Of a stretch of DNA of 64,000 bases, positions 1-64,000 are shown in pieces. Below the pieces are notes generated by a model. That model worked only from the letters and a program-made list of their open reading frames with translations, did not search any database and had not been told where the DNA came from. The position numbers and the translations under genes were made by a program. The stretch lies in assembly GCF_010093205.1 (NCBI RefSeq), contig NZ_PDWN01000001.1:310001-374000 (forward strand), in the 5' to 3' direction. Source of the DNA: Pseudoxanthomonas daejeonensis. Its GTDB lineage: Bacteria; Pseudomonadota; Gammaproteobacteria; Xanthomonadales; Xanthomonadaceae. Every line of letters begins with the position of its first letter. Within the stretch, counting starts at the first letter, position 1.

Positions 1-395
1 AGATCCAGTACCTGCTGTCGAGCGGCGTCGCCGCGCAGAAGACCGCGATGACCGGCCAGTCGAAGAATTCGTGGAACGCCACCGTGTTCTACGAAGGCGA
101 GCGCTTCTCCGGCCGCATCTCGGCGACCAACCGCGACGACTTCCTGATCCAGGTGCCGGGTACCGAGACCGGCTTCAACAGCGCGGCCAACGGCGTTCAC
201 GGCCAGAGCGGCACCACGGTGCTCGATGCCTCGGTCCGTTACAAGCTGGCCGACAACGTCGAGCTCAGCCTGGAAGGCAGCAACCTGACCAACGAGCCGC
301 AGGAATCGTGGGTTTCCAACCCCAACGTCTCGCTGCCGCTGGAATACAGCGAGACCGGCCGCACCTTCCTGCTGGGCATGCGCTACACGTTCTGA
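1..395 (+). CDS. TonB-dependent receptor, C-terminal end (partial)
   Basis: Only the last ~130 codons are present; the gene begins before the window. The visible part reads as the final beta-strands of an outer-membrane TonB-dependent receptor. It has alternating strand/turn segments (SWNATVFYEGERFSGRIS, VRYKLADNVELSLEGSNLTN) and ends in the aromatic barrel signal LLGMRYTF. These endings closely resemble those of the complete receptor that follows (SYNATLYYDDGRFSARLS and LGARYKF), so the two are likely paralogues. A strong hairpin terminator follows, so the two receptors are probably separate transcripts. The ligand is not readable from this fragment. Its position next to a pectin cluster suggests oligogalacturonide or another pectic oligosaccharide, which is inference. 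Confidence 0.9.
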   Translation, partial: IQYLLSSGVAAQKTAMTGQSKNSWNATVFYEGERFSGRISATNRDDFLIQVPGTETGFNSAANGVHGQSGTTVLDASVRYKLADNVELSLEGSNLTNEPQESWVSNPNVSLPLEYSETGRTFLLGMRYTF

Positions 396-420
396 TCCTG
401 TCCATGCAGTCGTGATGCAA

Positions 421-452
421 GCCGGGGCGGCCCGACCGCCCCGGCTTTTTTT
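421..452 (+). terminator. Rho-independent terminator after first receptor
   Basis: A perfect 10-bp GC stem (GCCGGGGCGG paired with CCGCCCCGGC) has a 5-nt loop and is followed by seven T. It starts 26 nt after the receptor stop codon and separates that gene from the next operon. Confidence 0.9.
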
Positions 453-557
453 GTCCGCCGCCCGCGCGGTCCGGCCCGGCGGAGTGCACCGATCGCGTGC
501 GTCCAAGGTGCTGCGCTGCAAGATGCCAACCCTCCGGGGCGCTGTTAGTTTTGCCTT

Positions 558-574
558 TGACCATCGGTGTCATC
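558..574 (+). promoter_or_regulatory. Putative LacI-type operator upstream of second receptor
   Basis: TGACCATCGGTGTCATC lies about 86 bp before the receptor start. The 15-mer TGACCATCGGTGTCA occurs again, identical, upstream of the GH43 gene at 10489. The half-site CGGTGTCAT is shared with three other intergenic sites in this locus. It is an imperfect palindrome centred on CG, as is usual for LacI-family operators. Assigning it to the LacI protein encoded at 20177 is inference. Confidence 0.55.
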
Positions 575-659
575 GACACCAGCCATCGCCGGAACCACGG
601 TATCGCCGTCCGATCCGGCTCCACGCCTGCGCAACGACACTCCTGGGAGGGAAAACCCG

Positions 660-3600
660 ATGCAGCATCACGCCAGTCTTCGGAAGACACCGGTTACCTT
701 GCTTGCCGCCACGATCGCCATGGTGCTTTCCGCACCGGTCGTAGCCCAGGAAGTGGAAGCGCCCACGCCCGGCGGGAACATCGCCGACCTGGACAAGGTG
801 ACCGTCACCGGCTACCGGCAGAGCCTGCAGAAGTCGCTCGACGAGAAGCGCTTCAGCACCGAGCAGGTGGATGCGATCTTCGCCGAGGACATCGGCAAGT
901 TCCCCGACCAGAACCTGGCCGAGTCGCTGCAGCGCATCGCCGGCGTGTCGATCGACCGCGAAGGCGGCGAAGGCCAGCGCATCTCGATCCGCGGCCTCGG
1001 TTCGGACTTCACCCGCGTGCGCCTGAACGGCCTGGAGGCGCTGGCCACCGCCGGCACCGGCACCGGTGGCGTCAACCGCAGCCGCGGCTTCGACTTCAAT
1101 ACCTTCGCCTCCGAGCTCTTCAGCCAGGTCAAGGTCAACAAGACCCAGTCGGCGCAGATGGACGAAGGCTCGCTGGGTTCGACCGTGGACCTGCGCGCCT
1201 CGCGCCCGTTCGACTACGACGGCTTCCGTGCGTCGGCCAGCGCCCAGGTCGGCTACGGCGAGCTGACCGAGAAGTTCGACCCGCGCGTCTCGGGCCTGGT
1301 GTCCAACACGTGGGCGGACGGCACCTTCGGTGCGTTGCTGTCGGCGTCCTACAGCAAGCGCAACGTGTACGAGGAAGGCTACAACCCGGTGCGCTGGGAG
1401 CACGGCAACCACCGCAACTCCAACCAGTCCACCGCCGCCAACAACGGCACCTACGGCTTCTGCTCGCCGGTCGGCTACAACCCGCAGACCCCGCGCAACC
1501 CGCTGGCCAACGAGACCCCGGCCGGCAGCGGCTCGCAGGCCAACCAGGACCGCAACAACGGCTGGGGCAGCTTCGGCATCACCTCGACCACCTGCGGCAC
1601 CGGCCTGCCGCGCCCGGCCAACACGCCGGGGAACATCGCCGCCTACGAGACCGCGACCAACGCCTGGCTGCCGCGCTACCCGCGCTACATCCGCACCGCG
1701 CACGAGATCGAGCGCATCGGCGTGACCGGCGCGCTGCAGTGGAAGCCGTCCGACGACACCGTGCTCAGCTTCGACGCAATGTATTCGAGCCTGTCCAAGG
1801 ACCAGCGCGAGGACTCGCTGGGCGCCAACCTGCACCGCGCCGCCAACCTCGGCGGCAAGACCCAGATCGTGGTGCGCGAGGCCGAGGTCGACAGCATGAA
1901 CCGGCTGACCTACGGCGTGTTCGACAACGTCGACTTCCGCACCGAGTCGACCGCGATCGAGGAAAGCACCGAGTTCCAGCAGTACAGCCTGACCCTGGAG
2001 CAGCACATCAACGACTCCGTCCGCCTGGACGCGCAGATCGGCCACTCCAGCTCCGATTACGAGCGCCCGGTGTTCTCGCTGGTCAGCTTCGACAACCAGA
2101 ACATGGACGGTTTCGTCCTGGACCTGCGCGGCGACCCGGACATGCCGCGCATGACCTTCCCGTTCGCGCTCAACGATCCTTCGGCGTGGTCGTGGCTTGG
2201 CTATGGCGCCGTGCCGGTGAACAGCAACGGCACCGCGCGCGGCACCAACATCAGCGAGGTCCGACTCAACCCGCAGTATGTCGAGAACACGTTCGACACG
2301 GCCAAGGTCGACCTCGAGTTCACCCTCAATCAGACCTTCACCCTGCGTGGCGGCCTGGCGTACAAGAGCTACGACATGAGCTCGGAGGAGTACCGGCACA
2401 TCAGCTACGGCCGCCTGGCGCAGGCGCTGCCGGCCGGCGTGGGCGTGGGTGACCTGAGCACCACCCTGGATGGCTTCGGCAACAACCTGTCGGGCGCCCC
2501 CGCCAGCTGGCTGGTGCCGGACTTCAACAAGGTCGCCGAGCTGCTGGACATCTACTGCAACTGCAACAGCGGCGCGCTGGGCGGTGATTACCGCCTGGCC
2601 AGCGTCGGCCACTTCGGCGCCTCCAACAACAACTTCGAGGTCAACGAACGCAGCCTGGGCAGCTACCTGCAGCTGGACTTCAACACCGAGCTGCTCGAGC
2701 GCGCGTTCCGCGGCAACGTCGGCGTGCGCGTGGTCAACACCCAGATCACCGCTTCCGGCTGGGCCCCGTGCGCGGCGACCAACCCGGCGCAGAATTCCGA
2801 GAACTGCGAGGCCTTCTTCGGCGTGGCCAGCGCCACGGCCGCGGCCGGCGACCGCTACCTGGTCTCCACCGAGGTCACCCACGACTACCAGGACGTGCTG
2901 CCGGCCCTGAACGTGGCCTGGGACCTGACCGACGAACTCGTGCTGCGCTTCGGCGCGGCCAAGACCATGGCCCGTCCGGCGCTGCTGTACCTCTCGCCGG
3001 GCGTCAGCGGCGGCCCGACCCAGTACTTCGACGATGGCCGCACCTACTCGATCAACCTCGGCAACCCGCAGCTGGAACCGTTCCGCTCGACCAACTACGA
3101 CCTGATCGCCGAGTGGTACTTCGCCGAAGGCGCGCTGCTGTCCGGCGCGATCTTCTACAAGGACATCGAGAGCTACATCCAGCGCACCCGCCTGCTGAGT
3201 ACCTGGGAAGACATGGGCTACCCGCTGGACCTGCTGCCGGCCGGCTTCGGCCCGGACACCGTGTTCAACGTGCAGAGCTACTTCAACACCCCGGGTGGCC
3301 CGTTGAAAGGCTACGAGCTGACCTACCAGCAGCCGTTCACCTTCCTGCCCGGCGCATGGCGCAACTTCGGCCTGCAGCTGAACTACACGCATGTCGAGTC
3401 CGAGATCACCTATCTGTTCAGCACGGCGGCCAACAGCAACACCACCGTCGTCACCCAGTACACCAACAACGACCTGATCAACCTGTCGCCCAACTCGTAC
3501 AACGCGACGCTGTACTACGACGACGGCCGCTTCAGCGCCCGCCTGTCCACCAGCTACCGGGACGGCTACATCAGCGAGATCCTGACCCGCGAGAACGTCT

Positions 3601-3833
3601 GGGACCTGGACGGCAACCAGCTGATCACGCCGGACGTGACCGGCAAGGACTCGGTGCAGAACGTCGACTTCAACATGGCCTACCGGTTCGGCGACAACCT
3701 GACCCTGACCTTCGAAGCGATCAACCTGACCGACACCGCCGATTCGCGCTACGTCGACTCGACCCTGAAGATGCCCGACCGCTACACCGTCAACGGCCGC
3801 CAGTACTTCCTCGGCGCGCGCTACAAGTTCTGA
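660..3833 (+). CDS. TonB-dependent receptor (pectin locus)
   Basis: Outer-membrane active transporter of 1057 aa. The start at 660 has a GGGAGG Shine-Dalgarno and opens a Sec signal peptide ending near VVAQ (residue ~30). A TonB-box-like segment KVTVTGYRQSLQKSL follows, then the plug domain with LAESLQRIAGVSIDR and ISIRGLGSDF, then a long barrel ending in LGARYKF. Both the size and the Q-S-L-x-K-S-L segment after the box are typical of the large xanthomonad and caulobacterial receptors used for plant-polymer oligosaccharides. The next gene downstream is a pectate lyase, so oligogalacturonides are the likely ligand (inference). An operator-like site lies upstream at 558. Energy would come from the TonB-ExbB-ExbD system at 36314-38727. 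Confidence 0.93.
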   Translation: MQHHASLRKTPVTLLAATIAMVLSAPVVAQEVEAPTPGGNIADLDKVTVTGYRQSLQKSLDEKRFSTEQVDAIFAEDIGKFPDQNLAESLQRIAGVSIDREGGEGQRISIRGLGSDFTRVRLNGLEALATAGTGTGGVNRSRGFDFNTFASELFSQVKVNKTQSAQMDEGSLGSTVDLRASRPFDYDGFRASASAQVGYGELTEKFDPRVSGLVSNTWADGTFGALLSASYSKRNVYEEGYNPVRWEHGNHRNSNQSTAANNGTYGFCSPVGYNPQTPRNPLANETPAGSGSQANQDRNNGWGSFGITSTTCGTGLPRPANTPGNIAAYETATNAWLPRYPRYIRTAHEIERIGVTGALQWKPSDDTVLSFDAMYSSLSKDQREDSLGANLHRAANLGGKTQIVVREAEVDSMNRLTYGVFDNVDFRTESTAIEESTEFQQYSLTLEQHINDSVRLDAQIGHSSSDYERPVFSLVSFDNQNMDGFVLDLRGDPDMPRMTFPFALNDPSAWSWLGYGAVPVNSNGTARGTNISEVRLNPQYVENTFDTAKVDLEFTLNQTFTLRGGLAYKSYDMSSEEYRHISYGRLAQALPAGVGVGDLSTTLDGFGNNLSGAPASWLVPDFNKVAELLDIYCNCNSGALGGDYRLASVGHFGASNNNFEVNERSLGSYLQLDFNTELLERAFRGNVGVRVVNTQITASGWAPCAATNPAQNSENCEAFFGVASATAAAGDRYLVSTEVTHDYQDVLPALNVAWDLTDELVLRFGAAKTMARPALLYLSPGVSGGPTQYFDDGRTYSINLGNPQLEPFRSTNYDLIAEWYFAEGALLSGAIFYKDIESYIQRTRLLSTWEDMGYPLDLLPAGFGPDTVFNVQSYFNTPGGPLKGYELTYQQPFTFLPGAWRNFGLQLNYTHVESEITYLFSTAANSNTTVVTQYTNNDLINLSPNSYNATLYYDDGRFSARLSTSYRDGYISEILTRENVWDLDGNQLITPDVTGKDSVQNVDFNMAYRFGDNLTLTFEAINLTDTADSRYVDSTLKMPDRYTVNGRQYFLGARYKF

Positions 3834-3889
3834 CCTGATGGCCCGCTCGCGAACGGCCTCCCCCGGGCGCGAACGGGATCTCCACTCGC

Positions 3890-3917
3890 GTCCGCCGGCG
3901 CTCCGGCGCCGGCGGAC
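3890..3917 (+). other. 12-bp perfect hairpin between receptor and pectate lyase
   Basis: GTCCGCCGGCGC pairs with GCGCCGGCGGAC around a TCCG loop in the 162-bp gap between the receptor and the lyase. No T-tract follows, so it is more likely an mRNA-stabilising or polarity element than a terminator. Nothing else is visible in this gap. Confidence 0.5.
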
Positions 3918-3995
3918 CGCGGGTGGCCCGTGCTGGAAGATGCGCACCGGGGCCCGCCGCCACGCGGCGGTTCCCGGCCCGTGGAGACCCTGCCG

Positions 3996-5060
3996 ATGAC
4001 GCCTTCGATCTACCCGCGACTGCTGCTGGTGCTGCTGGCCGCGTTGCCGGCCGCCTGCGCGAGCGCGGCGGCGCCCACGCACGCGGGCGATCCGGTCGCC
4101 GAAAACATGCTGTTGCTGCAGACGCCTTCCGGCGGCTGGTCCAAGCACTACCGCGAGAAGAAAGTCGACTACGCGCGGACCTACGACGCGGCCGAACGGG
4201 CCGCGCTGCACGCGCCAGGCCGCCACGACGATGCGACCCTGGACAACGAGGCCACGACCCGCGAGATCGCCTACCTGGTGCAGGCGCATGCGCGGACCGG
4301 AAACCCGGCCTACCTGGACGGTGCGCGCCGCGGCGTCGAGTACCTGCTGCGCGCGCAGTACGCCAACGGCGGCTGGCCGCAGTTCTACCCGGACCACTCC
4401 TCGTACCGGCACCAGATAACGCTCAACGACGATGCGATGGTCCATGCGATCGGCCTGCTGCAGGACATCGCCGATCGCCGCGGCGACATGGCGCTGCTGG
4501 CTCCCGAGTACGGCCCCCGCGCCGCTGCGGCCGTGCAGCGCGGCCTGGACAGCCTGCTCGCCCTGCAGGTGCGGATCGATGGGCAGCCGACGATCTGGGC
4601 CGCGCAGTACGACGAGACCACCCTGCAGCCGGCCAAGGCCCGCGCCTACGAGCTGCCATCGCTGGCGGTGGCCGAGTCGGTGGCGGTGGTGCGCCTGCTG
4701 ATGCGCCAGCCCCGACCGGACGCACGCACCGTTGCGGCGATCGAGTCGGCCGCACGCTGGCTGGAACAACACCGCCTGCCCGACCTCGCGCTGCACCGTT
4801 TCGACGCCCCCGCCGAGGAGACCGGCAAGGACGTGCGGGTGGTCGCCGAACCGGGCGCCTCGCTGTGGGCGCGCTTCTACGACCTGGAACGGCAACAGCC
4901 GTTGTTCGTGGATCGCGACAGCCGGCCGGTGCGGTTCGCCGACCTGCCCAACGAACGCCGGACCGGCTACGGCTGGTACGGCACCTGGCCGGAGAAGCTG
5001 CTGGCACAGGAACTCCCGCGCTGGCGCAAGGTCCATGCGGCCGGCGACGCGGCGCCCTGA
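3996..5060 (+). CDS. pelA: Pectate lyase, polysaccharide lyase family 10
   Basis: A secreted enzyme of 354 aa that should cleave de-esterified homogalacturonan by beta-elimination, giving unsaturated oligogalacturonides. After a hydrophobic signal (about residues 5-27, ending CASAAA) comes the PL10 fold with its characteristic blocks LLLQTPSGGWSKHY, DNEATTREIAYL, AQYANGGWPQFYP and ITLNDDAMVHAI, then a C-terminal RRTGYGWYGTWP. The cysteine at the end of the signal might be a lipobox (LPAAC), but proline at -3 is unusual, so plain secretion is more likely. The start at 3996 was chosen because the signal peptide begins there; the longer frame adds an arginine- and proline-rich stretch. Position after the receptor and before the LamG protein suggests one operon. 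Confidence 0.9.
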   Translation: MTPSIYPRLLLVLLAALPAACASAAAPTHAGDPVAENMLLLQTPSGGWSKHYREKKVDYARTYDAAERAALHAPGRHDDATLDNEATTREIAYLVQAHARTGNPAYLDGARRGVEYLLRAQYANGGWPQFYPDHSSYRHQITLNDDAMVHAIGLLQDIADRRGDMALLAPEYGPRAAAAVQRGLDSLLALQVRIDGQPTIWAAQYDETTLQPAKARAYELPSLAVAESVAVVRLLMRQPRPDARTVAAIESAARWLEQHRLPDLALHRFDAPAEETGKDVRVVAEPGASLWARFYDLERQQPLFVDRDSRPVRFADLPNERRTGYGWYGTWPEKLLAQELPRWRKVHAAGDAAP

Positions 5061-5102
5061 GGCCACCCATACTCACGCTCATGCAAGTGGAACACCGATC
5101 CG

Positions 5103-8100
5103 ATGACTGACCCGATGCGTCCCGCCCTGCTCGCCGTCCTCGTTGCCGCCACCCTGGCCGCCGCGCCCGCCCATGCCGGCAACGACGTCGACCGCACGCC
5201 ACAGCTGCTGTTCCGCGTCTCGGCCGACGAGGGCTTCGTGGCCGACCACGCTGGAGGCGAAGCGGTACCGAACTTCCAGGACCGGGTGAAGATTGTTCCG
5301 ACCGGCGTGCAGGGTGGCGCGATCGAATGGGCCGACGACGGCGTACTCGCCTGGAATGCGCCGGGGAACATTTTCGCCGAGCGCGGCACGCTGTCGTTCT
5401 TCTGGCGCCCGCGCTACGCAGTGGGCGAGGCGCCGTTCGTGATCTTCCGCGTCGGCTATGCCGACCACAGCAGCTGGGACATGGCCTGGCTGCGCATCGA
5501 CTGGAACGGCCACGGGTTCGATGCCTTCGTCACCGACGCCAACCTGGCGCGCACGCGGGTGTCGTTCAAGCTCGACAAGGCGCCCGGCCCGGAGGACTGG
5601 ATGCACCTGGCATTCGCCTGGGACGAAACCCAGGGCGTGCGCCTGTACATCGACGGCAAGGAAGTGGCCAAGGTCGACACCACCGCCGACTACGATGCCG
5701 CGCTCGACCAGCTCGGCCTCGCCGGACGGGTGATGGCGCCGTACCAGGTGCAAAGCCGCTACAACTTCCTGCGCGGCAGCGACTTCGACGAGATCCGCGT
5801 CTACGACCGCATGCTCGACGCGCCGGCGATGGCGACGCTGGCCCGGCGCGGCGATTTGGCCCGCGCGGTAGCGGCGACATCGGTGGCGATTGGCGACACC
5901 GCGCTGCGGGCTGCCTGGCAGCACCGCCATGGCTGGGACCACGGCGCGCCGCCGGCGCTGGCGTCGGCGACGACCTCGATCCGCACGCTCGGCTTCGCCG
6001 ACGTCAAGGACAAGAAGCAGTGGATGTGGAAGGGCACCGACGGCATTCCCGAGACCACCTGGCCTGGCGTGTACAACCGCTCGCGACTGGCGGGACGCGA
6101 TGACTACTTCCAGCTGCCGGACTGGAACACCTACGTCGAAGGCGGCCAGGCGCTGGACCTGGCGATGCCCGACGAGCCGTTCAACCGCATCGAGATCCGC
6201 GGGGCCGCGTATGGCAAGGCCAGCCACGGCACCGATGTCGCGCACCAGGCTGCGCTGTTCGAGCGTCCGCAGGGCATCGTGCGCAGCGTCGACCAGTTCG
6301 CGCCACGCAAGGGCGGCCATGTCCGCTTCACCAACACCACGCAGGAAACCCCGATCCAGGAGATCTGGGCCTACAACGTGACCGATGCGGCCGAGCCGCA
6401 AGGCACGGTCAAGCAGACGTATCTCGTCGACAGCAAGGTGCTTCCCGACTACGGCAACGTGCAGGCCTTGCAGCAGTACATCGACGGCCGCTTCCTCCCG
6501 GGCGCACGCAGCACGGTGATGGCGCTGCCCAAGGGCGCCGGTTCGCGCAAGCGGAGTGACGGCACCCTGCCGGCTTCGCCAGAACCAATCGTGCACGTGC
6601 TCATCCCGTCCAGCGTCGGCGACGCGCCCGCCGCGCAACCGCTGATCCGCAGCTGGGCGCACAGCTGGGAGAACATGTATGACGGCCTGGATGGCGTGGC
6701 GATCGACATCCCCGCGCTGGATCTGCCGGCGACGCAGGACGGGCTCATCCCGCTCAACATCCGCATCAAGGATCCGATCTGGCCCGCGCGCGACATGATC
6801 GACGTGTCGGTGTCGGTCAAGCCCGGCCAGAAGCGCACGCTGTGGCTGGACCTGCGCGATCGCATCCTCACCGCCGACAGCCTGTGGATCAGCGTCGCTT
6901 CGGCCACGCCCGGCTTCAACGCGGCGTCACTCGATGGCGCCGAGATCCGCCTGGTGTTCAAGGACCGGGCGGAAGCGAAGAAGGAGCACGTTGCCGACCG
7001 CTTCAACCAGGTGCGCGACAACTGGGGCTTCCTGGTCGAGGAGCACACCACCTCCAAGCGCCAGCGCCTGTACGCGCGCGTCCATGCCGACCTCTCCGAC
7101 CTGCTGCGCGTCGATCCCGACCACGAGCAGGGCCGCCAGTACTGGAACTACATCAGCTACAACAGCCAGGGCCGACCGGCGTTCACGCTGCCGCAGGCGC
7201 CGAAGGGCGTGCCGCAATGGGCGTTCCTGCAGACGCAGGACATGCAGTACGTGCGCCGCTTCATCGACTGGTGGATCGACAACCGCCAGGTCGAGTACGG
7301 CGATTTCGGCGGCGGCCTGTCCGACGACTCCGACCTGGTGCAGCAGTGGCCGGGCGCGGCGCTGATGGGCATCAAGCCCGACAGGCTCAATGCGTCGCTG
7401 ACCGCCGTATCCGATGCGATCTACCGCAACGGCATGTTCGCCCACGGCCTGAGCACGATCGAAACCGACGAACTGCATGCCTACGAGGAAGGCATCAACG
7501 CCAACAGCGCGATGCTCTACCTCAACTGGGGCGATCCGCTGACCGTCGAGCGGCTGATGGAAACGGTCAAGGCCTACGACGAGAAGATCATCCTGCCCAA
7601 TCCGCAGGGCCACCTGTTGTGGTCGAGCAACTGGTTCGGCGGCAACAAGGTCTACCGCGACCCGAACTGGCAGTGGCAGAAGCCCTATTCGTTCCCGGCG
7701 CTGCATCCGGCGTTCCTGGTCGGCGACTGGAATGCCGATCCGACCGGTCGCAAGCTGGTCACCGGCCTGGCCGACGGATACCTGGCCCACGCCTACACCG
7801 CCGAAGACGGCACCTGGGTGTTGCCGAACGAGATCAACTGGGCCACCGGCAAGACGCGCGGCGGCGAACTGATCAGGGGTTCGGGCGGTGGCGACACCAT
7901 GCACCTGTTCTGGACCGCCTGGCGCTGGACCGGCGACGAGCGATATCTCAAGGCGCTCGACTACCGCGCCGGCCGCAGCGGGCCGGGCAGCCTGTCCAAC
8001 CTGGGCGAGAACTACATCGGCGTGCTCGGCCGCCAGGACGATTGGGGCAAGGCACTGGTCGCCGCCGCGGACAAGGGCGATACCGGTTTCGCCAGCCTGG

Positions 8101-8930
8101 CCGCCTGGCAGGAAACCGGCGACAAGAAGTACCTGGAGGCGATGCACGCCGAATCGATCGAGCTCAAGGCGCTGCGCGAGTACATGGTCACCGAGGGCCA
8201 CTGGTGGTCCGATCGCGTGGAATCGGCCAGCGAGCTTCTGCAGCGCGAACGCCTTGGCGGCGTGGCGCTGGAACGCAACCAGTCGTATCCGGGGCATACG
8301 GTGAGCTGGCGTTTCGCCCGCGAAGGCGGCGCCGAGCAGGTCGCGATCCTGATGCCCGACGCACGCCGCGACCGCTTCAAGGTGATCGGCTTCAACCTCG
8401 ACGGCAAGGCGCATCCGGCGACGCTGACCGGCTGGAACGTCGAACCGGGAACCTGGCGCATGACGTCGGGCGTGGATCGCGATGGCGACGACCGCATCGA
8501 CGGCAAGGCCGCCACGCGCGAATTCACCCTGGAGAAGAGCAATTCGGTCGACGTGCTATTCCCGCCGATGCAGACCGTGGTGATGGAGTTCGAACTGGTG
8601 GAGAAGGGCACGGCCGTGGAGACGCGTCCGGACCTGGGCATCGGCCGTGGCGATGTACGCGTGGCCGGCGATGCGGTCGAGGTGACCGTGCACAGCCTGG
8701 GCCACGTGGCGACCGGCGCAGGTTTTGCGGTGCTGGAAGACGCGCGCGGCCGCGAGCTGGCGCGCGTGGCCGTGCCGGCGCTGGCCGCGCCGACCGACCT
8801 GCTGCCCAAGACCACGACGGTGTCGCTGCCGCTTGGTGGCCGCAAGGCCGAGGGCCTGTTCGTTCGCGTGGCTCTGGAAGGCCAGGCCGAGGAAGTCACG
8901 CACTTGAACAACCGGCGCTCGGTGCACTGA
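5103..8930 (+). CDS. Large secreted LamG-domain protein of unknown activity (pectin locus)
   Basis: A 1275-aa protein with a signal peptide (MRPALLAVLVAATLAAAPAHA). Residues ~40-250 look like a LamG/concanavalin-type beta-sandwich: GTLSFFWRPRY, VRLYIDGKEVAKVD, FDEIRVYDRML. The middle (~280-600) is beta-rich. Residues ~700-1090 are helical and rich in Trp, Asp and Glu (DFGGGLSDDSDLVQQWPG, ETDELHAYEEGINANS), which recalls alpha/alpha-toroid lyases and glycosidases. The C-terminus is beta-sandwich-like. I do not recognise a CAZy family and assign no reaction. Its place after the pectate lyase and before a terminator suggests it acts on a pectin fragment. The ATG at 5103 lacks a strong ribosome site; a second in-frame ATG at 5115 would equally give the signal peptide. 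Confidence 0.85.
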   Translation: MTDPMRPALLAVLVAATLAAAPAHAGNDVDRTPQLLFRVSADEGFVADHAGGEAVPNFQDRVKIVPTGVQGGAIEWADDGVLAWNAPGNIFAERGTLSFFWRPRYAVGEAPFVIFRVGYADHSSWDMAWLRIDWNGHGFDAFVTDANLARTRVSFKLDKAPGPEDWMHLAFAWDETQGVRLYIDGKEVAKVDTTADYDAALDQLGLAGRVMAPYQVQSRYNFLRGSDFDEIRVYDRMLDAPAMATLARRGDLARAVAATSVAIGDTALRAAWQHRHGWDHGAPPALASATTSIRTLGFADVKDKKQWMWKGTDGIPETTWPGVYNRSRLAGRDDYFQLPDWNTYVEGGQALDLAMPDEPFNRIEIRGAAYGKASHGTDVAHQAALFERPQGIVRSVDQFAPRKGGHVRFTNTTQETPIQEIWAYNVTDAAEPQGTVKQTYLVDSKVLPDYGNVQALQQYIDGRFLPGARSTVMALPKGAGSRKRSDGTLPASPEPIVHVLIPSSVGDAPAAQPLIRSWAHSWENMYDGLDGVAIDIPALDLPATQDGLIPLNIRIKDPIWPARDMIDVSVSVKPGQKRTLWLDLRDRILTADSLWISVASATPGFNAASLDGAEIRLVFKDRAEAKKEHVADRFNQVRDNWGFLVEEHTTSKRQRLYARVHADLSDLLRVDPDHEQGRQYWNYISYNSQGRPAFTLPQAPKGVPQWAFLQTQDMQYVRRFIDWWIDNRQVEYGDFGGGLSDDSDLVQQWPGAALMGIKPDRLNASLTAVSDAIYRNGMFAHGLSTIETDELHAYEEGINANSAMLYLNWGDPLTVERLMETVKAYDEKIILPNPQGHLLWSSNWFGGNKVYRDPNWQWQKPYSFPALHPAFLVGDWNADPTGRKLVTGLADGYLAHAYTAEDGTWVLPNEINWATGKTRGGELIRGSGGGDTMHLFWTAWRWTGDERYLKALDYRAGRSGPGSLSNLGENYIGVLGRQDDWGKALVAAADKGDTGFASLAAWQETGDKKYLEAMHAESIELKALREYMVTEGHWWSDRVESASELLQRERLGGVALERNQSYPGHTVSWRFAREGGAEQVAILMPDARRDRFKVIGFNLDGKAHPATLTGWNVEPGTWRMTSGVDRDGDDRIDGKAATREFTLEKSNSVDVLFPPMQTVVMEFELVEKGTAVETRPDLGIGRGDVRVAGDAVEVTVHSLGHVATGAGFAVLEDARGRELARVAVPALAAPTDLLPKTTTVSLPLGGRKAEGLFVRVALEGQAEEVTHLNNRRSVH

Positions 8931-8956
8931 GTTCGGCGTGAGCGCAGGCAAACGAA

Positions 8957-8990
8957 GAAGGCCGGGCTTGTCCGGCCTTCCTCCTTTTTT
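8957..8990 (+). terminator. Rho-independent terminator after LamG gene
   Basis: GAAGGCCGG pairs with CCGGCCTTC around a 6-nt loop and is followed by a C/T-rich tract ending in six T. It closes the receptor-lyase-LamG transcription unit. Confidence 0.85.
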
Positions 8991-9029
8991 GGAACTACGT
9001 GCCGCGGAGCCCAGGTCCACCTTCACGGC

Positions 9030-9050
9030 GCCGGGCAAGCCCGGTTCTAC
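9030..9050 (-). repeat. GTAG-headed REP element (single)
   Basis: Read on the minus strand it is GTAGAACCGGGCTTGCCCGG: a GTAG head followed by a CCGGG/CCCGG hairpin, the form of the xanthomonad GTAG REP family. The TAG inside the head is the stop codon of the minus-strand gene that begins at 9328. Confidence 0.6.
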
Positions 9051-9328
9051 AAGGGCAGCGCCTTGGTCAAGGCGACCGTCGCCAGCGCCGCGACCAGCCA
9101 CGCGGCCACGCGCTTGAGCAACGCCGTATCCAGCCCGTCGCGGGCGGCCGACTCGCGCGGCGTGTTGAAGCCCACGACCAGCGCATGCGCGGGCAGCGCG
9201 ATCACCAGCAGGAAGGCGAAGATCCAGTTCAAGGTGTCATCACCCAGGCGTGGCCAGAGCAGCGGCATCACCACGCCCGCGAATACACCCGCCAGCGCGG
9301 CGGTGACGGGCGTGGGCGTGATCTTCAT
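9047..9328 (-). CDS. Small integral membrane protein, unknown function
   Basis: A 93-aa protein with about three hydrophobic segments (VTAALAGVFAGVVMPLLW; WIFAFLLVIALPAHALVV; VAAWLVAALATVALTKAL). I do not recognise the family. The start at 9328 is preferred over 9337 because AGGA lies 8 nt upstream of it. The stop codon TAG is provided by the head of a GTAG REP element (9030-9050), so the gene's end was probably set by insertion of that repeat. It lies downstream of the rhamnogalacturonan acetylesterase-like gene on the same strand (64-bp gap) and could be co-transcribed with it. No link to pectin metabolism is evident. Confidence 0.6.
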   Translation of the reverse strand: MKITPTPVTAALAGVFAGVVMPLLWPRLGDDTLNWIFAFLLVIALPAHALVVGFNTPRESAARDGLDTALLKRVAAWLVAALATVALTKALPL

Positions 9329-9392
9329 GCGCGGCATCCTGTCCGGTTGTTTCCGCAGTCTAACGGTCGCGCGAGGGAAGCCGGGTCGTCCT

Positions 9393-10316
9393 TCATGGAA
9401 TCAGGTTGCGTCGCAGCGCCGGCACCTGCCGCGCGAGTTCGTCGGCGACGGTGGCGGCGAAGAAGTCCGCGCCCTCGCGACCCAGATGGGTGTAATCGAA
9501 CGCGGCCTTGGGCGTACCCATCGGCTCGACCGCGGCATTGTCCTGCGCCACTGCGCGCGTCGGCGTCGGCTTCGCCACCGCATCGACCGTCATCGGGGGC
9601 GGTGCGCCGATGGTGGTGCCGGCCTGTGCGGCGGTGACCTGCGCGGGGAGCGGCCGCGCCTGGGCGAAGCGCATCGCCTGGACCGGACCCATGCCCTGCA
9701 CCGCGGCGACGCTGCGCGCGTGGAGGTCCACCAGCGGCACATCGAGTTCGGCGGCGACCTTGCGCGTGGCGTCGGCCCACGGGGCGAGATCGTCGATGAG
9801 CACGCCGTCCTTGAACTGGCGCCGGGTCAGCGGGGTCAGCAGCACCGGCACGGCACCCGCAGCGCGTACTTCGCGAACGTAGCGGCGCAGGTTCTCCGGG
9901 AACTCGGTCGCCAGGTCGGTCGAACGGCCGGGCTTGCCCGGCTGGTCGTTGTGGCCGAACTGGATCAGCACATACACGCCACCGGCGTAAGCATCGCCGC
10001 GCATCTCGTGCAAGGCGATGTCCCAGGATCCTTCGGCGCGGTAGTTGTAGGTGCTGCGCCCGCCGCGGGCCAGGTTCACGCAGGCCAGGAACGAGGCCAC
10101 GTGGTCGGCGCAGAACGACGGGCCCCAGCCGCCCTGCACCGCGGTGGTCGAATCGCCGACCAGGATGATCTTGCTGGCGCGGATGGGCGTGACTGGCGGC
10201 CGTTCGGCCACCGACGGATCGACCGTGGCCTGGCTGGCGGCGGCACAGCCCAACAGCAGCAGCAATAAGGGCAAGCGGGAAAGGCGGCGGCGAGCGGCGG
10301 TCGAAGGGTCGGGCAT
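9393..10316 (-). CDS. Rhamnogalacturonan acetylesterase-like SGNH hydrolase (CE12-type)
   Basis: A 307-aa SGNH hydrolase that probably removes acetyl groups from the galacturonate residues of rhamnogalacturonan. The N-terminus has a lipoprotein signal with lipobox LLGC (Cys24). Block I is VGDSTTA (nucleophile Ser56), block II NLARGGRSTYNY, block III IQFGHNDQPG, and block V DYTHLGREG with catalytic Asp274 and His277. An insert of about 60 residues rich in Ala, Pro and Thr (around 210-265) sits before block V; it is low-complexity and probably a surface loop. The gene is divergent from the GH43 gene, and each promoter side carries a copy of the locus operator motif. A second esterase of this family, fused to a cupin, is encoded at 23273. 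Confidence 0.85.
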   Translation of the reverse strand: MPDPSTAARRRLSRLPLLLLLLGCAAASQATVDPSVAERPPVTPIRASKIILVGDSTTAVQGGWGPSFCADHVASFLACVNLARGGRSTYNYRAEGSWDIALHEMRGDAYAGGVYVLIQFGHNDQPGKPGRSTDLATEFPENLRRYVREVRAAGAVPVLLTPLTRRQFKDGVLIDDLAPWADATRKVAAELDVPLVDLHARSVAAVQGMGPVQAMRFAQARPLPAQVTAAQAGTTIGAPPPMTVDAVAKPTPTRAVAQDNAAVEPMGTPKAAFDYTHLGREGADFFAATVADELARQVPALRRNLIP

Positions 10317-10365
10317 GGCGTCTGGTCTGGTTTCGGAAGAGGTCCGGCGGACCGGGACCGGAGTG

Positions 10366-10382
10366 GACTATCGGTGTCATCC
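10366..10382 (-). promoter_or_regulatory. Putative LacI-type operator, esterase side
   Basis: ACTATCGGTGTCATCCG contains the half-site CGGTGTCAT, 50 bp upstream of the esterase start at 10316. It is the second-best match to the 558 and 10489 sites. Its position suggests control of the minus-strand gene. Confidence 0.45.
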
Positions 10383-10488
10383 GGCCATGGCGAACCACCC
10401 GCGGACAATCCGACTTTAGCCGCGCCCGCGCCGCGCACCGTGTTGCGGCGCAGGATGCCGGTAGCGCATGCGGTCTGCTACGGTCGAC

Positions 10489-10505
10489 TGACCATCGGTG
10501 TCATC
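10489..10505 (+). promoter_or_regulatory. Putative LacI-type operator, GH43 side
   Basis: TGACCATCGGTGTCATC lies 54 bp upstream of the GH43 start. It shares all 17 bases with the site at 558 upstream of the receptor, which is strong evidence that it is a functional binding site and not chance. Confidence 0.55.
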
Positions 10506-10558
10506 CGTGGTTTTCGCGACTTCGCACCGCCTCCCCCGCGCCCGCCCAAGGACCAGAC

Positions 10559-12169
10559 ATGGCCCTCCGTCCATTTCATTCCCTACTGTTCCTCACACTG
10601 CCGCTGCTCGCGACCCTCGCACTGGCGCCCATCGCCGGCGCGGTCGATGCCGCCAGCCCGTGGAAGCGTGGCATCGAGCACCAGCGCCAGGCCGACCTCG
10701 GCGACGGCACCTTCCTCAACCCGGTGTTCGCCGGCGACCGGCCCGACCCGTCGGTGCTCAAGGACGGCGACGACTATTACCTGACCTCGTCCTCGTTCGA
10801 CGCTTATCCCGGCCTGCCGATCTGGCACTCACGCGACCTGGTGAACTGGCAGCCGCTCGGCCACGCGATCACGAAGAACGTCGGATCGATCTGGGCGCCG
10901 GACATCATCAGGCATGGGGACCGCTACTACATCTACTTCCCCGCCCGCACCGGCGGCACCGAGGGCGTCACCCGGAGCAACTACGTGGTCTGGGCCGACG
11001 ACATCCGCGGTCCCTGGAGCGAGCCGGTCAACATCGGCCTGGGCAAGTACATCGACCCGGGCCACGCGGTCGGCGAAGACGGCAAGCGCTACCTGTTCCT
11101 GTCCGGGGGCGACTACGTGCAGCTGGCCGACGACGGCCTGAGCGTGGTCGGGGAACCGAAGCACGTGTATGACGGCTGGAAGTATCCCGAAAGCTGGGAC
11201 GTGGAGGGCTACGCGCAGGAAGGCCCGAAGATCAACAAGCGCGGGGACTGGTACTACATGACCACCGCGGTCGGCGGCACCGCCGGCCCGCCGACCGGGC
11301 ACATGGTGATCACCGCGCGCTCCAGGTCGATCCATGGCCCGTGGGAGAACTCGCCGCACAACCCGATCGTGCGCACCGTCGACCGCAGCGAGCCGTGGTG
11401 GTCGCGCGGACACGCCACCGTGATCGAAGGTACCGACGGCCGCTGGTGGACGATGTACCACGGCTACGAGAACGGCTACTGGACGCTGGGCCGGCAGGCG
11501 CTGCTTGAACCGATCGAGTGGACCGACGATGGCTGGTTCGTGGCTAGGGGCGGTGACCTCGGACAGCCGCTGAAGAAGCCGGGCGGGGAGTCGGTGGGCC
11601 AGCACGGCATGGCGCTGTCGGACACGTTCGACGGCAAGCGACTGGGACACCAATGGTCCTTCTTCAATCCCGCGCAGGACGAGTACCGGCGCCTGTCGTT
11701 CGGCAACGGCACGATGAGCGTGCAGGGCAAGGGCAAGACGCCGCGCGACAGCTCGCCGCTGACCGTGATCGCCGGCGACAAGGCCTACCAGTTCGAAGTG
11801 GAGATGGAGATCGAACCGGGTGCGATCGGCGGCGCGCTGCTGTTCTACAGCGACCGCCTGTACGTGGGCGTGGGCAGCAATGGCGAGAAGTTCGTCATGC
11901 ACCGCTACGGCCAGGAACGCCCGAGCAACGGACTGGCCGCGGGCAAGGGCGGCAAGCTGTGGCTGCGGGTGACCAACAACCAGCACATCATCACCTTCCA
12001 TACCAGCACCGACGGCAAGACCTGGGAGAAGTACCCGGTGCAGATGGAAGTGTCCGGCTACCACCACAACGTCGCCGGCCAGTTCCTGGCGCTGAAGCCG
12101 GCGATCTATGCCGCCGGCGAAGGCAAGGTGCACTTCCGCGACTTCAGGTATCGCGCGCTCGACTACTGA
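10559..12169 (+). CDS. GH43-family glycoside hydrolase (arabinan/galactan/xyloside-type)
   Basis: A secreted 536-aa enzyme. Signal peptide residues 1-~31 end in AGAVDA. The five-bladed propeller begins at NPVFAGDRPDPSVLK (general base Asp in RPDPS) and continues through SSFDAYPGLPIWHSRDLVNW and GSIWAPDIIRHGDRYY, with a catalytic Glu candidate in SWDVEGYAQEGPKI. Residues ~350-536 form a second beta-sandwich (LSDTFDGKRLGHQWSFF ... VHFRDFRYRALDY), as in many GH43 enzymes. In a pectin locus, the likely substrates are arabinan or galactan side chains of rhamnogalacturonan I. Subfamily and linkage cannot be fixed from inspection. The next gene follows after 25 bp and is probably co-transcribed. Confidence 0.88.
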   Translation: MALRPFHSLLFLTLPLLATLALAPIAGAVDAASPWKRGIEHQRQADLGDGTFLNPVFAGDRPDPSVLKDGDDYYLTSSSFDAYPGLPIWHSRDLVNWQPLGHAITKNVGSIWAPDIIRHGDRYYIYFPARTGGTEGVTRSNYVVWADDIRGPWSEPVNIGLGKYIDPGHAVGEDGKRYLFLSGGDYVQLADDGLSVVGEPKHVYDGWKYPESWDVEGYAQEGPKINKRGDWYYMTTAVGGTAGPPTGHMVITARSRSIHGPWENSPHNPIVRTVDRSEPWWSRGHATVIEGTDGRWWTMYHGYENGYWTLGRQALLEPIEWTDDGWFVARGGDLGQPLKKPGGESVGQHGMALSDTFDGKRLGHQWSFFNPAQDEYRRLSFGNGTMSVQGKGKTPRDSSPLTVIAGDKAYQFEVEMEIEPGAIGGALLFYSDRLYVGVGSNGEKFVMHRYGQERPSNGLAAGKGGKLWLRVTNNQHIITFHTSTDGKTWEKYPVQMEVSGYHHNVAGQFLALKPAIYAAGEGKVHFRDFRYRALDY

Positions 12170-12194
12170 GCGCGGCCACAGCTACGTGACTCGC

Positions 12195-13430
12195 ATGTTG
12201 CCCGCCATCGCGTTCGCCATCGCGGCTGCGGCCGCGATGATCCCTGCCGCGCAAGCCGGGTACCCGACCTCCGTGGAGGCCGCGCCGTACTCGCTGGCAC
12301 CCGGGCTGTTCGAGCCGGCTTCGCCGGACCTGGGCCTGCGCCGCGCGCCGGGCACCGAGGACATCACGGTGTTCGCGCCTGCCGCCGGGGAGGGACTGTT
12401 CAACAACGGCGCGGTGCTGGTCGGGTTCAAGGGCCGGCTGTACGCGCAGTGGCAGAACTCGGCGCGCGACGAGGATTCGCCCGACACGCGCGTGCTCGCC
12501 AGCCACAGCGACGACGGCATCCACTGGAGCGCGCCGCAGGTCCTGGTGGCGGCCGGCAGCGGCGACACGATGTATTCCAACGGTGGCTGGTGGAGCGATG
12601 GCCAGACGCTGGTTGCCTATCTCAACGTCTGGCCAACCGGCTTCCAGTCGGGTGACGGCGGCTGGACCGAGTACATGCTCAGCCGCGATGGCGCGTCCTG
12701 GTCGGCGCCACAGCGCGTGCTCGGCGCGGACGGTGCGCCGGTCGAGGGCATCATCGAACAGGATCCGCATGCCCTGGCCGGTGGCCGCGTCATCACCGCG
12801 TTCCATACCCGGCCGGGGATGATCGTCGCGCCGTTCTTCACCGACGATCCGCTCGGCATCAGCGGCTGGCAGCGCGGCGCGATGGCCAACCTGCCGCACG
12901 AGGGCCGGGTCAGCCGCGAGCTGGAACCGAGCCTGTTCCTGCGCCGTGATGACGACGGCGCGGAGTGCGCGGTGATGGTGTTCCGCGACCAGGCCAGCAG
13001 CTTCCGGCAACTGGCCAGCGAAAGCTGCGATCGCGGCGAGCACTGGACGACGCCCGCGCTGACCGCGATGCCCGACGCCCGGGCCAAGCAGAGCGCCGGC
13101 AACCTGCCCGATGGCACGGCGTTCCTGGTCAACGCGCCCAACATCGATCGCGTGCGCATCCCGCTGGCGGTGACGCTGTCGAACGACGGCGAATGCTTCG
13201 ATCGCGCCTTCCTGCTGCGCGGACGGCGCGACCTGCCCGCACTGCGCCACGAGGGTCGCTACAAGCGACCTGGATACCACTATCCCAAGAGCGTGGTCTG
13301 GAGCGGCTTCCTCTACGTGGCCTACGCCATCAACAAGGAAGACATCGCGCTCACCCGCGTACCGGTGTCGTCCTTGCAGGATGAAGCCAGGCGAGGCGCC
13401 GACTGCAGCGGCAGCATTTCAGCCCCGTAG
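12195..13430 (+). CDS. Secreted Asp-box beta-propeller protein (sialidase-like fold)
   Basis: A 411-aa protein with a signal peptide (MLPAIAFAIAAAAAMIPAAQA). It has at least three Asp-box motifs S-x-D-x-G-x-x-W: SHSDDGIHW, SRDGASW and SCDRGEHW. These mark a sialidase-type six-bladed propeller. Nothing in the locus suggests sialic acid, and the fold is also used by polysaccharide lyases and other hydrolases, so I leave the reaction open. Context suggests a pectic side-chain substrate. The start could be the ATG at 12195 or an in-frame GTG at 12186. The stop codon TAG is part of the GTAG head of a REP element beginning at 13427, so the C-terminus was set by that repeat. Confidence 0.78.
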   Translation: MLPAIAFAIAAAAAMIPAAQAGYPTSVEAAPYSLAPGLFEPASPDLGLRRAPGTEDITVFAPAAGEGLFNNGAVLVGFKGRLYAQWQNSARDEDSPDTRVLASHSDDGIHWSAPQVLVAAGSGDTMYSNGGWWSDGQTLVAYLNVWPTGFQSGDGGWTEYMLSRDGASWSAPQRVLGADGAPVEGIIEQDPHALAGGRVITAFHTRPGMIVAPFFTDDPLGISGWQRGAMANLPHEGRVSRELEPSLFLRRDDDGAECAVMVFRDQASSFRQLASESCDRGEHWTTPALTAMPDARAKQSAGNLPDGTAFLVNAPNIDRVRIPLAVTLSNDGECFDRAFLLRGRRDLPALRHEGRYKRPGYHYPKSVVWSGFLYVAYAINKEDIALTRVPVSSLQDEARRGADCSGSISAP

Positions 13431-13522
13431 GGGCGGGCATGACCGCGACACCGACACCGTCGGCAGAGGCGTAAGCGGCGTCGCGAGTCCCACGCCCGTG
13501 TCGCGGTCATGCCCGCTCCTAC
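13427..13522. repeat. Paired inverted GTAG REP elements (BIME-like)
   Basis: It begins GTAGGGGCGGGCATGACCGC and ends in the reverse complement of GTAGGAGCGGGCATGACCGC. The two outer arms match over more than 20 bp with one mismatch and enclose about 45 bp with smaller hairpins. The whole intergenic space between two convergent genes is essentially this element, which could also end transcription from both sides. The plus-strand gene takes its stop codon from the first GTAG. Confidence 0.8.
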
Positions 13523-13574
13523 AGGAGGCAACACGCACTGCGCGCACATGCCGAACCCAGCGTCGCGCTGGCGC

Positions 13575-15212
13575 CTACATCGTCCCGCGCTGCACGAACG
13601 GTGCCTGCTGCCAGAACCGGCGCTCGCCACCCCGCGGGTCGTCCGCCAGCGTCGCTGGCACGTCGAACAGCAGCGTCTGCCGCCGCGCCATCGTGTACGG
13701 CTCCCAGCGCGCGAGGCCGGCGTGGTTGGGATCGCCATGCCGGGCCAACGCCAGCAGGGCATCGCTCATGCGGTCGGCCAGTGCCTGCGCATCGGCGCCG
13801 TCTCCGGTACGCGAACCCGGCTGGCGCACGTTGTCGAAAACCAGCGGGATATCGAGCGTGTGGAAGGCGCGGAACTTCCCTTCGTCCAGCGGCGAACCCC
13901 AGTCCAGCTGGTACGCCCAGGTCGGTGCGGCCCCGGCCGGCTGGCGTGCGCGCGCCTCGAGCTCTTCCACCGCGCCACGCCAGGAGCGGCCGGCGGTGGT
14001 CGCGGCGAAGAACACTTCCGACGGCGTGTACTGCGGATAGAGGCGGCGGTACTCCTCCACCACCAGGTCGCTGCGGATATCGACGAACTGCTGCCGCTCC
14101 AGCCGCGCCGGCAGCTCGTCCCAGGCCAGCGCGAAGTTCTTCGCGTCGTTGCCCAGGAAGGCGCGGGTCTCGTCGCGGGTGTTGCCGATCACCATCGGGA
14201 TCGCCATCGACTGCGCCGGCGCGTCGGGCCAGAACGGATGCCGTGGTACCACTTCACCGTCCATCACCGGGCCGAAGTACAGGCGCGTGTCCTCCACGCG
14301 CGAGAAGTCGCGCACCATGGTCGCCTCCAGGAGCTGCGCCGCCGGCAGCGCGCGCAGCCGTGCGATCGCGTCGGGCGCGGCCGGATCAAGGCCCAGCGTG
14401 GCGATGAACAGCTGCGCGCGTTGGGTCGCCGCACGCGGCCCGGCCGCGGTGACCTGCTGCCCGCTCATCGTCCAGGCGCGATGGAACAGCCCGCGCGCAG
14501 CCGGCATCGCCATCAGCGTGGCGATCTTGGCGCCGCCGCCGGACTGGCCGAACACGGTGACATTGGCCGGGTCGCCACCGAAGCCGGCGATGTTGTCGCG
14601 CACCCATTGCAGCGCCAGCACCAGGTCGAGCTGGCCCGCATTTCCCGACGCCCCGAGTCCGCTCCCGGCGACCTGGCCGAGGTGGAGGTAGCCGAAGGCG
14701 TTGAGGCGGTGGTTCACGGTGACCACGACTACGTCGCCGCGTTGGCACAGGCGCGTGCCGTCGTAAAGCGGATTGCTGCCCGAACCGGTGTCGTAGCCGC
14801 CGCCGTGGATGTAGAACAGCACCGGTCGCTTGCCGCCGTCGCGCAGGGCGGGCGTCCACACGTTGAGGAACAGGCAGTCCTCGCTGCCCGGACCGTCGTT
14901 GCCACGCTGCGGTGCAGAGCCGCCGAAGGCCAGCGCCGTGGCGACGCCGTTCCATGCGTGCGGCGCGCGCGGCGCCTGGAAGCGCGTAGTCGAGGTGTCC
15001 GCGCCGTAGCGGATGCCCCTGAACACATGCAGGCCTTGCTCGCGCGCGCCGCGCACGCGTCCGGCGCGGGTGGCGGCGACGGTCGTGGCTTCGCCGGCGG
15101 CGAACGCGACCGGCGCCATGCCCACCAGCGCGAGCCCGGCGCCTGCCACCTGCAGCAGGCGGCGACGTCGCGGGTCCAAGGGCAGGGCTTCGTCGGGGGA
15201 AAGGTCGGTCAT
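13575..15212 (-). CDS. Type-B carboxylesterase (secreted, pectin locus)
   Basis: A 545-aa alpha/beta-hydrolase of the carboxylesterase type B family. The N-terminus carries a twin-arginine-like signal (RRRRLLQVAGAGLALVGM ending AFA), so export is likely. Family blocks are EDCLFLNVWTP, FYIHGGGYDTGSG (oxyanion hole), VFGQSGGGAKIATL (nucleophile Ser), TRDETRAFLG (acidic residue) and RAFHTLDIPLVFDN (catalytic His). In this locus it might remove acetyl, methyl or feruloyl esters from pectin; the specificity is not readable. AGGAG precedes the ATG and overlaps the stop codon of the upstream hydrolase gene, 2 nt away, so the two esterases are translated together. Confidence 0.85.
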   Translation of the reverse strand: MTDLSPDEALPLDPRRRRLLQVAGAGLALVGMAPVAFAAGEATTVAATRAGRVRGAREQGLHVFRGIRYGADTSTTRFQAPRAPHAWNGVATALAFGGSAPQRGNDGPGSEDCLFLNVWTPALRDGGKRPVLFYIHGGGYDTGSGSNPLYDGTRLCQRGDVVVVTVNHRLNAFGYLHLGQVAGSGLGASGNAGQLDLVLALQWVRDNIAGFGGDPANVTVFGQSGGGAKIATLMAMPAARGLFHRAWTMSGQQVTAAGPRAATQRAQLFIATLGLDPAAPDAIARLRALPAAQLLEATMVRDFSRVEDTRLYFGPVMDGEVVPRHPFWPDAPAQSMAIPMVIGNTRDETRAFLGNDAKNFALAWDELPARLERQQFVDIRSDLVVEEYRRLYPQYTPSEVFFAATTAGRSWRGAVEELEARARQPAGAAPTWAYQLDWGSPLDEGKFRAFHTLDIPLVFDNVRQPGSRTGDGADAQALADRMSDALLALARHGDPNHAGLARWEPYTMARRQTLLFDVPATLADDPRGGERRFWQQAPFVQRGTM

Positions 15213-15214
15213 GC

Positions 15215-16237
15215 TCACTCCTGGAGAGGCGCCGCCGGCAGCGGCGCGTGGGCGCGGATCCATGCGATAGCCAGCTGCGGCCAGAGCGCCAGGGTTCCAC
15301 GTGCCTCGCGCACGCCGAAGCCATGCCCGCCATGTGCGTAGAGGTGGGTTTCGTGTTCGATGCCGGCACGGCGCAGGGCGGCTTCGAATAGCAGCGTGTT
15401 TTCCACCGGCACTACCGCGTCGTCCTGCGCATGCAGGAGGAAGACCGGCGGGGTCTTCGCGTCGACGCGGTGCTGCAGCGAATAGGCGGCTACCGACCTG
15501 GCCTCGGGCGCGTCGCCCAGCAATTTCTGTCGTGAGCCGGGGTGGGCAAGAGCGCCCATGTCGATCACCGGATAGACCAGCACCGCATACGCCGGCCGCG
15601 CCTCCAGCGCATCGGCCGCGTCGACCGGCGCATGGAGGCGCTCGGCATGCCGCGTGGCCAGGCTCGCAGCCACGTGGCCGCCGGCCGAGAAGCCCATCAC
15701 GCCGAGGCTGTCGGCATCGATGCCCCAATCGCCCGCATGCCGGCGGATCAGTCGCATCGCCCGCTGCGCGTCAGCCAGCGGCACGTCGCGCGCTTCGCGA
15801 TGACCCTCGCCCGGCAGCCGGTAACGCAGCACGAACAGGGTCAGCCCGGCGTCTTCCGCGAAAGCCGGCACCAGGGCGCTGCCCTCCTTGTCCAGGACCA
15901 CGCGCTGGTAGCCGCCGCCGGGGATGACCAGCAGGGCACGTCCATCCGGGCGGGTCGGGCGGTAGACGGTGAGGGACGGCACGCTGATCGCGTCGGCATA
16001 GCGGTCGGGCAGGGCCGGGTCGGCGCTGCGTTCGACCACGCGCTGGTCCAGCGCCAGTCCCTCGGTGCCGGGCGGCGTCGAAGGCCACAGCGGCACCTCG
16101 ACCGGAGCTGCCGACAAGGCCGGTGCCGCCGCCGACAGAGCCAGAAGCAGCACCACCCCGACAACCCCGGACAACGGCCTGCATACCCCGCGACGGGCAG
16201 CGGGAAGGAGCTCGAATTGGCGGTAAAGCGCGGACAT
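15215..16237 (-). CDS. Alpha/beta-hydrolase esterase, acetylxylan-esterase-like
   Basis: A 340-aa exported alpha/beta-hydrolase. After an N-terminal membrane or signal segment (GVVGVVLLLALSAAAPALSA) come LLVIPGGGYQRVV (oxyanion region), GVMGFSAGGHVAASL (nucleophile Ser), LHAQDDAVVP (Asp) and YAHGGHGFG (His). This set is typical of small esterases of the acetylxylan-esterase/BD-FAE type found in polysaccharide loci. Deacetylation of pectic oligosaccharides is the likely role (inference). It is the first gene of a two-gene operon with the type-B carboxylesterase. It is divergent from the FAA-hydrolase/TRAP operon, with a shared operator-like site at 16303. Confidence 0.82.
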   Translation of the reverse strand: MSALYRQFELLPAARRGVCRPLSGVVGVVLLLALSAAAPALSAAPVEVPLWPSTPPGTEGLALDQRVVERSADPALPDRYADAISVPSLTVYRPTRPDGRALLVIPGGGYQRVVLDKEGSALVPAFAEDAGLTLFVLRYRLPGEGHREARDVPLADAQRAMRLIRRHAGDWGIDADSLGVMGFSAGGHVAASLATRHAERLHAPVDAADALEARPAYAVLVYPVIDMGALAHPGSRQKLLGDAPEARSVAAYSLQHRVDAKTPPVFLLHAQDDAVVPVENTLLFEAALRRAGIEHETHLYAHGGHGFGVREARGTLALWPQLAIAWIRAHAPLPAAPLQE

Positions 16238-16302
16238 GGAACCCCCGTCGGGATGTTGCATTGCAGCGTGCAGTGGCGCATTGACGCAGTGCACATTGCG
16301 GC

Positions 16303-16320
16303 ATGACACCGGTTTACCAT
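16303..16320 (+). promoter_or_regulatory. Putative LacI-type operator in divergent esterase / TRAP promoter region
   Basis: ATGACACCGGTTTACCAT is a near palindrome of the form ATGACACCGG/TTTACCAT. It closely matches the site before kduI (AATGACACCGGTTACCG). A -10-like TATACA overlaps its right end at 16320. It could control both the esterase pair and the FAA/TRAP operon. Confidence 0.6.
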
Positions 16321-16388
16321 ATACAGCTTCCACGGCCGCTGTCGATCCGCGGCGCAACACGCAAAACGCACATTTCCCGGGAGACACC

Positions 16389-17231
16389 TTGAGCACGCTT
16401 ACAGGCCATCAGGACGATATGCCGGCTTCGCCGGAGCTGTCCGCCATCGCGGACAGTTTCGTCGCCGCCCGGCGCAAGGGCGCCTCGCTGGAGGGCTTCC
16501 CCGGCAGCATCCCGGACGACCTGGTCACCGCATATCGGGTCCAGGATCTGGCCATCGCCCAGTGGCCCGACCAGGTGGTCGGCTGGAAAGTCGGCTACAT
16601 CGCCGAGGAGCGCCGCGACCTCTCCGGGGACGAGCGCCTGCTCGGTCCGGTCTTCGCCCGCCAGCTCTGGAATGCTACCGGTAGCAGTACGCCGATTCCG
16701 GTGTTCGTCGGCGGTTTCGGCGCGGTCGAGGCCGAGTACGTCCTGCGCCTGGACGCTGACGCCCCGGCCGGCAAGCTCGACTGGACCCCGGCCGAAGCCG
16801 CGGCCCTGCCGGCGACCCTGTACATCGGCGTCGAGGTGGCCAGCAGCCCGCTGGCGACGATCAACCAGCTTGGCCCGCGCGTGGTCGTATCCGATTTCGG
16901 CAACAACAACGGCCTGATCCTGGGCGCGGAAGTGCCGGACTGGACCGCGCGCGACGAGTCGTCGCTGCTGGCCGAGACCTTCATCGAGGACGCCAGCGTC
17001 GGCACCGGTGGCGCGACGCGCCTGCCGGGCGGCCTGCGCGCCGCCTTCGCCTTCGCCCTGTCGCGTTCGGCCAGGCGCGGGCGCCCGCTCAAGGCCGGCG
17101 AGTACGTCGCCACCGGCAACGCCACCGGCATCCACGACATCGCCGCCGGGCAGCGTGCCCGCGTCGTGTTCCAGGGGCATGGCACGCTCGACTGCCACGC
17201 CGTGCCCGCCAGCGAGGAGAGCCCCGCATGA
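16389..17231 (+). CDS. FAA-hydrolase-family enzyme (2-keto-4-pentenoate hydratase-like)
   Basis: A cytoplasmic protein of about 280 aa. The fold is that of the fumarylacetoacetate hydrolase / 2-keto-4-pentenoate hydratase family: VVGWKVGYIAEERR, GGFGAVEAEYVLRL (acidic metal ligands), SDFGNNNGLILG, and GEYVATGNATGIHDI near the end. The probable start is a TTG at 16389, 6 nt after GGGAG; an ATG at 16419 is the alternative. The TRAP binding-protein gene overlaps its stop by 4 bp, so it is translationally coupled to the transporter. That suggests the enzyme acts on the imported compound or a near product, perhaps a 2-keto-3-deoxy sugar acid. The exact substrate is unknown. Confidence 0.8.
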   Translation: MSTLTGHQDDMPASPELSAIADSFVAARRKGASLEGFPGSIPDDLVTAYRVQDLAIAQWPDQVVGWKVGYIAEERRDLSGDERLLGPVFARQLWNATGSSTPIPVFVGGFGAVEAEYVLRLDADAPAGKLDWTPAEAAALPATLYIGVEVASSPLATINQLGPRVVVSDFGNNNGLILGAEVPDWTARDESSLLAETFIEDASVGTGGATRLPGGLRAAFAFALSRSARRGRPLKAGEYVATGNATGIHDIAAGQRARVVFQGHGTLDCHAVPASEESPA

Positions 17232-18253
17232 CCACCGGCCTGACCCGGCGCCGCCTGCTGCTGGGCGGCGCCAGCGCCGCCTGTGCGCTGCCGCTGGCCA
17301 TGGGCAACCGTGCCTTCGCCAGCTCGGACAAGATCGACGGCGCCGGCCACCGCGTCCTGACCGCCAGCGACGTGCATGTCACCGACTACCCGACGGTGGA
17401 AGCCGTGCGCTGGATCGGGCAGACGCTCGAGCGCGAGACCGGCGGCCGGCTGAAGATCCGCCTCTACCACTCCGGCCAGCTCGGCCGCGAGGCCGAGGCG
17501 ATCGACATGGCCCGCTACGGCGTCATCGACATCACCCGCGTGTTCTCCGGCGCGCTGAACAACGCGTTCCCGCTGACCCAGGCGCTGTGCCTGCCGTACG
17601 TGTTCGACTCGATCGACCACATGCGCCGGGTGATCGACGGCGACGTCGGCGACGAGGTGCTGCGCAGCTTCGAGACCCGCGACCTGGTCGGCCTGGCGAT
17701 CTACGACTCCGGCGCGCGCTGCTTCTACAACACCAAGCACCCGATCGTGGAGCCCGAGGACCTGCACGGCCTGAAGATGCGCGTGGCCGCCTCGGACATC
17801 TTCATCAAGCTGGTGCGCCTGCTGGGCGCCAACCCGACGCCGATGTCGCTGGGCGAGACGTTCTCGGCGATGGAGACGCACATGATCGACGGCGCCGAGA
17901 ACAACATGCGCAGCTTCCACTCCAGCCGCCACTTCGAGGCGGCCCGGTACTGGTCGGAGACGCGCCACTCCTACGCCCCCGACGTGCTGATCATGTCGCG
18001 CGAGAGCTTCCTCTCGCTGACCCCGTCCGACCGCGAGCTGCTGGTGCGCGTGGCGCGCGATTCGGTGCCGGTGATGCGCGCCAAGTGGGACGAATCCGAA
18101 GGCGTGGCCCGCAAGGCCGTGCTCGAGTACGGGATCAAGACCAACGACGTCGACCTGCCGGCATTCCACAAGGCGGCCCAGCCGCTGCTGGACGAATACC
18201 ACCAGAAGCCCGACATCGAAGCCCTCTACCGTCGCATCCGCGACCTCGCCTGA
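17228..18253 (+). CDS. dctP: TRAP transporter substrate-binding protein (DctP family)
   Basis: A 341-aa periplasmic receptor for a TRAP transporter. The N-terminus TRRRLLLGGASAACALPLAMG is a twin-arginine signal, which is less common than Sec for this family. Family features include RLKIRLYHSGQLGREAEAID, FDSIDHMRRVIDG, LHGLKMRVAASDIF with the carboxylate-binding Arg region, and SLGETFSAMETHMIDGAENN. Within the locus the ligand is probably an (unsaturated) galacturonate, a digalacturonate or a 5-keto-4-deoxyuronate (inference). ATG overlaps the stop of the FAA-hydrolase gene, and DctQ and DctM follow directly. Confidence 0.92.
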   Translation: MTTGLTRRRLLLGGASAACALPLAMGNRAFASSDKIDGAGHRVLTASDVHVTDYPTVEAVRWIGQTLERETGGRLKIRLYHSGQLGREAEAIDMARYGVIDITRVFSGALNNAFPLTQALCLPYVFDSIDHMRRVIDGDVGDEVLRSFETRDLVGLAIYDSGARCFYNTKHPIVEPEDLHGLKMRVAASDIFIKLVRLLGANPTPMSLGETFSAMETHMIDGAENNMRSFHSSRHFEAARYWSETRHSYAPDVLIMSRESFLSLTPSDRELLVRVARDSVPVMRAKWDESEGVARKAVLEYGIKTNDVDLPAFHKAAQPLLDEYHQKPDIEALYRRIRDLA

Positions 18254-18262
18254 ACCGGACCC

Positions 18263-18808
18263 ATGACCGAGACCGCAAACAACGTCCCGGCCAGCGCCGC
18301 ACAACGCGTGCTGGACCGCATCGCAGGCGCCGTCATCGCCGTAGCCGCCATCGCCCTGCTCGGGCTGGTGGTGGTGCAGGCCTGCCAGGTGTTCACCCGC
18401 TACGTGCTCAACGACTCACCCAGCTGGACCGAGCCGGTCACGCTGCTGCTGCTGGCCACCGCGATGAGCCTGGGCGCTGCCGCCGGCGTGCACACGCGTC
18501 GCCACTTCGGGTTCTTCCTGCTGCACGACCATGTCCGGCCGGCGATCCGCCGCGCCATCGACGTGGTGGTCGCGCTCATTGTTGCCTGCATCGGCGTGGT
18601 GATCGCGTACTGGGCTGCGATCCTGCTGCTTGACGGGATCGACATCCGCATCGCGGGCGCCAGCCTGCCGCAGAGCATCAACTACCTGCCCCTGTCGGTG
18701 GGTGGCGTACTGATGTCGCTGTTCGCGATCAACCAGCTGGTGCTCTCGCTTGCGCCACACCCGGCCGTCGCGACATCGCAGCCGGCACCGCAGGACGGAG
18801 ACCTCTGA
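18263..18808 (+). CDS. dctQ: TRAP transporter small permease (DctQ family)
   Basis: A 181-aa inner-membrane protein with four hydrophobic segments and the DctQ-type motif VFTRYVLNDSPSWTEP after the first helix. It forms the transport complex with the DctM protein, whose ATG overlaps this gene's TGA by one base at 18808. The gap to dctP is 9 bp. All three components belong to one operon headed by the FAA-hydrolase gene. Confidence 0.9.
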   Translation: MTETANNVPASAAQRVLDRIAGAVIAVAAIALLGLVVVQACQVFTRYVLNDSPSWTEPVTLLLLATAMSLGAAAGVHTRRHFGFFLLHDHVRPAIRRAIDVVVALIVACIGVVIAYWAAILLLDGIDIRIAGASLPQSINYLPLSVGGVLMSLFAINQLVLSLAPHPAVATSQPAPQDGDL

Positions 18809-20088
18809 TGGCCATCGCGTTGTTGTTCCTCGTATTTGCAATCCTGCTGGTCATCGGCGTGCCGGTCGCATTCGCCCTGGCGGCCGCTTCGCTGGCCGCG
18901 TTGCTCTACCTTGACCTGCCGTCGGTAGTGATGGTCCAGCAGATTTCCGCCGGCACCGGCTCTGCGTCGCTGATCGCGATTCCGCTTTTCATCTTCGCCG
19001 GCGAGATCATGATGCGCGGCGGCATCTCCGAGCGCCTGATCTCTCTGGCCTCTTCGCTGGTCGGGCGCATGCGTGGCGGCCTGGGTCAGGTCTCGATCCT
19101 GTCGTCGCTGTTCTTCGGCGGCGTGTCCGGCTCGGCGATCGCCGACGTCTCGGCGGTCGGCGGCACGATGATCCCGCAGATGGTCAAGCGCGGCTACGAC
19201 CGCGACTTCGCCGTCAACGTGAGCATCACCGCCGCGCTGGTCGCCCTGCTCGTGCCGCCGTCGCACAACCTGATCCTGTTCTCCGCCGCGGCCGGCGGTG
19301 GATTGTCGATCGCTCGCCTGTTCGCCGCCGGAATCATGCCCGCGCTGCTGATGACCGCCGCCCTGATGGTCACCGGATACGTGGTCGCCCGCCACCGCGG
19401 CTACGGCACCGAGCCGTTCCCGGGCTGGCGCGCGGTGCTGGTGCGGCTGGTTTCGGCGCTGCCGGGCCTGGGCCTGGTCGCGCTGATCTTCGTCGGCATC
19501 CGCGCCGGCATCTTCACCGCGGTGGAATCGGCGGCCATCGCCGTGGTCTACGCGTTGCTGGTCACCGTGGTCCTGTACCGCCAGCTGCGCCTGCGCGAGT
19601 TCCGGGAAACGGTGGTGCATGCCGCGCGCAGCACCGGCGTGATCCTGTTCGTGATCGCAACCGCGGCGGTGTTCGGCTGGCTGCTCGCCTACCTGCAGGT
19701 CCCGGCGGCGGCGGTCGAGTTCCTGCAGTCGTTTGCGCACGACAAGTTCATGGTCCTGCTGATGATCATCATCATGCTTCTGCTGCTGGGCACCTTCATG
19801 GACTTGGCGCCGATGATCCTGATCTGCACGCCGATCTTCCTGCCGGTAGCCAAGGCCTACGGCATCGACCCGATCCACTTCGGCCTGGTGCTGGTGCTGA
19901 CCGGCGGCATCGGCCTGGTGACCCCGCCAGTGGGCTCGGTGCTGTTCATCGGCACGGCCATCGGCAAGATCACCATCGCCCAGAGCATGCGCACCATCTG
20001 GCCCTTCTGGCTGGCCGGCCTGTGCGTGCTGCTGGTCGTGGCCTTCTTCCCCCAGGTTTCGCTCTGGCTGCCGGACCTGCTGGCCTGA
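18808..20088 (+). CDS. dctM: TRAP transporter large permease (DctM family)
   Basis: A 426-aa polytopic membrane protein, the sodium-coupled translocation subunit. It has around twelve hydrophobic segments and conserved family stretches: FIFAGEIMMRGGISERLI, FGGVSGSAIADVSAVG, LLGTFMDLAPMILICTPI and GGIGLVTPPVGSVLF. The length is normal for the family. It completes the FAA-DctP-DctQ-DctM operon, and a hairpin follows its stop codon. Confidence 0.93.
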   Translation: MAIALLFLVFAILLVIGVPVAFALAAASLAALLYLDLPSVVMVQQISAGTGSASLIAIPLFIFAGEIMMRGGISERLISLASSLVGRMRGGLGQVSILSSLFFGGVSGSAIADVSAVGGTMIPQMVKRGYDRDFAVNVSITAALVALLVPPSHNLILFSAAAGGGLSIARLFAAGIMPALLMTAALMVTGYVVARHRGYGTEPFPGWRAVLVRLVSALPGLGLVALIFVGIRAGIFTAVESAAIAVVYALLVTVVLYRQLRLREFRETVVHAARSTGVILFVIATAAVFGWLLAYLQVPAAAVEFLQSFAHDKFMVLLMIIIMLLLLGTFMDLAPMILICTPIFLPVAKAYGIDPIHFGLVLVLTGGIGLVTPPVGSVLFIGTAIGKITIAQSMRTIWPFWLAGLCVLLVVAFFPQVSLWLPDLLA

Positions 20089-20097
20089 GCCCGGCCC

Positions 20098-20120
20098 GCG
20101 TCCGCCACTGCGGCGGACGC
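20098..20120 (+). terminator. Hairpin after TRAP operon (weak terminator)
   Basis: GCGTCCGCC pairs with GGCGGACGC around a 5-nt loop, 10 nt after the dctM stop. There is no T-run, so it may only slow or stabilise. The LacI gene that follows has its own TAGAAT -10-like box at 20144. Confidence 0.4.
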
Positions 20121-20176
20121 AGCCGCCAGGTCCCGGCTCCGGCTAGAATCGACCGATCCTTCCGCTGAACGCCCCC

Positions 20177-21235
20177 ATGCCCGCGCGCGCTCCCTCCGCC
20201 ACACCTGCCTCTGGCCGGCTGCCCTCCGGCAAGACCGCCACCATCAACGACATCGCCCGGCTGGCAGGCGTCTCGAAGAAGACCGTCTCGCGGATCATCA
20301 ACCACTCGCCGCTGGTCCGTAAGGACACCCGGGAGAAGGTCGAGTCGCTGATGCGCGAGGTCGGCTACGTGCCCGATCCGCTGGCGCGCGGCCTGGCTTT
20401 CCGCCGTTCGTTCCTGATCGGCATGGTCTACGACAACCCCACCGCGCAGTACATCGTCGACATGCAGTACGGCGCGCTGGACGCGCTGCGCGAGTCGGGC
20501 TTCGAACTGGTCGTGCATCCCTGCGACACGCGCAGCCCCGGTTACATCGATGGCGTGCGCCGCTTCGTCCAGCAGCAGAAGCTGCATGGCGTGATGCTGA
20601 TCCCGCGCGCATCCGAAGACCAGAACCTGGCCGACATGCTGGCGGAGATGAGCTGCCGCTATACGCGCATCGTCCCGGTCGGCTTCGAGGATACCGACGG
20701 CCGCATGATCGTCACCCACGACCGCGACGGCGCGGCCGAGGCAGCCGACTACCTGCTGACCCTGGGCCACCGCGACATCGCCCTGATTACCGGTCCGCTG
20801 GCCTACCGTTCGGCGATCGAGCGCACGGCGGGGTTCGTGGATACCCTGGCCAAGCGCGGCATCGAGGTGCCGAAGTCGCGGATCATCGAAGCCAGCTACA
20901 CCTTCGAATCCGGCGTGGCCGCAGCCGAGAAGCTGCTGGCCGGGAAAGACCGGCCGACCGCGATCTTCTGCGGCAACGACGAAATGGCGGCCGGCGTCTA
21001 CAAGGTCGCCATGCGTGCCGGGATCAACATCCCGCGCGACCTGTCGGTAATCGGCTACGACGACAGCCCGCTGGCGGCCCGCCTGTGGCCGTCGTTGACC
21101 TCGGTGCGACGCCAGACCCGCGACACCGGCCGGATTGCCGCGACCATGCTGATCCGCACCGACAACGCACCGTTGCCGGTGGCCAGCGTGCGCCCGCACC
21201 TCATCGTCCGCGACTCCTGCCAGCCTCCCGCCTGA
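20177..21235 (+). CDS. LacI-family transcriptional regulator (KdgR-like role in pectin locus)
   Basis: A 352-aa regulator. The N-terminal helix-turn-helix and hinge (TINDIARLAGVSKKTVSRII ... GYVPDPLARGL, residues ~22-75) are those of the LacI family. The rest is a periplasmic-binding-protein-like effector domain (SFLIGMVYDNPTAQYIV, PVGFEDTDGRMIVTHD, FCGNDEMAAGVYK). It sits between the TRAP operon and kduI, and CG-centred palindromic sites occur upstream of five transcription units in this window. It probably represses them and is released by a pectin-derived keto acid such as 2-keto-3-deoxygluconate; the effector is inferred from other uronate LacI regulators. No strong Shine-Dalgarno is visible. 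The -10-like TAGAAT at 20144 suggests a short leader. Confidence 0.88.
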   Translation: MPARAPSATPASGRLPSGKTATINDIARLAGVSKKTVSRIINHSPLVRKDTREKVESLMREVGYVPDPLARGLAFRRSFLIGMVYDNPTAQYIVDMQYGALDALRESGFELVVHPCDTRSPGYIDGVRRFVQQQKLHGVMLIPRASEDQNLADMLAEMSCRYTRIVPVGFEDTDGRMIVTHDRDGAAEAADYLLTLGHRDIALITGPLAYRSAIERTAGFVDTLAKRGIEVPKSRIIEASYTFESGVAAAEKLLAGKDRPTAIFCGNDEMAAGVYKVAMRAGINIPRDLSVIGYDDSPLAARLWPSLTSVRRQTRDTGRIAATMLIRTDNAPLPVASVRPHLIVRDSCQPPA

Positions 21236-21283
21236 CCCCAGCCGCCCATGGGCAGCAGCGCTGGGCGATTTGCCGCACCGCGG

Positions 21284-21314
21284 AATGACACCGGTTACCG
21301 TCCTTCGCTAGAAT
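21284..21314 (+). promoter_or_regulatory. kduI promoter with overlapping LacI-type operator
   Basis: A -35-like ATGACA (21285-21290), an 18-bp spacer and a -10 TAGAAT (21309-21314) lie 65 bp upstream of the kduI start. The near-palindrome AATGACACCGGTTACCG (21284-21300) covers the -35 box. This is the arrangement expected for repression by steric exclusion of RNA polymerase. Confidence 0.6.
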
Positions 21315-21378
21315 GGCACCCCAATGCACAAACCACGCCCCGCCAACGCGGGGTGCGCACCACCCGAGGAGCCCCACG

Positions 21379-22227
21379 ATGTACCAGAAGACCTATTACG
21401 CGACCCATCCCGGCGTCATGCAGGGCGCAAGCAACGACGAACTGCGCGACCTGTATCAGATCGGCGACCTGTTCGCCGCCGACGAAGTGCGGCTGAACTA
21501 CACGCACTACGAGCGCTTCGTGATCGGTGGTGCCGCCCCGGTGGGCAAGTCGGTGTCGCTGCCCAAGCAGACCGAGCCGGCCTCGGCCGCGGGCAAGCCC
21601 TTCCTGGAACGCCGCGAGCTGGGCGTGATCAACGTCGGCAACGGCGCCGGCACCGTCACCGTGGACGGCACCGCCTACACGCTCGGTCCGAAGGACGGCC
21701 TGTACGTGGCGATGGGCAGCGAGGACGTGAGCTTCGCCTCGGCCGATGCCGCCAATCCTGCCAAGTTCTACCTGACCTCGACCCCGGCGCACGCGCGCTT
21801 CGAGACCAAGCAGCTGTCGATCAAGGACGCGGTTGCGCTGGAGCGCGGCGCGCTGGAGACCAGCAACGAACGCACCATCTACCAGTTCATCGTGCCGGCC
21901 ACCTGCCAGTCCTCGCAGCTGCTGCTGGGCCTGACCGTGCTCAAGCCGGGCAGCGTGTGGAACACCATGCCCCCGCACCTGCACGACCGCCGCAGCGAGG
22001 TCTATTTCTACTTCGACCTCGGCGCCAACGACCGCGTCTACCACTTCATGGGCCAGCCGGACCAGCAGCGTCACATCGTCATGCAGAACGACGAGGCGGT
22101 GGTCTCGCCGCCGTGGTCGATCCACATGGGTTCGGGCACCAGCAACTACGCCTTCATCTGGGCGATGGGTGGCGAGAACCTGGACTACACCGACATGAAG
22201 GTGCTGGACATCTGCCAGCTGAAGTGA
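21379..22227 (+). CDS. kduI: 4-deoxy-L-threo-5-hexosulose-uronate ketol-isomerase
   Basis: A 282-aa cytoplasmic isomerase that converts 5-keto-4-deoxyuronate, the opened unsaturated galacturonate, to 2,5-diketo-3-deoxygluconate. It is a two-cupin protein with the metal site in [16 protein letters not shown] (two His and Glu), a fourth ligand His in the downstream cupin strand, and the typical N-terminus [17 protein letters not shown]. The length equals the family norm. A GAGGAG ribosome site precedes the ATG. A repressor-type operator overlaps the promoter. kduD follows after a REP element. Confidence 0.95.
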
Positions 22228-22263
22228 GGCGGCGCGCCGCCGGCACCGGCGGAGACGCTGCAC

Positions 22264-22361
22264 GTAGGGCGGGGCGTGCCCCGCTTGCTCCACCACAACG
22301 CGCCGGGTGATCGAGAGCCCGGCTTCCCAGAATGTGTCCAGCGGGGCGAGCCCCGCTCTAC
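22264..22361. repeat. Paired inverted GTAG REP elements between kduI and kduD
   Basis: It begins GTAGGGCGGGGCGTGCCCCG and ends in the reverse complement of GTAGAGCGGGGCTCGCCCCG. Each half is itself a hairpin, and together they make a BIME-like unit of 98 bp. It fills most of the 147-bp gap between the two kdu genes and may tune relative expression by stabilising or pausing on the mRNA. Confidence 0.8.
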
Positions 22362-22374
22362 GAAGGAACCGCTC

Positions 22375-23133
22375 ATGGCAAGCAATCCGTTCAGCCTGCA
22401 AGGCAAGGTCGCGCTGGTCACCGGCGCCAACACCGGCCTGGGCCAGGGCATCGCGCTGGCGCTGGCCGCCGCCGGCGCCGACATCGCCGCCGCCGGCATT
22501 GTTCCTGCCGACGAGACCGGCGAGAAGGTCAAGGCGCTCGGCCGGCGCTTCCTCAACGTCGACGCCAACCTGATCAGCATCGAGCCGGTCACCCGGATCG
22601 TCGAGGAGACCGTCGCCGGCCTGGGCGGCCTGGATATCCTGGTCAACAACGCCGGCCTGATCCGCCGCGCCGACGCGGTCGACTTCAGCGAGAAGGACTG
22701 GGACGACGTGATGAACGTCAACATCAAGTCCGCGTTCTTCATGTCGCAGGCCGCCGGCCGGCATTTCATCGCCCAGGGCCGCGGCAAGATCATCAACATC
22801 GCCTCGATGCTGTCGTTCCAGGGCGGCATCCGCGTGCCGTCCTACACCGCCTCCAAGAGCGGCATCGCCGGCATCACCCGGCTGCTGGCCAACGAGTGGG
22901 CGGCCAAGGGCATCAACGTCAACGCGATCGCGCCGGGCTACATGGCCACCGACAACACCGCGCAGCTGCGTGCCGACGAAGACCGCAACAAGGCGATTCT
23001 GGACCGCATCCCGGCGTCGCGCTGGGGCGAGCCGGCCGACCTGGGCGGCACCGCCGTGTTCCTGGCCAGCAGCGCCGCGGACTACGTCAATGGCGCGGTG
23101 ATCCCGGTCGACGGCGGCTGGCTGGCGCGCTGA
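22375..23133 (+). CDS. kduD: 2-deoxy-D-gluconate 3-dehydrogenase / 2,5-diketo-3-deoxygluconate reductase
   Basis: A 252-aa short-chain dehydrogenase that reduces 2,5-diketo-3-deoxygluconate to 2-keto-3-deoxygluconate, the step after KduI. The nucleotide-binding motif is TGANTGLGQG and the structural motif is NNAGLIRR. The catalytic residues are Ser in IASMLSFQGG and Tyr/Lys in SYTASKSG. The C-terminus VNGAVIPVDGGWLAR matches KduD proteins. An AAGGA ribosome site precedes the ATG at 22375. A Rho-independent terminator follows. The subsequent KDG kinase and aldolase are not in this window. Confidence 0.93.
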   Translation: MASNPFSLQGKVALVTGANTGLGQGIALALAAAGADIAAAGIVPADETGEKVKALGRRFLNVDANLISIEPVTRIVEETVAGLGGLDILVNNAGLIRRADAVDFSEKDWDDVMNVNIKSAFFMSQAAGRHFIAQGRGKIINIASMLSFQGGIRVPSYTASKSGIAGITRLLANEWAAKGINVNAIAPGYMATDNTAQLRADEDRNKAILDRIPASRWGEPADLGGTAVFLASSAADYVNGAVIPVDGGWLAR

Positions 23134-23225
23134 TCGGCTTCGGGCCGCGGGCCGCAGCCGCCACTCCGGTGCCGGCTGCCCCCCTCTCCGGACCCGCGGC
23201 CGGAGCCGATACCGACGATGCAACA

Positions 23226-23259
23226 CCCCGCCCGGCCTGGCCGCTGGCGGGGTTTTTTT
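23226..23259 (+). terminator. Rho-independent terminator after kduD
   Basis: CCCCGCC pairs with GGCGGGG, followed by seven T. It lies directly before the next gene (ATG at 23273), so that gene needs read-through or a promoter inside this short gap. Confidence 0.75.
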
Positions 23260-23272
23260 CGAGGATGCCCGC

Positions 23273-24403
23273 ATGATCGTCCGACTGCTGCCGCTGGTCT
23301 TCCTGCTCGCCGGCCTTGCGGCCCCGGCTGCGGCCGATGCCGCGCCGCGCCGCGTGTTCATCGCCGGCGACTCCACCGCCGCCGAATACGGTCCCGAGCG
23401 CGCGCCCCGCAACGGCTGGGGCCAGCAGCTGCAGGGCTTCCTCGACCCGGCCTATTTCGAAGTGCGCAACCACGCGATCGGCGGACGCAGTTCGCGCAGC
23501 TTCATCGAGGAAGGCCGGCTGGAGCCGATCGCCAAGGCGCTGCGCAAGGGCGACATCCTGCTGGTCCAGTTCGGGCACAACGATGCCAAGTACGAAGATC
23601 CGAGCCGCTACAACGAGCCCGCGCAGGCCTACCCGCAGTGGCTGATGCGCTACGTGGCGGCCGCCCGGGAACAGGGCGCCACCCCCATCCTCCTGACACC
23701 CGTGTCACGGCGCGTCTGGGACTTCGGATCCCTGCTGGATACCCATGCACGCTACACGCAGGCGGTGCGCGAACTGGCCGGGCGCGAGCAGGTCGCGCTG
23801 ATCGACCTCAATGCCAGCAGCACCGACTGGTTGCGTGCGCTGGGCGACGCGGCGTCGACCGCGTACTTCGAGCACGTCCCGGAACGCGGCGTGCGCGATG
23901 ACACGCACTTCAGTGCCGCCGGCGCGACGATGGTCGCCTGCCTGGTGGTGCGCGACTGGAAGGCCGTGGATCCGGCACTGGCCCCGCACGTGGTGCGCGA
24001 CACCGACTGCGGCGCGCCGTCCAGCGCGCGCGCGGACCAGACCGCGCAGAACAACCCTTCCTCGGTGGTGCACGAGCGCGATTTCGCCCGCCAGCAACCC
24101 GGGCCGCATGGCGGACCGGGCACGACCACGGCCTACCCGCTGTTCGCCGATGCCCCCGGCCTGCCCTTCGTCATGCGCAAGCGCGTGCTGCACCCGGGCG
24201 CCGGCATCGGCCTGCACCAGCACCACAAGGACGAGATCTATTACGTGGTCGCCGGTCGCGGGCGCTACGTGCTCGACGGCCGCCAATACGAGGTGGCACC
24301 GGGGAACGCCATGCTCACCCGTGCCGGCAGCACCCACGCGATCGAGCAGGTCGGCGAGGAGGACTTGGTCCTGCTGCTCGCGTATCCGGCTTCACCTCGC
24401 TGA
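23273..24403 (+). CDS. Rhamnogalacturonan-acetylesterase-like SGNH hydrolase fused to a cupin domain
   Basis: A secreted 376-aa two-domain protein. After a signal peptide (residues 1-~24) residues 27-~240 form an SGNH/CE12-like esterase: IAGDSTAAEYG (Ser34), IGGRSSRSF, LVQFGHNDAKY and VRDDTHFSAAG (Asp/His). A linker of ~40 residues leads to a cupin (about 296-376) with metal ligands in GLHQHHKDEIYYVV (His315, His317, Glu322) and His355 in GSTHAIEQ. The cupin recalls KdgF-type enzymes that linearise unsaturated uronates, but small cupins are too alike to be sure, and this one would be periplasmic. The gene is a paralogue of the esterase at 9393, which lacks a cupin. GAGG lies 9 nt before the ATG. 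Confidence 0.85.
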   Translation: MIVRLLPLVFLLAGLAAPAAADAAPRRVFIAGDSTAAEYGPERAPRNGWGQQLQGFLDPAYFEVRNHAIGGRSSRSFIEEGRLEPIAKALRKGDILLVQFGHNDAKYEDPSRYNEPAQAYPQWLMRYVAAAREQGATPILLTPVSRRVWDFGSLLDTHARYTQAVRELAGREQVALIDLNASSTDWLRALGDAASTAYFEHVPERGVRDDTHFSAAGATMVACLVVRDWKAVDPALAPHVVRDTDCGAPSSARADQTAQNNPSSVVHERDFARQQPGPHGGPGTTTAYPLFADAPGLPFVMRKRVLHPGAGIGLHQHHKDEIYYVVAGRGRYVLDGRQYEVAPGNAMLTRAGSTHAIEQVGEEDLVLLLAYPASPR

Positions 24404-24767
24404 CTCCTTCAGCATCCTGAAGCTGGACGCGGCTGTCCTCTGCGTCCGGCCATCGGCGTTCTTCCGGATACAGCCCAGATTCCACAGATACGTGCGGGCT
24501 GAAGCAAGCTTCCGGGGGAAGACCATGTCACACCGCCACTGTCCGCCATTTCCGATGCGATCCCGCAAACGGCGCCACCGCTGCGCGGTGGCAGGCAGAC
24601 CGCGCTGACCCATCGCGCACGGCATCCGGCCGGCGAGCCCGGCCGCACCTTTTTCTTTTTCTTTTAGCCCTTTGTCATGGAGCGATGGCAGGCTGCGGTG
24701 GAGGGCGCCCCAGGGCGTCCGCCGGGAAGGCATCCCCGCGGCCAGGCGATACCAGGAGCAAGGAACG
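24404..24767. other. Gene-free stretch between pectin and amyloid loci
   Basis: About 360 bp without a convincing gene. It holds a terminator at 24627-24665 for the esterase-cupin gene and the ribosome site (AGGAG, AGGAA) of the sigma54 activator gene near 24755-24765. I found no operator copy and no convincing promoter by eye. It marks the border between two functionally unrelated loci. Confidence 0.6.
24627..24665 (+). terminator. Terminator with long T/C tract
   Basis: CGGCCGG pairs with CCGGCCG around a 5-nt loop, followed within 4 nt by a T-rich tract broken by two C. It lies 224 bp after the esterase-cupin stop codon. Confidence 0.6.
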
Positions 24768-26084
24768 ATGGCGGCAGTTCCCGAAATCCGTCCCCGGTGC
24801 ATGATCTGGCTGGGCCGGCCCACGATCCAGGAGCGCGAGGTACTGGCCGCCGCAGGCTGGGACCTGCGCGTGATCGAGAACCCCTGCGACACGCGCATCG
24901 GCCTGCGCGGCAGCGACCGCGTCGCAGCGCTGATGGACCTGCGCCATGCCGATGCCGAATGGCTGGCGGCGATGCAGGCGCTGCTGTCGCGCCATTCCGA
25001 TCTTCCGCTGGTCGCGTTCGGCGATGAAGCCGGCCCCCTTGATTCCGAATGCCTGCTGCGGCTGCGCGAACCGCTGGACCTGGCGCAGATCCAGCGCCTG
25101 GCGCAGATCATCGACGGCGACCACCTGGTTCGCGGCAGCGCCAGCACCGATTCCCTGGTGGGCGGCAGCGCCGCGATGCTTGCGGTACGCGCGAACCTGC
25201 ACAAGTTCGCGCCCGTCGAGCTGCCGGTGCTGGTCACCGGCGAAACCGGCACCGGCAAGGAACTGGCAGCACGCGCCCTGCACGAGATGTCGACGCGCCG
25301 CGGGCGGCCATTCGTCGCGATCAACTGTGGCGCGTTGCCGGCCAGCCTGGTCCAGTCGGAGCTGTTCGGCCACGAGAAGGGCGCGTTCACCGGCGCGGCT
25401 GCCCGGAGGATCGGCCTGTTCGAGGCCGCCGATGGCGGCACCGTATTCCTGGACGAAATCGGCGACCTGCCGCTCGATGCACAGACCAACCTGCTGCGCG
25501 TGCTGCAGGAAGGCACCTTGGAGCGGGTCGGCAGCCACCATACGATCCGCGTTGACGTCCGGGTGGTCGCGGCAACCCACGTCGACCTGGAGGAAGCCGT
25601 CACGCAGGGCCGGTTCCGCCAGGACCTGTTCTACCGGCTGGACGTGTTGCGCCTGCACATGCCGCCGCTGCGCGAACGAGGCGACGACGTGGAACTGCTG
25701 GCCAAGCACTTCCTGGCCCGGTTCCGCGAGCAGCACCGTGTACGCGCGCGGGGCTTCGATGCTTCGGCGCGCCGGGTGCTGCGCAGCCATGGCTGGCCGG
25801 GCAACGTGCGTGAACTCATGAACCGGGTGCGCCGGGCGGCCGTGGTGGGCGAAAGCGACCTGCTCGACGCGCAGGCCTTGCAGCTCCAGGATGCCGCCGA
25901 AGCTGCCGCCAGCGACGGCCTGGGCGAAGTGCGCGTGCAGGCCGAACGCGAGGCCATCCTGGCGACGCTGCGCGACTCGGGCTTCAACGTCAGTGAATGC
26001 GCGAGGCGGCTGCGGGTTTCCCGCGTCACCGTCTACCGGCTGTGCAAGAAACATCGGCTGGCGCTCGGCGCGCTGCGCCCCTGA
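24768..26084 (+). CDS. Sigma54-dependent activator (AAA+, Fis-type HTH) next to fap-like operon
   Basis: A 438-aa enhancer-binding protein. Residues ~10-120 form a degenerate receiver-like domain (VAALMDLRHAD occupies the phospho-Asp region), similar in layout to VpsR-type regulators. The AAA+ domain has Walker A GETGTGKE at 158-165, the sigma54-contact loop GAFTGA at 205-210, and Walker B TVFLDEIGDLPL. The Fis-type helix-turn-helix (NVSECARRLRVSRVTVYRL) ends the protein. The intact GAFTGA loop means it should activate sigma54 promoters. One such promoter lies in front of the convergent six-gene amyloid operon (32187-32204), so that operon is its likely target. AGGAG and AGGAA precede the ATG. 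Confidence 0.92.
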   Translation: MAAVPEIRPRCMIWLGRPTIQEREVLAAAGWDLRVIENPCDTRIGLRGSDRVAALMDLRHADAEWLAAMQALLSRHSDLPLVAFGDEAGPLDSECLLRLREPLDLAQIQRLAQIIDGDHLVRGSASTDSLVGGSAAMLAVRANLHKFAPVELPVLVTGETGTGKELAARALHEMSTRRGRPFVAINCGALPASLVQSELFGHEKGAFTGAAARRIGLFEAADGGTVFLDEIGDLPLDAQTNLLRVLQEGTLERVGSHHTIRVDVRVVAATHVDLEEAVTQGRFRQDLFYRLDVLRLHMPPLRERGDDVELLAKHFLARFREQHRVRARGFDASARRVLRSHGWPGNVRELMNRVRRAAVVGESDLLDAQALQLQDAAEAAASDGLGEVRVQAEREAILATLRDSGFNVSECARRLRVSRVTVYRLCKKHRLALGALRP

Positions 26085-26171
26085 CTGCGTCGTCCTGCAA
26101 TGGTGGAGCGCGCGCGGTGAGACCTGCCCGCCCTGGCCGCCTGGGGCTGCGGCCTGGCGGGCAGGGAACAC

Positions 26172-27539
26172 CTACAGCGAGTACGGCACCCTGAAGCCGA
26201 GGCTGAAGTCGGGCGCGTCAGGCGTCAGGCCGATTCCCAGCAGGCCCACCATGGTCGCGTTGGGGTTCAGCGCGTAGGTCACGCCGAGATTGAACATCGC
26301 CGAATTGGCGTCGCTGCCGATGACCTTGTTCCAGGGTGTTCCCTCGCCCCGCGTCTGCGCGCGTGCGCTGAGTCGGTTGCTCAGCGACATGCTGAAACTG
26401 GTCCGCTCGTTGAACGCGAACGCCACGCCGCCGCCGAAGTAGAACGAATCCCCCAGCCTGACGTCACCCGGGTTGACCGTATCCGGGTTGTTGTCGATGT
26501 CGTCGAAGCTGGTGGTGAACGAGTAGGTGTAGCCGATGTTCCCGAACAGGATCGCCGGGTCGCTGGTCTTGACCGCGGACACGCCGATGCTCGCCTGCCA
26601 TGCGCCGTTGCCGGTGGGTTGCTCGTCCGGCACCGCGAAGCGGATGAAGTCGTCGTCGTCGCGCTCGAGCACCGTCCACGGGATCCCGTAGGGTTCCTGC
26701 CCGGTGGGCATGGTCACGCCGAAGTTGAGCACGGTCTCCGGCCGGCTTCCCTGCTCGGCCAGCAGCCGGTAGTTGGCACTGGCGGTGATGTCGCCCAGGC
26801 CATTCCCGGTGGTTTCCTCCTGCGCGATGGACGCCGCTGCGCCGCCGGCGCCGCCCTTCTGGTACACGGTCTTGCGTGCGATGTAGGGCACGTCCAGGTT
26901 CAACGTCAGGTTGGGGCTGACGCCCCAGCGGGCGGCGAGGTTGTAGTTCAACGTGTCCGACTCGACGTTCTCGACGGCGATGTTGCCGAGGAAGATCGCA
27001 TCGAGGGCCAGGAAACCGTTGAGGGTCAGCTGCTTGCGATCGTAGCGGTTGTAGGTGAGGCCGTTCTCGATCACCAGGCGCTGGTCGAACAGCGTCCGGG
27101 TCGCCTGCTTCACGTCGGCTACGCTGCGCGACATCGGCTCGCTCTGGGCCTGCTCGGCCTCGGCGGCGGTGCTGGCGTAGCCGGCCGACGATGGCGGCGG
27201 CGCGGCCGCTGCTCCCGGCGTCCCCGGTGACGGTGCCGCGGTCGGGGCCGTTGCCGGCGCCATCGCTGCACCCTGGGTGGCAGTCGGCACCTTTCCGGCC
27301 AGGCGGGCCTGGAGCGCCTGGACCTGCATGTCCAGCTCGCGCAAGCGCCGCACTTCCTGCGCGTAGCTGGCCTTGAGCTCGGCCAGCTGTTCGCTGAGCT
27401 GCCGCAGGTCGGCTTCGTCCGCCGGCGATCCGGCCTGTTGCGCCGAAGCGAGAGAGGAAAACGTGAGGCCGATCACCGCCATGATCGCGCCGCTCAATGC
27501 TGGAACCGATGAACCCTGCCGCTGTTGCTTCCTGACCAC
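26172..27539 (-). CDS. fapF: FapF-like outer-membrane amyloid secretion channel
   Basis: A 455-aa outer-membrane protein, the last gene of the amyloid operon. A signal peptide (ending SLASAQQ) is followed by a heptad-rich coiled coil (LRQLSEQLAELKASYAQEVR, residues ~45-85), an Ala/Pro linker (~85-125), a helical segment with TRTLFDQRLVIENGLTYNRY, and a 12-strand-type barrel ending in LGFRVPYSL. FapF of Pseudomonas has the same plan: a trimeric N-terminal coiled coil, a plug helix and a barrel that exports the amyloid subunits. Transporter-family barrels of this type also occur in other loci, so the call rests on the coiled coil plus the six-gene order. The start is a GTG at 27539 with GGGGGA upstream. 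Confidence 0.78.
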   Translation of the reverse strand: MVRKQQRQGSSVPALSGAIMAVIGLTFSSLASAQQAGSPADEADLRQLSEQLAELKASYAQEVRRLRELDMQVQALQARLAGKVPTATQGAAMAPATAPTAAPSPGTPGAAAAPPPSSAGYASTAAEAEQAQSEPMSRSVADVKQATRTLFDQRLVIENGLTYNRYDRKQLTLNGFLALDAIFLGNIAVENVESDTLNYNLAARWGVSPNLTLNLDVPYIARKTVYQKGGAGGAAASIAQEETTGNGLGDITASANYRLLAEQGSRPETVLNFGVTMPTGQEPYGIPWTVLERDDDDFIRFAVPDEQPTGNGAWQASIGVSAVKTSDPAILFGNIGYTYSFTTSFDDIDNNPDTVNPGDVRLGDSFYFGGGVAFAFNERTSFSMSLSNRLSARAQTRGEGTPWNKVIGSDANSAMFNLGVTYALNPNATMVGLLGIGLTPDAPDFSLGFRVPYSL

Positions 27540-27575
27540 GTGACTGTCCCCCGCCGTTCCTGGCTGTGTATTCGG

Positions 27576-28409
27576 TTAGTACCCGATCGCGATTCCGCGG
27601 CTCAGCGAGATCGCCTGGGCCACGTTCTGGCCCAGCGCTGCGCGACCCTGGGACGAATTGCGGACCAGGTCAAGCTCCATCCAGTTGCTGGCCTGGTGTC
27701 CGTCGACCGCCAGCTGGATCGTCTGCCCCATGCCGCTGTGGCTCACCCACTGTTCGACGGCGCCCTGTCCATCGATCTGCAGCAGCACGCGGGCGGCGTT
27801 GTCTTCCAGCAGCGCCGTGGCCGTCATGCCCGCCGCGCTCGTCGTGGCAATGCTGGTTGCGGCGATGGCGTGCGGGGTCGAAGCGTCGGGCGCCGCGGCG
27901 AGCGCGAGCGAATCGGCCGGCGGCGACGCGGGGGCCTCCTGCTGTTCGCGCACGGTGATCTGCGCGGTGTTCTGGGCGACATTGCCATCGCCGGCGACCT
28001 GCACGCTCTGGACCACGCCGCTGACATTGGCCAGCCCGGCGTTGTCGATCTCGCGCTGGCCCGAAGGTATCGGCGACGGGGCATCGACCGCGGTGATGCT
28101 GACGTGCGGCTGGAAGGTCACGGTCGGCTTGCCCGGCGCGCGCCCATCCATCGTCACGGTCATGCTGCTCTTCAGTTGCTGTCCGGCCTGGGTCTGCCAG
28201 GTGGACACCATGGTCACGCCGAACCAGGCGACGGTATTGCTGCTGACCGTGTAGCGGCCGCGCATGTCGCCCATTTCCTCGTCGGTCAGCTCGGTCAGGC
28301 CACTGCCGCCCTGCGGCGCCGCCGGCGGCGCATCCTGCGCCAGCGCCGACATGGCCGCCGGCGCGGTGGCCAGGCCGATGGCAAGACTGAGGATCCGTTT
28401 TCCGTTCAT
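27576..28409 (-). CDS. Secreted protein in FapE position of amyloid operon
   Basis: A 277-aa exported protein (signal ending MSALAQD). The N-terminal part has LTELTDEEMGDMRGRYTV, an acidic D-E-E-M-x-D-M-R-G segment also common in small proteins near such loci. This is followed by beta-rich sequence (VAWFGVTMVSTWQTQAGQQL) and a C-terminal SSQGRAALGQNVAQAISLSRG. Gene order places it where fapE lies in Pseudomonas; FapE is extracellular and found with the fibre, but its function is not well defined, and I cannot claim homology by eye. The ribosome site GGAGC overlaps the fapD stop codon, so translation is probably coupled. Confidence 0.6.
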   Translation of the reverse strand: MNGKRILSLAIGLATAPAAMSALAQDAPPAAPQGGSGLTELTDEEMGDMRGRYTVSSNTVAWFGVTMVSTWQTQAGQQLKSSMTVTMDGRAPGKPTVTFQPHVSITAVDAPSPIPSGQREIDNAGLANVSGVVQSVQVAGDGNVAQNTAQITVREQQEAPASPPADSLALAAAPDASTPHAIAATSIATTSAAGMTATALLEDNAARVLLQIDGQGAVEQWVSHSGMGQTIQLAVDGHQASNWMELDLVRNSSQGRAALGQNVAQAISLSRGIAIGY

Positions 28410-28421
28410 GTTTCGATGCTC

Positions 28422-29138
28422 CTAGAACAGGTCGGCATGGCTGAAACCGAAGTCGAGCAGCTCGGCGTCGGTGATTGGTCCTTGCCGCGCATACAGCGCC
28501 CTGGCGCTGGGCTTGCTGCTGGGCTGGAGCAGCACCGTGTTTCGATCGAAGTCGGTGCCGATAACGACGAACACCGCGCGGGACGGCCACGCTTCGAGGA
28601 AAACGGGCAACGGCATCACCCGGTTGCCGAGGATCGGATCGCCGATCTCGACCTGGTCGCCGATGATCTGCTTGAGTACGACGAAATGGCGGAAGCCATT
28701 GACGTCCATCAGTACCAGGCTCGGGACCCGCAGCGAACGCAGCTTGTCCTCGTCGACCCGGTAACCGCGCCCGCGCATGCCCAGCGATTCGACATAGCGC
28801 TTGATGTCCAGCAGCGAGAAGCCGCGCTCGCGCACCACGTCCGCATCGGCCATCGCGAGCATGCCTTCGATCACCGTGTTCTCGTCCGCATCCAGGTGGT
28901 AGGCATGTCGCAGGATGGTCGCCAGCGATGCCGCCGCGCAGCTGTAATCGGTCTGCTGGCGCACCAGGTTGCGGAAGCGCGACTCGCGCATGCTCTCCAC
29001 GGGCGTGTGGTACAGCGCGCCGTTGGGTAGTACCCCGGCGAAGGCCACGTCCGCGGCGCGTGCCGGCTGCGCCGGCGCAAGCTGCAGCGCCAGGACTACC
29101 AGCGTCAGGGCCAGGCTCGGCAGCACGGGTCGCGACAT
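28422..29138 (-). CDS. fapD: FapD-like C39-family cysteine peptidase
   Basis: A 238-aa exported peptidase (signal ending PARA). The C39 fold is clear: catalytic Cys67 in QTDYSCAAASLATIL, His151 in DVNGFRHFVVLK and Asp167 in VEIGDPILG. In Pseudomonas, FapD is a periplasmic C39 peptidase needed for amyloid export; it is thought to process Fap components. Here it lies between the amyloid subunit gene and the FapE-position gene, exactly as in the fap operon. The start at 29138 (AGGAAA upstream) was chosen because the signal peptide begins there. A very stable hairpin precedes the gene. Confidence 0.85.
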   Translation of the reverse strand: MSRPVLPSLALTLVVLALQLAPAQPARAADVAFAGVLPNGALYHTPVESMRESRFRNLVRQQTDYSCAAASLATILRHAYHLDADENTVIEGMLAMADADVVRERGFSLLDIKRYVESLGMRGRGYRVDEDKLRSLRVPSLVLMDVNGFRHFVVLKQIIGDQVEIGDPILGNRVMPLPVFLEAWPSRAVFVVIGTDFDRNTVLLQPSSKPSARALYARQGPITDAELLDFGFSHADLF

Positions 29139-29196
29139 GGCGGCGTTTCCTCGGATCCGGGTGTGTTGCGAATAGGTCCGCCGTCGAGGAGTGGAA

Positions 29197-29227
29197 GCCC
29201 CGCCCCGCGGGGGAGGCGGGGCGGGGC
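29197..29227 (-). terminator. Intra-operon hairpin between amyloid subunit and fapD
   Basis: A perfect 12-bp GC stem (GCCCCGCCCCGC with GCGGGGCGGGGC, 7-nt loop) lies 75 nt after the stop codon of the major subunit and 59 nt before fapD. There is no T-run. It is well placed to act as an attenuator or 3'-end stabiliser that keeps subunit mRNA above secretion-machinery mRNA. Confidence 0.6.
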
Positions 29228-29302
29228 ATCCGTGATTTCCCGGCCACGGCGGATGGACGGGAGTCACTCCTGCATCCCTTGCGGGATGTTCAAGCGGTTG
29301 TG

Positions 29303-30955
29303 TTACTCGCCACCGCCACCGCCGCCACCGCCACCAGCCGAAGGCTGGGCCACGGCCAGCGACAGGCTGTTGGCCTGCTGGTTGCCGGTACCGGCCGACA
29401 CGTTCACGCCGATGTTGCCGGACGCGCGCGCGAAGGCGTCGCCGGACAGCGAGGCGGTGTTGGTCGCGGCAACCACCGTGTCGATGGTCGGCACGGCCAG
29501 CACGCCGGACAGCGAGGCGCTCAGTGCGTCCGGACCCAGCTCGCCGAACGTGATGGTGCCTTCCTCATCCGAATCGAAGGCGATGCCGCCGACGCCGGGG
29601 GCGTAGGGATTGTCGACCGCATTCTGGATCTCATTGTCCATGTCGATGTGGCCGGTCTCACCGCCAGACGGGTGGTCGAGGCCGCCATCCCACGTATCCA
29701 GGTAGAAGTTGTCCTTCTGGTAGGAATTGCCGGTGCCCTGATAGGTCACCTGGCCCAGGCTGCCGCGGATGTTGCCCTGCAGGCTGATCCCCACTTCACG
29801 CAGGCCTTCCTCGACCTTCGGCGCGTTGGACACCGCGTTGCCCGACGACATCTGGTTGGAGCTGACGGCCGCCGAGGCATACCGCGAGGTCGCAACCGAA
29901 GCGGCCAGGCCGTTCTTCTGCTGGTTGTTGTTGCCCGAGGTCACGTTCACGCCGATGTTGCCCGTGGCGTCGGCGAACGCCGCATCGGCCACGCCGGCGG
30001 TGTTGGTCTGGCCAAGGTTGCTGGTGGCGTTGCCGCTGCCGCTCTGCTGCACGAACACCTTCGAATCCGCCAGGCCGAACGCGAAGCTGGCATCGGCCGC
30101 CGACAGCGCGGCTGCATTGTCCTGCTGGTTGTTGTCGCCAGCGCCGACGTTGAACTGCAGGTTGCCCTGCGCCGCGGTGGCGGTGTTGTCGCCGATCGAA
30201 GCGTCGTTGGTCAGCTCGTCGTTCATGCCGAGGTTGCCGCTGTTGCTCTGGCGGTTGTCGATGACGGCGATCGCGGCCGAATCGATCTCCAGGTCACCGG
30301 ACACGGTCGGGCTGCCGGTGAAGTCGATGTCGGAGGTCAGCGACAGGTCGGACTCGAGTTCGGCCGAAACACCATGCTCGTCCACTTCCTTGTCGATGGT
30401 GATGTCGTGGTCGACGTTGACGTCTTCGTCGTGGTTGATGTCGGTGTCGACGACGTTCCGCTGGTAATCCCATCCCATGTCGATGTCGACATTGCTGTCG
30501 ATGGTGCTGTTCCTCTCGAACGTGTCGCTGTACGAGGTATCCATGTCGTGGGTAGCGGTCGTCGTCCGGTCGAACGAATCGCTGTAGGACGTATCCACGT
30601 CGTGGGCGATGGTGGTGTCGCGATCGAACGAGTCGCTGTACGACAGGTCCATGGCCTTGGTCACGTCCGAGGTGTATGACGTGTCGACCGTGTTGTTCAC
30701 ATCGGAGGTATACGAAGTATCGACCGTATTGTCGACCGTATTGGTGACAGCGGAGGTGTAGGCCTTGTCTACCGTCGAGGTGTAGGACTTGGTCTTGCTG
30801 AGGTTCGTATCGACGTTGGTATCGACGTCAGTATCGATCGTGGTGTTGGTCGTCCAGTTGTTGACGATGTTGTTGTCGATGGTGGTTTCGGCATTGGCCG
30901 ATGTCGCGGCGGCGATCGCCACGGCAAGCACGGTCCACTTGATGTTCCTTTTCAT
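29303..30955 (-). CDS. fapC: Major Fap-like amyloid subunit / repeat adhesin
   Basis: A 550-aa exported protein (signal ending TSANA). Residues ~30-180 are low-complexity repeats rich in Asp, Thr, Ser, Tyr and Val: two copies of NTVDTSYTSDV and three of the form DTSYSDSFDR. The C-terminal half carries the amyloid-type unit ATGNIGVNVTSGNNNQQKN and a second copy ASGNIGVNVSAGTGNQQAN, plus related GNLQFNVGAGDNNQQDN. These G-x-(I/L)-x-(V/F)-N-V-x-x-G-x-x-N-Q-Q units are like the Fap subunit repeats. The protein ends in nine glycines and Glu. AGAGAGGA precedes the ATG. Its place between the B- and D-type genes matches fapC, but the Asp/Tyr repeat region is not something I know from FapC. Confidence 0.72.
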   Translation of the reverse strand: MKRNIKWTVLAVAIAAATSANAETTIDNNIVNNWTTNTTIDTDVDTNVDTNLSKTKSYTSTVDKAYTSAVTNTVDNTVDTSYTSDVNNTVDTSYTSDVTKAMDLSYSDSFDRDTTIAHDVDTSYSDSFDRTTTATHDMDTSYSDTFERNSTIDSNVDIDMGWDYQRNVVDTDINHDEDVNVDHDITIDKEVDEHGVSAELESDLSLTSDIDFTGSPTVSGDLEIDSAAIAVIDNRQSNSGNLGMNDELTNDASIGDNTATAAQGNLQFNVGAGDNNQQDNAAALSAADASFAFGLADSKVFVQQSGSGNATSNLGQTNTAGVADAAFADATGNIGVNVTSGNNNQQKNGLAASVATSRYASAAVSSNQMSSGNAVSNAPKVEEGLREVGISLQGNIRGSLGQVTYQGTGNSYQKDNFYLDTWDGGLDHPSGGETGHIDMDNEIQNAVDNPYAPGVGGIAFDSDEEGTITFGELGPDALSASLSGVLAVPTIDTVVAATNTASLSGDAFARASGNIGVNVSAGTGNQQANSLSLAVAQPSAGGGGGGGGGE

Positions 30956-30999
30956 GGTGTCCTCTCTCTCTTGCTTTTCAGGTTGGTAGGATTACCGCC

Positions 31000-31650
31000 T
31001 CACGGACCGGGCGAAATCGACAGCAACAGCTGGTTGCCGGTTTCATTGGCCGAGCCCGCGATCTGGTTGAGCTGCAGCACGCCCTCGAACCCGCGCAGCG
31101 CGGTGGCTTCCACTGCCACGTTGCGGCTGGCGGTCCTCCCCGCCGGGTTGCGGGTGCGTTGCCGCTCCGCCGACGCGAACGCGCTGGTGGACAGGGAACT
31201 GCCCGGCGCTTCGCGTGTGCTCTGTTGCGCCTGCACCAGCGACACCGCGTTCTGTTCCGCGTTGCCGCTGCCGCTGGCCTGGTTGATCGATGCGATGCCG
31301 CTGGCGCCGGAAAGCGCCGAGCCGCCGATGCGCGCACTGGCGTGCAGCGGCGTGTCGTAGACGTCCTGGCTGCGCTTCTGGCTGGCACTCAGCTGCACAC
31401 TCGCCGCGTCACCGATGGCCAGCGCGTGCAGGTTCGCTTGCTGGTTCAGGTCGCCAGCCGCCATGTTCACGGCCATGACTCCGCTGGCGCCGGCCAGCAC
31501 CCGGTCTTCGATCCGGGTCTGGGCCAGGTAGCCAAGCATGTCCGTGTAATCGTCGGCCCGCGCCTGGCCCGCCAGCAAAGCAACGACGCAGGCGAGGATC
31601 CCGCACGAGGGCGAGGCACTGCGCGCAAGACGCACGGCCCTGGTGGTCAC
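31000..31650 (-). CDS. fapB: Minor Fap-like amyloid subunit
   Basis: A 216-aa exported protein (signal ending GQARA). It has three repeats of the Fap subunit kind: GASGVMAVNMAAGDLNQQAN, GASGIASINQASGSGNAEQN and GFEGVLQLNQIAGSANETGN. Size, repeat type and position before the major subunit match FapB, the presumed nucleator. The start is GTG at 31650 and overlaps the stop of the preceding gene by 4 bp (GTGA), so translation is coupled. The gap to the fapC start is 44 bp with a fresh strong ribosome site, which fits higher expression of the major subunit. Confidence 0.7.
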   Translation of the reverse strand: MTTRAVRLARSASPSCGILACVVALLAGQARADDYTDMLGYLAQTRIEDRVLAGASGVMAVNMAAGDLNQQANLHALAIGDAASVQLSASQKRSQDVYDTPLHASARIGGSALSGASGIASINQASGSGNAEQNAVSLVQAQQSTREAPGSSLSTSAFASAERQRTRNPAGRTASRNVAVEATALRGFEGVLQLNQIAGSANETGNQLLLSISPGP

Positions 31651-32153
31651 GGGCCGGTACCTGGGTTGCCCTGGCTGCCACCCATCGGCAACTGGGAAAG
31701 CGCCCCGGTGATGGTCGGCGCAATGCCCCGGGTCGCGCCCGTGACCGCGCCCGTGGCGCCGCCCACGCTGCGACCGAAGCTGCCGCCGGAGAACACACTG
31801 CTTTCGCCGGTCAGCCGGCCCATCGAACCCTGCAGCGCGCGGTCGGTCATCTGCGCCGGCATGGTGGCGCCACCACCACGGGCATCCACCTGCCCGCTCG
31901 ACATGGTTGCGAAATCCTCGTCCGTCATCTCGCCAGTGCCGAGGCTCTGGTGGATTTCCCGGGTCGGGGTGGGGTCGACGATCAGGGCGATCCCGGGGGG
32001 AGCCTGGCGATACGCGGGTCGTGCGCTGACGTCGCGCAGCAGTACGATCTCCCCGCGATCAGCATGGACACCGGTATGCGCATCGGCCGCCACTGCAGCC
32101 ACCGGTGCGAACAGCACGACCAGGACGGACAGAGTGGCGAGATGTCGTGGCAT
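31647..32153 (-). CDS. First gene of amyloid operon (FapA position), exported protein
   Basis: A 168-aa exported protein (signal ending AAVAAD). It contains EMTDEDFATMSSGQVDARGG, which resembles the acidic D-E-E-M segment of the FapE-position protein, and a Gly/Ala/Thr-rich C-terminus (GGSFGRSVGGATGAVTGATR). In Pseudomonas, the first gene fapA affects the balance of FapB and FapC in the fibre. Homology cannot be shown by eye, so the call is positional. GGGGA lies 6 nt before the ATG, and a sigma54 promoter lies 34 bp upstream. Confidence 0.6.
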   Translation of the reverse strand: MPRHLATLSVLVVLFAPVAAVAADAHTGVHADRGEIVLLRDVSARPAYRQAPPGIALIVDPTPTREIHQSLGTGEMTDEDFATMSSGQVDARGGGATMPAQMTDRALQGSMGRLTGESSVFSGGSFGRSVGGATGAVTGATRGIAPTITGALSQLPMGGSQGNPGTGP

Positions 32154-32186
32154 GTGGGGATCCCCGCGTGTAGGCGGAATCAGGAA

Positions 32187-32204
32187 CGCACGCCCTATGC
32201 CAAG
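32187..32204 (-). promoter_or_regulatory. Sigma54 (-24/-12) promoter of amyloid operon
   Basis: On the minus strand the sequence is TTGGCATAGGGCGTGCG. It has the invariant GG and GC dinucleotides with exactly 10 nt between them, TTGGCA at -24 and GTGC at -12, close to the consensus TTGGCAC-N5-TTGC. The start point would be about 25 nt before the first ATG. AT-rich DNA upstream (TTTTTATGAAAAATAAC) could bind IHF. A sigma54 activator gene lies next to the operon's far end. Confidence 0.75.
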
Positions 32205-32337
32205 TTATTTTTCATAAAAATATCAATCGCTTGCGTGATTTCATGTGCAAGCATCACCGCGCCGCTGTTACACGGCTGTAGCACCCTTCCGCCGCGCCCC
32301 GACCGCTGGAGCATGCAGCAGCGGCGTTTCCGAGGGT

Positions 32338-32353
32338 GTTTCATCGCTGAAAC
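32338..32353. promoter_or_regulatory. Candidate upstream activator site
   Basis: GTTTCATCGCTGAAAC has perfect 6-bp inverted arms around a 4-bp centre, and lies about 135 bp upstream of the -24 element. Enhancer sites for Fis-type activators are commonly short inverted repeats 80-200 bp upstream. Binding by the 24768 activator is inference. Confidence 0.5.
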
Positions 32354-32382
32354 AGCATCGTGGCGGGTGTACATCCGCGCCC

Positions 32383-33468
32383 TCAGAACAACTCGCCCTG
32401 GGGTGACGACCGGCGTGGCGCGAGGAAGCGGCTGCAGTCCAGGACTTCGGGCCGCCCGGGGTCATAGCCATTCCGGCGCAGGGCCAGGGCGAAACGCTGC
32501 GCCAGCAGGTCCGCGTATTCACCGCGGCCGCGCATGCGGGTTCCGAAGTTGGATTCATAGTCGCGACCACCCCGCATCTGGCGCAGGGCCGCCATCACCC
32601 GGTCGGCACGGTCTGGCACATGTGCCTGCAGCCAGTCGCGGAACAGGGGCGCCACCTCATGGGGCAGTCGCAGCAGTACATAGCCGGCGCTGTCGGCACC
32701 GGCTTCGCGCGCGGCGGCCAGGACAGCTTCCATCTCATGGTCATTCACCCAGGGGATCGCTGGTGCGAACAGCACGCCCACCGGAATCCCGCACTCATGC
32801 AAACGCTGCATCGCCCGCAGCCGCGCGTGCGGCGCGGCGGCGCGTGGTTCCAGCCGCGCACTCAGGTGCGGGTCGAGGGTTGTAACGGAAAAGTGCACCC
32901 GCACCAGGTTCATTTCGGCCAGAGGTTGCAGCAGGTCCAGGTCACGCTCGACCAGCGCGTTCTTCGTGATCAGGCTGAACGGGTGGCGGCATTCGAGCAT
33001 CACCTCGATCAGCCGTCGTGTGATTTGCAGGCGTCGTTCGGCCGGCTGGTAGGCATCGGTATTGATTCCGAGCGCGATCGGGCTGGGCCGGTAACCGGGC
33101 CGGGCGAACTCGCGGCGGAGCAGCTCCGCTGCATTGGTCTTGGCGAAAATTTTCGTTTCGAAGTCCAGGCCAGGCGAGAGGTTGAGGTACGCATGGGAAG
33201 GCCGGGCGAAACAGTAGCTGCATCCGTGCTCGCATCCCCGATAGGGATTGACCGATTGCGAGAAGCCCACGTCCGGGGAATCGTTCCGGCTGATGATGCT
33301 GCGCGCGGTTTCCTCGAAGACCTCGGTTCGTGGTCGCAGCGGATCGGGCCCGGACTCGGGCTCGTCCGGTGCGGTCCAGCCGTCGTCCACCCGCTCGCTG
33401 ACCGAGCGTTCAAAGCGGCCTGGCAGGTGCAGCCGCGATCCGCGGCCCTTGATGGTGTCAGCCATCAT
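32383..33468 (-). CDS. PA0069-family radical SAM protein
   Basis: A 361-aa protein with the radical SAM cluster motif C-x3-C-x2-C in YRGCEHGCSYCFARPSH. Other family signs are RSIISRNDSPDVGFSQSVNP before it and the C-terminal PQGELF. Proteins of this kind (PA0069 in Pseudomonas, distantly like spore photoproduct lyase) are widespread but their reaction is not established; a role in nucleic-acid repair or modification has been supposed. The gene may start at MMAD or one codon later. It stands alone, with the amyloid promoter region on one side and cls divergent on the other. Confidence 0.85.
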   Translation of the reverse strand: MMADTIKGRGSRLHLPGRFERSVSERVDDGWTAPDEPESGPDPLRPRTEVFEETARSIISRNDSPDVGFSQSVNPYRGCEHGCSYCFARPSHAYLNLSPGLDFETKIFAKTNAAELLRREFARPGYRPSPIALGINTDAYQPAERRLQITRRLIEVMLECRHPFSLITKNALVERDLDLLQPLAEMNLVRVHFSVTTLDPHLSARLEPRAAAPHARLRAMQRLHECGIPVGVLFAPAIPWVNDHEMEAVLAAAREAGADSAGYVLLRLPHEVAPLFRDWLQAHVPDRADRVMAALRQMRGGRDYESNFGTRMRGRGEYADLLAQRFALALRRNGYDPGRPEVLDCSRFLAPRRSSPQGELF

Positions 33469-33548
33469 TCGAGCCTACGCCAGTCATGTCTCAGCGGTAG
33501 CGATTGCAGCGCCTGGTCGACTGCGCGCGCCTGTCCGCGTCGCTCGCC

Positions 33549-33554
33549 TAGAAT
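33549..33554 (+). promoter_or_regulatory. -10 element placing transcription start at the cls ATG
   Basis: TAGAAT ends 6 nt before the ATG at 33561, and no Shine-Dalgarno lies between them. The transcription start would fall on or beside the ATG, which suggests a leaderless mRNA. No good -35 is visible at the normal distance. Confidence 0.4.
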
Positions 33555-33560
33555 CAGCCC

Positions 33561-35003
33561 ATGACACTTCCGCACGCTGCCTGGACCTGGCTCATCGAAT
33601 TACCGCGACTGGGCCTGTACCTGGTGCTGGCCTGGCTGCTCTACATGGTGGGATTGAGTGTCTGGATCGTGCTGCAGAAGCGCGAACCGGTCGCCACGCT
33701 GAGCTGGGTGATGTCACTGGCGCTGCTGCCGTACATCGGCTTCCTGATCTACTTCCTGCTGGGGCCGCAGAAGATCACGCGCCAGCGCCTGCGGCGCGGG
33801 CGCTCGCGCTCGGGGCTGGACCAGTTCGCCGGGACGCCTACGGGCGATGATCCATGCCTGGAGCTGGCGCGACTGGGGCAAGCCACGACCGGACTACCGC
33901 CCTCATCGGCGATCACTGCCGACTGGCTGGTCGACGGTCATGCGACTTACGAGGCGCTGCTGCAGGCGATCGCCGCGGCCAGGCACCACGTGCACCTGGA
34001 GTACTACATCTGGAACCCCGACCGCACCGGCCTGCGCCTGCGCGACGCCCTGGTAGCGCGCGCCCGGGCAGGCGTGAGCGTGCGCCTGTTGCTCGATGCC
34101 GTCGGCTCGGGGCGGATGCGCCGGCGCCATCTGCAGCCGCTGCTCGACGCCGGCGCCGAGGTCGGCTGGTTCCATCCGACCCGGTTCCGTCCGTTCACCC
34201 GGCCATGGGTCAACCTGCGCAGCCATCGCAAGATCGTCGTGGTCGATGGTCGACTGGGCTTCATCGGCGGAATCAATGTCACCGACGAGGAGGACGAGGC
34301 GCTGTCTCCTGCGGCCTACCGTGACCTGCACCTGCGGGTGGAAGGCGCGGTGGTGCGCAGCCTGCAACTGGTGTTCGTCGAGGACTGGGTCTACGCGGCC
34401 GGTTGCGAGGCGCGCGCCTTCGGCGCCTCCGAGTACTGGCCCGAGCAGGCCGCCGGCCCGGTCGGGGCACAGGTGCTCGTTTCCGGTCCCGATTCGTCGT
34501 GGGAGGCCATCCACCGGCTGCACGTCGCCGCGATCCACGAGGCACGGCAGCGGGTGTGGCTGGTCACGCCGTACTTCGTCCCGGGCGAGGCAGCGCGCAT
34601 GGCGCTGACCTCGGCGGCGCTGGCCGGCCTGGATACGCGCCTGCTGGTACCCCGTCGAAGCGATTCGCGGCTGGTCACCCTGGCGGCGCGCTCGTACTTC
34701 GACGAGCTGCTTAAGGCCGGTGTGCAGGTCTACGAGTACGGCCCGCGGATGCTGCATACCAAGGCGCTGCTCACCGACGAGGACCTGTGCATCGTCGGTA
34801 GCGCTAACTTCGACCATCGCAGCTTTCGCCTGAATTTCGAGGTCTCGATGCTGTTGCGTGATCGCGACGGTTGCGGGGAGTTGGCCCGGTTGATCGAGAG
34901 CGAGTTCGGCCAGGCCCAGCGGGTACGGCTGGATCGCCCCTTGGGCCTGTGGCGGCACCGGCTGCCGGAAGCATTCGCGCGGCTGCTCTCGCCGCTGCTG
35001 TAG
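33561..35003 (+). CDS. cls: Cardiolipin synthase (phospholipase D family)
   Basis: A 480-aa inner-membrane enzyme that makes cardiolipin from phosphatidylglycerol. Two N-terminal membrane helices ([20 protein letters not shown] and [19 protein letters not shown]) precede two PLD-type HxK(x)4D motifs: [17 protein letters not shown] and [22 protein letters not shown]. Length and layout are those of ClsA-type synthases. The gene shows a -10 box immediately before the ATG and no ribosome site, so it may be translated from a leaderless transcript. Confidence 0.92.
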
Positions 35004-35119
35004 CGGCGACGGGCGGAGGGCGACGGCGGACACGCGGTGGCCGCGGCACCCGTCCAGACGGCATCATGGCGGCGGCTGGTGGCATTCCGTCGCGGGCCAG
35101 CACTTTCGGGAGAGGTGCG

Positions 35120-35395
35120 ATGCATTGGCTCTATCTGCTGCTGGCTTTCGGCGCCCTGCTGCTGGCGATCACCACCGTGCACGACTGGTTGCTGGGGCTG
35201 TTCCTGCTGGCGGCCGTCGGCCTGTTCGTGGCCTGGATACGGGGCTGGTACCTGGACCGGCTTGGAGGGCGGCAACAGGACGAAATGGCGATGATCGATC
35301 CGGTCGAGCTGCGCCGCCTGCGCGAGCTGGCCGAGGCGCGCAAGCGCGAGGCCGCCAGCCCGCAGCCGCAGGACCCGGCACCCCCCGCGGCATGA
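35120..35395 (+). CDS. Small two-helix membrane protein coupled to pdxJ
   Basis: A 91-aa protein with two adjacent hydrophobic helices ([36 protein letters not shown]) and a charged C-terminal tail ([18 protein letters not shown]). I do not recognise a named family. GGGAGAGG precedes the ATG. Its stop overlaps the pdxJ start (ATGA), so the two are translated together. The context gives no functional clue, since pdxJ is a soluble cofactor enzyme. Confidence 0.75.
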
Positions 35396-36186
35396 GCGAG
35401 GCCTCCATGGGCACCAGGTTCCCGGGCACACGGCTCAGCGTCAACGTCAACAAGGTCGCCGTGCTGCGCAACTCGCGCGGTGGCCATGAACCGGACGTAC
35501 TGGCTGCCGCGCGCGCCTGCCTGGATGCGGGCGCGCACGGCATCACCGTGCACCCGCGACCGGATCGCCGGCACATCGTGGCCGAAGACCTCGCGCCACT
35601 GGCGTTGCTGACCGCGCAGTTCGGCGTGGAGCTCAACATCGAAGGCAATCCGTTCGCGCCACCGCGGCCCGGTTATCCAGGCCTGCTTGCCCTCTGCGAG
35701 CAGACCCGGCCGGCACAAGTGACCCTGGTGCCCGATGGGGACGGCCAGCTCACCTCGGACCATGGTTTCAGCTTCGAAGGGAACGACGCGCGACTGGCCG
35801 AGCAGATCCATGCCTTCGCTGCACTCGGCTGCCGGGTCAGCCTGTTCGTCGATGCCGGCGTCGCCGGACTGGAACGGGCCGCCGCGCTGGGCGCGCATCG
35901 CATCGAGCTCTATACCGGGCCTTATGCGGAGGCGTTCGCGCAGGGCAATCCTGTGGGGGCGCTGCGTCTATGCGCCGAGACTGCCCGTCGCGCCCAAGCG
36001 CTGGGGCTCGGCGTAAATGCAGGGCACGACCTCTCGCAGGCCAATCTCGCCACGTTCCTGGCCGAAGTACCGGACGTGCTGGAGGTGTCGATCGGTCACG
36101 CGCTGGTCGGCGAGGCTCTGTACCAGGGGCTGGGCGCCACGGTGGACGCCTATCTGGCCATTCTCGGAAGCCAGTCCCACGCCTGA
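35392..36186 (+). CDS. pdxJ: Pyridoxine 5'-phosphate synthase
   Basis: A 264-aa cytoplasmic TIM-barrel enzyme that condenses 1-deoxyxylulose 5-phosphate with 3-amino-2-oxopropyl phosphate in vitamin B6 synthesis. Typical motifs are [17 protein letters not shown] (N-terminal strand and phosphate loop), [35 protein letters not shown] and [12 protein letters not shown]. The start at 35392 overlaps the previous stop; ATG at 35407 is also possible and would remove five residues. A hairpin terminator follows. Confidence 0.95.
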
Positions 36187-36231
36187 GCGCGATGCCGGGG
36201 GCTGGCATACCGGCACACAGGACACACAAAC

Positions 36232-36260
36232 GAAAACGCCGCCTCGTGGGCGGCGTTTTC
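36232..36260. terminator. Bidirectional terminator between pdxJ and exbD
   Basis: GAAAACGCCGCC pairs with GGCGGCGTTTTC around a 5-nt loop, giving a U-run on both strands (GTTTTC). It lies between convergent transcription units and can serve both. Confidence 0.8.
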
Positions 36261-36313
36261 GATGGCTGCGTCTGCCTGACCGCCGCTGCAGGAGGCGGGG
36301 GCGGACGTCGCCG

Positions 36314-36730
36314 TTACTGCTGCTGCACGAAGTTGATCTTCATCATCTGCGCGTTCTTGGCCGCTGCCAGGACCTTGGCCATGGTCTCGTACTCCGAGTC
36401 CGAGCTGGCATCGATGCGCAGCTCCGGCTGGTTGGTCGGATCACGCTGCACTTCGGTTTCCATCATCTGCTGGAGCGTGGCCACCGCGACGGGGCCGTTG
36501 TTCCAGAAGACCTGGTTGGTCGAATCGATGCGCAGGTCGATCGGCGGCGGCGGCTCGCGAAGCTGCGGCGGCGGGTTGATCACCCGCTGCGGCAGGGCCA
36601 CGTCGATCGGATACGTCATGATCGGCGCGGTCACGATGAAGATGATCAGCAACACCAGCATCACGTCCACCAGGGGCGTGACGTTGATGTCGGCCATCGG
36701 GCCCTTGCCGGAACCGGAACTGAAAGCCAT
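36314..36730 (-). CDS. exbD: ExbD biopolymer transport protein (second copy)
   Basis: A 138-aa inner-membrane protein with one N-terminal helix after [20 protein letters not shown]; the Asp in LVDVML is the proton-path residue. The periplasmic domain follows ([15 protein letters not shown]). It is the last gene of tonB-exbB-exbD-exbD. It is homologous to, but clearly different from, the first ExbD. Xanthomonads commonly carry two ExbD genes here, and in Xanthomonas campestris the second one is needed only for some traits. The complex powers TonB-dependent receptors such as those of the pectin locus. Confidence 0.92.
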
Positions 36731-36733
36731 GGC

Positions 36734-37159
36734 TTACTGACCCTTTACTTTGGTTGCGACGAAGCCGATGTCGAGCATGCCCTGCGACTGCGCGATCTTG
36801 GTGATGTCGTTGATCGTGCGCATCTTGGTGGTCTTGTCGCCACGCAGGTTCAGCGGAGGCTGAGGGGTCTGCTGGGCGACGCTCGACAACCGCGACTCGA
36901 GCACTTCGCGGGTGATCGCTTCATCGTTCCAGAACAGCGAACCGTCTTCCTTGACCGACACCGTGATCGGCATGACGCGCTTTTCGGCGTCATCCGGCTT
37001 CTGGGCCAGGTTCGCTTCTGGAAGTTCGATCTTCACCTTATGCGACATCAGCGGCGCGGTGATGATGAAGATGATGAGCAGCACCAACATCACGTCCACG
37101 AGGGGCGTGACGTTGATGTCGGCCATGGGGCCGCCGCTGCTGTCGGAACTGAAGGCCAT
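36734..37159 (-). CDS. exbD: ExbD biopolymer transport protein (first copy)
   Basis: A 141-aa protein with the same N-terminal plan ([20 protein letters not shown]) and the conserved proton-path Asp. The periplasmic domain has KIELPEANLAQKPDDAEKRV and EDGSLFWNDEAITREVLESR, the usual ExbD/TolR fold. It follows exbB by 44 bp and precedes the second exbD by 3 bp, so both ExbDs are made from one transcript. Confidence 0.93.
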   Translation of the reverse strand: MAFSSDSSGGPMADINVTPLVDVMLVLLIIFIITAPLMSHKVKIELPEANLAQKPDDAEKRVMPITVSVKEDGSLFWNDEAITREVLESRLSSVAQQTPQPPLNLRGDKTTKMRTINDITKIAQSQGMLDIGFVATKVKGQ

Positions 37160-37203
37160 GCGGGCTCTCCGTAACTTGCCTGGATCGTTCTTCGGGAAAC
37201 CGC

Positions 37204-37962
37204 TTAGCGCACGCGCGAGCCGGTGGCGAAGAAGTCGTGCAGATCGTGGGCGAACGAATCGAACTTGGCGATCGTGGCGCTGTTGATCTTGCTGAAGAAG
37301 TTGTAGGCGAACACCGCCGGGATGGCGACGAACAGACCGATGGCGGTCATGATCAGCGCTTCACCCACCGGGCCGGCGACGGCGTCGATCGAGGCCGAGC
37401 CGGTCGCACCGATCTTGATCAGCGCGCCGTAGATGCCCCACACGGTGCCCAGCAGGCCCACGAACGGCGCGGTCGCGCCGACGGTTGCGAGCAGGATCAT
37501 GCCCGACTGCAGCCTGGAGCTTTCGCGGGTCACGGCCTGACGCAGGGCGCGATCGACGAACTCCGAACGGGTCAGCGACTCGCCCAGGCCGGCACCGGCA
37601 CCTTCGGCACGCTGGTGGTGGGCGGCAGCCTGCGCGGCATCCAGCGCGATCTTGGAGAACGGCTCGCTACGCGGCTGCTCTTCCATCACGCGGATGGCTT
37701 CCTGGGCATTCGGAGCATCCCAGAACGCATTGACGACGCGGTCGGCATACGACTTCAGGCGGGTGTTCTTGATGGCGTTGAAGATCGTCCAGTACCACGA
37801 CGCAGCCGACATCAGGACCAGGGTGATCAGCACGATCCAGGAGACGGCGAACTCGCCCGGATTGGCGACCATCTCGGACAGAAGGTGGTCGAAGCCCATC
37901 TGCGTGAGGGCGGTGGCGCTGTTGCCCCCGGCGGCGGCGGCGATGAAGAGTTCCTGCAGCAT
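37204..37962 (-). CDS. exbB: ExbB proton-channel protein (MotA/TolQ/ExbB family)
   Basis: A 252-aa inner-membrane protein with three hydrophobic segments (WIVLITLVLMSAASWYWTIF; GMILLATVGATAPFVGLLG; EALIMTAIGLFVAIPAVFAY). It carries the family signature VGATAPFVGLLGTVWGIYGAL. With ExbD it forms the proton-driven motor that energises TonB. It lies between tonB (93-bp gap) and exbD. Confidence 0.94.
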   Translation of the reverse strand: MLQELFIAAAAGGNSATALTQMGFDHLLSEMVANPGEFAVSWIVLITLVLMSAASWYWTIFNAIKNTRLKSYADRVVNAFWDAPNAQEAIRVMEEQPRSEPFSKIALDAAQAAAHHQRAEGAGAGLGESLTRSEFVDRALRQAVTRESSRLQSGMILLATVGATAPFVGLLGTVWGIYGALIKIGATGSASIDAVAGPVGEALIMTAIGLFVAIPAVFAYNFFSKINSATIAKFDSFAHDLHDFFATGSRVR

Positions 37963-38055
37963 GACGCTTACCTTTGGTTTGATTGGGGATAGAGAAGAGA
38001 GCGGAAACGCTAGGCCCGGTTTTCATCACGGGAACCCCGTGACGGGGTGCGGACG

Positions 38056-38727
<672 letters not shown>

Positions 38728-38872
38728 GCGCCTAGTAACTCAGGTGTGGGGCCGGGCCGCGGGTGGAAGATATCCACCAGGACCCAGGTTCTCGCGGGTG
38801 ACACCGCATGAACCGCCAAGCATATACCAATCCCGCGCCCCTGTGCCTAGGGCGCGGCGCTTTTCCGAAATG

Positions 38873-40048
38873 TTACTTCAAGTTGATGATTTGCTTGGCC
38901 TTAGCCTGGTTTTTCACGCCCTTGGACAGCGCCTGCTGTGCGGCCTGCTTGGCTTCGGCGAGGCGTCCCTCTTCCTGCGAAAGCACGATCGCCAGGTTGA
39001 GGTAGGTTTCCCCGTCCTTGGACAGCGGCGCGGCCTTCTTCCAGCTGTCGATCGCCTGCGGGATCTGGTCGCTGTAATAGTAGGACTGGGCCAGGGCCAG
39101 GTAGGTCTGGTGGTCGGGCTTGAGCGCACCCTTCTGCAGGCCTTCGTTGATCACGGAGATCACGTCCTTCTCGTGGCCATCCATGTTCGCGTAGGTCACG
39201 TAGAGCTGGCGGTACTCGCGCTCGTCGGTCAGCTGGCCGGAGGCGCGCAGCTTCTCGAGCACGGCAGCCGCCTTGTCCATCTGGTCGGCCTGGGCGTACA
39301 CCGATGCCAGGTTCATCTGCGCCTTCTTGTCGGTCGCGTTCTTCGCGGCCAACTTCTCGGCCAGCGTGACCGCCTCACCCGTCAGGTTGGCTTCGGCATA
39401 GGACGCCATCAGCAGCTGCACCCAGCTGTCCTTCGGCTCAGGGGTGGATTCGACCGCCTGCTTCAACGGCGCGATCGCTTCCTGGTAGCGCTCGGTCTGG
39501 TACAGCGCCTGGCCCTTGAGCACCAGGTCATCGGGCTTGGTCGACTTGGTTTCCGCCAAGTACTTGTCCAGCGTGGCCAGCCCGGGCTGGTATTCGTCGT
39601 CGGCCAGCTGCAACTGGGCGAGCATCAGCATCGACTGGTAATGGCCGTTGTTGTCCAGGCCATCGAACTGCAGCACCTGCTGCAGGTAGGCCTTCGCGGC
39701 CGCAAGGTCATCGAGGTTGTACGCGGCCTGCGCGGCCAGCTGCGCGGACACAGCCTTGTCGTAGTTGTTCGCGCCTTCCTGGACCAGGAGCTCGTCGGCC
39801 AGTACGCGGGTCTGGGCGAAGTCTTCCTTGTTGTAAACGTCGATCAGCTTCTGCAGCTTCTTGCCGGCCTTGCTGGAGGGCTTGGTCGAGGGCTCCTGGC
39901 GCGTGGCGTTCGGGTACAGGACTTCAGCCTTGTCGGCCTTCTTCGAACGCGCGGAGGTCGGCGCCGCGGACACATCGGCTACCACCATGCCACCGAGCGC
40001 GGCGGCGATGAGGATCGACAGGACGGCTTGCTTGCTGCGGAACTTCAT
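38873..40048 (-). CDS. Exported TPR-repeat protein
   Basis: A 391-aa protein with a signal peptide (AVLSILIAAALGGMVVADVSA) and a run of tetratricopeptide helices over most of its length (for example LVLKGQALYQTERYQEAIAPL and LALAQSYYYSDQIPQAIDSW). The segments repeat about every 34-40 residues. TPR proteins mediate protein contacts, and the partner is unknown here. Its place upstream of tonB and downstream of an M48 peptidase may point to envelope maintenance or to TonB-system support, but this is only positional. GAGGTGA precedes the ATG. Confidence 0.85.
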   Translation of the reverse strand: MKFRSKQAVLSILIAAALGGMVVADVSAAPTSARSKKADKAEVLYPNATRQEPSTKPSSKAGKKLQKLIDVYNKEDFAQTRVLADELLVQEGANNYDKAVSAQLAAQAAYNLDDLAAAKAYLQQVLQFDGLDNNGHYQSMLMLAQLQLADDEYQPGLATLDKYLAETKSTKPDDLVLKGQALYQTERYQEAIAPLKQAVESTPEPKDSWVQLLMASYAEANLTGEAVTLAEKLAAKNATDKKAQMNLASVYAQADQMDKAAAVLEKLRASGQLTDEREYRQLYVTYANMDGHEKDVISVINEGLQKGALKPDHQTYLALAQSYYYSDQIPQAIDSWKKAAPLSKDGETYLNLAIVLSQEEGRLAEAKQAAQQALSKGVKNQAKAKQIINLK

Positions 40049-40159
40049 TGGATCACCTCGTACGGGCCACCGCCGGCGGGCGGAGCGGGAACCGGGTCGG
40101 CAACGCTACCAGAACCGGGTTTTTTTCGGAATGCCACAAAACGTGCATTGCGCATGCAG

Positions 40160-40993
40160 TCAGGGACCGCACCGGGGCGTATGGCCAGCCTGTCGCGCCG
40201 CCAGATAAACCGGCTGCAACGATGGGGCCCTCGCTTCCAGGGAACGGATCCTGTTCTGCGGATCGGGATGGGTCGAAAGCCATTCGGGCGAGCGGCCGGC
40301 AGAAGCGGCGATCATGTTTTCCCAGAGATCGGCGGCCTGCGCAGGATCGAATCCCGCCTGGGCCATCAAACGCTGTCCGATCTCGTCCGCTTCGCCCTCC
40401 TGGGTCCGGGAGAACGGAAGCAGCACCCCCACCTGTGCGGCCATGCCGCCACCCTGGGTGACCAGGTCCGAACCGGTCTGGCCGTAACGGGTTCCGGCGA
40501 GCGCGCCGAGCACCGCCAGTCCCGTCGACGTCGCGCTTTGCCGGGAAACACGCTCGTTGGTGTGACGGGCGTAGACATGGCCGATCTCGTGGCCGATCAC
40601 TGCAGCCAGCTGGTCCTGGTTCTTGGCCACCTTGAACATGCCGGTGTTGACTCCGACCTTGCCACCGGGCAAGGCGAAGGCGTTCGGAGAGTCGTCGACG
40701 AACACGGCAGTTTCCCACGGCAGGCTGCGCCACTCCGGCGGCAATTGCTGGACGAGGGCGTTGACTACGCACTGCACGTACGCGTTCTGCTGGCCCCCGG
40801 TCTGGGTCTTCTGCTTGGACTTCATCTCGTTGAACGCCTGCGCGCCCATCTGGTTGAGCTCGCCGTCCGAGTACGCCATGTACTGCGTGCGCCCGGTGGG
40901 CGACGTCGTGGTTGCGCAGGCCGCCAATGCGGCCGCCATCGCAAATACCAGCCCTGTCCGCTTCCAGCCCATAAACCGTTCCGCCCTGTTCAT
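40160..40993 (-). CDS. M48-family metallopeptidase lipoprotein (LoiP/BepA-like)
   Basis: A 277-aa lipoprotein with lipobox LAAC (Cys26) and the zinc-protease motif HEIGH at 135-139; the third ligand Glu lies in TQEGEADEIG. The length and absence of TPRs fit the short LoiP/YggG-type envelope peptidases that take part in outer-membrane protein quality control. Residue +2 after the Cys is Ala, which predicts an outer-membrane anchor. An alternative start is the ATG at 40972, still giving the lipobox. It is upstream of the TPR gene on the same strand. Confidence 0.87.
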   Translation of the reverse strand: MNRAERFMGWKRTGLVFAMAAALAACATTTSPTGRTQYMAYSDGELNQMGAQAFNEMKSKQKTQTGGQQNAYVQCVVNALVQQLPPEWRSLPWETAVFVDDSPNAFALPGGKVGVNTGMFKVAKNQDQLAAVIGHEIGHVYARHTNERVSRQSATSTGLAVLGALAGTRYGQTGSDLVTQGGGMAAQVGVLLPFSRTQEGEADEIGQRLMAQAGFDPAQAADLWENMIAASAGRSPEWLSTHPDPQNRIRSLEARAPSLQPVYLAARQAGHTPRCGP

Positions 40994-41043
40994 CTGTTGG
41001 CAGTGTCCTCGCTGCGGTCTTAACTTTTCGTCAAGCGCGGGGC

Positions 41044-44401
<3,358 letters not shown>

Positions 44402-44445
44402 TTATACCCCAGCAGGAGACCGCGCCCCGCCCCCTCACTTCGGGA

Positions 44446-45540
44446 TCAGCCTGTGATTCGACCCTGTTCCACGTGGAACACCCGAGCCTCGACGCGGTCA
44501 CTACCGAGGACGCTCGGCAGCTCGGTCGCGCTCACGAACAGTTGCAGGCCCGCTTGACCCTGCAGAAACCGGAACACGCGCTGCTGGTGCTCCCTGTCCA
44601 GTTCGGAGGGGAGATCATCCAGCGCGATGACCGGCCAGTGCCCCCGGCGCTCGCGGTAGTCGCTGGCCTGGGCCAGTAGCGCTGCCAATGCCGCCAGTTT
44701 GGTCTGGCCGCGCGACAACGCTTCCCTGCCGGGCAAGCTGGCGAAGCGCAGGCTCCAGTCGGCGCGGTGGGGCCCCACGCCGGTATAGCCGGCCAAGCGG
44801 TCCCGCTCACGCCCCAACAGCAGCGCATCCGGCAGCGACAGCTCCTGTCGTCGCCAGCCGGGCTGGAAATCCAGGCCAGCCAGAGGCAATCCCGGGGTGA
44901 GGGAGGCACCTACCTCCATTACCCGCGGCGCGAGCTCGGCGAGGTAGCGTTCCCTGTAGGTCGTCAGCGCCTCTCCAGCCTCCCCCAGCTCATGGTCCCA
45001 GGCATCCAGCTGGCTCGACGCACCATGGGCCTTGAGGAGCGCGTTGCGCTGCTTCAGGGCGCGCGCATAGCGACGCCAGAGCGGCAGGAAGTCCTGTTCC
45101 ACGTGGAACAGGCCCCAATCCATGAACCGTCGCCGGTTCTCCGCTCCTCCGGCAATCAGCGCATGACTGCCGGGCTCGAAAGTCACCACCGCCAGCGCTG
45201 CGCACAACTGGCCCAGGTGGCCAACTTCCCGACCGTCCAACCGGCCCGACCAGTCCTGGCCGCCGTGGCGAAGGCCTGCTCGCCGCAACACCGTGCCAGC
45301 GCCAACAGCCCCCTCTTCCCACTCGACGAATACTTCCAGAGCGGCCGCGTGCTCCCGGATCAGGCCATCACGTACCCGACCCCGGAAACTGCGGCCGTAG
45401 GCCATGAGGTGCAGCGCTTCAAGCACGCTGGTCTTGCCAGCGCCATTGGCGCCAGTCAGCAGGTTCAACCCGGCCGAGGGCAGCAGCTCGGCTTCGTCGA
45501 AACGCCGCACGTCCCGCAATGTCAGCCGTGTCACCCGCAC
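44446..45540 (-). CDS. recF: DNA replication/repair ATPase RecF
   Basis: A 364-aa SMC-like ATPase that loads RecA at gaps. Walker A is TGANGAGKTSVLEALHLMAYG; the signature motif is LSRGQTKLAALAALL, and Walker B is VIALDDLPSELDREH. The start is taken as GTG at 45540 (VRVTRLTLRDVRRF), which matches RecF N-termini; the frame upstream is not RecF-like. GGGGG precedes it. It lies 82 bp after dnaN on the same strand. Confidence 0.95.
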   Translation of the reverse strand: MRVTRLTLRDVRRFDEAELLPSAGLNLLTGANGAGKTSVLEALHLMAYGRSFRGRVRDGLIREHAAALEVFVEWEEGAVGAGTVLRRAGLRHGGQDWSGRLDGREVGHLGQLCAALAVVTFEPGSHALIAGGAENRRRFMDWGLFHVEQDFLPLWRRYARALKQRNALLKAHGASSQLDAWDHELGEAGEALTTYRERYLAELAPRVMEVGASLTPGLPLAGLDFQPGWRRQELSLPDALLLGRERDRLAGYTGVGPHRADWSLRFASLPGREALSRGQTKLAALAALLAQASDYRERRGHWPVIALDDLPSELDREHQQRVFRFLQGQAGLQLFVSATELPSVLGSDRVEARVFHVEQGRITG

Positions 45541-45622
45541 GGATGGGCCCCCAAAGCACAACACCCGGCCGAAGCCGGGCGTTGCGAAGGTTCCACGTGG
45601 AACACCGGGGTCGCCGTTTGCG

Positions 45623-46723
45623 TCACAGCCGCAGCGGCATGACCACGTGACGGCACTTGGCGCTGCTGGCTTCACGAACCAGTGCCGACGAGTTGGCGTC
45701 CCGCAACGCGATCACGACATGTTCGTCGCGCAGGGCACCCAGCGCGTCGAGCAGGTAGTTGACGTTGAACCCGATCGCCAGGTTGTCGACCTTGGTGTCA
45801 GCCTCGATCTCTTCCTGCGCCTCTTCCTGCTCGGGATTATGGGCGCTGATCTTCAGCTGGCCGGGGGAGATCTCCACCCGCACGCCACGGTACTTCTCGT
45901 TCGAGAGGATCGCGGCGCGTTGCAGGGCCGCACGCAGGACCTCGCGATCCACCTTGGCCTCCTTCTCCGCACCGATCGGGATCACCGCCTCGTAGTCGGG
46001 GAAACGGCCATCGATCAGTTTGGAGGTGAACGTCACATCGTCGCGCTTGACCCGGACGTGGCTACGCCCCAGCTCCAGCTCCAAGGCCCGGTCGACGCCT
46101 TCGAGCAGGCGTTGCAGTTCGGTCACGCCCTTGCGCGGCACGATGATCTGGCGCTTGGTGGCCACCGTCTGCTCGAGCGGTGCTTCGCACAACGCCAGGC
46201 GATGGCCGTCGGTAGCCACGCAACGCAGGGTCTGGTCGCGCAGGTCGAACAGCAGGCCGTTGAGGTAATAGCGGACATCCTGCTGGGCCATGGCGAACGC
46301 CGTGCGCTCGATCAGTTCCTTGAGGCCCGCTTCGGGAACGCTGATCCGCTCGGTGGCTTCGACTTCGTCCACCGAGGGGAAATCGTTGGCGGGCAGGGTC
46401 GCCAGGGTGAACCGGCTGCGGCCGGCCTGGACACTGACCTTGTCCCCGTTCTGGCTGACCGTTACCCGGCTGCCGTCGGGCAAGGCACGCACGATCTCGA
46501 ACAGCTTGCGCGCGGGGATGGTGGTTTCACCGTCCTGCGCATCCTCGACTGCCGCACGGGCGACCATTTCCACTTCCAGGTCGGTACCGGTCAGCGAGAG
46601 CTGTCCGTTCTGCACCTGCACCAGGAAGTTGGCCAGAACCGGCAATGTCTGCCGCCGTTCAACCACGTTGACGACCTGGGCCAAGGGCTTGAGAAAGGCC
46701 TCTCGTTGCAGAGTGAAACGCAT
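45623..46723 (-). CDS. dnaN: DNA polymerase III beta subunit (sliding clamp)
   Basis: A 366-aa clamp with the N-terminus MRFTLQREAFLKPLAQVVNVVERRQTLPVL and three structurally repeated domains. The C-terminal sequence CRHVVMPLRL is the conserved clamp ending. Length is normal. The gene is separated from dnaA by the AT-rich probable origin. It precedes recF and gyrB. Confidence 0.97.
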   Translation of the reverse strand: MRFTLQREAFLKPLAQVVNVVERRQTLPVLANFLVQVQNGQLSLTGTDLEVEMVARAAVEDAQDGETTIPARKLFEIVRALPDGSRVTVSQNGDKVSVQAGRSRFTLATLPANDFPSVDEVEATERISVPEAGLKELIERTAFAMAQQDVRYYLNGLLFDLRDQTLRCVATDGHRLALCEAPLEQTVATKRQIIVPRKGVTELQRLLEGVDRALELELGRSHVRVKRDDVTFTSKLIDGRFPDYEAVIPIGAEKEAKVDREVLRAALQRAAILSNEKYRGVRVEISPGQLKISAHNPEQEEAQEEIEADTKVDNLAIGFNVNYLLDALGALRDEHVVIALRDANSSALVREASSAKCRHVVMPLRL

Positions 46724-47029
46724 GGGAGTCCGTGCCTCTACGCTTTAAAGGAATGTGGAATAAATCTAAATGTGGTGGTGCTGGAGTAGCCCTAAATCTG
46801 TGGAAAACTACTTTAAACTATTGAAATGTATCTAATTTCTGTGAGCGCAAAGCCTGCGTAAAAGACCTAGTCGGGGATCAGGACAAGCTGTGGATGGATT
46901 TGACCACTCGGATCTGTCCCCGGCTTATCCCCAGATCATCCCCGGGTTCTACCCAGAGAATTTACCGCACCTGCCCGGTCGACCGCTGCGTTCGTTGATC
47001 GCGCCGCCCCCGGGGTCCGGCGAGCGGAC
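46724..47029. other. oriC: Probable chromosomal replication origin (oriC), dnaA-dnaN intergenic
   Basis: This is a 306-bp gap between dnaA and dnaN. Positions ~46741-46862 are strikingly AT-rich for this genome (for example CTACTTTAAACTATTGAAAT), fitting a DNA-unwinding element. DnaA-box-like sites are TGTGGAAAA (46799-46807, one mismatch to TGTGGATAA), TTATCCCCA (46925-46933, one mismatch to TTATCCACA), and weaker TGTGGAATAA (46755) and TGTGGATGG (46889). Location and composition support oriC; the boxes are imperfect, and further good boxes lie on the other side of dnaA. Confidence 0.75.
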
Positions 47030-48367
47030 CTACTCGCTCAGCTTGCGGATCAACTTGTCCCAGTCCTCGCGCAGCTTGCCGTCGGTTTCCATCAGGTTGC
47101 GGATCTGGCGGCACGCATGCAGCACGGTGGTGTGGTCGCGGCCGGCGAAGGCGTCGCCGATCTCCGGAAGGCTGTGCTCGGTCAGTTCCTTGGTCAGGGC
47201 CATGGCCATCTGTCGCGGTCGCGCGAGCGAGCGGGTACGACGCTTGGACAGCAGGTCTTTCATCTGCAATCCGTAATAGTCGGCGACGGTCTTCTGGATG
47301 TTGGGAATGCCGATCGCCTGTTGCTGGGCGCGCAGCAGGTCGCGCAGCGTCTCCTGGGCGAACTCCACGCTGATCGCGCGTCCCGTGAAGTTGGCGCGCG
47401 CGGCCAGGGTGTTGAGCGCACCCTCCAGGTCGCGCACGTTGCTGCGCATCTTCTTGGCCAGCAGGAACGCCACCTCGTCCGGGATCTGCGCGCCGCGCTC
47501 GTTCGCTTTGGCCAGCACGATCGCCGCACGGGTCTCGAAATCCGGCGGGTCGATCGCCACCGACAGGCCCCAGGCCAGGCGCGACTTCAGTCGCGGCTCC
47601 AGCCCGTCCACTTCGCGCGGATAGCGGTCGCAGGTCATGATGATCTGCTGGCGGCTGTCGAACAGCGAATTGAAGGTGTGGAAGAACTCTTCCTGCGTGC
47701 GGTCCTTGCCGGCGAAGAACTGGATGTCGTCGATCAGCAGCGCGTCGATCTGCTGGAACTGGCGCTTGAACTGGTCGGCGGTCTTTTCCTGCAGGGCGCG
47801 GAAGAACGCACTGTAGAACTGCTCCGAGCGCAGGTAGAGCACGCGCGCACCGGGATTGGCCGCGCGCATGGCGTTGCCGGCGGCGAACATCAGGTGGGTC
47901 TTGCCCAGCCCGGTGCCCCCGTACAGCAGCAGCGGGTTGTGCGCGCGGTCGCCCGGACGCTGCGCGGCCTGCCACGCGGCGGCGCGGCCCAACTGGTTGC
48001 TGCGTCCCTCGACGAAGTTCTCGAAGGTGTAATGCGAATCGAGGTTGCCGTTGAACGGCTCGGACGAGGTGGCCGGGCGGTGGCCCAGCCCCGGGAGCGC
48101 GGCCGCCGCCGAAGGGCGGGCCGGTTCGGCCGCACGCGGACGCGAGCCGATCTCCAGCGCCACGTTGAGGCCGGCGAAATGCTGGGCCAGTTCGCGGATC
48201 CGCGGCAGGTACCGGTCGCGGACCTGTTCGATGATGAAGGCGTTGGGCGCGTAGAGCACGACGCCGTCGACGCGCTCCTCGGCCTGCAGGGGTTTGAGCC
48301 AGGTATGGACGTCCTCGGCCGGCAGTTCGGCTTCGAGGCGTTCCAGACAACGGGGCCAGGCATCCAT
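47030..48367 (-). CDS. dnaA: Chromosomal replication initiator DnaA
   Basis: A 445-aa initiator. Domain I begins [20 protein letters not shown]. Domain II is an Ala/Pro-rich linker. Domain III has Walker [15 protein letters not shown] and Walker [14 protein letters not shown]. Domain IV has the DNA-binding signature [17 protein letters not shown] and ends KLIRKLSE. The start at 48367 follows the xanthomonad DnaA N-terminus; an in-frame ATG at 48385 ([10 protein letters not shown]) is also possible, and neither has a clear ribosome site. DnaA boxes upstream suggest autoregulation. Confidence 0.97.
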
Positions 48368-48481
48368 CAGAAAGGCAAAGCTCATGGGGCGATCGCCGCG
48401 TCGGGTGAGCGACGCCGGACGACCGCGGGGGTCGGAAATCGGACTGGGCAGCCTACCATCGGGGCTGTGCTTTCCCAAGAC

Positions 48482-48501
48482 TTATTCACAGGGCATCCAC
48501 A
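48482..48501. promoter_or_regulatory. DnaA boxes upstream of dnaA
   Basis: TTATTCACA (48482-48490) is a perfect match to TTATNCACA. GCATCCACA (48493-48501) is a weaker second box. They lie between dnaA and rpmH, about 115 bp before the dnaA start, and probably serve dnaA autoregulation or a second part of the origin. Confidence 0.65.
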
Positions 48502-48541
48502 GACATCACGGCCGGTTGCCGGGCCGGGCGGACATGGCGGC

Positions 48542-48571
48542 TTGACCCGGACTCGGCCTGCCCCGTAGAAT
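48542..48571 (+). promoter_or_regulatory. Sigma70 promoter of rpmH
   Basis: TTGACC (48542) and TAGAAT (48566) are each 5/6 to consensus with an 18-bp spacer. The start point would lie about 33 nt before the rpmH ATG. Confidence 0.75.
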
Positions 48572-48609
48572 TTCCGGTTCTTTCGAACTGAACACAGCCG
48601 AGTGCCGCC

Positions 48610-48750
48610 ATGGCTACCAAGCGCACCTACCAGCCCAGCAACCTCAAGCGCAAGCGCGATCACGGGTTTCGTGCCCGCATGAAGACCGCCGACGGCCGCA
48701 AGATCCTGGCGCGTCGCCGCGCCAAGGGCCGCAAGCGCCTGAGCGCCTGA
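48610..48750 (+). CDS. rpmH: 50S ribosomal protein L34
   Basis: A 46-aa basic ribosomal protein with the universal L34 sequence [20 protein letters not shown] and C-terminal [12 protein letters not shown]. It is short and easily overlooked. It is placed next to rnpA and opposite dnaA, as in most proteobacterial origin regions, with a strong sigma70-type promoter at 48542. Confidence 0.98.
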
Positions 48751-48806
48751 TTGCGATCCGGCCCCTGCCAGGCGCAGGAACCGGCCGCCGCGATCCGCAA
48801 CATCCG

Positions 48807-49247
48807 ATGACTTCCGACCCGCGCGCGCGATTCCCTCGCAGCGCGCGGGTTCGTTTGCGCGCCGAATATACCGTCGTGTTCGAGCAAGGTCGCCGTATCG
48901 GAGACCCGCTGCTTGGCCTGCACTGGGTTCCGGGTTCGCAGCCGCCGCGCCTGGGCCTGGCGGTATCGCGCAAGGTCGATCCGCATGCGGTCGGCCGCAA
49001 CCGGATCAAGCGCGTGCTGCGCGACGCCACCCGCCGCGTGCGCGCCCAACTGGCCGGCGGCGATTACGTGGTGGTCGCGCGCCCCGCCGCGGGCCGCGCC
49101 GCGAACGCGCAACTCCTGGACGCCTACCTGAAGCTGCTGCGCCGCGCCGGCGCATTGCCCGCTCCGGTCGCCGGCGGCACAATGCCGGCGGCCACACCGT
49201 CCGATCCGACCCATCCCCCTATTCCCACTTCCACGCCGGACTCCTGA
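48807..49247 (+). CDS. rnpA: Ribonuclease P protein component
   Basis: A 146-aa basic protein, the protein subunit of RNase P that assists tRNA 5' maturation. The family signature is [27 protein letters not shown], with [20 protein letters not shown] at the N-terminus. A Pro/Thr-rich tail of ~30 residues extends the usual length. It is 56 bp after rpmH and 22 bp before yidC; the small yidD gene often found here is absent. Confidence 0.95.
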
Positions 49248-49269
49248 CCCGGCCGAGCCTGCCTGCCCG

Positions 49270-50970
49270 ATGAACCAGACCCGTGTATTCCTGATCCTTG
49301 CCTGGCTGATGGTGGCGATGCTGCTGTGGATGGAATGGGGCAAGGAAAAGGCCGCTCCGCCGGCCACCGCCGTTCCGGTCGCGGCCCTCACGGCCGACGG
49401 GGCCGCTTCCGTGCCCGCGGCCGTCCCGGCTCCGCAGGCCGGTGGCGCGGCAGTGCCCACCGCCACCGCGTCGCAGCCTGCCGCCCCCGTGTCGACCGCC
49501 GTGGGCGGCGGTGACCGCGTCAATGTGCGCAGCGATGTGCTCGACCTGGTCCTCGACGGCGGCAGCGTGCTGCAGGCCGACCTGCCCAAGTTCCCGCAGG
49601 CCCGCCAATCCGGCAGCGCGCCTGTTCGCCTGTTCGACACCGATCCGGCGCATTTCTATGCAGCGCAGGCCGGCTGGGTCAGCGCCACCGGCGCCGCGCC
49701 GAGCCACCAGTCCGGCTTCGTGCCGGAAGGGCCGCAGCGTGATTTCGTCCTGGCCGATGGCCAGAACCAGGTGGTGGTGCCTTTCGTCTGGCACGGCCCG
49801 GACGGGGTCAGCATCCGTCGCAGCTACACGCTCACCCGCGGCTCCTATGCGGTCGAGGTGCGCGACGAGGTCATCAACCAGGGCACCACGCCCTGGCAGG
49901 GCCAGGTCTACCGCCAGCTGATCCGCAAGCCGCCGACGATCAAGCGCGGCTACACCCAGCCGGAATCCTTCAGCTTCACCGGCGCGGCCTGGTACGACGG
50001 CGACTACCAGCGCCGCAAGTTCGACGAGGATTTCCTCGAGGACGGCCGTGTCAACGCACAGGCGGCCCGTGGCTGGATCGCGATGCTGCAGCACCACTTC
50101 TTCAGCGCATGGATTCCCGAGGGCCAGCAGCCGTCGACCATCTCGCTGGACGCGCCCCCGAGCGGCGCGCTGGTCCGAGAGCTGGGCGAAGCGGTGCAGG
50201 TCGCACCCGGAGCGACCGCCACCACCCAGGCGCGCCTGTATGTCGGCCCGAAGCTGGTGTCGGAGATCCGCGCCCAGCAGGTCCCGGGCCTGGAGCGCGC
50301 GGTCGATTACAGCCAGTTCTCGATCCTGGCGTTGCTGGGGGAAGGCCTGTTCTGGGTGCTGAGCCACCTGTACGGCCTGTTCGGCAACTGGGGCTGGGCG
50401 ATCATCGGCCTGGTGGTGCTGGTCAAGGCCGTGCTCTATCCGCTGTCGGCGGCGCAGTACAAGAGCTTCGCGAAGATGCGCAAGTTCCAGCCGCGCATCC
50501 AGCAGCTGAAGGAGCGCTACGGCGACGACAAGCAGAAGTTCCAGACCGCGATGATGGAGCTGTACAAGAAGGAAAAGATCAACCCGATGGGCGGCTGCCT
50601 GCCGATCCTGGTGCAGATGCCGGTGTTCCTGGCGCTGTACTGGGTGCTGGTGGAGTCGGTGGAGTTGCGCCACGCGCCGTGGATCCTCTGGATCCAGGAC
50701 CTGACCGCGCGCGATCCGTACTTCATCCTGCCGGTCATCAACGTCGCGGTGATGTGGTTCACGCAGAAGCTGCAACCGGCGCCGGGCATGGATCCGATGC
50801 AGCAGAAGATGATGCAGTTCATGCCGGTCGCGTTCGGCGTGATGATGGCCTTCTTCCCGGCCGGCCTGGTCCTGTACTGGGTCACCAACGGTTCGCTGGG
50901 CCTGCTGCAGCAGTGGTGGATGATGAAGCGCCACGGCGAGCCGGCAACGAAGGCCACGCCGGCCAAGTGA
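49270..50970 (+). CDS. yidC: Membrane protein insertase YidC
   Basis: A 566-aa inner-membrane insertase. An N-terminal helix ([19 protein letters not shown]) precedes the large periplasmic domain (to ~360) and the five-helix core with [56 protein letters not shown]-type residues ([10 protein letters not shown]) and [15 protein letters not shown]. It inserts and folds membrane proteins with or without SecYEG. A Rho-independent terminator follows, so mnmE is probably a separate unit. Confidence 0.96.
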
Positions 50971-50993
50971 TCCGGCCGGCCCCAGCCGCACCA

Positions 50994-51024
50994 GCAAAAA
51001 CCCGCCCGACCGGCGGGTTTTTGC
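50994..51024. terminator. Terminator between yidC and mnmE
   Basis: GCAAAAACCCGCC pairs with GGCGGGTTTTTGC (loop CGACC), with a T-run at the end. It ends 20 bp before the mnmE ATG. Confidence 0.88.
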
Positions 51025-51043
51025 TGTGCCAGACTCTGCGGCG

Positions 51044-52405
51044 ATGAACACCCGCCCGCCCGCCGGCAACGACACCATCGCCGCGATCGCCACCGCGCCA
51101 GGGGCCGGTGGCGTCGGCATCGTGCGCCTCTCCGGGCCGCGTGCATTGGCCATCGCCGAGGCGATCGCCGCGCGCGGCCTGCTGCCGCGTCGCGCCGCGC
51201 GAGCCGTCTTTTCCGACGCCGATGGCCAGCCCATCGATGACGGCATCGCCCTGGCCTTCCCGGGTCCGCACAGCTTCACCGGCGAGGACGTGGCCGAACT
51301 GCAGGCGCACGGCAGCCCCGTGCTGCTGCGCCGGCTGGTCGAGCGCTGCTGCGAACTGGGCGCGCGCCCGGCACGGCCGGGCGAGTTCAGCGAACGCGCC
51401 TTCCTCAACGGCAAGGTCGACCTGGTCCAGGCCGAGGCCATCGCCGACCTGATCGCCGCGGCCGACCTGCGCGCGGCGCGCGCGGCGCGCAGGTCGCTGG
51501 AAGGCGTGTTTTCGCAAAGGATCGATGCGATCGCCGCGACCCTGCTGCGGTTGCGGGTCCACGTGGAAGCGGCGATCGATTTCGTCGACGAGCCGATCGA
51601 GACGCTCGGCATCGTGCAGGTGCGCGGTGACCTGGGCCGGCTGTGCGACGAGTTGCGACGTTTGATCGTCGAAGCCGAGCGCGGGCGCCGCCTGCGCGAC
51701 GGCCTGCACGCGGTGCTGCTGGGGCCGCCCAATGCCGGCAAGAGCTCGCTGCTCAATGCACTGGCCGGCGATGCGCGCGCCATCGTGGCAGACATCGCCG
51801 GCACCACCCGCGACGTGTTGCGCGAGACCGTCCGCATCGACGGGCTGGAGCTGGAGCTTTCGGACACTGCCGGCCTGCGCGACGGCGGCGATGCGATCGA
51901 ACGCGAAGGCATGCGCCGCGCGCATGCCGAGTTGCAGCGCGCCGACGTCGCCCTGCTGGTCCTGGACGCGACCGATCCGGACACAGGGCGGCCCGCGCTG
52001 GAAGAAGCCTCTGCCGGCGTGCCGGCGCGGCTGTGGATCCTGAACAAGGCCGACCTGCTCGATTCCCGGCACGCGACCGTGCCGCCCGGTGCCGATGAGG
52101 TGCACGTCTCGGCGCTGACCGGCGCGGGGCTGGATCACCTGCACGCCGCCCTGCGGCGGCTGGCTGCCGGTGGCGCGCCGGATGCCGCGGAAGGCGAATT
52201 CAGCGCACGCGGGCGCCAGGTCGAGGGCCTGCGCGAGACCCTCGGCCACGCTCTTGCCGCGGCCGCCGAGCTGTCGGCCGAGCGGATGGAACTGGCGGCC
52301 GAGGAACTGCGCCTGGCCCACCAGGCCCTGGGCCGGATCACCGGGCAGACCAGCGCCGACGAGCTGCTGGGCCATATCTTCTCGAGCTTCTGCATCGGCA
52401 AATAG
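51044..52405 (+). CDS. mnmE: tRNA modification GTPase MnmE
   Basis: A 453-aa GTPase that, with MnmG, makes the 5-carboxymethylaminomethyl modification of wobble uridine. The N-terminal formyl-THF-binding domain begins [20 protein letters not shown]. The inserted G domain has G1 [15 protein letters not shown]2/G3 [11 protein letters not shown] and [10 protein letters not shown], and NKAD. The C-terminus ends in the conserved catalytic FCIGK. It is the last gene of the origin block on the plus strand. Confidence 0.97.
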
Positions 52406-52502
52406 ACTCGGGCGGCATGACCGGCATCACGTTTTCACCCGGATCCGCTGCGTGGCCGCGATGCCCCGGACCCGGCGCGGCTTGTGGCCGGGCCCCTCGC
52501 GG

Positions 52503-52532
52503 TTGACAATCCCGGGCGGATTGCGCGATCTA
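52503..52532 (+). promoter_or_regulatory. Possible promoter of the TonB-domain lipoprotein gene
   Basis: A perfect -35 TTGACA at 52503 is followed by only a poor -10 (GATCTA) 18 bp later. The distance to the ATG at 52582 is suitable. Support is weak. Confidence 0.3.
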
Positions 52533-52581
52533 GGGGACGCGATCCGGCTGTACCACATGCTTTTCCACGGGGGAGTACCGA

Positions 52582-53580
52582 ATGCTGTCCATGACGATTT
52601 CGCCGAAATCGCGGCTGTGCGCGTGCCTGATGCTGGCTGCCGTCCTCGGCGCCTGCTCCAAGCAGGAAGAAGCCGCGCCGGCCGCGCCCACGCCGGCCGC
52701 GGCCAACCAGCCCGCCGCGACTCCGGCGGCCACCCCGCCCGCCCCTGCGGTCGCCGCGACCGTGCAGGCGATGGGCGCCGACCAGCTGCGTGATGCCGCC
52801 AGCCAGGCGCTGCGCGAGAACCGGATGTACGCACCGGCGGGCGACAACGCCATGGAGTACTACCTGGCCTTGCGCGACAAGCTGCCCGATGACGCGGCCG
52901 TTTCCAGCGCGCTGACCGACCTGATGCCGTACACGCTCATCGCCGCCGAACAGGCCGTGGCGCGCGAACAGTTCGAAGAAGCCCAGCGTCTCGTCGCCCT
53001 GATCGAGAAGGCCGACAAGACCGCGCCGGCGCTGCCGCGCATCCGCCAGAGCATCACCACCTCGCAGCAGGCCGTGGCCCAGCGCAGCGAGGCCGAGGCC
53101 AACCGCGCCAAGGCCGACGCCGAGGCCCGCGTGCAGGCCCAGGCGCAGCAGCAGGTCCAGCAGCAGGCCGCCGAAGCCGACGCCGCCCGTCGCCTGGCCG
53201 AACAGCAGGAAGCCGCCCGCCAGGCGGCCGCGCGCGAAGCCGAACAGCAGCGCGAAGCCGCGGCCCGACAGGCCGCCGCGCAGCAGCAGGCCGCTCCGGC
53301 GGCGCAGGCCGCCGCACCGGCGCAGCGCAGCCTGCGTCCGATCAGCATGCCGTCGCCGCGCTACCCGCCCGACGCGCTGCGCGCCGGGACCTCGGGCGAG
53401 GTGCTGGTCGAGTTCACGGTCGGCACCGACGGTGCGGTCACCGATGCCCGCGTGCTGCGTGCCAATCCGGCGCGCACCTTCGATCGCGAAGCGCTCAACG
53501 CGGTCCGTCGCTGGCGCTTCGAGCCGGTCGACGCGCCGGTGACCACGCGTCGCACGGTGGCGTTCAACCCCGGCGGTTGA
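52582..53580 (+). CDS. Lipoprotein with Gln/Ala coiled coil and TonB C-terminal domain
   Basis: A 332-aa lipoprotein with lipobox LGAC (Cys25, then Ser, which predicts outer-membrane sorting). An Ala/Pro spacer is followed by a helical region (~60-160) and a long Gln/Ala/Glu-rich coiled coil (~165-245, many QQ and AA runs). It ends in a TonB/TolA-type C-terminal domain: SPRYPPDALRAGTSGEVLVE and DREALNAVRRWRFEP. True TonB proteins are anchored by an N-terminal helix in the inner membrane, so a lipid-anchored version is unusual and may act as a periplasmic linker, not an energy transducer. GGGGAG precedes the ATG, and a terminator follows. Confidence 0.85.
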   Translation: MLSMTISPKSRLCACLMLAAVLGACSKQEEAAPAAPTPAAANQPAATPAATPPAPAVAATVQAMGADQLRDAASQALRENRMYAPAGDNAMEYYLALRDKLPDDAAVSSALTDLMPYTLIAAEQAVAREQFEEAQRLVALIEKADKTAPALPRIRQSITTSQQAVAQRSEAEANRAKADAEARVQAQAQQQVQQQAAEADAARRLAEQQEAARQAAAREAEQQREAAARQAAAQQQAAPAAQAAAPAQRSLRPISMPSPRYPPDALRAGTSGEVLVEFTVGTDGAVTDARVLRANPARTFDREALNAVRRWRFEPVDAPVTTRRTVAFNPGG

Positions 53581-53599
53581 TCGCGTCCTTCATGACAGG

Positions 53600-53631
53600 A
53601 AAAAGGCCCGGCAATGCCGGGCCTTTTTTAT
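53600..53631. terminator. Terminator between lipoprotein gene and ABC exporter
   Basis: AAAAAGGCCCGGC pairs with GCCGGGCCTTTTT. The tracts on both sides make it effective for the two convergent units. Confidence 0.88.
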
Positions 53632-53664
53632 TGCTTCCATCCGCGACCTGGGGTCGCGGATGAC

Positions 53665-54842
53665 TCAGGTCGAGATCGCCAGCTTCTCCTGCCGGTAACG
53701 CATCACCGACGCCAGCCACAGCAGCAAGGCCAGGCCCAGGCTGCAACCCAGGTAGACCGCCCATACCTGCGCGGAGATCGGCTCGGCGCGGATCACCTTC
53801 AGCAGCAGCTGGTTCTGCGCCAGGAACGGCACCGCGAACTGCCACAGCTGGGTCTTCACCGGATTCACCATCAGCATCATGGTCGGGATCATCGGCAGCA
53901 GCATCAGCCAGGTCATGTGGCTCTGCGCTTCCTTCAGGCTCTTGGCCGCGGCGGCCAGGAAGGTGAGCAGCGAGGTGCCGATCAGCAGCATCGGCAGCAG
54001 CACGAACAGCATCCTGGCGATCGACAGCATCGACATGTCCAGCGAGCGGGCCATGCCGGTGGCGAACTGCGCGCTGAGCTTGATCGCCAGCAGCGAAAGC
54101 AGCAACGACACCACGCCCAGCAGGCAGGCGGCGATGATCTTGCCGGAGACGATTGCGCCGCGTGCAGCGGGCGTGGCCAGCAGCGGTTCCAGGGTCTGCC
54201 GCTCGCGCTCGCCGGCGGTGGCGTCCAGCACCAGCGCCGCACCTCCGAGGAACGCGGTGATGATCAGGAAGTACGGCAGCATCACCGACAGCATCAGGCC
54301 GCGCTTGGCCTCCGGCGTGGACACGTCCAGCGTGCCGGTGTTGACCGGCTGCGCCACCGACGGATCCATACCGCGAGCCAGCAGGCGCAAAGCACCGACC
54401 TGGCCGCTGTAGGCCGCCAGCGCCCCGCGCAGGCGCTGCCCGGGAATGCCCGAGTCACGCTGCGTGCTGTCCAGCATCACCTCCACCAGCGCCGGTCGGC
54501 CGGCACGCCAGTCCTCGGCGAAACTTTCGGAGATGCGCAGGCCCACGTCCTGGCGCTGATCGCGCAGCGCCGCTTCCAGGTCCGAAGGCGCTTCGACCGC
54601 CTTGATCCCCTGGCTGGCGAGGAATGCGACCAGGTTCGGCGCGCGCTCCATGCCGATGACCGGGATCTCCAGGACCTTGTCGATCTGGGTCTTTGCCCGC
54701 TTCTCGGCGAGCGTGCCCATGCCCAGGATCAGCGCAGGGAACAGCAGCGGTCCCAGCAGCAGGGTCAGGGCGAGGGTGCGCCGGTCGCGGCCGATGTCGC
54801 GCAGCTCCTTCAGCATCACGATCCACATCGTCGACAGCGTAC

Positions 54843-54846
<4 letters not shown>
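53665..54846 (-). CDS. ABC-2 type exporter permease (NatB-like)
   Basis: A 393-aa permease with one N-terminal helix (TLALTLLLGPLLFPALILGM), a large extracytoplasmic domain (residues ~45-180) and five or six C-terminal helices including PYFLIITAFLGGAALVLDATAGERERQTLEPLLATP. That motif is typical of NatB/YhaP-type sodium or drug exporters. Its ATG overlaps the stop of the ATPase gene by 4 bp. The exported substrate is unknown. Confidence 0.87.
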
Positions 54847-55589
<743 letters not shown>

Positions 55590-55620
55590 GGCGCGGCTCC
55601 CGCTGGAATGTGTCGGCGCA

Positions 55621-57144
55621 TCAGGGTTCCCATCCGTTGAAACTGGTGAAAGGCGGCACGTAGGTCATCGAGTCCAGGCAGCTGGCATCCAGCGCCTTGG
55701 CATCGGTGGATTCGAGGAACTGGCCCAGCAGCCTGGGCATGCACCCCAAGCCCAAGGTGCCGTGGGCCTGCCCGCGCAGAACCAGGTGGCGGCCATTGGG
55801 CAGGGTCTGCAGTACGCGCTCGGCATAGTGCGGCGGCGTCACCGGATCGAACTCGCCCGACAGCAGCAGCACGGGCACGTCCGACGCCAGTGGCGCGGTG
55901 AAATCCTCCGGGCGGCTGCCGTGCGGCCACGCGGGGCACGCCGCGAAGAACATGCGCGCCACGTCCGAACCGAGCAGCGTGCCTTCCGCGCCGCCTTCCT
56001 GGTAACGGTCGGCGTCCTCTGCGCAGATCACCGACCACTGCATGCCGCGCGCCATCGAGCCGCCCATGTTGCGACCCATCAGGTCGTGCAGCGACATCAG
56101 CGGCGCATAGCGGCCCTGGCTGGCTTCGTCCAGCACCAGCGGCAGCAGCGATGCGGTCTGCGGCATGTACGAGAACATGAAGGCCAGGCCGGTGACCGTG
56201 TCGGCGCTGACCGTGCCGGTGCGGCTCTCGCCCGTGGCCGGGTCGCGGTACTCGACCTGGGCCGGGGCTTCGCGCAGGCGCGACACCAGCGTGTCGAGCT
56301 GGCTGCGCGCATCCTGCGGGAAGCGCTTGGCGCACGCGGGCAATTCCCGGCACTGCGCCGACTGCAGCTTCAGCGCGTCCTCGAAGGTATGCGCGAACTC
56401 GCCGCCGACCACCAGGTCGTTCGGCGCGACGCCATCGATGACAAGACTGCGCACGTGCTGCGGATACCGGGCGGCGTACTGCTGCGCCACGCGCGTGCCA
56501 TAGGAGCCGCCGACGAGGTTGATCTTCTGCGCGCCGATCGCCTCTCGAACCGCGTCCAGGTCGGCGATGGCATCGGTCGTGGTGTAGAAGCGCGGGTCTG
56601 CACGGTCGGCCGCCTGTTCGGCGCAGCGTCGCGCGAAGTCGGCGATCGCCGCGGCATCGGGCGTGGCGGTGACCTGCGGCTCGTCGTCCTCGCCTTCGGG
56701 CGCGCACGAAAGCAGGTTGGAGCCGCCGGTGCCGCGCTGGTCCACCAGCACGATGTGGCGCTGCTTGCGCACGTCCTTGAAGGCCGGGTCCAGTTGCGGC
56801 CACACCTGCACCGCCGACTGGCCCGGGCCGCCGGCGAGGAAGAACACCGGGTCTTCGCTGGCCGAACCTTCCTCGGTCGCCGGCAACCAGGCCAGGTTGA
56901 GCCGGATCCGCCGGCCGTCGGGCGCGGCGCGGTTCTCCGGGACTTCGAATGTTGCGCACTGCGCCTGCACGTTGCCGGCGGAGATGCCACTGGCCAGGGT
57001 GCAGGGTTCGAAGGCGATGGCGCCGTAGTGGCGCGTGGAGGAAGCCGCACGCTCGGGCGTCTGCGCGGAATCGCAGCCGGCGAGCAGCGTGGCCGAGACG
57101 GCCATTGCGGCAAGGGTGGAAATACGGGTCGTGCGGGACATCAT
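55621..57144 (-). CDS. Secreted alpha/beta-hydrolase, TAP-like / prolyl-aminopeptidase-type peptidase
   Basis: A 507-aa exported lipoprotein-like protein (lipobox LAGC near residue 23). The hydrolase core has VFFLAGGPGQSAV, VLVDQRGTGGSNLL, NLVGGSYGTRVAQQYAARYP (nucleophile Ser), LLSGEFDPVTPPHYAE (Asp) and RGQAHGTLGLG (His). The last part is a TAP-like C-terminal domain. Family members release N-terminal peptides or prolines. Two adjacent ATGs at 57144 and 57141 follow GAGGGG. It lies 31 bp upstream of the ABC exporter genes and may share their transcript. Confidence 0.85.
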   Translation of the reverse strand: MMSRTTRISTLAAMAVSATLLAGCDSAQTPERAASSTRHYGAIAFEPCTLASGISAGNVQAQCATFEVPENRAAPDGRRIRLNLAWLPATEEGSASEDPVFFLAGGPGQSAVQVWPQLDPAFKDVRKQRHIVLVDQRGTGGSNLLSCAPEGEDDEPQVTATPDAAAIADFARRCAEQAADRADPRFYTTTDAIADLDAVREAIGAQKINLVGGSYGTRVAQQYAARYPQHVRSLVIDGVAPNDLVVGGEFAHTFEDALKLQSAQCRELPACAKRFPQDARSQLDTLVSRLREAPAQVEYRDPATGESRTGTVSADTVTGLAFMFSYMPQTASLLPLVLDEASQGRYAPLMSLHDLMGRNMGGSMARGMQWSVICAEDADRYQEGGAEGTLLGSDVARMFFAACPAWPHGSRPEDFTAPLASDVPVLLLSGEFDPVTPPHYAERVLQTLPNGRHLVLRGQAHGTLGLGCMPRLLGQFLESTDAKALDASCLDSMTYVPPFTSFNGWEP

Positions 57145-57212
57145 CGAAACGGCCCCTCGTGGTTGCGTGGAAAGGTGGAAACGGAATGCGCGGCTCGCGG
57201 GAGGAGATCGGC

Positions 57213-57410
57213 TCATGGTTCCTCCGGCAGGAACACGTCCTCGATCTGCAAGCCGAACAGCCGCGCGATCTTGAACGCCAATGGCAGGCTCGGGTCGTAC
57301 TTGCCGGTCTCCAGCGCGTTGATGGTCTGTCGCGATACTTCCAGCCGCTCGGCCAGTTCGCCTTGCGACCAGGCCTTGGCCTCGCGCAGTTCGCGCAGGT
57401 GGTTCTTCAT
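57213..57410 (-). CDS. Small XRE-family DNA-binding protein
   Basis: A 65-aa helix-turn-helix protein (LREAKAWSQGELAERLEVSR then QTINALETGKYDPS) consisting of almost nothing but the DNA-binding domain and a short tail IEDVFLPEEP. Such minimal XRE proteins commonly regulate the membrane-protein gene next to them. It is third in an operon of small membrane proteins (57420-58174). An inverted repeat around the operon promoter (58196-58236) is a candidate target. Confidence 0.88.
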   Translation of the reverse strand: MKNHLRELREAKAWSQGELAERLEVSRQTINALETGKYDPSLPLAFKIARLFGLQIEDVFLPEEP

Positions 57411-57419
57411 CGGCGCGAG

Positions 57420-58001
57420 CTACCGGTAGCGCCGCGAGACCACGGCCTTGGCCAGGCCGTAGGTGAGGCAGACCAGCGGGAACAGCCAGATCAGCGCGGC
57501 CGCGGCCGGGACGTCGATGACCTTCGCCGTCTGCAGGAAACCGCCTGCCAAGTAGAGCAGCGAGACGAACCCGGTGGCGATGCATACGGCCTCCAGCTCG
57601 ATGCGCTGCTGCATCTCGTCCGAATCACGGATGAAGCGGACGATGGCGCGCAGGGCCAAGGCGATCGGCGGCACCGGCAACAGAGCGACCAGGGCGCGCA
57701 ACGCGGGCGCTTCGATGTGCCGCAGCAGCCAGACCGAGGCGAACAGGATCAGCACGTAGGCGCCCATCGCCAGCATCAGTTCACGCGTGTAGCGCCGGCG
57801 CAGGCCAGGTGACGCGGAATCGCAACTGTCCGGCAGCTGCCAGCGCATCAGCGAACTAAAGGCGAGGACCAGGGCCAGCACGAACAGGGCGGAGCCGAGC
57901 CAGCCGGGGATTAGGCCGGGGAGCGCCCGCGGCAGGATCGCGGCGGCCAGGCCGGACAGCACGGCAAGCGCGAGCAGGAGCCAGGAGGCCGATCGCTTCA
58001 T
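57420..58001 (-). CDS. Four-helix membrane protein in XRE module
   Basis: A 193-aa protein with about five hydrophobic segments (LLLALAVLSGLAAAIL; GSALFVLALVLAF; ELMLAMGAYVLILFASVWLL; FVSLLYLAGGFLQ; ALIWLFPLVCLTYGL). A conserved-looking RDSDEMQQRIELEA loop lies before the fourth segment, as in uncharacterised DUF-type partners of small XRE regulators. The ATG overlaps the stop of the preceding small gene (ATGA), and the XRE gene starts 9 bp after it. Function is unknown. Confidence 0.75.
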   Translation of the reverse strand: MKRSASWLLLALAVLSGLAAAILPRALPGLIPGWLGSALFVLALVLAFSSLMRWQLPDSCDSASPGLRRRYTRELMLAMGAYVLILFASVWLLRHIEAPALRALVALLPVPPIALALRAIVRFIRDSDEMQQRIELEAVCIATGFVSLLYLAGGFLQTAKVIDVPAAAALIWLFPLVCLTYGLAKAVVSRRYR

Positions 58002-58174
58002 GGCGCCGCTCCCCGGGGGCAACGACCCGTACTCGCGATGGCAGTGCCCGCCAGGGCCAGACCCACGCCCAGGAAGCCGGACGGGTCGTCGCCCAGCAGG
58101 GCCATGACCAGGAAGGCCACGCCGCAGGTCAGGAGGCCGGCGCTTATGCCGCCCCGATTCGACGTTGGAGTCAT
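57998..58174 (-). CDS. Small membrane protein, first gene of XRE module
   Basis: A 58-aa protein with two hydrophobic segments (SAGLLTCGVAFLVMALLG; SGFLGVGLALAGTAIAS). The frame is open further upstream, but a promoter and inverted repeat at 58196-58236 fix the start at ATG 58174 or 58186; neither has a strong ribosome site (GGTG lies before 58174). Its TGA overlaps the next ATG. Function is unknown. Confidence 0.6.
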   Translation of the reverse strand: MTPTSNRGGISAGLLTCGVAFLVMALLGDDPSGFLGVGLALAGTAIASTGRCPRGAAP

Positions 58175-58195
58175 TGCGAGCACCATGTAAAGGAA

Positions 58196-58236
58196 GCTTG
58201 ACAGACGATAGGACGCATCCCGGCGGGCTGTCAAGC
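58196..58236 (-). promoter_or_regulatory. Promoter with 9-bp inverted repeat before XRE module
   Basis: On the minus strand there is a perfect -35 TTGACA (58234-58229), an 18-bp spacer and a -10 TATCGT (58210-58205). GCTTGACAG (58196-58204) and CTGTCAAGC (58228-58236) form a perfect 9-bp inverted repeat that covers the -35 and the start point. This is a plausible autoregulatory site for the XRE protein. Confidence 0.55.
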
Positions 58237-58344
58237 GACCTTTACAGCATCCCCGGGCCCAGGCCAGCCGGCACGGCCGCCCGATGGAGCGGTGCAATGG
58301 CTTCGGGCGTCGGGTTGGGCCGGCGAGGCTGCGTGGCGCCGCGG

Positions 58345-59124
58345 CTACTTGTTGCTGACGTACTTCTCGCGGCGGATCTGCGGAATCGGCAGTCCGTAGC
58401 CCTTCAGCGCGTCGAAACTGGCGTCGACCATGTCCGGGTTGCCGCACAGGTAGGCGATGTCGGTGGCCGGGTCCGGGGCGAATCCGGCCAGCTGCTGCTG
58501 TACGTAGCCGTGGCGCACGTCGGCATGCGCGTGTGGCGAACCGGGTTCGGGCATCTCCCGCGACAGGCAGGGCACGTAGCGGAAGCGAGGGTGCGCCTCG
58601 GCGAAGGCGCGGAAGTCCTCGGCATACAGCAGCTCGCCCGGGGTGCGCGCGCCGGACAGCACGACCACCTCGATGTCGCGTTCGGCCATCAGCTGGGCCA
58701 GCACCGGCAGCATCGAGCGGTATGGGGTCACCCCGGTACCGGTGCCGATCAGCAGGTAGCGCCGGTTGTGGTCGCCGGGCATCAGGCAGAAGCGGCCATA
58801 GGGTCCGCTGGCACTGATCCGGTCGCCGACCGCCAGCCCTTCGAACAGCGCGGTGGCGGCGCCGCCGGCCACGTGGCTGACCGCGATTTCCACCGCCTCG
58901 CCCGGACCCAGCGCGTGGTCGTGGATGGTGGCCAGCGAATAGCTGCGCCGCGCGGGCGTGCCGTCGGCATAGTCGAAGTGGATCTGGATGAACTGGCCGG
59001 GGATGAAATCCAGCGGCTGGCCATCGTCGCGGGCCAGCACGTAGTGGCCGATGGTGGGCGCCAGCATGCGGCGGTCGACGAGGCGGAGCGGGAAGTGGAC
59101 GGGCACGATGGTTTGTTTTCGCAA
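58345..59124 (-). CDS. Ferredoxin/flavodoxin--NADP+ reductase-like oxidoreductase
   Basis: A 259-aa FAD-dependent oxidoreductase. The FAD site is RRSYSLATIHD, with GPYGRFCL below it. The NAD(P) site is LLIGTGTGVTPYRSMLP, followed by AYLCGNPDMVD near the C-terminus. It lacks a fused 2Fe-2S domain, so its electron partner is a separate ferredoxin or flavodoxin. The start is uncertain: a TTG at 59124 (MRKQTIVPVHFP) or a GTG at 59106, neither with a clear ribosome site. It is divergent from the ABC operon at 59211. Confidence 0.85.
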   Translation of the reverse strand: MRKQTIVPVHFPLRLVDRRMLAPTIGHYVLARDDGQPLDFIPGQFIQIHFDYADGTPARRSYSLATIHDHALGPGEAVEIAVSHVAGGAATALFEGLAVGDRISASGPYGRFCLMPGDHNRRYLLIGTGTGVTPYRSMLPVLAQLMAERDIEVVVLSGARTPGELLYAEDFRAFAEAHPRFRYVPCLSREMPEPGSPHAHADVRHGYVQQQLAGFAPDPATDIAYLCGNPDMVDASFDALKGYGLPIPQIRREKYVSNK

Positions 59125-59158
59125 CAGTCTGTAGCCGGGTCCGGACCCGGCGGCGACC

Positions 59159-59164
59159 TATAAT
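59159..59164 (+). promoter_or_regulatory. -10 element of ABC transporter operon
   Basis: A perfect TATAAT lies 46 bp before the ATG at 59211. No convincing -35 was found 16-18 bp upstream. Confidence 0.5.
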
Positions 59165-59210
59165 AGCCGTTGCCCACGAGCAGGCGCCGGCACCCGGCGC
59201 GAAGGCCTCC

Positions 59211-60164
59211 ATGATTTCCCACGGCGATGCCGCTGCGCCCGCGTTGCGCGTGCGCGACCTGCGCAAGACCTATGAAAACGGCGTCGAAGCGCTCAAGGGC
59301 GTTTCGCTGGACGTCGCGCCGGGCGACTTCTTCGCCCTGCTCGGCCCCAATGGCGCCGGCAAGTCGACCCTGATCGGCATCACCAGTTCGCTGGTCAACC
59401 TCACGGCGGGCTCGGTGGAAGTGTTCGGCATCGACCTGGTCGCCCGCCGCAGCGATGCGATGCGGCAGATCGGCCTGGTCCCGCAGGAGATCAACTTCAA
59501 CCTGTTCGAGCAGCCGTTCGACATCCTGGTCAACTACGCCGGCTTCTACGGGATCCCGCGAGAAGAGGCCGAGGCGATGGCCGAGGTCGAACTGCGCCGC
59601 GCCCACCTGTGGGAAAAGGCGCGGGTGATGAGCCGCACCCTGTCGGGTGGCATGAAGCGGCGGCTGATGATCGCCCGGGCGATGATGACCCGGCCGCGCC
59701 TGCTGATCCTGGACGAACCGACCGCCGGCGTGGACATCGAGATCCGCCGCGACATGTGGCGGGTGCTGCGCGAGATCAACGCCGCCGGCACCACCATCAT
59801 CCTGACCACCCATTACCTGGAAGAAGCCGAGAGCCTGTGCCGGCATCTGGCAATCATCGATCGCGGCACGATCGTCGAATCCGGACCGATGCGCGCACTG
59901 CTGGCCAAGCTGGACGTGGAAGGTTTCCTGTTCGACATCGACGGCGCCTTGCCCGCCCAGTTGCCGGTGATCGAGGGCACCACCCTGGTCGCCACCGACG
60001 ACCACACCCTGGACCTGGACATGCCGCGTGCGATGGACCTCAACCGCGTGTTCGCGGCGCTGGAAGCCGCCGGCATCCGCGTGCGCTCGATGCGGACCAA
60101 GAGCAACCGGCTGGAAGAACTGTTCGTGCGCCTGACCGGCCCGAAGCGGGAGGCCACCGCATGA
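59211..60164 (+). CDS. ABC-2 type transporter ATPase
   Basis: A 317-aa ATPase with Walker A GPNGAGKSTLIGIT, signature TLSGGMKRRLMIARAM and Walker B LLILDEPTAGVDIE. The C-terminal ~80 residues form an extra domain. Length and close pairing with the next gene resemble YadG/YadH-type exporters, which are widespread in Gram-negatives and of unclear substrate. GAAGG precedes the ATG. Its stop overlaps the permease ATG. Confidence 0.92.
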   Translation: MISHGDAAAPALRVRDLRKTYENGVEALKGVSLDVAPGDFFALLGPNGAGKSTLIGITSSLVNLTAGSVEVFGIDLVARRSDAMRQIGLVPQEINFNLFEQPFDILVNYAGFYGIPREEAEAMAEVELRRAHLWEKARVMSRTLSGGMKRRLMIARAMMTRPRLLILDEPTAGVDIEIRRDMWRVLREINAAGTTIILTTHYLEEAESLCRHLAIIDRGTIVESGPMRALLAKLDVEGFLFDIDGALPAQLPVIEGTTLVATDDHTLDLDMPRAMDLNRVFAALEAAGIRVRSMRTKSNRLEELFVRLTGPKREATA

Positions 60165-60979
60165 GCGGCAATATCGATACTGCCGCCACCGCGGCCGCGA
60201 CCCGCAGCGACGCGACGCGCAACTGGATCGCGCTGGGCACGATCGTGCGCCGCGAGGTCCGCCGCATCCTGCGCATCTGGGGCCAGACCCTGGTGCCGCC
60301 GGCGATCACCATGACCCTGTATTTCCTGATCTTCGGCGGCCTGATCGGCTCGAAGATCGGCGACATGGGCGGCTTCAGCTACATGCAGTTCATCGTCCCG
60401 GGCCTGGTGATGATGAGCGTGATCCAGAACAGCTACGGCAACATCAGCTCTTCGTTCTTCGGCGCCAAGTTCGGCCGCCATGTCGAGGAACTGCTGGTCA
60501 GCCCGATGCCGAACTGGGTGATCCTGTGGGGCTACGTCTCCGGCGCGGTGCTGCGCGGGATGATGGTCGGCGTCATCGTGCTGTTGATCGCGATGTTCTT
60601 CACCCCGGTGCGCGTGCCGCATCCGCTGGTGACGTTCAGCACGGTGCTGCTGGGCTCGACGATCTTCGCCCTGGCCGGCTTCGTCAACGCGGTGTACGCC
60701 AAGAAGTTCGACGACGTGGCGATCGTGCCGACCTTCATCCTGACCCCGCTGACCTACCTGGGCGGCGTGTTCTATTCGGTCACCCTGCTGCCCGGCTGGG
60801 CGCAGGTGCTGACCCACGCCAACCCGATCTTCTACATGGTCAACGCATTCCGCTTCGGCCTGCTCGGCAGTTCCGACGTGCCTTTGTGGGTGGCCTATGC
60901 GCTGATGCTGGCCTTCGTCGCCGCGCTCTCGGCGCTGTCGCTGTGGCTGCTGCGCCGCGGCGTGGGCCTGCGCAGCTGA
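60161..60979 (+). CDS. ABC-2 type transporter permease (YadH-like)
   Basis: A 272-aa permease with six hydrophobic segments and the ABC-2 features VPGLVMMSVIQNSYGNISSS, GRHVEELLVSPMPNWVIL and TPLTYLGGVFYSVTLLPGW. It pairs with the ATPase through a 4-bp gene overlap. A ketopantoate reductase gene begins 8 bp later and is probably in the same transcript. Confidence 0.92.
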   Translation: MSGNIDTAATAAATRSDATRNWIALGTIVRREVRRILRIWGQTLVPPAITMTLYFLIFGGLIGSKIGDMGGFSYMQFIVPGLVMMSVIQNSYGNISSSFFGAKFGRHVEELLVSPMPNWVILWGYVSGAVLRGMMVGVIVLLIAMFFTPVRVPHPLVTFSTVLLGSTIFALAGFVNAVYAKKFDDVAIVPTFILTPLTYLGGVFYSVTLLPGWAQVLTHANPIFYMVNAFRFGLLGSSDVPLWVAYALMLAFVAALSALSLWLLRRGVGLRS

Positions 60980-60987
60980 GCGCAGCC

Positions 60988-61917
60988 ATGCGCATCCTCG
61001 TCCTTGGCGCCGGCGGCACGGGCGGCTACTTCGGCGGCAGGCTAGCCCAGTCCGGTGCGGACGTGACCTTCCTGGTGCGTCCCGCGCGCGCGACCCTGCT
61101 CCGCGGACAGGGCCTGCGCATCCGCAGCGAACTGGGCGATGCGGACCTCGCGGTGGCGGCCGTCACCATCGACGAGCTGCCGGCACTGCCGCCGTTCGAC
61201 CTGGTCCTGCTCAGCTGCAAGGCTTACGACCTGGCCAGCGCGATGGACGCGATCGCCGCCGCGATCGGCCCGGAGACGCGGATCCTGCCGATCCTCAACG
61301 GCCTGCTGCACTACGACGCGCTCGACGCGCGCTTCGGCCGCGAACGCGTGCTCGGTGGCCTGTGCTTCATCAGCGCCACGCTCGGTGGCGATGGCGAAGT
61401 CGTGCACATGGGGCGACCCGCCTCGATCACTTTCGGCCTGCGCGAGGGAAACGCCGCCACCGGCGTCCTGCAACAACTGGCGGCGGCGTGCGCCACGGCC
61501 GGGGTCGACCATCTGCTCGCCACCGACATCGCGCAGGCACAGTGGATCAAGTTCAGTTTCCTCGCCGCGCTCGCCGCCGGCACCTGCCTGATGCGCGGCA
61601 GCGTCGGCAGCATCGTCGCCACCGAAGGCGGAGCGGACTTCATGGCTGCACTGCACGAGGAGTGCCTGGCGGTGGCCGTCGCGGAAGGCCAGCCAGTGCC
61701 GGAGGCCGAGGCACGCACCGCGCGCGGGCAGCTGGTCCGCGCCGGTTCGCCGGTCACCGCCTCGATGCTGCGCGATCTCGAGGCCGGCCGGCCGGTGGAG
61801 GCGCTGCAGATCGTCGGCGACCTGTTCCATCGCGCACGCCGCGCCGGCTTGCCAGCGCCCTTGCTGGGCGCCGCCTGGACCCATCTGCAGGCCTACCAGG
61901 ACGCCCGCGCGGGCTGA
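60988..61917 (+). CDS. panE: 2-dehydropantoate 2-reductase (ketopantoate reductase)
   Basis: A 309-aa NADPH-dependent reductase acting in coenzyme A synthesis. The Rossmann motif is MRILVLGAGGTGGYFGGRL. Other family motifs are LSCKAYDL, ILPILNGLLHYDAL, AQWIKFSFLAALAAGTCLM (catalytic Lys), and TASMLRDLEAGRPVEALQI. Some members of this family act on other 2-keto acids, so the panE name is the family default. It is preceded closely by the ABC permease gene. Confidence 0.88.
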   Translation: MRILVLGAGGTGGYFGGRLAQSGADVTFLVRPARATLLRGQGLRIRSELGDADLAVAAVTIDELPALPPFDLVLLSCKAYDLASAMDAIAAAIGPETRILPILNGLLHYDALDARFGRERVLGGLCFISATLGGDGEVVHMGRPASITFGLREGNAATGVLQQLAAACATAGVDHLLATDIAQAQWIKFSFLAALAAGTCLMRGSVGSIVATEGGADFMAALHEECLAVAVAEGQPVPEAEARTARGQLVRAGSPVTASMLRDLEAGRPVEALQIVGDLFHRARRAGLPAPLLGAAWTHLQAYQDARAG

Positions 61918-61936
61918 GGCCCGGCGGGCTGCCGGT

Positions 61937-62935
61937 TCAGCGCCCGCCGCGCAGGGTGAGGTAGGTCGCGCTCCACTGCAGTGGATCGTCGGTGTTGTTG
62001 TCCTGGAAGAACACGTCGCCATTGCCACGGCTGTTCATGCCCAGGCCCAGCAGGTGGTGGTCGCTGTTGTTGAAGGTGAACTCGAAGCCCTGCAGCGCGT
62101 CGATGCGGCTGGACGGAGTGGCGCCGCGGCGAGCCTGGGTACCGGCGAGTGCGCCCTTCTGCGCGACCAGCGCGTTGGGGATCCAGGCGTACTGCACCGT
62201 TACCCGGTAGCCGCGGTACTTGCCGGACATCTTCGCGATCCCCTTGGTCGCCGCGCCGGTGCCGGCCATCACGGTGGCGGTTTCCAGCAGGCCCGGCAGC
62301 GGGATCACGGCGCTGGCCGCGGCCGCACCCAAGGTCGCCTCCAGGCCGCGGAAATCCATGCCCTGGTCGTCGGTCAACGAGACCTGGACGACATTACGCT
62401 CCGGTACCAGCCACAGGCCGACGTTGCGCAGGTTGGCGTCGGTGCCGTCGGCACGGCGGAACTCGAAGCCGGACAGCACCAGGGTCGAATCGGCCGGTGC
62501 GCGCCCGGGCAATGGGATCTCGAACTTGCCGCCGCCCTCGGCACTGACCTGCTGCACGCGTACCCCCGGCAGCGCGGTCAGGCGCGCGGCGCCGTTGAAC
62601 GGGTCGTCGCCGTTGCTGTCGGCCAGGGCGAAGCGGACGAAACGTTCCTCGCCGAGCACGCCGATCCGGCGCAGCTTGTGGTCGCCGTTGCCGAAGCGCA
62701 GGTCGAAACCGGCCAGCGCCCAACCCGCGGGCAGGGGCCGGTCGATGGCGGCCGGACCGTTGTCGCGCAGGCCCTCGATCCGGGCCAGGTGCAGCTGCGG
62801 CGCCTGCGATGGCGTCGCTGGCTTCACCGGCTTCACGACCGGCGGGGTGACCCGGACCTGGGAAAGGGCGGGCGGCACGACCAGGCACAACAGCAGCGAG
62901 GACAGGACGAGCGGACGCGATGGCAGCAGGGGCAT
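61937..62935 (-). CDS. Exported protein of unknown function with internal duplication
   Basis: A 332-aa exported protein (signal ending PPALSQ). I do not recognise the family. Two parts look related: GWALAGFDLRFGNGDHKLRRIGV with ADSNGDDPFNGAARLTAL near the N-terminus, and LQGFEFTFNNSDHHLLGLGM with QDNNTDDPLQWSATYLTL near the C-terminus. Both end in an N-x-D-D-P motif. The protein appears to consist of repeated beta-sandwich units. The ATG at 62935 was chosen for the signal peptide; an upstream ATG at 62962 is possible. Confidence 0.7.
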   Translation of the reverse strand: MPLLPSRPLVLSSLLLCLVVPPALSQVRVTPPVVKPVKPATPSQAPQLHLARIEGLRDNGPAAIDRPLPAGWALAGFDLRFGNGDHKLRRIGVLGEERFVRFALADSNGDDPFNGAARLTALPGVRVQQVSAEGGGKFEIPLPGRAPADSTLVLSGFEFRRADGTDANLRNVGLWLVPERNVVQVSLTDDQGMDFRGLEATLGAAAASAVIPLPGLLETATVMAGTGAATKGIAKMSGKYRGYRVTVQYAWIPNALVAQKGALAGTQARRGATPSSRIDALQGFEFTFNNSDHHLLGLGMNSRGNGDVFFQDNNTDDPLQWSATYLTLRGGR

Positions 62936-63074
62936 GGCGGATTCCGTTTCGAGGGATGGCATTGGCACATCCGCAAACGAAGGCCCACGGCTGCCAGCGC
63001 CGCGTGGCAGTTGCCGCGCACAAATCGCGGATATCCGGTCAGCCACCCGTTTCCCGGGAGAGGAGAGCACCACC

Positions 63075-63602
63075 ATGTACCGGATCGCCATTCCAACCCT
63101 GTTGCTGGCCGTGGCCGCCTGTTCGGGCCCGGCGCCCGGGAACCTGGCCGACAAGGCGGCCGGCAAGGCCGTCGGCGCGATGATCGAGGCGGCCAGCGAC
63201 GGCAAGGTCAAGGACGAGGGGGACCGGCTGGTGGTCGAGGATGGCAATGGCCAGGAGATGCAGCTGGCGACGAGCCGCGAAGGCCTGCCGCCGCCGGCTT
63301 GGTGGCCGCAGGACATCTACCTTCCCGAAGGCGCGGTGATCAGCCAGGTGGCCCAGAACGAGGGCAACAACGTGCTGTCGGCGATGGTTCCGCGCCCGGG
63401 CGCGGTGCTGAACGACGAGATCGAGCAGGCCATGCACGTCCAGGGCTGGAAGACCCTGCGCAGCTCGCGCGCCGCCAGTGGCGGCGGCATGGCCGCATTC
63501 CGCAAGGAAGGCCGCGAGGTTTCGGTCCTGGTGTCGCCGACCCGCAAGGGCGAACAGGCGGCGATGACGACCTATCACCTGCGCTCGCCCCGCGCGCAAT
63601 GA
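63075..63602 (+). CDS. Lipoprotein of unknown function
   Basis: A 175-aa lipoprotein with lipobox VAAC (Cys16, then Ser). An Ala/Lys-rich stretch (AAGKAVGAMIEAASDGKVKD) is followed by a small domain containing PPAWWPQDIYLPEGAVI and GWKTLRSSRAASGGGMAAFR. I do not recognise a named family. GGAGAGGAGAG precedes the ATG. It is divergent from the unknown exported protein and upstream of the ECF sigma gene. Confidence 0.78.
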   Translation: MYRIAIPTLLLAVAACSGPAPGNLADKAAGKAVGAMIEAASDGKVKDEGDRLVVEDGNGQEMQLATSREGLPPPAWWPQDIYLPEGAVISQVAQNEGNNVLSAMVPRPGAVLNDEIEQAMHVQGWKTLRSSRAASGGGMAAFRKEGREVSVLVSPTRKGEQAAMTTYHLRSPRAQ

Positions 63603-63683
63603 GTGGCCGTGCCTGCCGACGGCGACGCGCGAATCGGGCTACCCTCTGAGCCGGGCCTGCGCCCGGGGATGGTGCGGTCACTC

Positions 63684-64000
63684 ATGGGGAACGAGATCAC
63701 GCAGCTGCTGGAGCGGGTGAGCGCGGGCGAACCGGCGCACCTGTCCGAGGTCTTCGAGCGGCTCTATCCGCAGTTGCGGCAGATCGCCGCGTCGCGACTG
63801 CGTCCCGGCGAGCGCACGCTGACCCCGACGGTGCTGGTGCACGAGCTGTACCTGCGCGCGAGCAGCGGCGAACCGCTCAGCGGCAGCGATCGCCGCCACT
63901 TCTTCACCACCGCGGCCAAGGCGATGCGCTGGATCCTGGTCGACCACGCGCGGCGCAAGGCCGCCGGCAAGCGCGGCGGCGACCTGCTGGAAGTGACCCT
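63684..64000 (+). CDS. ECF-type RNA polymerase sigma factor (partial)
   Basis: The first 105 codons only; the gene runs past the window. The sequence (NEITQLLERVSAGEPAHLSE ... LVHELYLRASSGEPLSG ... HFFTTAAKAMRWILVDHARR ... AAGKRGG) is that of the sigma-70-like ECF group often named X6/TIGR02999, which is frequently linked to serine/threonine kinases or TPR proteins encoded downstream. An in-frame ATG at 63669 is a possible earlier start. Confidence 0.9.
   Translation, partial: MGNEITQLLERVSAGEPAHLSEVFERLYPQLRQIAASRLRPGERTLTPTVLVHELYLRASSGEPLSGSDRRHFFTTAAKAMRWILVDHARRKAAGKRGGDLLEVT

Follow-up and report, generated by a model that had tools for sequence, protein, structure and literature searches.

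The 64,000-nucleotide stretch of Pseudoxanthomonas daejeonensis DNA analysed here (contig NZ_PDWN01000001.1, positions 310,001 to 374,000; hereafter the window) carries a complete Fap operon of an already known kind, with a known gene arrangement. As a whole, the mode of action proposed below included, the locus is very probably explained by a functional-amyloid operon fapABCDEF accompanied by a dedicated sigma54 activator of the BrfA type. In a profile search the NCBIfam Fap models match all six minus-strand proteins, in the order fapA-B-C-D-E-F (Table 1). A preliminary description of this DNA had read the six genes as following the order of the Pseudomonas fap operon, and had proposed a search against the FapA-F families; coordinates and the six profile matches confirm genes, strands and order.

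Table 1. Features of the fap locus, in window coordinates
Feature	Position	Strand	Description
activator gene	24768..26084	+	BrfA-type enhancer-binding activator of sigma54, 438 aa, converging with fapF; Sigma54_activat 2.1e-70, HTH_8 9.6e-9
fapF	26172..27539	-	455 aa, predicted coiled coil plus outer-membrane barrel; NF058560 FapF, E 5.9e-112; phmmer to 5o65 FapF, E 5.4e-77
fapE	27576..28409	-	277 aa; NF058559 FapE, E 1.2e-24; aa 41-53, LTDEEMGDMRGR-Y, putative recognition site for FapD
fapD	28422..29138	-	238 aa, C39 peptidase with signal peptide (by eye); NF058616 FapD, E 5.6e-78; Pfam Peptidase_C39 1.1e-16; C67, H151, D167
fapC	29303..30955	-	550 aa, major fibre subunit; NF058558 FapC, E 6.5e-51; D/T-rich N-terminal extension; repeats at aa 264, 332, 513; poly-Gly tail
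fapB	31000..31650	-	216 aa; GTG start overlaps fapA stop; NF058557 FapB, E 4.1e-24; three imperfect repeats at aa 57, 118, 190
fapA	31647..32153	-	168 aa, periplasmic chaperone; NF058617 FapA, E 6.6e-12; signal peptide by eye; residues 76-87 leader-like, MTDEDFATMSSG
sigma54 -24/-12 promoter	32187..32203	-	TTGGCATAGGGCGTGCG; 33 bases before fapA start codon; sequence match and conservation
possible second palindrome site	32266..32283	-	TGCTACAGCCGTGTAACA; degenerate, one mismatch to relaxed pattern; read by eye
predicted activator-binding palindrome	32337..32354	.	TGTTTCATCGCTGAAACA; TGTTTC-N6-GAAACA; centre about 145 bp upstream of -24 element

Gene content and distribution of the operon

The genes lie on one strand in the order fapABCDEF (or fapBCDEF) by which a Fap functional amyloid system is recognized. 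The D-like, F-like and B-/C-like proteins noticed earlier match the corresponding profiles, and the A and E assignments, made at first by position alone, are now backed by profile matches as well. Pfam searches found no family in FapA, FapB and FapE, and a single weak, unrelated match in FapC. FapB and FapC have three repeats each, a number given as almost universal in section 10 of PMC12822426 (cited, as are all publications below, from excerpts); a further loose match to the repeat pattern, at FapC residue 297, lacks the NQQ core. Residues 133-453 of FapF align by phmmer with the solved FapF 5o65, the pre-barrel stretch included, and a conserved helix-like stretch lies N-terminal of the aligned part, at about residues 52-82. 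Profile score and alignment assign the protein to FapF, for which a 12-stranded barrel with helical plug and a trimeric periplasmic coiled coil are characteristic; in the protein of the window these are putative.

None of the six proteins scores above the curated cut-off that defines the NCBIfam Fap equivalogs. The FapE cut-off is passed in 0 of 250 genomes of the window's order, 27 of which have the gene, versus 19 of 79 Pseudomonadaceae, that is all 19 with the gene, and for this reason we read the NCBIfam cut-offs as tuned to the Pseudomonas type. Gene order, FapB/FapC repeats, the FapD C39 triad and the FapF sequence over the solved barrel are shared with Pseudomonas Fap (strains UK4 and PAO1). 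Apart from the scores, the window differs in the N-terminal extension of FapC and in its C-terminal tail, which is Gly-rich here and features Cys-x-x-Cys in the two Pseudomonadaceae copies inspected.

FapD was found in 13 of 17 genomes of the same genus. In 13 of 13 fap loci of the genus the six fap genes and a convergent activator were found, in broken pieces in one of them (L030). The nearest named relatives of FapF are mostly from Pseudoxanthomonas, in line with the earlier assignment of the DNA to Xanthomonadaceae. Among 80 named loci of Stenotrophomonas, Luteimonas, Lysobacter, Rhodanobacter and their kin, fapA, fapB, fapC and fapD are present in 77, fapE in 78, fapF in 80 and a linked activator in 79, several of the misses falling at contig ends; their FapF proteins are 51-83% identical to that of the window. 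The view that this is a little-described system has to be given up: Stenotrophomonas and Rhodanobacter were already listed with Fap systems in a 2013 survey (PMC3792158), an activator-linked operon was described in P. fluorescens in 2022 (PMC9207406), and 1,602 Fap clusters have been counted in public genomes (PMC12822426). For Pseudoxanthomonas itself the literature search yielded no fibre, promoter or binding data, the query combining the genus name with FapC returning an unrelated match only.

FapD and a candidate site in FapE

The C39 peptidase had been described with an intact Cys67/His151/Asp167 triad, and the three residues are invariant in an alignment of 26 sequences. FapD combines this triad and the peptidase domain with a Sec signal, read by eye, and its nearest solved relative by profile is 6mpz, a double-glycine-motif protease domain. 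Past the signal peptide, FapE features the motif [ILV]xDxE[LM]xx[ML]RG[RK][YF], which resembles the double-glycine leaders that serve as substrates of C39 peptidases. The motif core was found in 129 of 131 unique FapE sequences, a stricter form in 123 of 131, and the latter in none of 6,550 shuffles. Double-glycine leaders follow a hydrophobic/acidic pattern at positions -12, -8, -7 and -4, and cleavage follows Gly-Gly, Gly-Ala or Gly-Ser. FapE fits this spacing at -12, -8, -7, -4 and -2; positions -2/-1 are Gly-Arg in 121 and Gly-Lys in 8 of the 129 sequences with the core, none of the three canonical pairs being found at the expected cut, so that FapE would be like a double-glycine precursor in its working, at most. 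As judged from sequence, the conserved leader-like segment is a candidate site for FapD.

Published views of the FapD target diverge. FapE was favoured by Rouse et al. 2017, though the target is called unclear there; a 2025 review gives FapE and FapF as presumed substrates of FapD, and PMC10638192 assigns its action to FapC. Among the Fap proteins only FapE is described by Rouse et al. 2017 as N-terminally processed to completion; the mass spectrometry data contain no peptide from roughly the first 70 residues of FapE, and show peptides of FapA-D throughout, taken there as no processing. Motifs in FapE are drawn in supplementary figure 18 of PMC5557850, which may show the same stretch as the candidate site. 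A literature search for FapE and leader peptide gave no paper about Fap, by title, among the matches listed. The idea of FapE as target belongs to earlier work; what is added here is a concrete, near-invariant candidate site.

The conserved segment may alternatively be a structural or FapF-docking element which FapD leaves uncut, a reading to which we give slightly less than an even chance. Arg or Lys stands ahead of the expected cut, where canonical C39 sites have Gly, Ala or Ser; the agreement in spacing with double-glycine leaders speaks for cutting. Other FapE columns farther along the protein (G68, G135, Q141, G144 and N147 in alignment numbering) are equally invariant. The missing FapE peptides extend farther than the site alone explains, and PMC10638192 names FapC as the object of FapD; yet FapE is the sole Fap protein with complete N-terminal processing in print. 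Leader scans, carried out on chosen subsets of FapE (74 of 131 unique sequences), FapA and FapB, point both ways. Pfam recognized no leader family in the 74 FapE N-termini, the commonest match being Defensin_propep (4/74, best E 0.015), but the mersacidin-type lantibiotic model TIGR03898 matched 11 of the 74 (best E 0.0039), the commonest NCBIfam match other than Fap, and none of 73 FapB N-termini. The latter are a rough control only, the FapB alignment being poor (11% mean column identity) as a consequence of starts fixed by the profile edge. Cutting is further favoured by a sister cluster elsewhere in this genome (L034, see below). In each of three loci of this kind, the protein in the place of FapE matches the FapE profile over exactly the region of the candidate site (E 2e-6 to 1.7e-5, 287 frames), and it has MRGG at the position of the site; the leader-like site thus ends in GG in the sister cluster, in G-Arg in the FapE of the window.

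A leader-like pattern occurs also in 91 of 121 FapA sequences. FapA as a processed precursor of the lantibiotic type was rejected: RiPP families matched only 1 of 51 FapA stretches (51 of the 53 bearing the pattern), and FapA peptides are seen throughout the protein in the published mass spectrometry, so that the FapA segment may be a decoy at most.

The adjoining activator and the region upstream of fapA

The preliminary description had also noted a dedicated AAA+ activator adjoining the operon and converging with it, and this stands: 87 bp separate its stop from that of fapF, and an activator accompanies fap in 123 of 130 unique loci. It converges with the operon in 96 of them, lies upstream and divergent in 18, upstream on the same strand in 8 and downstream on the same strand in 1. 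The exceptions are L072, L077, L080, L102, L208, L150 (contig end) and L084 (partial match, cut by the contig end). In the 80 named loci mentioned above the activator is convergent in 66 and divergent upstream of fapA in 13, every one titled Stenotrophomonas. As an AAA+ sigma54 activator with a Fis-type HTH adjoining fap, the protein is of the BrfA type. BrfA is a c-di-GMP-sensing fap activator of P. fluorescens (Guo 2024, as given in PMC13101488). In P. fluorescens PF07 the reverse Fis-type sigma54 activator gene brfA adjoins fapF downstream, the -24/-12 promoter of fapA was mapped by 5'-RACE, and fapA and fapC are down in brfA and rpoN mutants (PMC9207406). The window resembles PF07 in the adjacent reverse activator downstream of fapF, in the -24/-12 promoter before fapA and in the length of the activator ORF (1,317 bp vs. 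1,326 bp for brfA). The window activator is only 40-47% identical to 19 activators neighbouring fap in Pseudomonadaceae (17-27% in the N-terminal domain).

The Pfam VpsR sensor domain, seen in 23 of 30 members of the activator family, was not detected in the window activator, and a literature search for FapC and VpsR found nothing. The c-di-GMP contact residues of FleQ include R144 and N186; D128 and A170 take these positions in the window activator, so that its response to c-di-GMP remains putative.

That the activator is merely a neighbour, fap being under the control of FleQ or some other activator of its class, is very unlikely. The genome does encode four further matches to it; still, five matches in 3.56 Mb, itself counted, make it improbable that one should lie within about 12 kb by chance. 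In five Pseudomonadaceae genomes with fap, moreover, the best match to the window activator is in all five the activator adjacent to fapF. The linkage in 123 loci, with the activator before or behind fap and variously oriented, the conserved palindrome upstream of fapA and the BrfA mutant data from P. fluorescens (PMC9207406) also stand against it. The neighbouring activator probably turns on the fap operon.

The sequence of the sigma54 promoter reported ahead of the operon is present, and -24/-12 elements precede fapA in 13 of 13 loci of the genus. The comparison covered 128 upstream regions: 27 of 36 loci in L070-L105, 68 of 72 in L114-L185, all 13 of the genus and all 20 Pseudomonadaceae loci. 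Regions with no FapA match, or with one less than 350 bases from the end, were left out, as were L106-L113, which derive from the same genomes as loci in L021-L033; other sets still share genomes. The sequence TGG[CT]N8TGC occurs in 13/13, 26/27 and 67/68 regions but in 6/20 Pseudomonadaceae, some matches being fortuitous at a chance rate of 0.10-0.13 per region; 10 of the 20 Pseudomonadaceae regions have a CGGCA-type element instead. The relaxed palindrome TGTNNCR-N4-YGNNACA resides in 110 of the 128 regions, part of them from shared genomes, the strict form in 74, against 0 to 0.001 per shuffled region; shuffled upstream regions gauge the strict form only, the relaxed one being gauged on the window. 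The strict form occurs at three places in the 3.56-Mb genome. Within the 64-kb window both signals are weak singly (-24/-12 element, one match vs. 0.13 expected, 13 of 100 shuffles containing one; relaxed palindrome, one match vs. 0.22, 19 of 100 shuffles), and it is conservation across relatives that lifts them above chance.

Related systems and proposed mode of action

The sister cluster L034 encodes proteins resembling FapD and FapF together with a Gly-rich one, and shares with the Fil cluster (FilB/FilC models) a C39 peptidase and a FapF-like barrel; both have a different, Gly-rich main protein and no match to the NCBIfam FapC model. That the operon in the window is itself a FilB/FilC-type sister of Fap, exporting another fibre, is rejected as highly improbable, since its FapD and FapF match FilB (1.5e-29) and FilC (7.3e-21) far less well than the Fap models, the FapA, FapB, FapC and FapE models are all matched, and the Fil-like cluster is L034, where NCBIfam finds FapD, FapF and a weak FapB (0.00039) alone, besides the weak FapE-profile match. 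A foreign island was likewise set aside, the G+C content of the stretch (0.65-0.69) falling within that of the flanks (0.63-0.71).

By analogy with BrfA, high c-di-GMP would render the enhancer-binding protein active, which may then bind the palindrome upstream of fapA, as its conservation suggests, and drive sigma54 polymerase from the -24/-12 promoter present there. A single six-gene transcript is not to be assumed, as fapF was not upregulated with fapA-E in P. fluorescens PF07 (PMC9207406). Sec would carry all six proteins out of the cytoplasm, and FapA would keep the fibre subunits from fibrillating. In the periplasm, the C39 peptidase FapD may trim FapE, as already suspected in print, putatively at the conserved leader-like segment (here L-T-D-E-E-M-G-D-M-R-G-R). 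FapF would then export FapB, FapC and FapE to form surface amyloid for biofilm, as shown in Pseudomonas.

More tentatively, and with a likelihood just short of evenly balanced, FapE may be a precursor of the double-glycine type, familiar elsewhere from class II lantibiotics and bacteriocins, and FapD a periplasmic, transporter-free C39 peptidase which recognizes L-S-D-x-E-L-x-x-M, with cleavage next to the invariant Arg-Gly (MRG/R or MRGR/Y). The cut would license FapF for export, and the matching but altered FapA segment LSDxDFAxVxSG might serve as a decoy that holds FapD.

The locus is one more Fap operon, and the pairing of fap with an adjacent activator known from Pseudomonas extends across many Lysobacterales. 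The palindrome shared by their fap loci is, by its conservation, a likely activator-binding site, and the candidate site in FapE points to where FapD may cut. If the joint reading of FapE as precursor and FapD as its peptidase is true, Fap and Fil-like barrels would form one class of C39-gated outer-membrane fibre exporters.

Operon layout and gene products

Six genes run down the minus strand from 32153 to 26172 in the window, and NCBIfam profile search names all six FapA to FapF in order, which bears out the Fap-like amyloid operon proposed in the preliminary description. The locus is a Fap operon with a BrfA-type activator in a Pseudoxanthomonas-like genome (3.56 Mb; judged by FapF, its nearest relatives with a name belong mostly to Pseudoxanthomonas). 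The system is of an already known kind; the preliminary description identified it correctly but, in calling it little-described, understated existing knowledge.

Features of the fap region and of the sister cluster
Feature	Position	Strand	Remarks
sigma54 activator gene	24768-26084	plus	converges with the last gene of the six
FapA		minus	first in order; NCBIfam FapA, E 6.6e-12
FapB		minus	second; NCBIfam FapB, E 4.1e-24
FapC		minus	third; NCBIfam FapC, E 6.5e-51
FapD		minus	fourth; NCBIfam FapD, E 5.6e-78
FapE		minus	fifth; NCBIfam FapE, E 1.2e-24
FapF		minus	sixth; NCBIfam FapF, E 5.9e-112
-24/-12 element TTGGCATAGGGCGTGCG	32203-32187		33 bases upstream of the fapA start
palindrome TGTTTC-N6-GAAACA	32337-32354		begins 28 bases beyond the stop codon of the radical-SAM gene that precedes fapA
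PA0069-family radical SAM gene (NCBIfam)	32383-33468		directly upstream of fapA
sister cluster L034	G000:C11:242000-257000, 9702-5047	minus	same genome, outside the window; also in two relatives (L035, L036)

All six proteins score below the curated NCBIfam cut-offs. The FapE cut-off is passed by none of 250 genomes of the same order, 27 of which carry the gene, but by all 19 gene-bearing Pseudomonadaceae genomes (79 searched); from this we take the thresholds to have been chosen for the Pseudomonas type.

FapB and FapC each contain three imperfect repeats, a number described as almost universal (PMC12822426). FapD keeps Cys67, His151 and Asp167, invariant in an alignment of 26 sequences; in a profile search, the solved structures closest to it are double-glycine peptidase domains (6mpz, 9.3e-11). 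FapF residues 133-453 align with the solved FapF 5o65 (E 5.4e-77), an alignment that takes in the pre-barrel stretch, the expected place of the plug helix. The N-terminal stretch of FapC (about 190 residues, 30311-30886) is rich in D and T (37 and 36 in 192), with DTSYSDSF-like repeats visible by eye. It looks variable, because matches to 12 other copies of the genus start at residues 81-188 in eight, at residue 1 in three, and are in pieces in one. The FapC C-terminus (29303-29340) is formed by nine Gly and a Glu; other Lysobacterales copies inspected have Gly- or Pro-rich tails, whereas two Pseudomonadaceae copies inspected carry Cys-x-x-Cys near the end. Separately, genes at 21313-24403, plus strand, resemble by eye those of uronate/pectin breakdown: a KduI-like gene, one for a KduD-like dehydrogenase, and one for an SGNH esterase that seems to carry a cupin domain fused at its C-terminus.

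Activator and control region

The activator combines the AAA+ domain of sigma54 activators with a Fis-type HTH. Its best match adjoins fapF in 5/5 fap-bearing Pseudomonadaceae genomes searched, each holding 14 to 24 activator matches. Place and best match suggest orthology to BrfA, the activator beside fapF in P. fluorescens PF07. In PF07, fapA-E are reported to be upregulated, fapF not (PMC9207406). Pfam finds a VpsR domain at the N-terminus of 23 of 30 activator family members, and detects none in that of the window.

In nine of the 13 loci of the genus the radical SAM gene precedes fapA and has the same orientation. A relaxed palindrome (TGTNNCR-N4-YGNNACA) resides before fapA in 13/13 regions of the Pseudoxanthomonas group, 23/27 of other members of the order or class, 56/68 named and 18/20 Pseudomonadaceae regions; the strict form in 7/13, 14/27, 41/68 and 12/20, respectively, and in shuffled regions at 0 to 0.001 per region. 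The whole 3.56 Mb genome contains three sites of the strict form, the one upstream of fapA among them, and one site of a reversed control pattern. The palindrome is proposed as a candidate binding site of the activator.

Distribution of fap loci and the sister cluster

FapD orthologues were found in 13 of 17 genomes of the genus; the 14 further genomes of the same search yielded a single weak match and no other. All 13 loci include six fap genes and a convergent activator, those of L030, from a 57% complete genome, in broken pieces. With FapE as the marker, a sample of 369 genomes that spans the class contains 16 with the system. Further sets of 49, 80 named and 20 Pseudomonadaceae loci, some genomes being common to sets, were compared; 130 unique loci remained once identical pairs, and loci in which FapD and FapE did not both occur, had been taken out. 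All six genes were found with our own profiles in 120, and an activator nearby in 123 (96 convergent downstream, 18 divergent upstream, eight upstream and one downstream on the same strand).

Records titled Bacillus subtilis (L154; FapF 67% identical, a value that falls among those of the Stenotrophomonas loci) and Candidatus Eremiobacteraeota (L185; 51%) hold fap loci, possibly by contamination, mis-binning or transfer. One genome, G523, has two FapE matches at separate places (L072, L080), the usual activator being seen in neither stretch; in L080 a single 2.3-kb frame matches both FapB and FapC profiles.

The sister cluster encodes a 465-aa Gly-rich protein, a 162-aa protein with a weak FapB match, a FapD-like C39 peptidase, a protein that weakly matches the FapE profile, and a FapF-like barrel. 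The L034 protein in the FapE place is matched neither by the NCBIfam FapE model nor by tblastn. Among 287 frames, our own FapE profile matches this protein in all three loci, over its leader-like region only (E 2e-6, 5.3e-6 and 1.7e-5). The protein has MRGG at the position of MRGR in FapE, and MRGG recurs in a small neighbour protein in 3/3 loci. This cluster may encode a C39-gated exporter of fibres, related to the Fil (FilB/FilC) system and so far little described.

A candidate FapD cleavage site in FapE

Residues 41-53 of FapE, directly after the signal peptide, read L-T-D-E-E-M-G-D-M-R-G-R-Y. Of 131 unique FapE sequences, 129 contain the core [MLIV]RG[RK][YFW], the exceptions being L073 (QRGRF) and L138, which is truncated at the end of its contig; 123 contain the longer pattern [ILV]xDxE[LM]xx[ML]RG[RK][YF], against 0/6,550 shuffles. 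Class II leaders follow the rule LSxxELxxIxGG, with which the segment agrees at -12, -8, -7, -4 and -2, but position -1 is Arg or Lys in place of Gly. The most frequent non-Fap NCBIfam matches of FapE N-termini (65 residues) are the mersacidin-type lantibiotic (11/74, best E 0.0039) and plantaricin C (3/74) models; lantibiotic models match 0/73 FapB N-termini, a rough control, and Pfam gives no lantibiotic leader match for FapE N-termini. A similar FapA segment (LSDxDFAxVxSG, 91/121) has a RiPP-family match in just 1 of 51.

FapD, with its active-site Cys, is reported as required for FapC secretion, its target being one that 'remains unclear' to the authors (PMC5557850). In that study, FapE alone among Fap proteins undergoes complete N-terminal processing, with about 70 residues missing, FapA-D showing none; Fap proteins are held to be without canonical C39 sequences, GG and GA motifs being noted in FapE. 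FapE and FapF are thought to be processed by FapD in a 2025 review (PMC12822426), and FapC is assigned to FapD elsewhere (PMC10638192).

Against a cleavage site stand the non-canonical residue at -1, a candidate position that would explain a shorter loss than the reported one of about 70 residues, and the equal invariance of other columns in the FapE alignment. We tentatively regard cleavage of the leader-like segment by FapD as possible, at a little short of even chances. This candidate FapE site is the part that a specialist might find useful.
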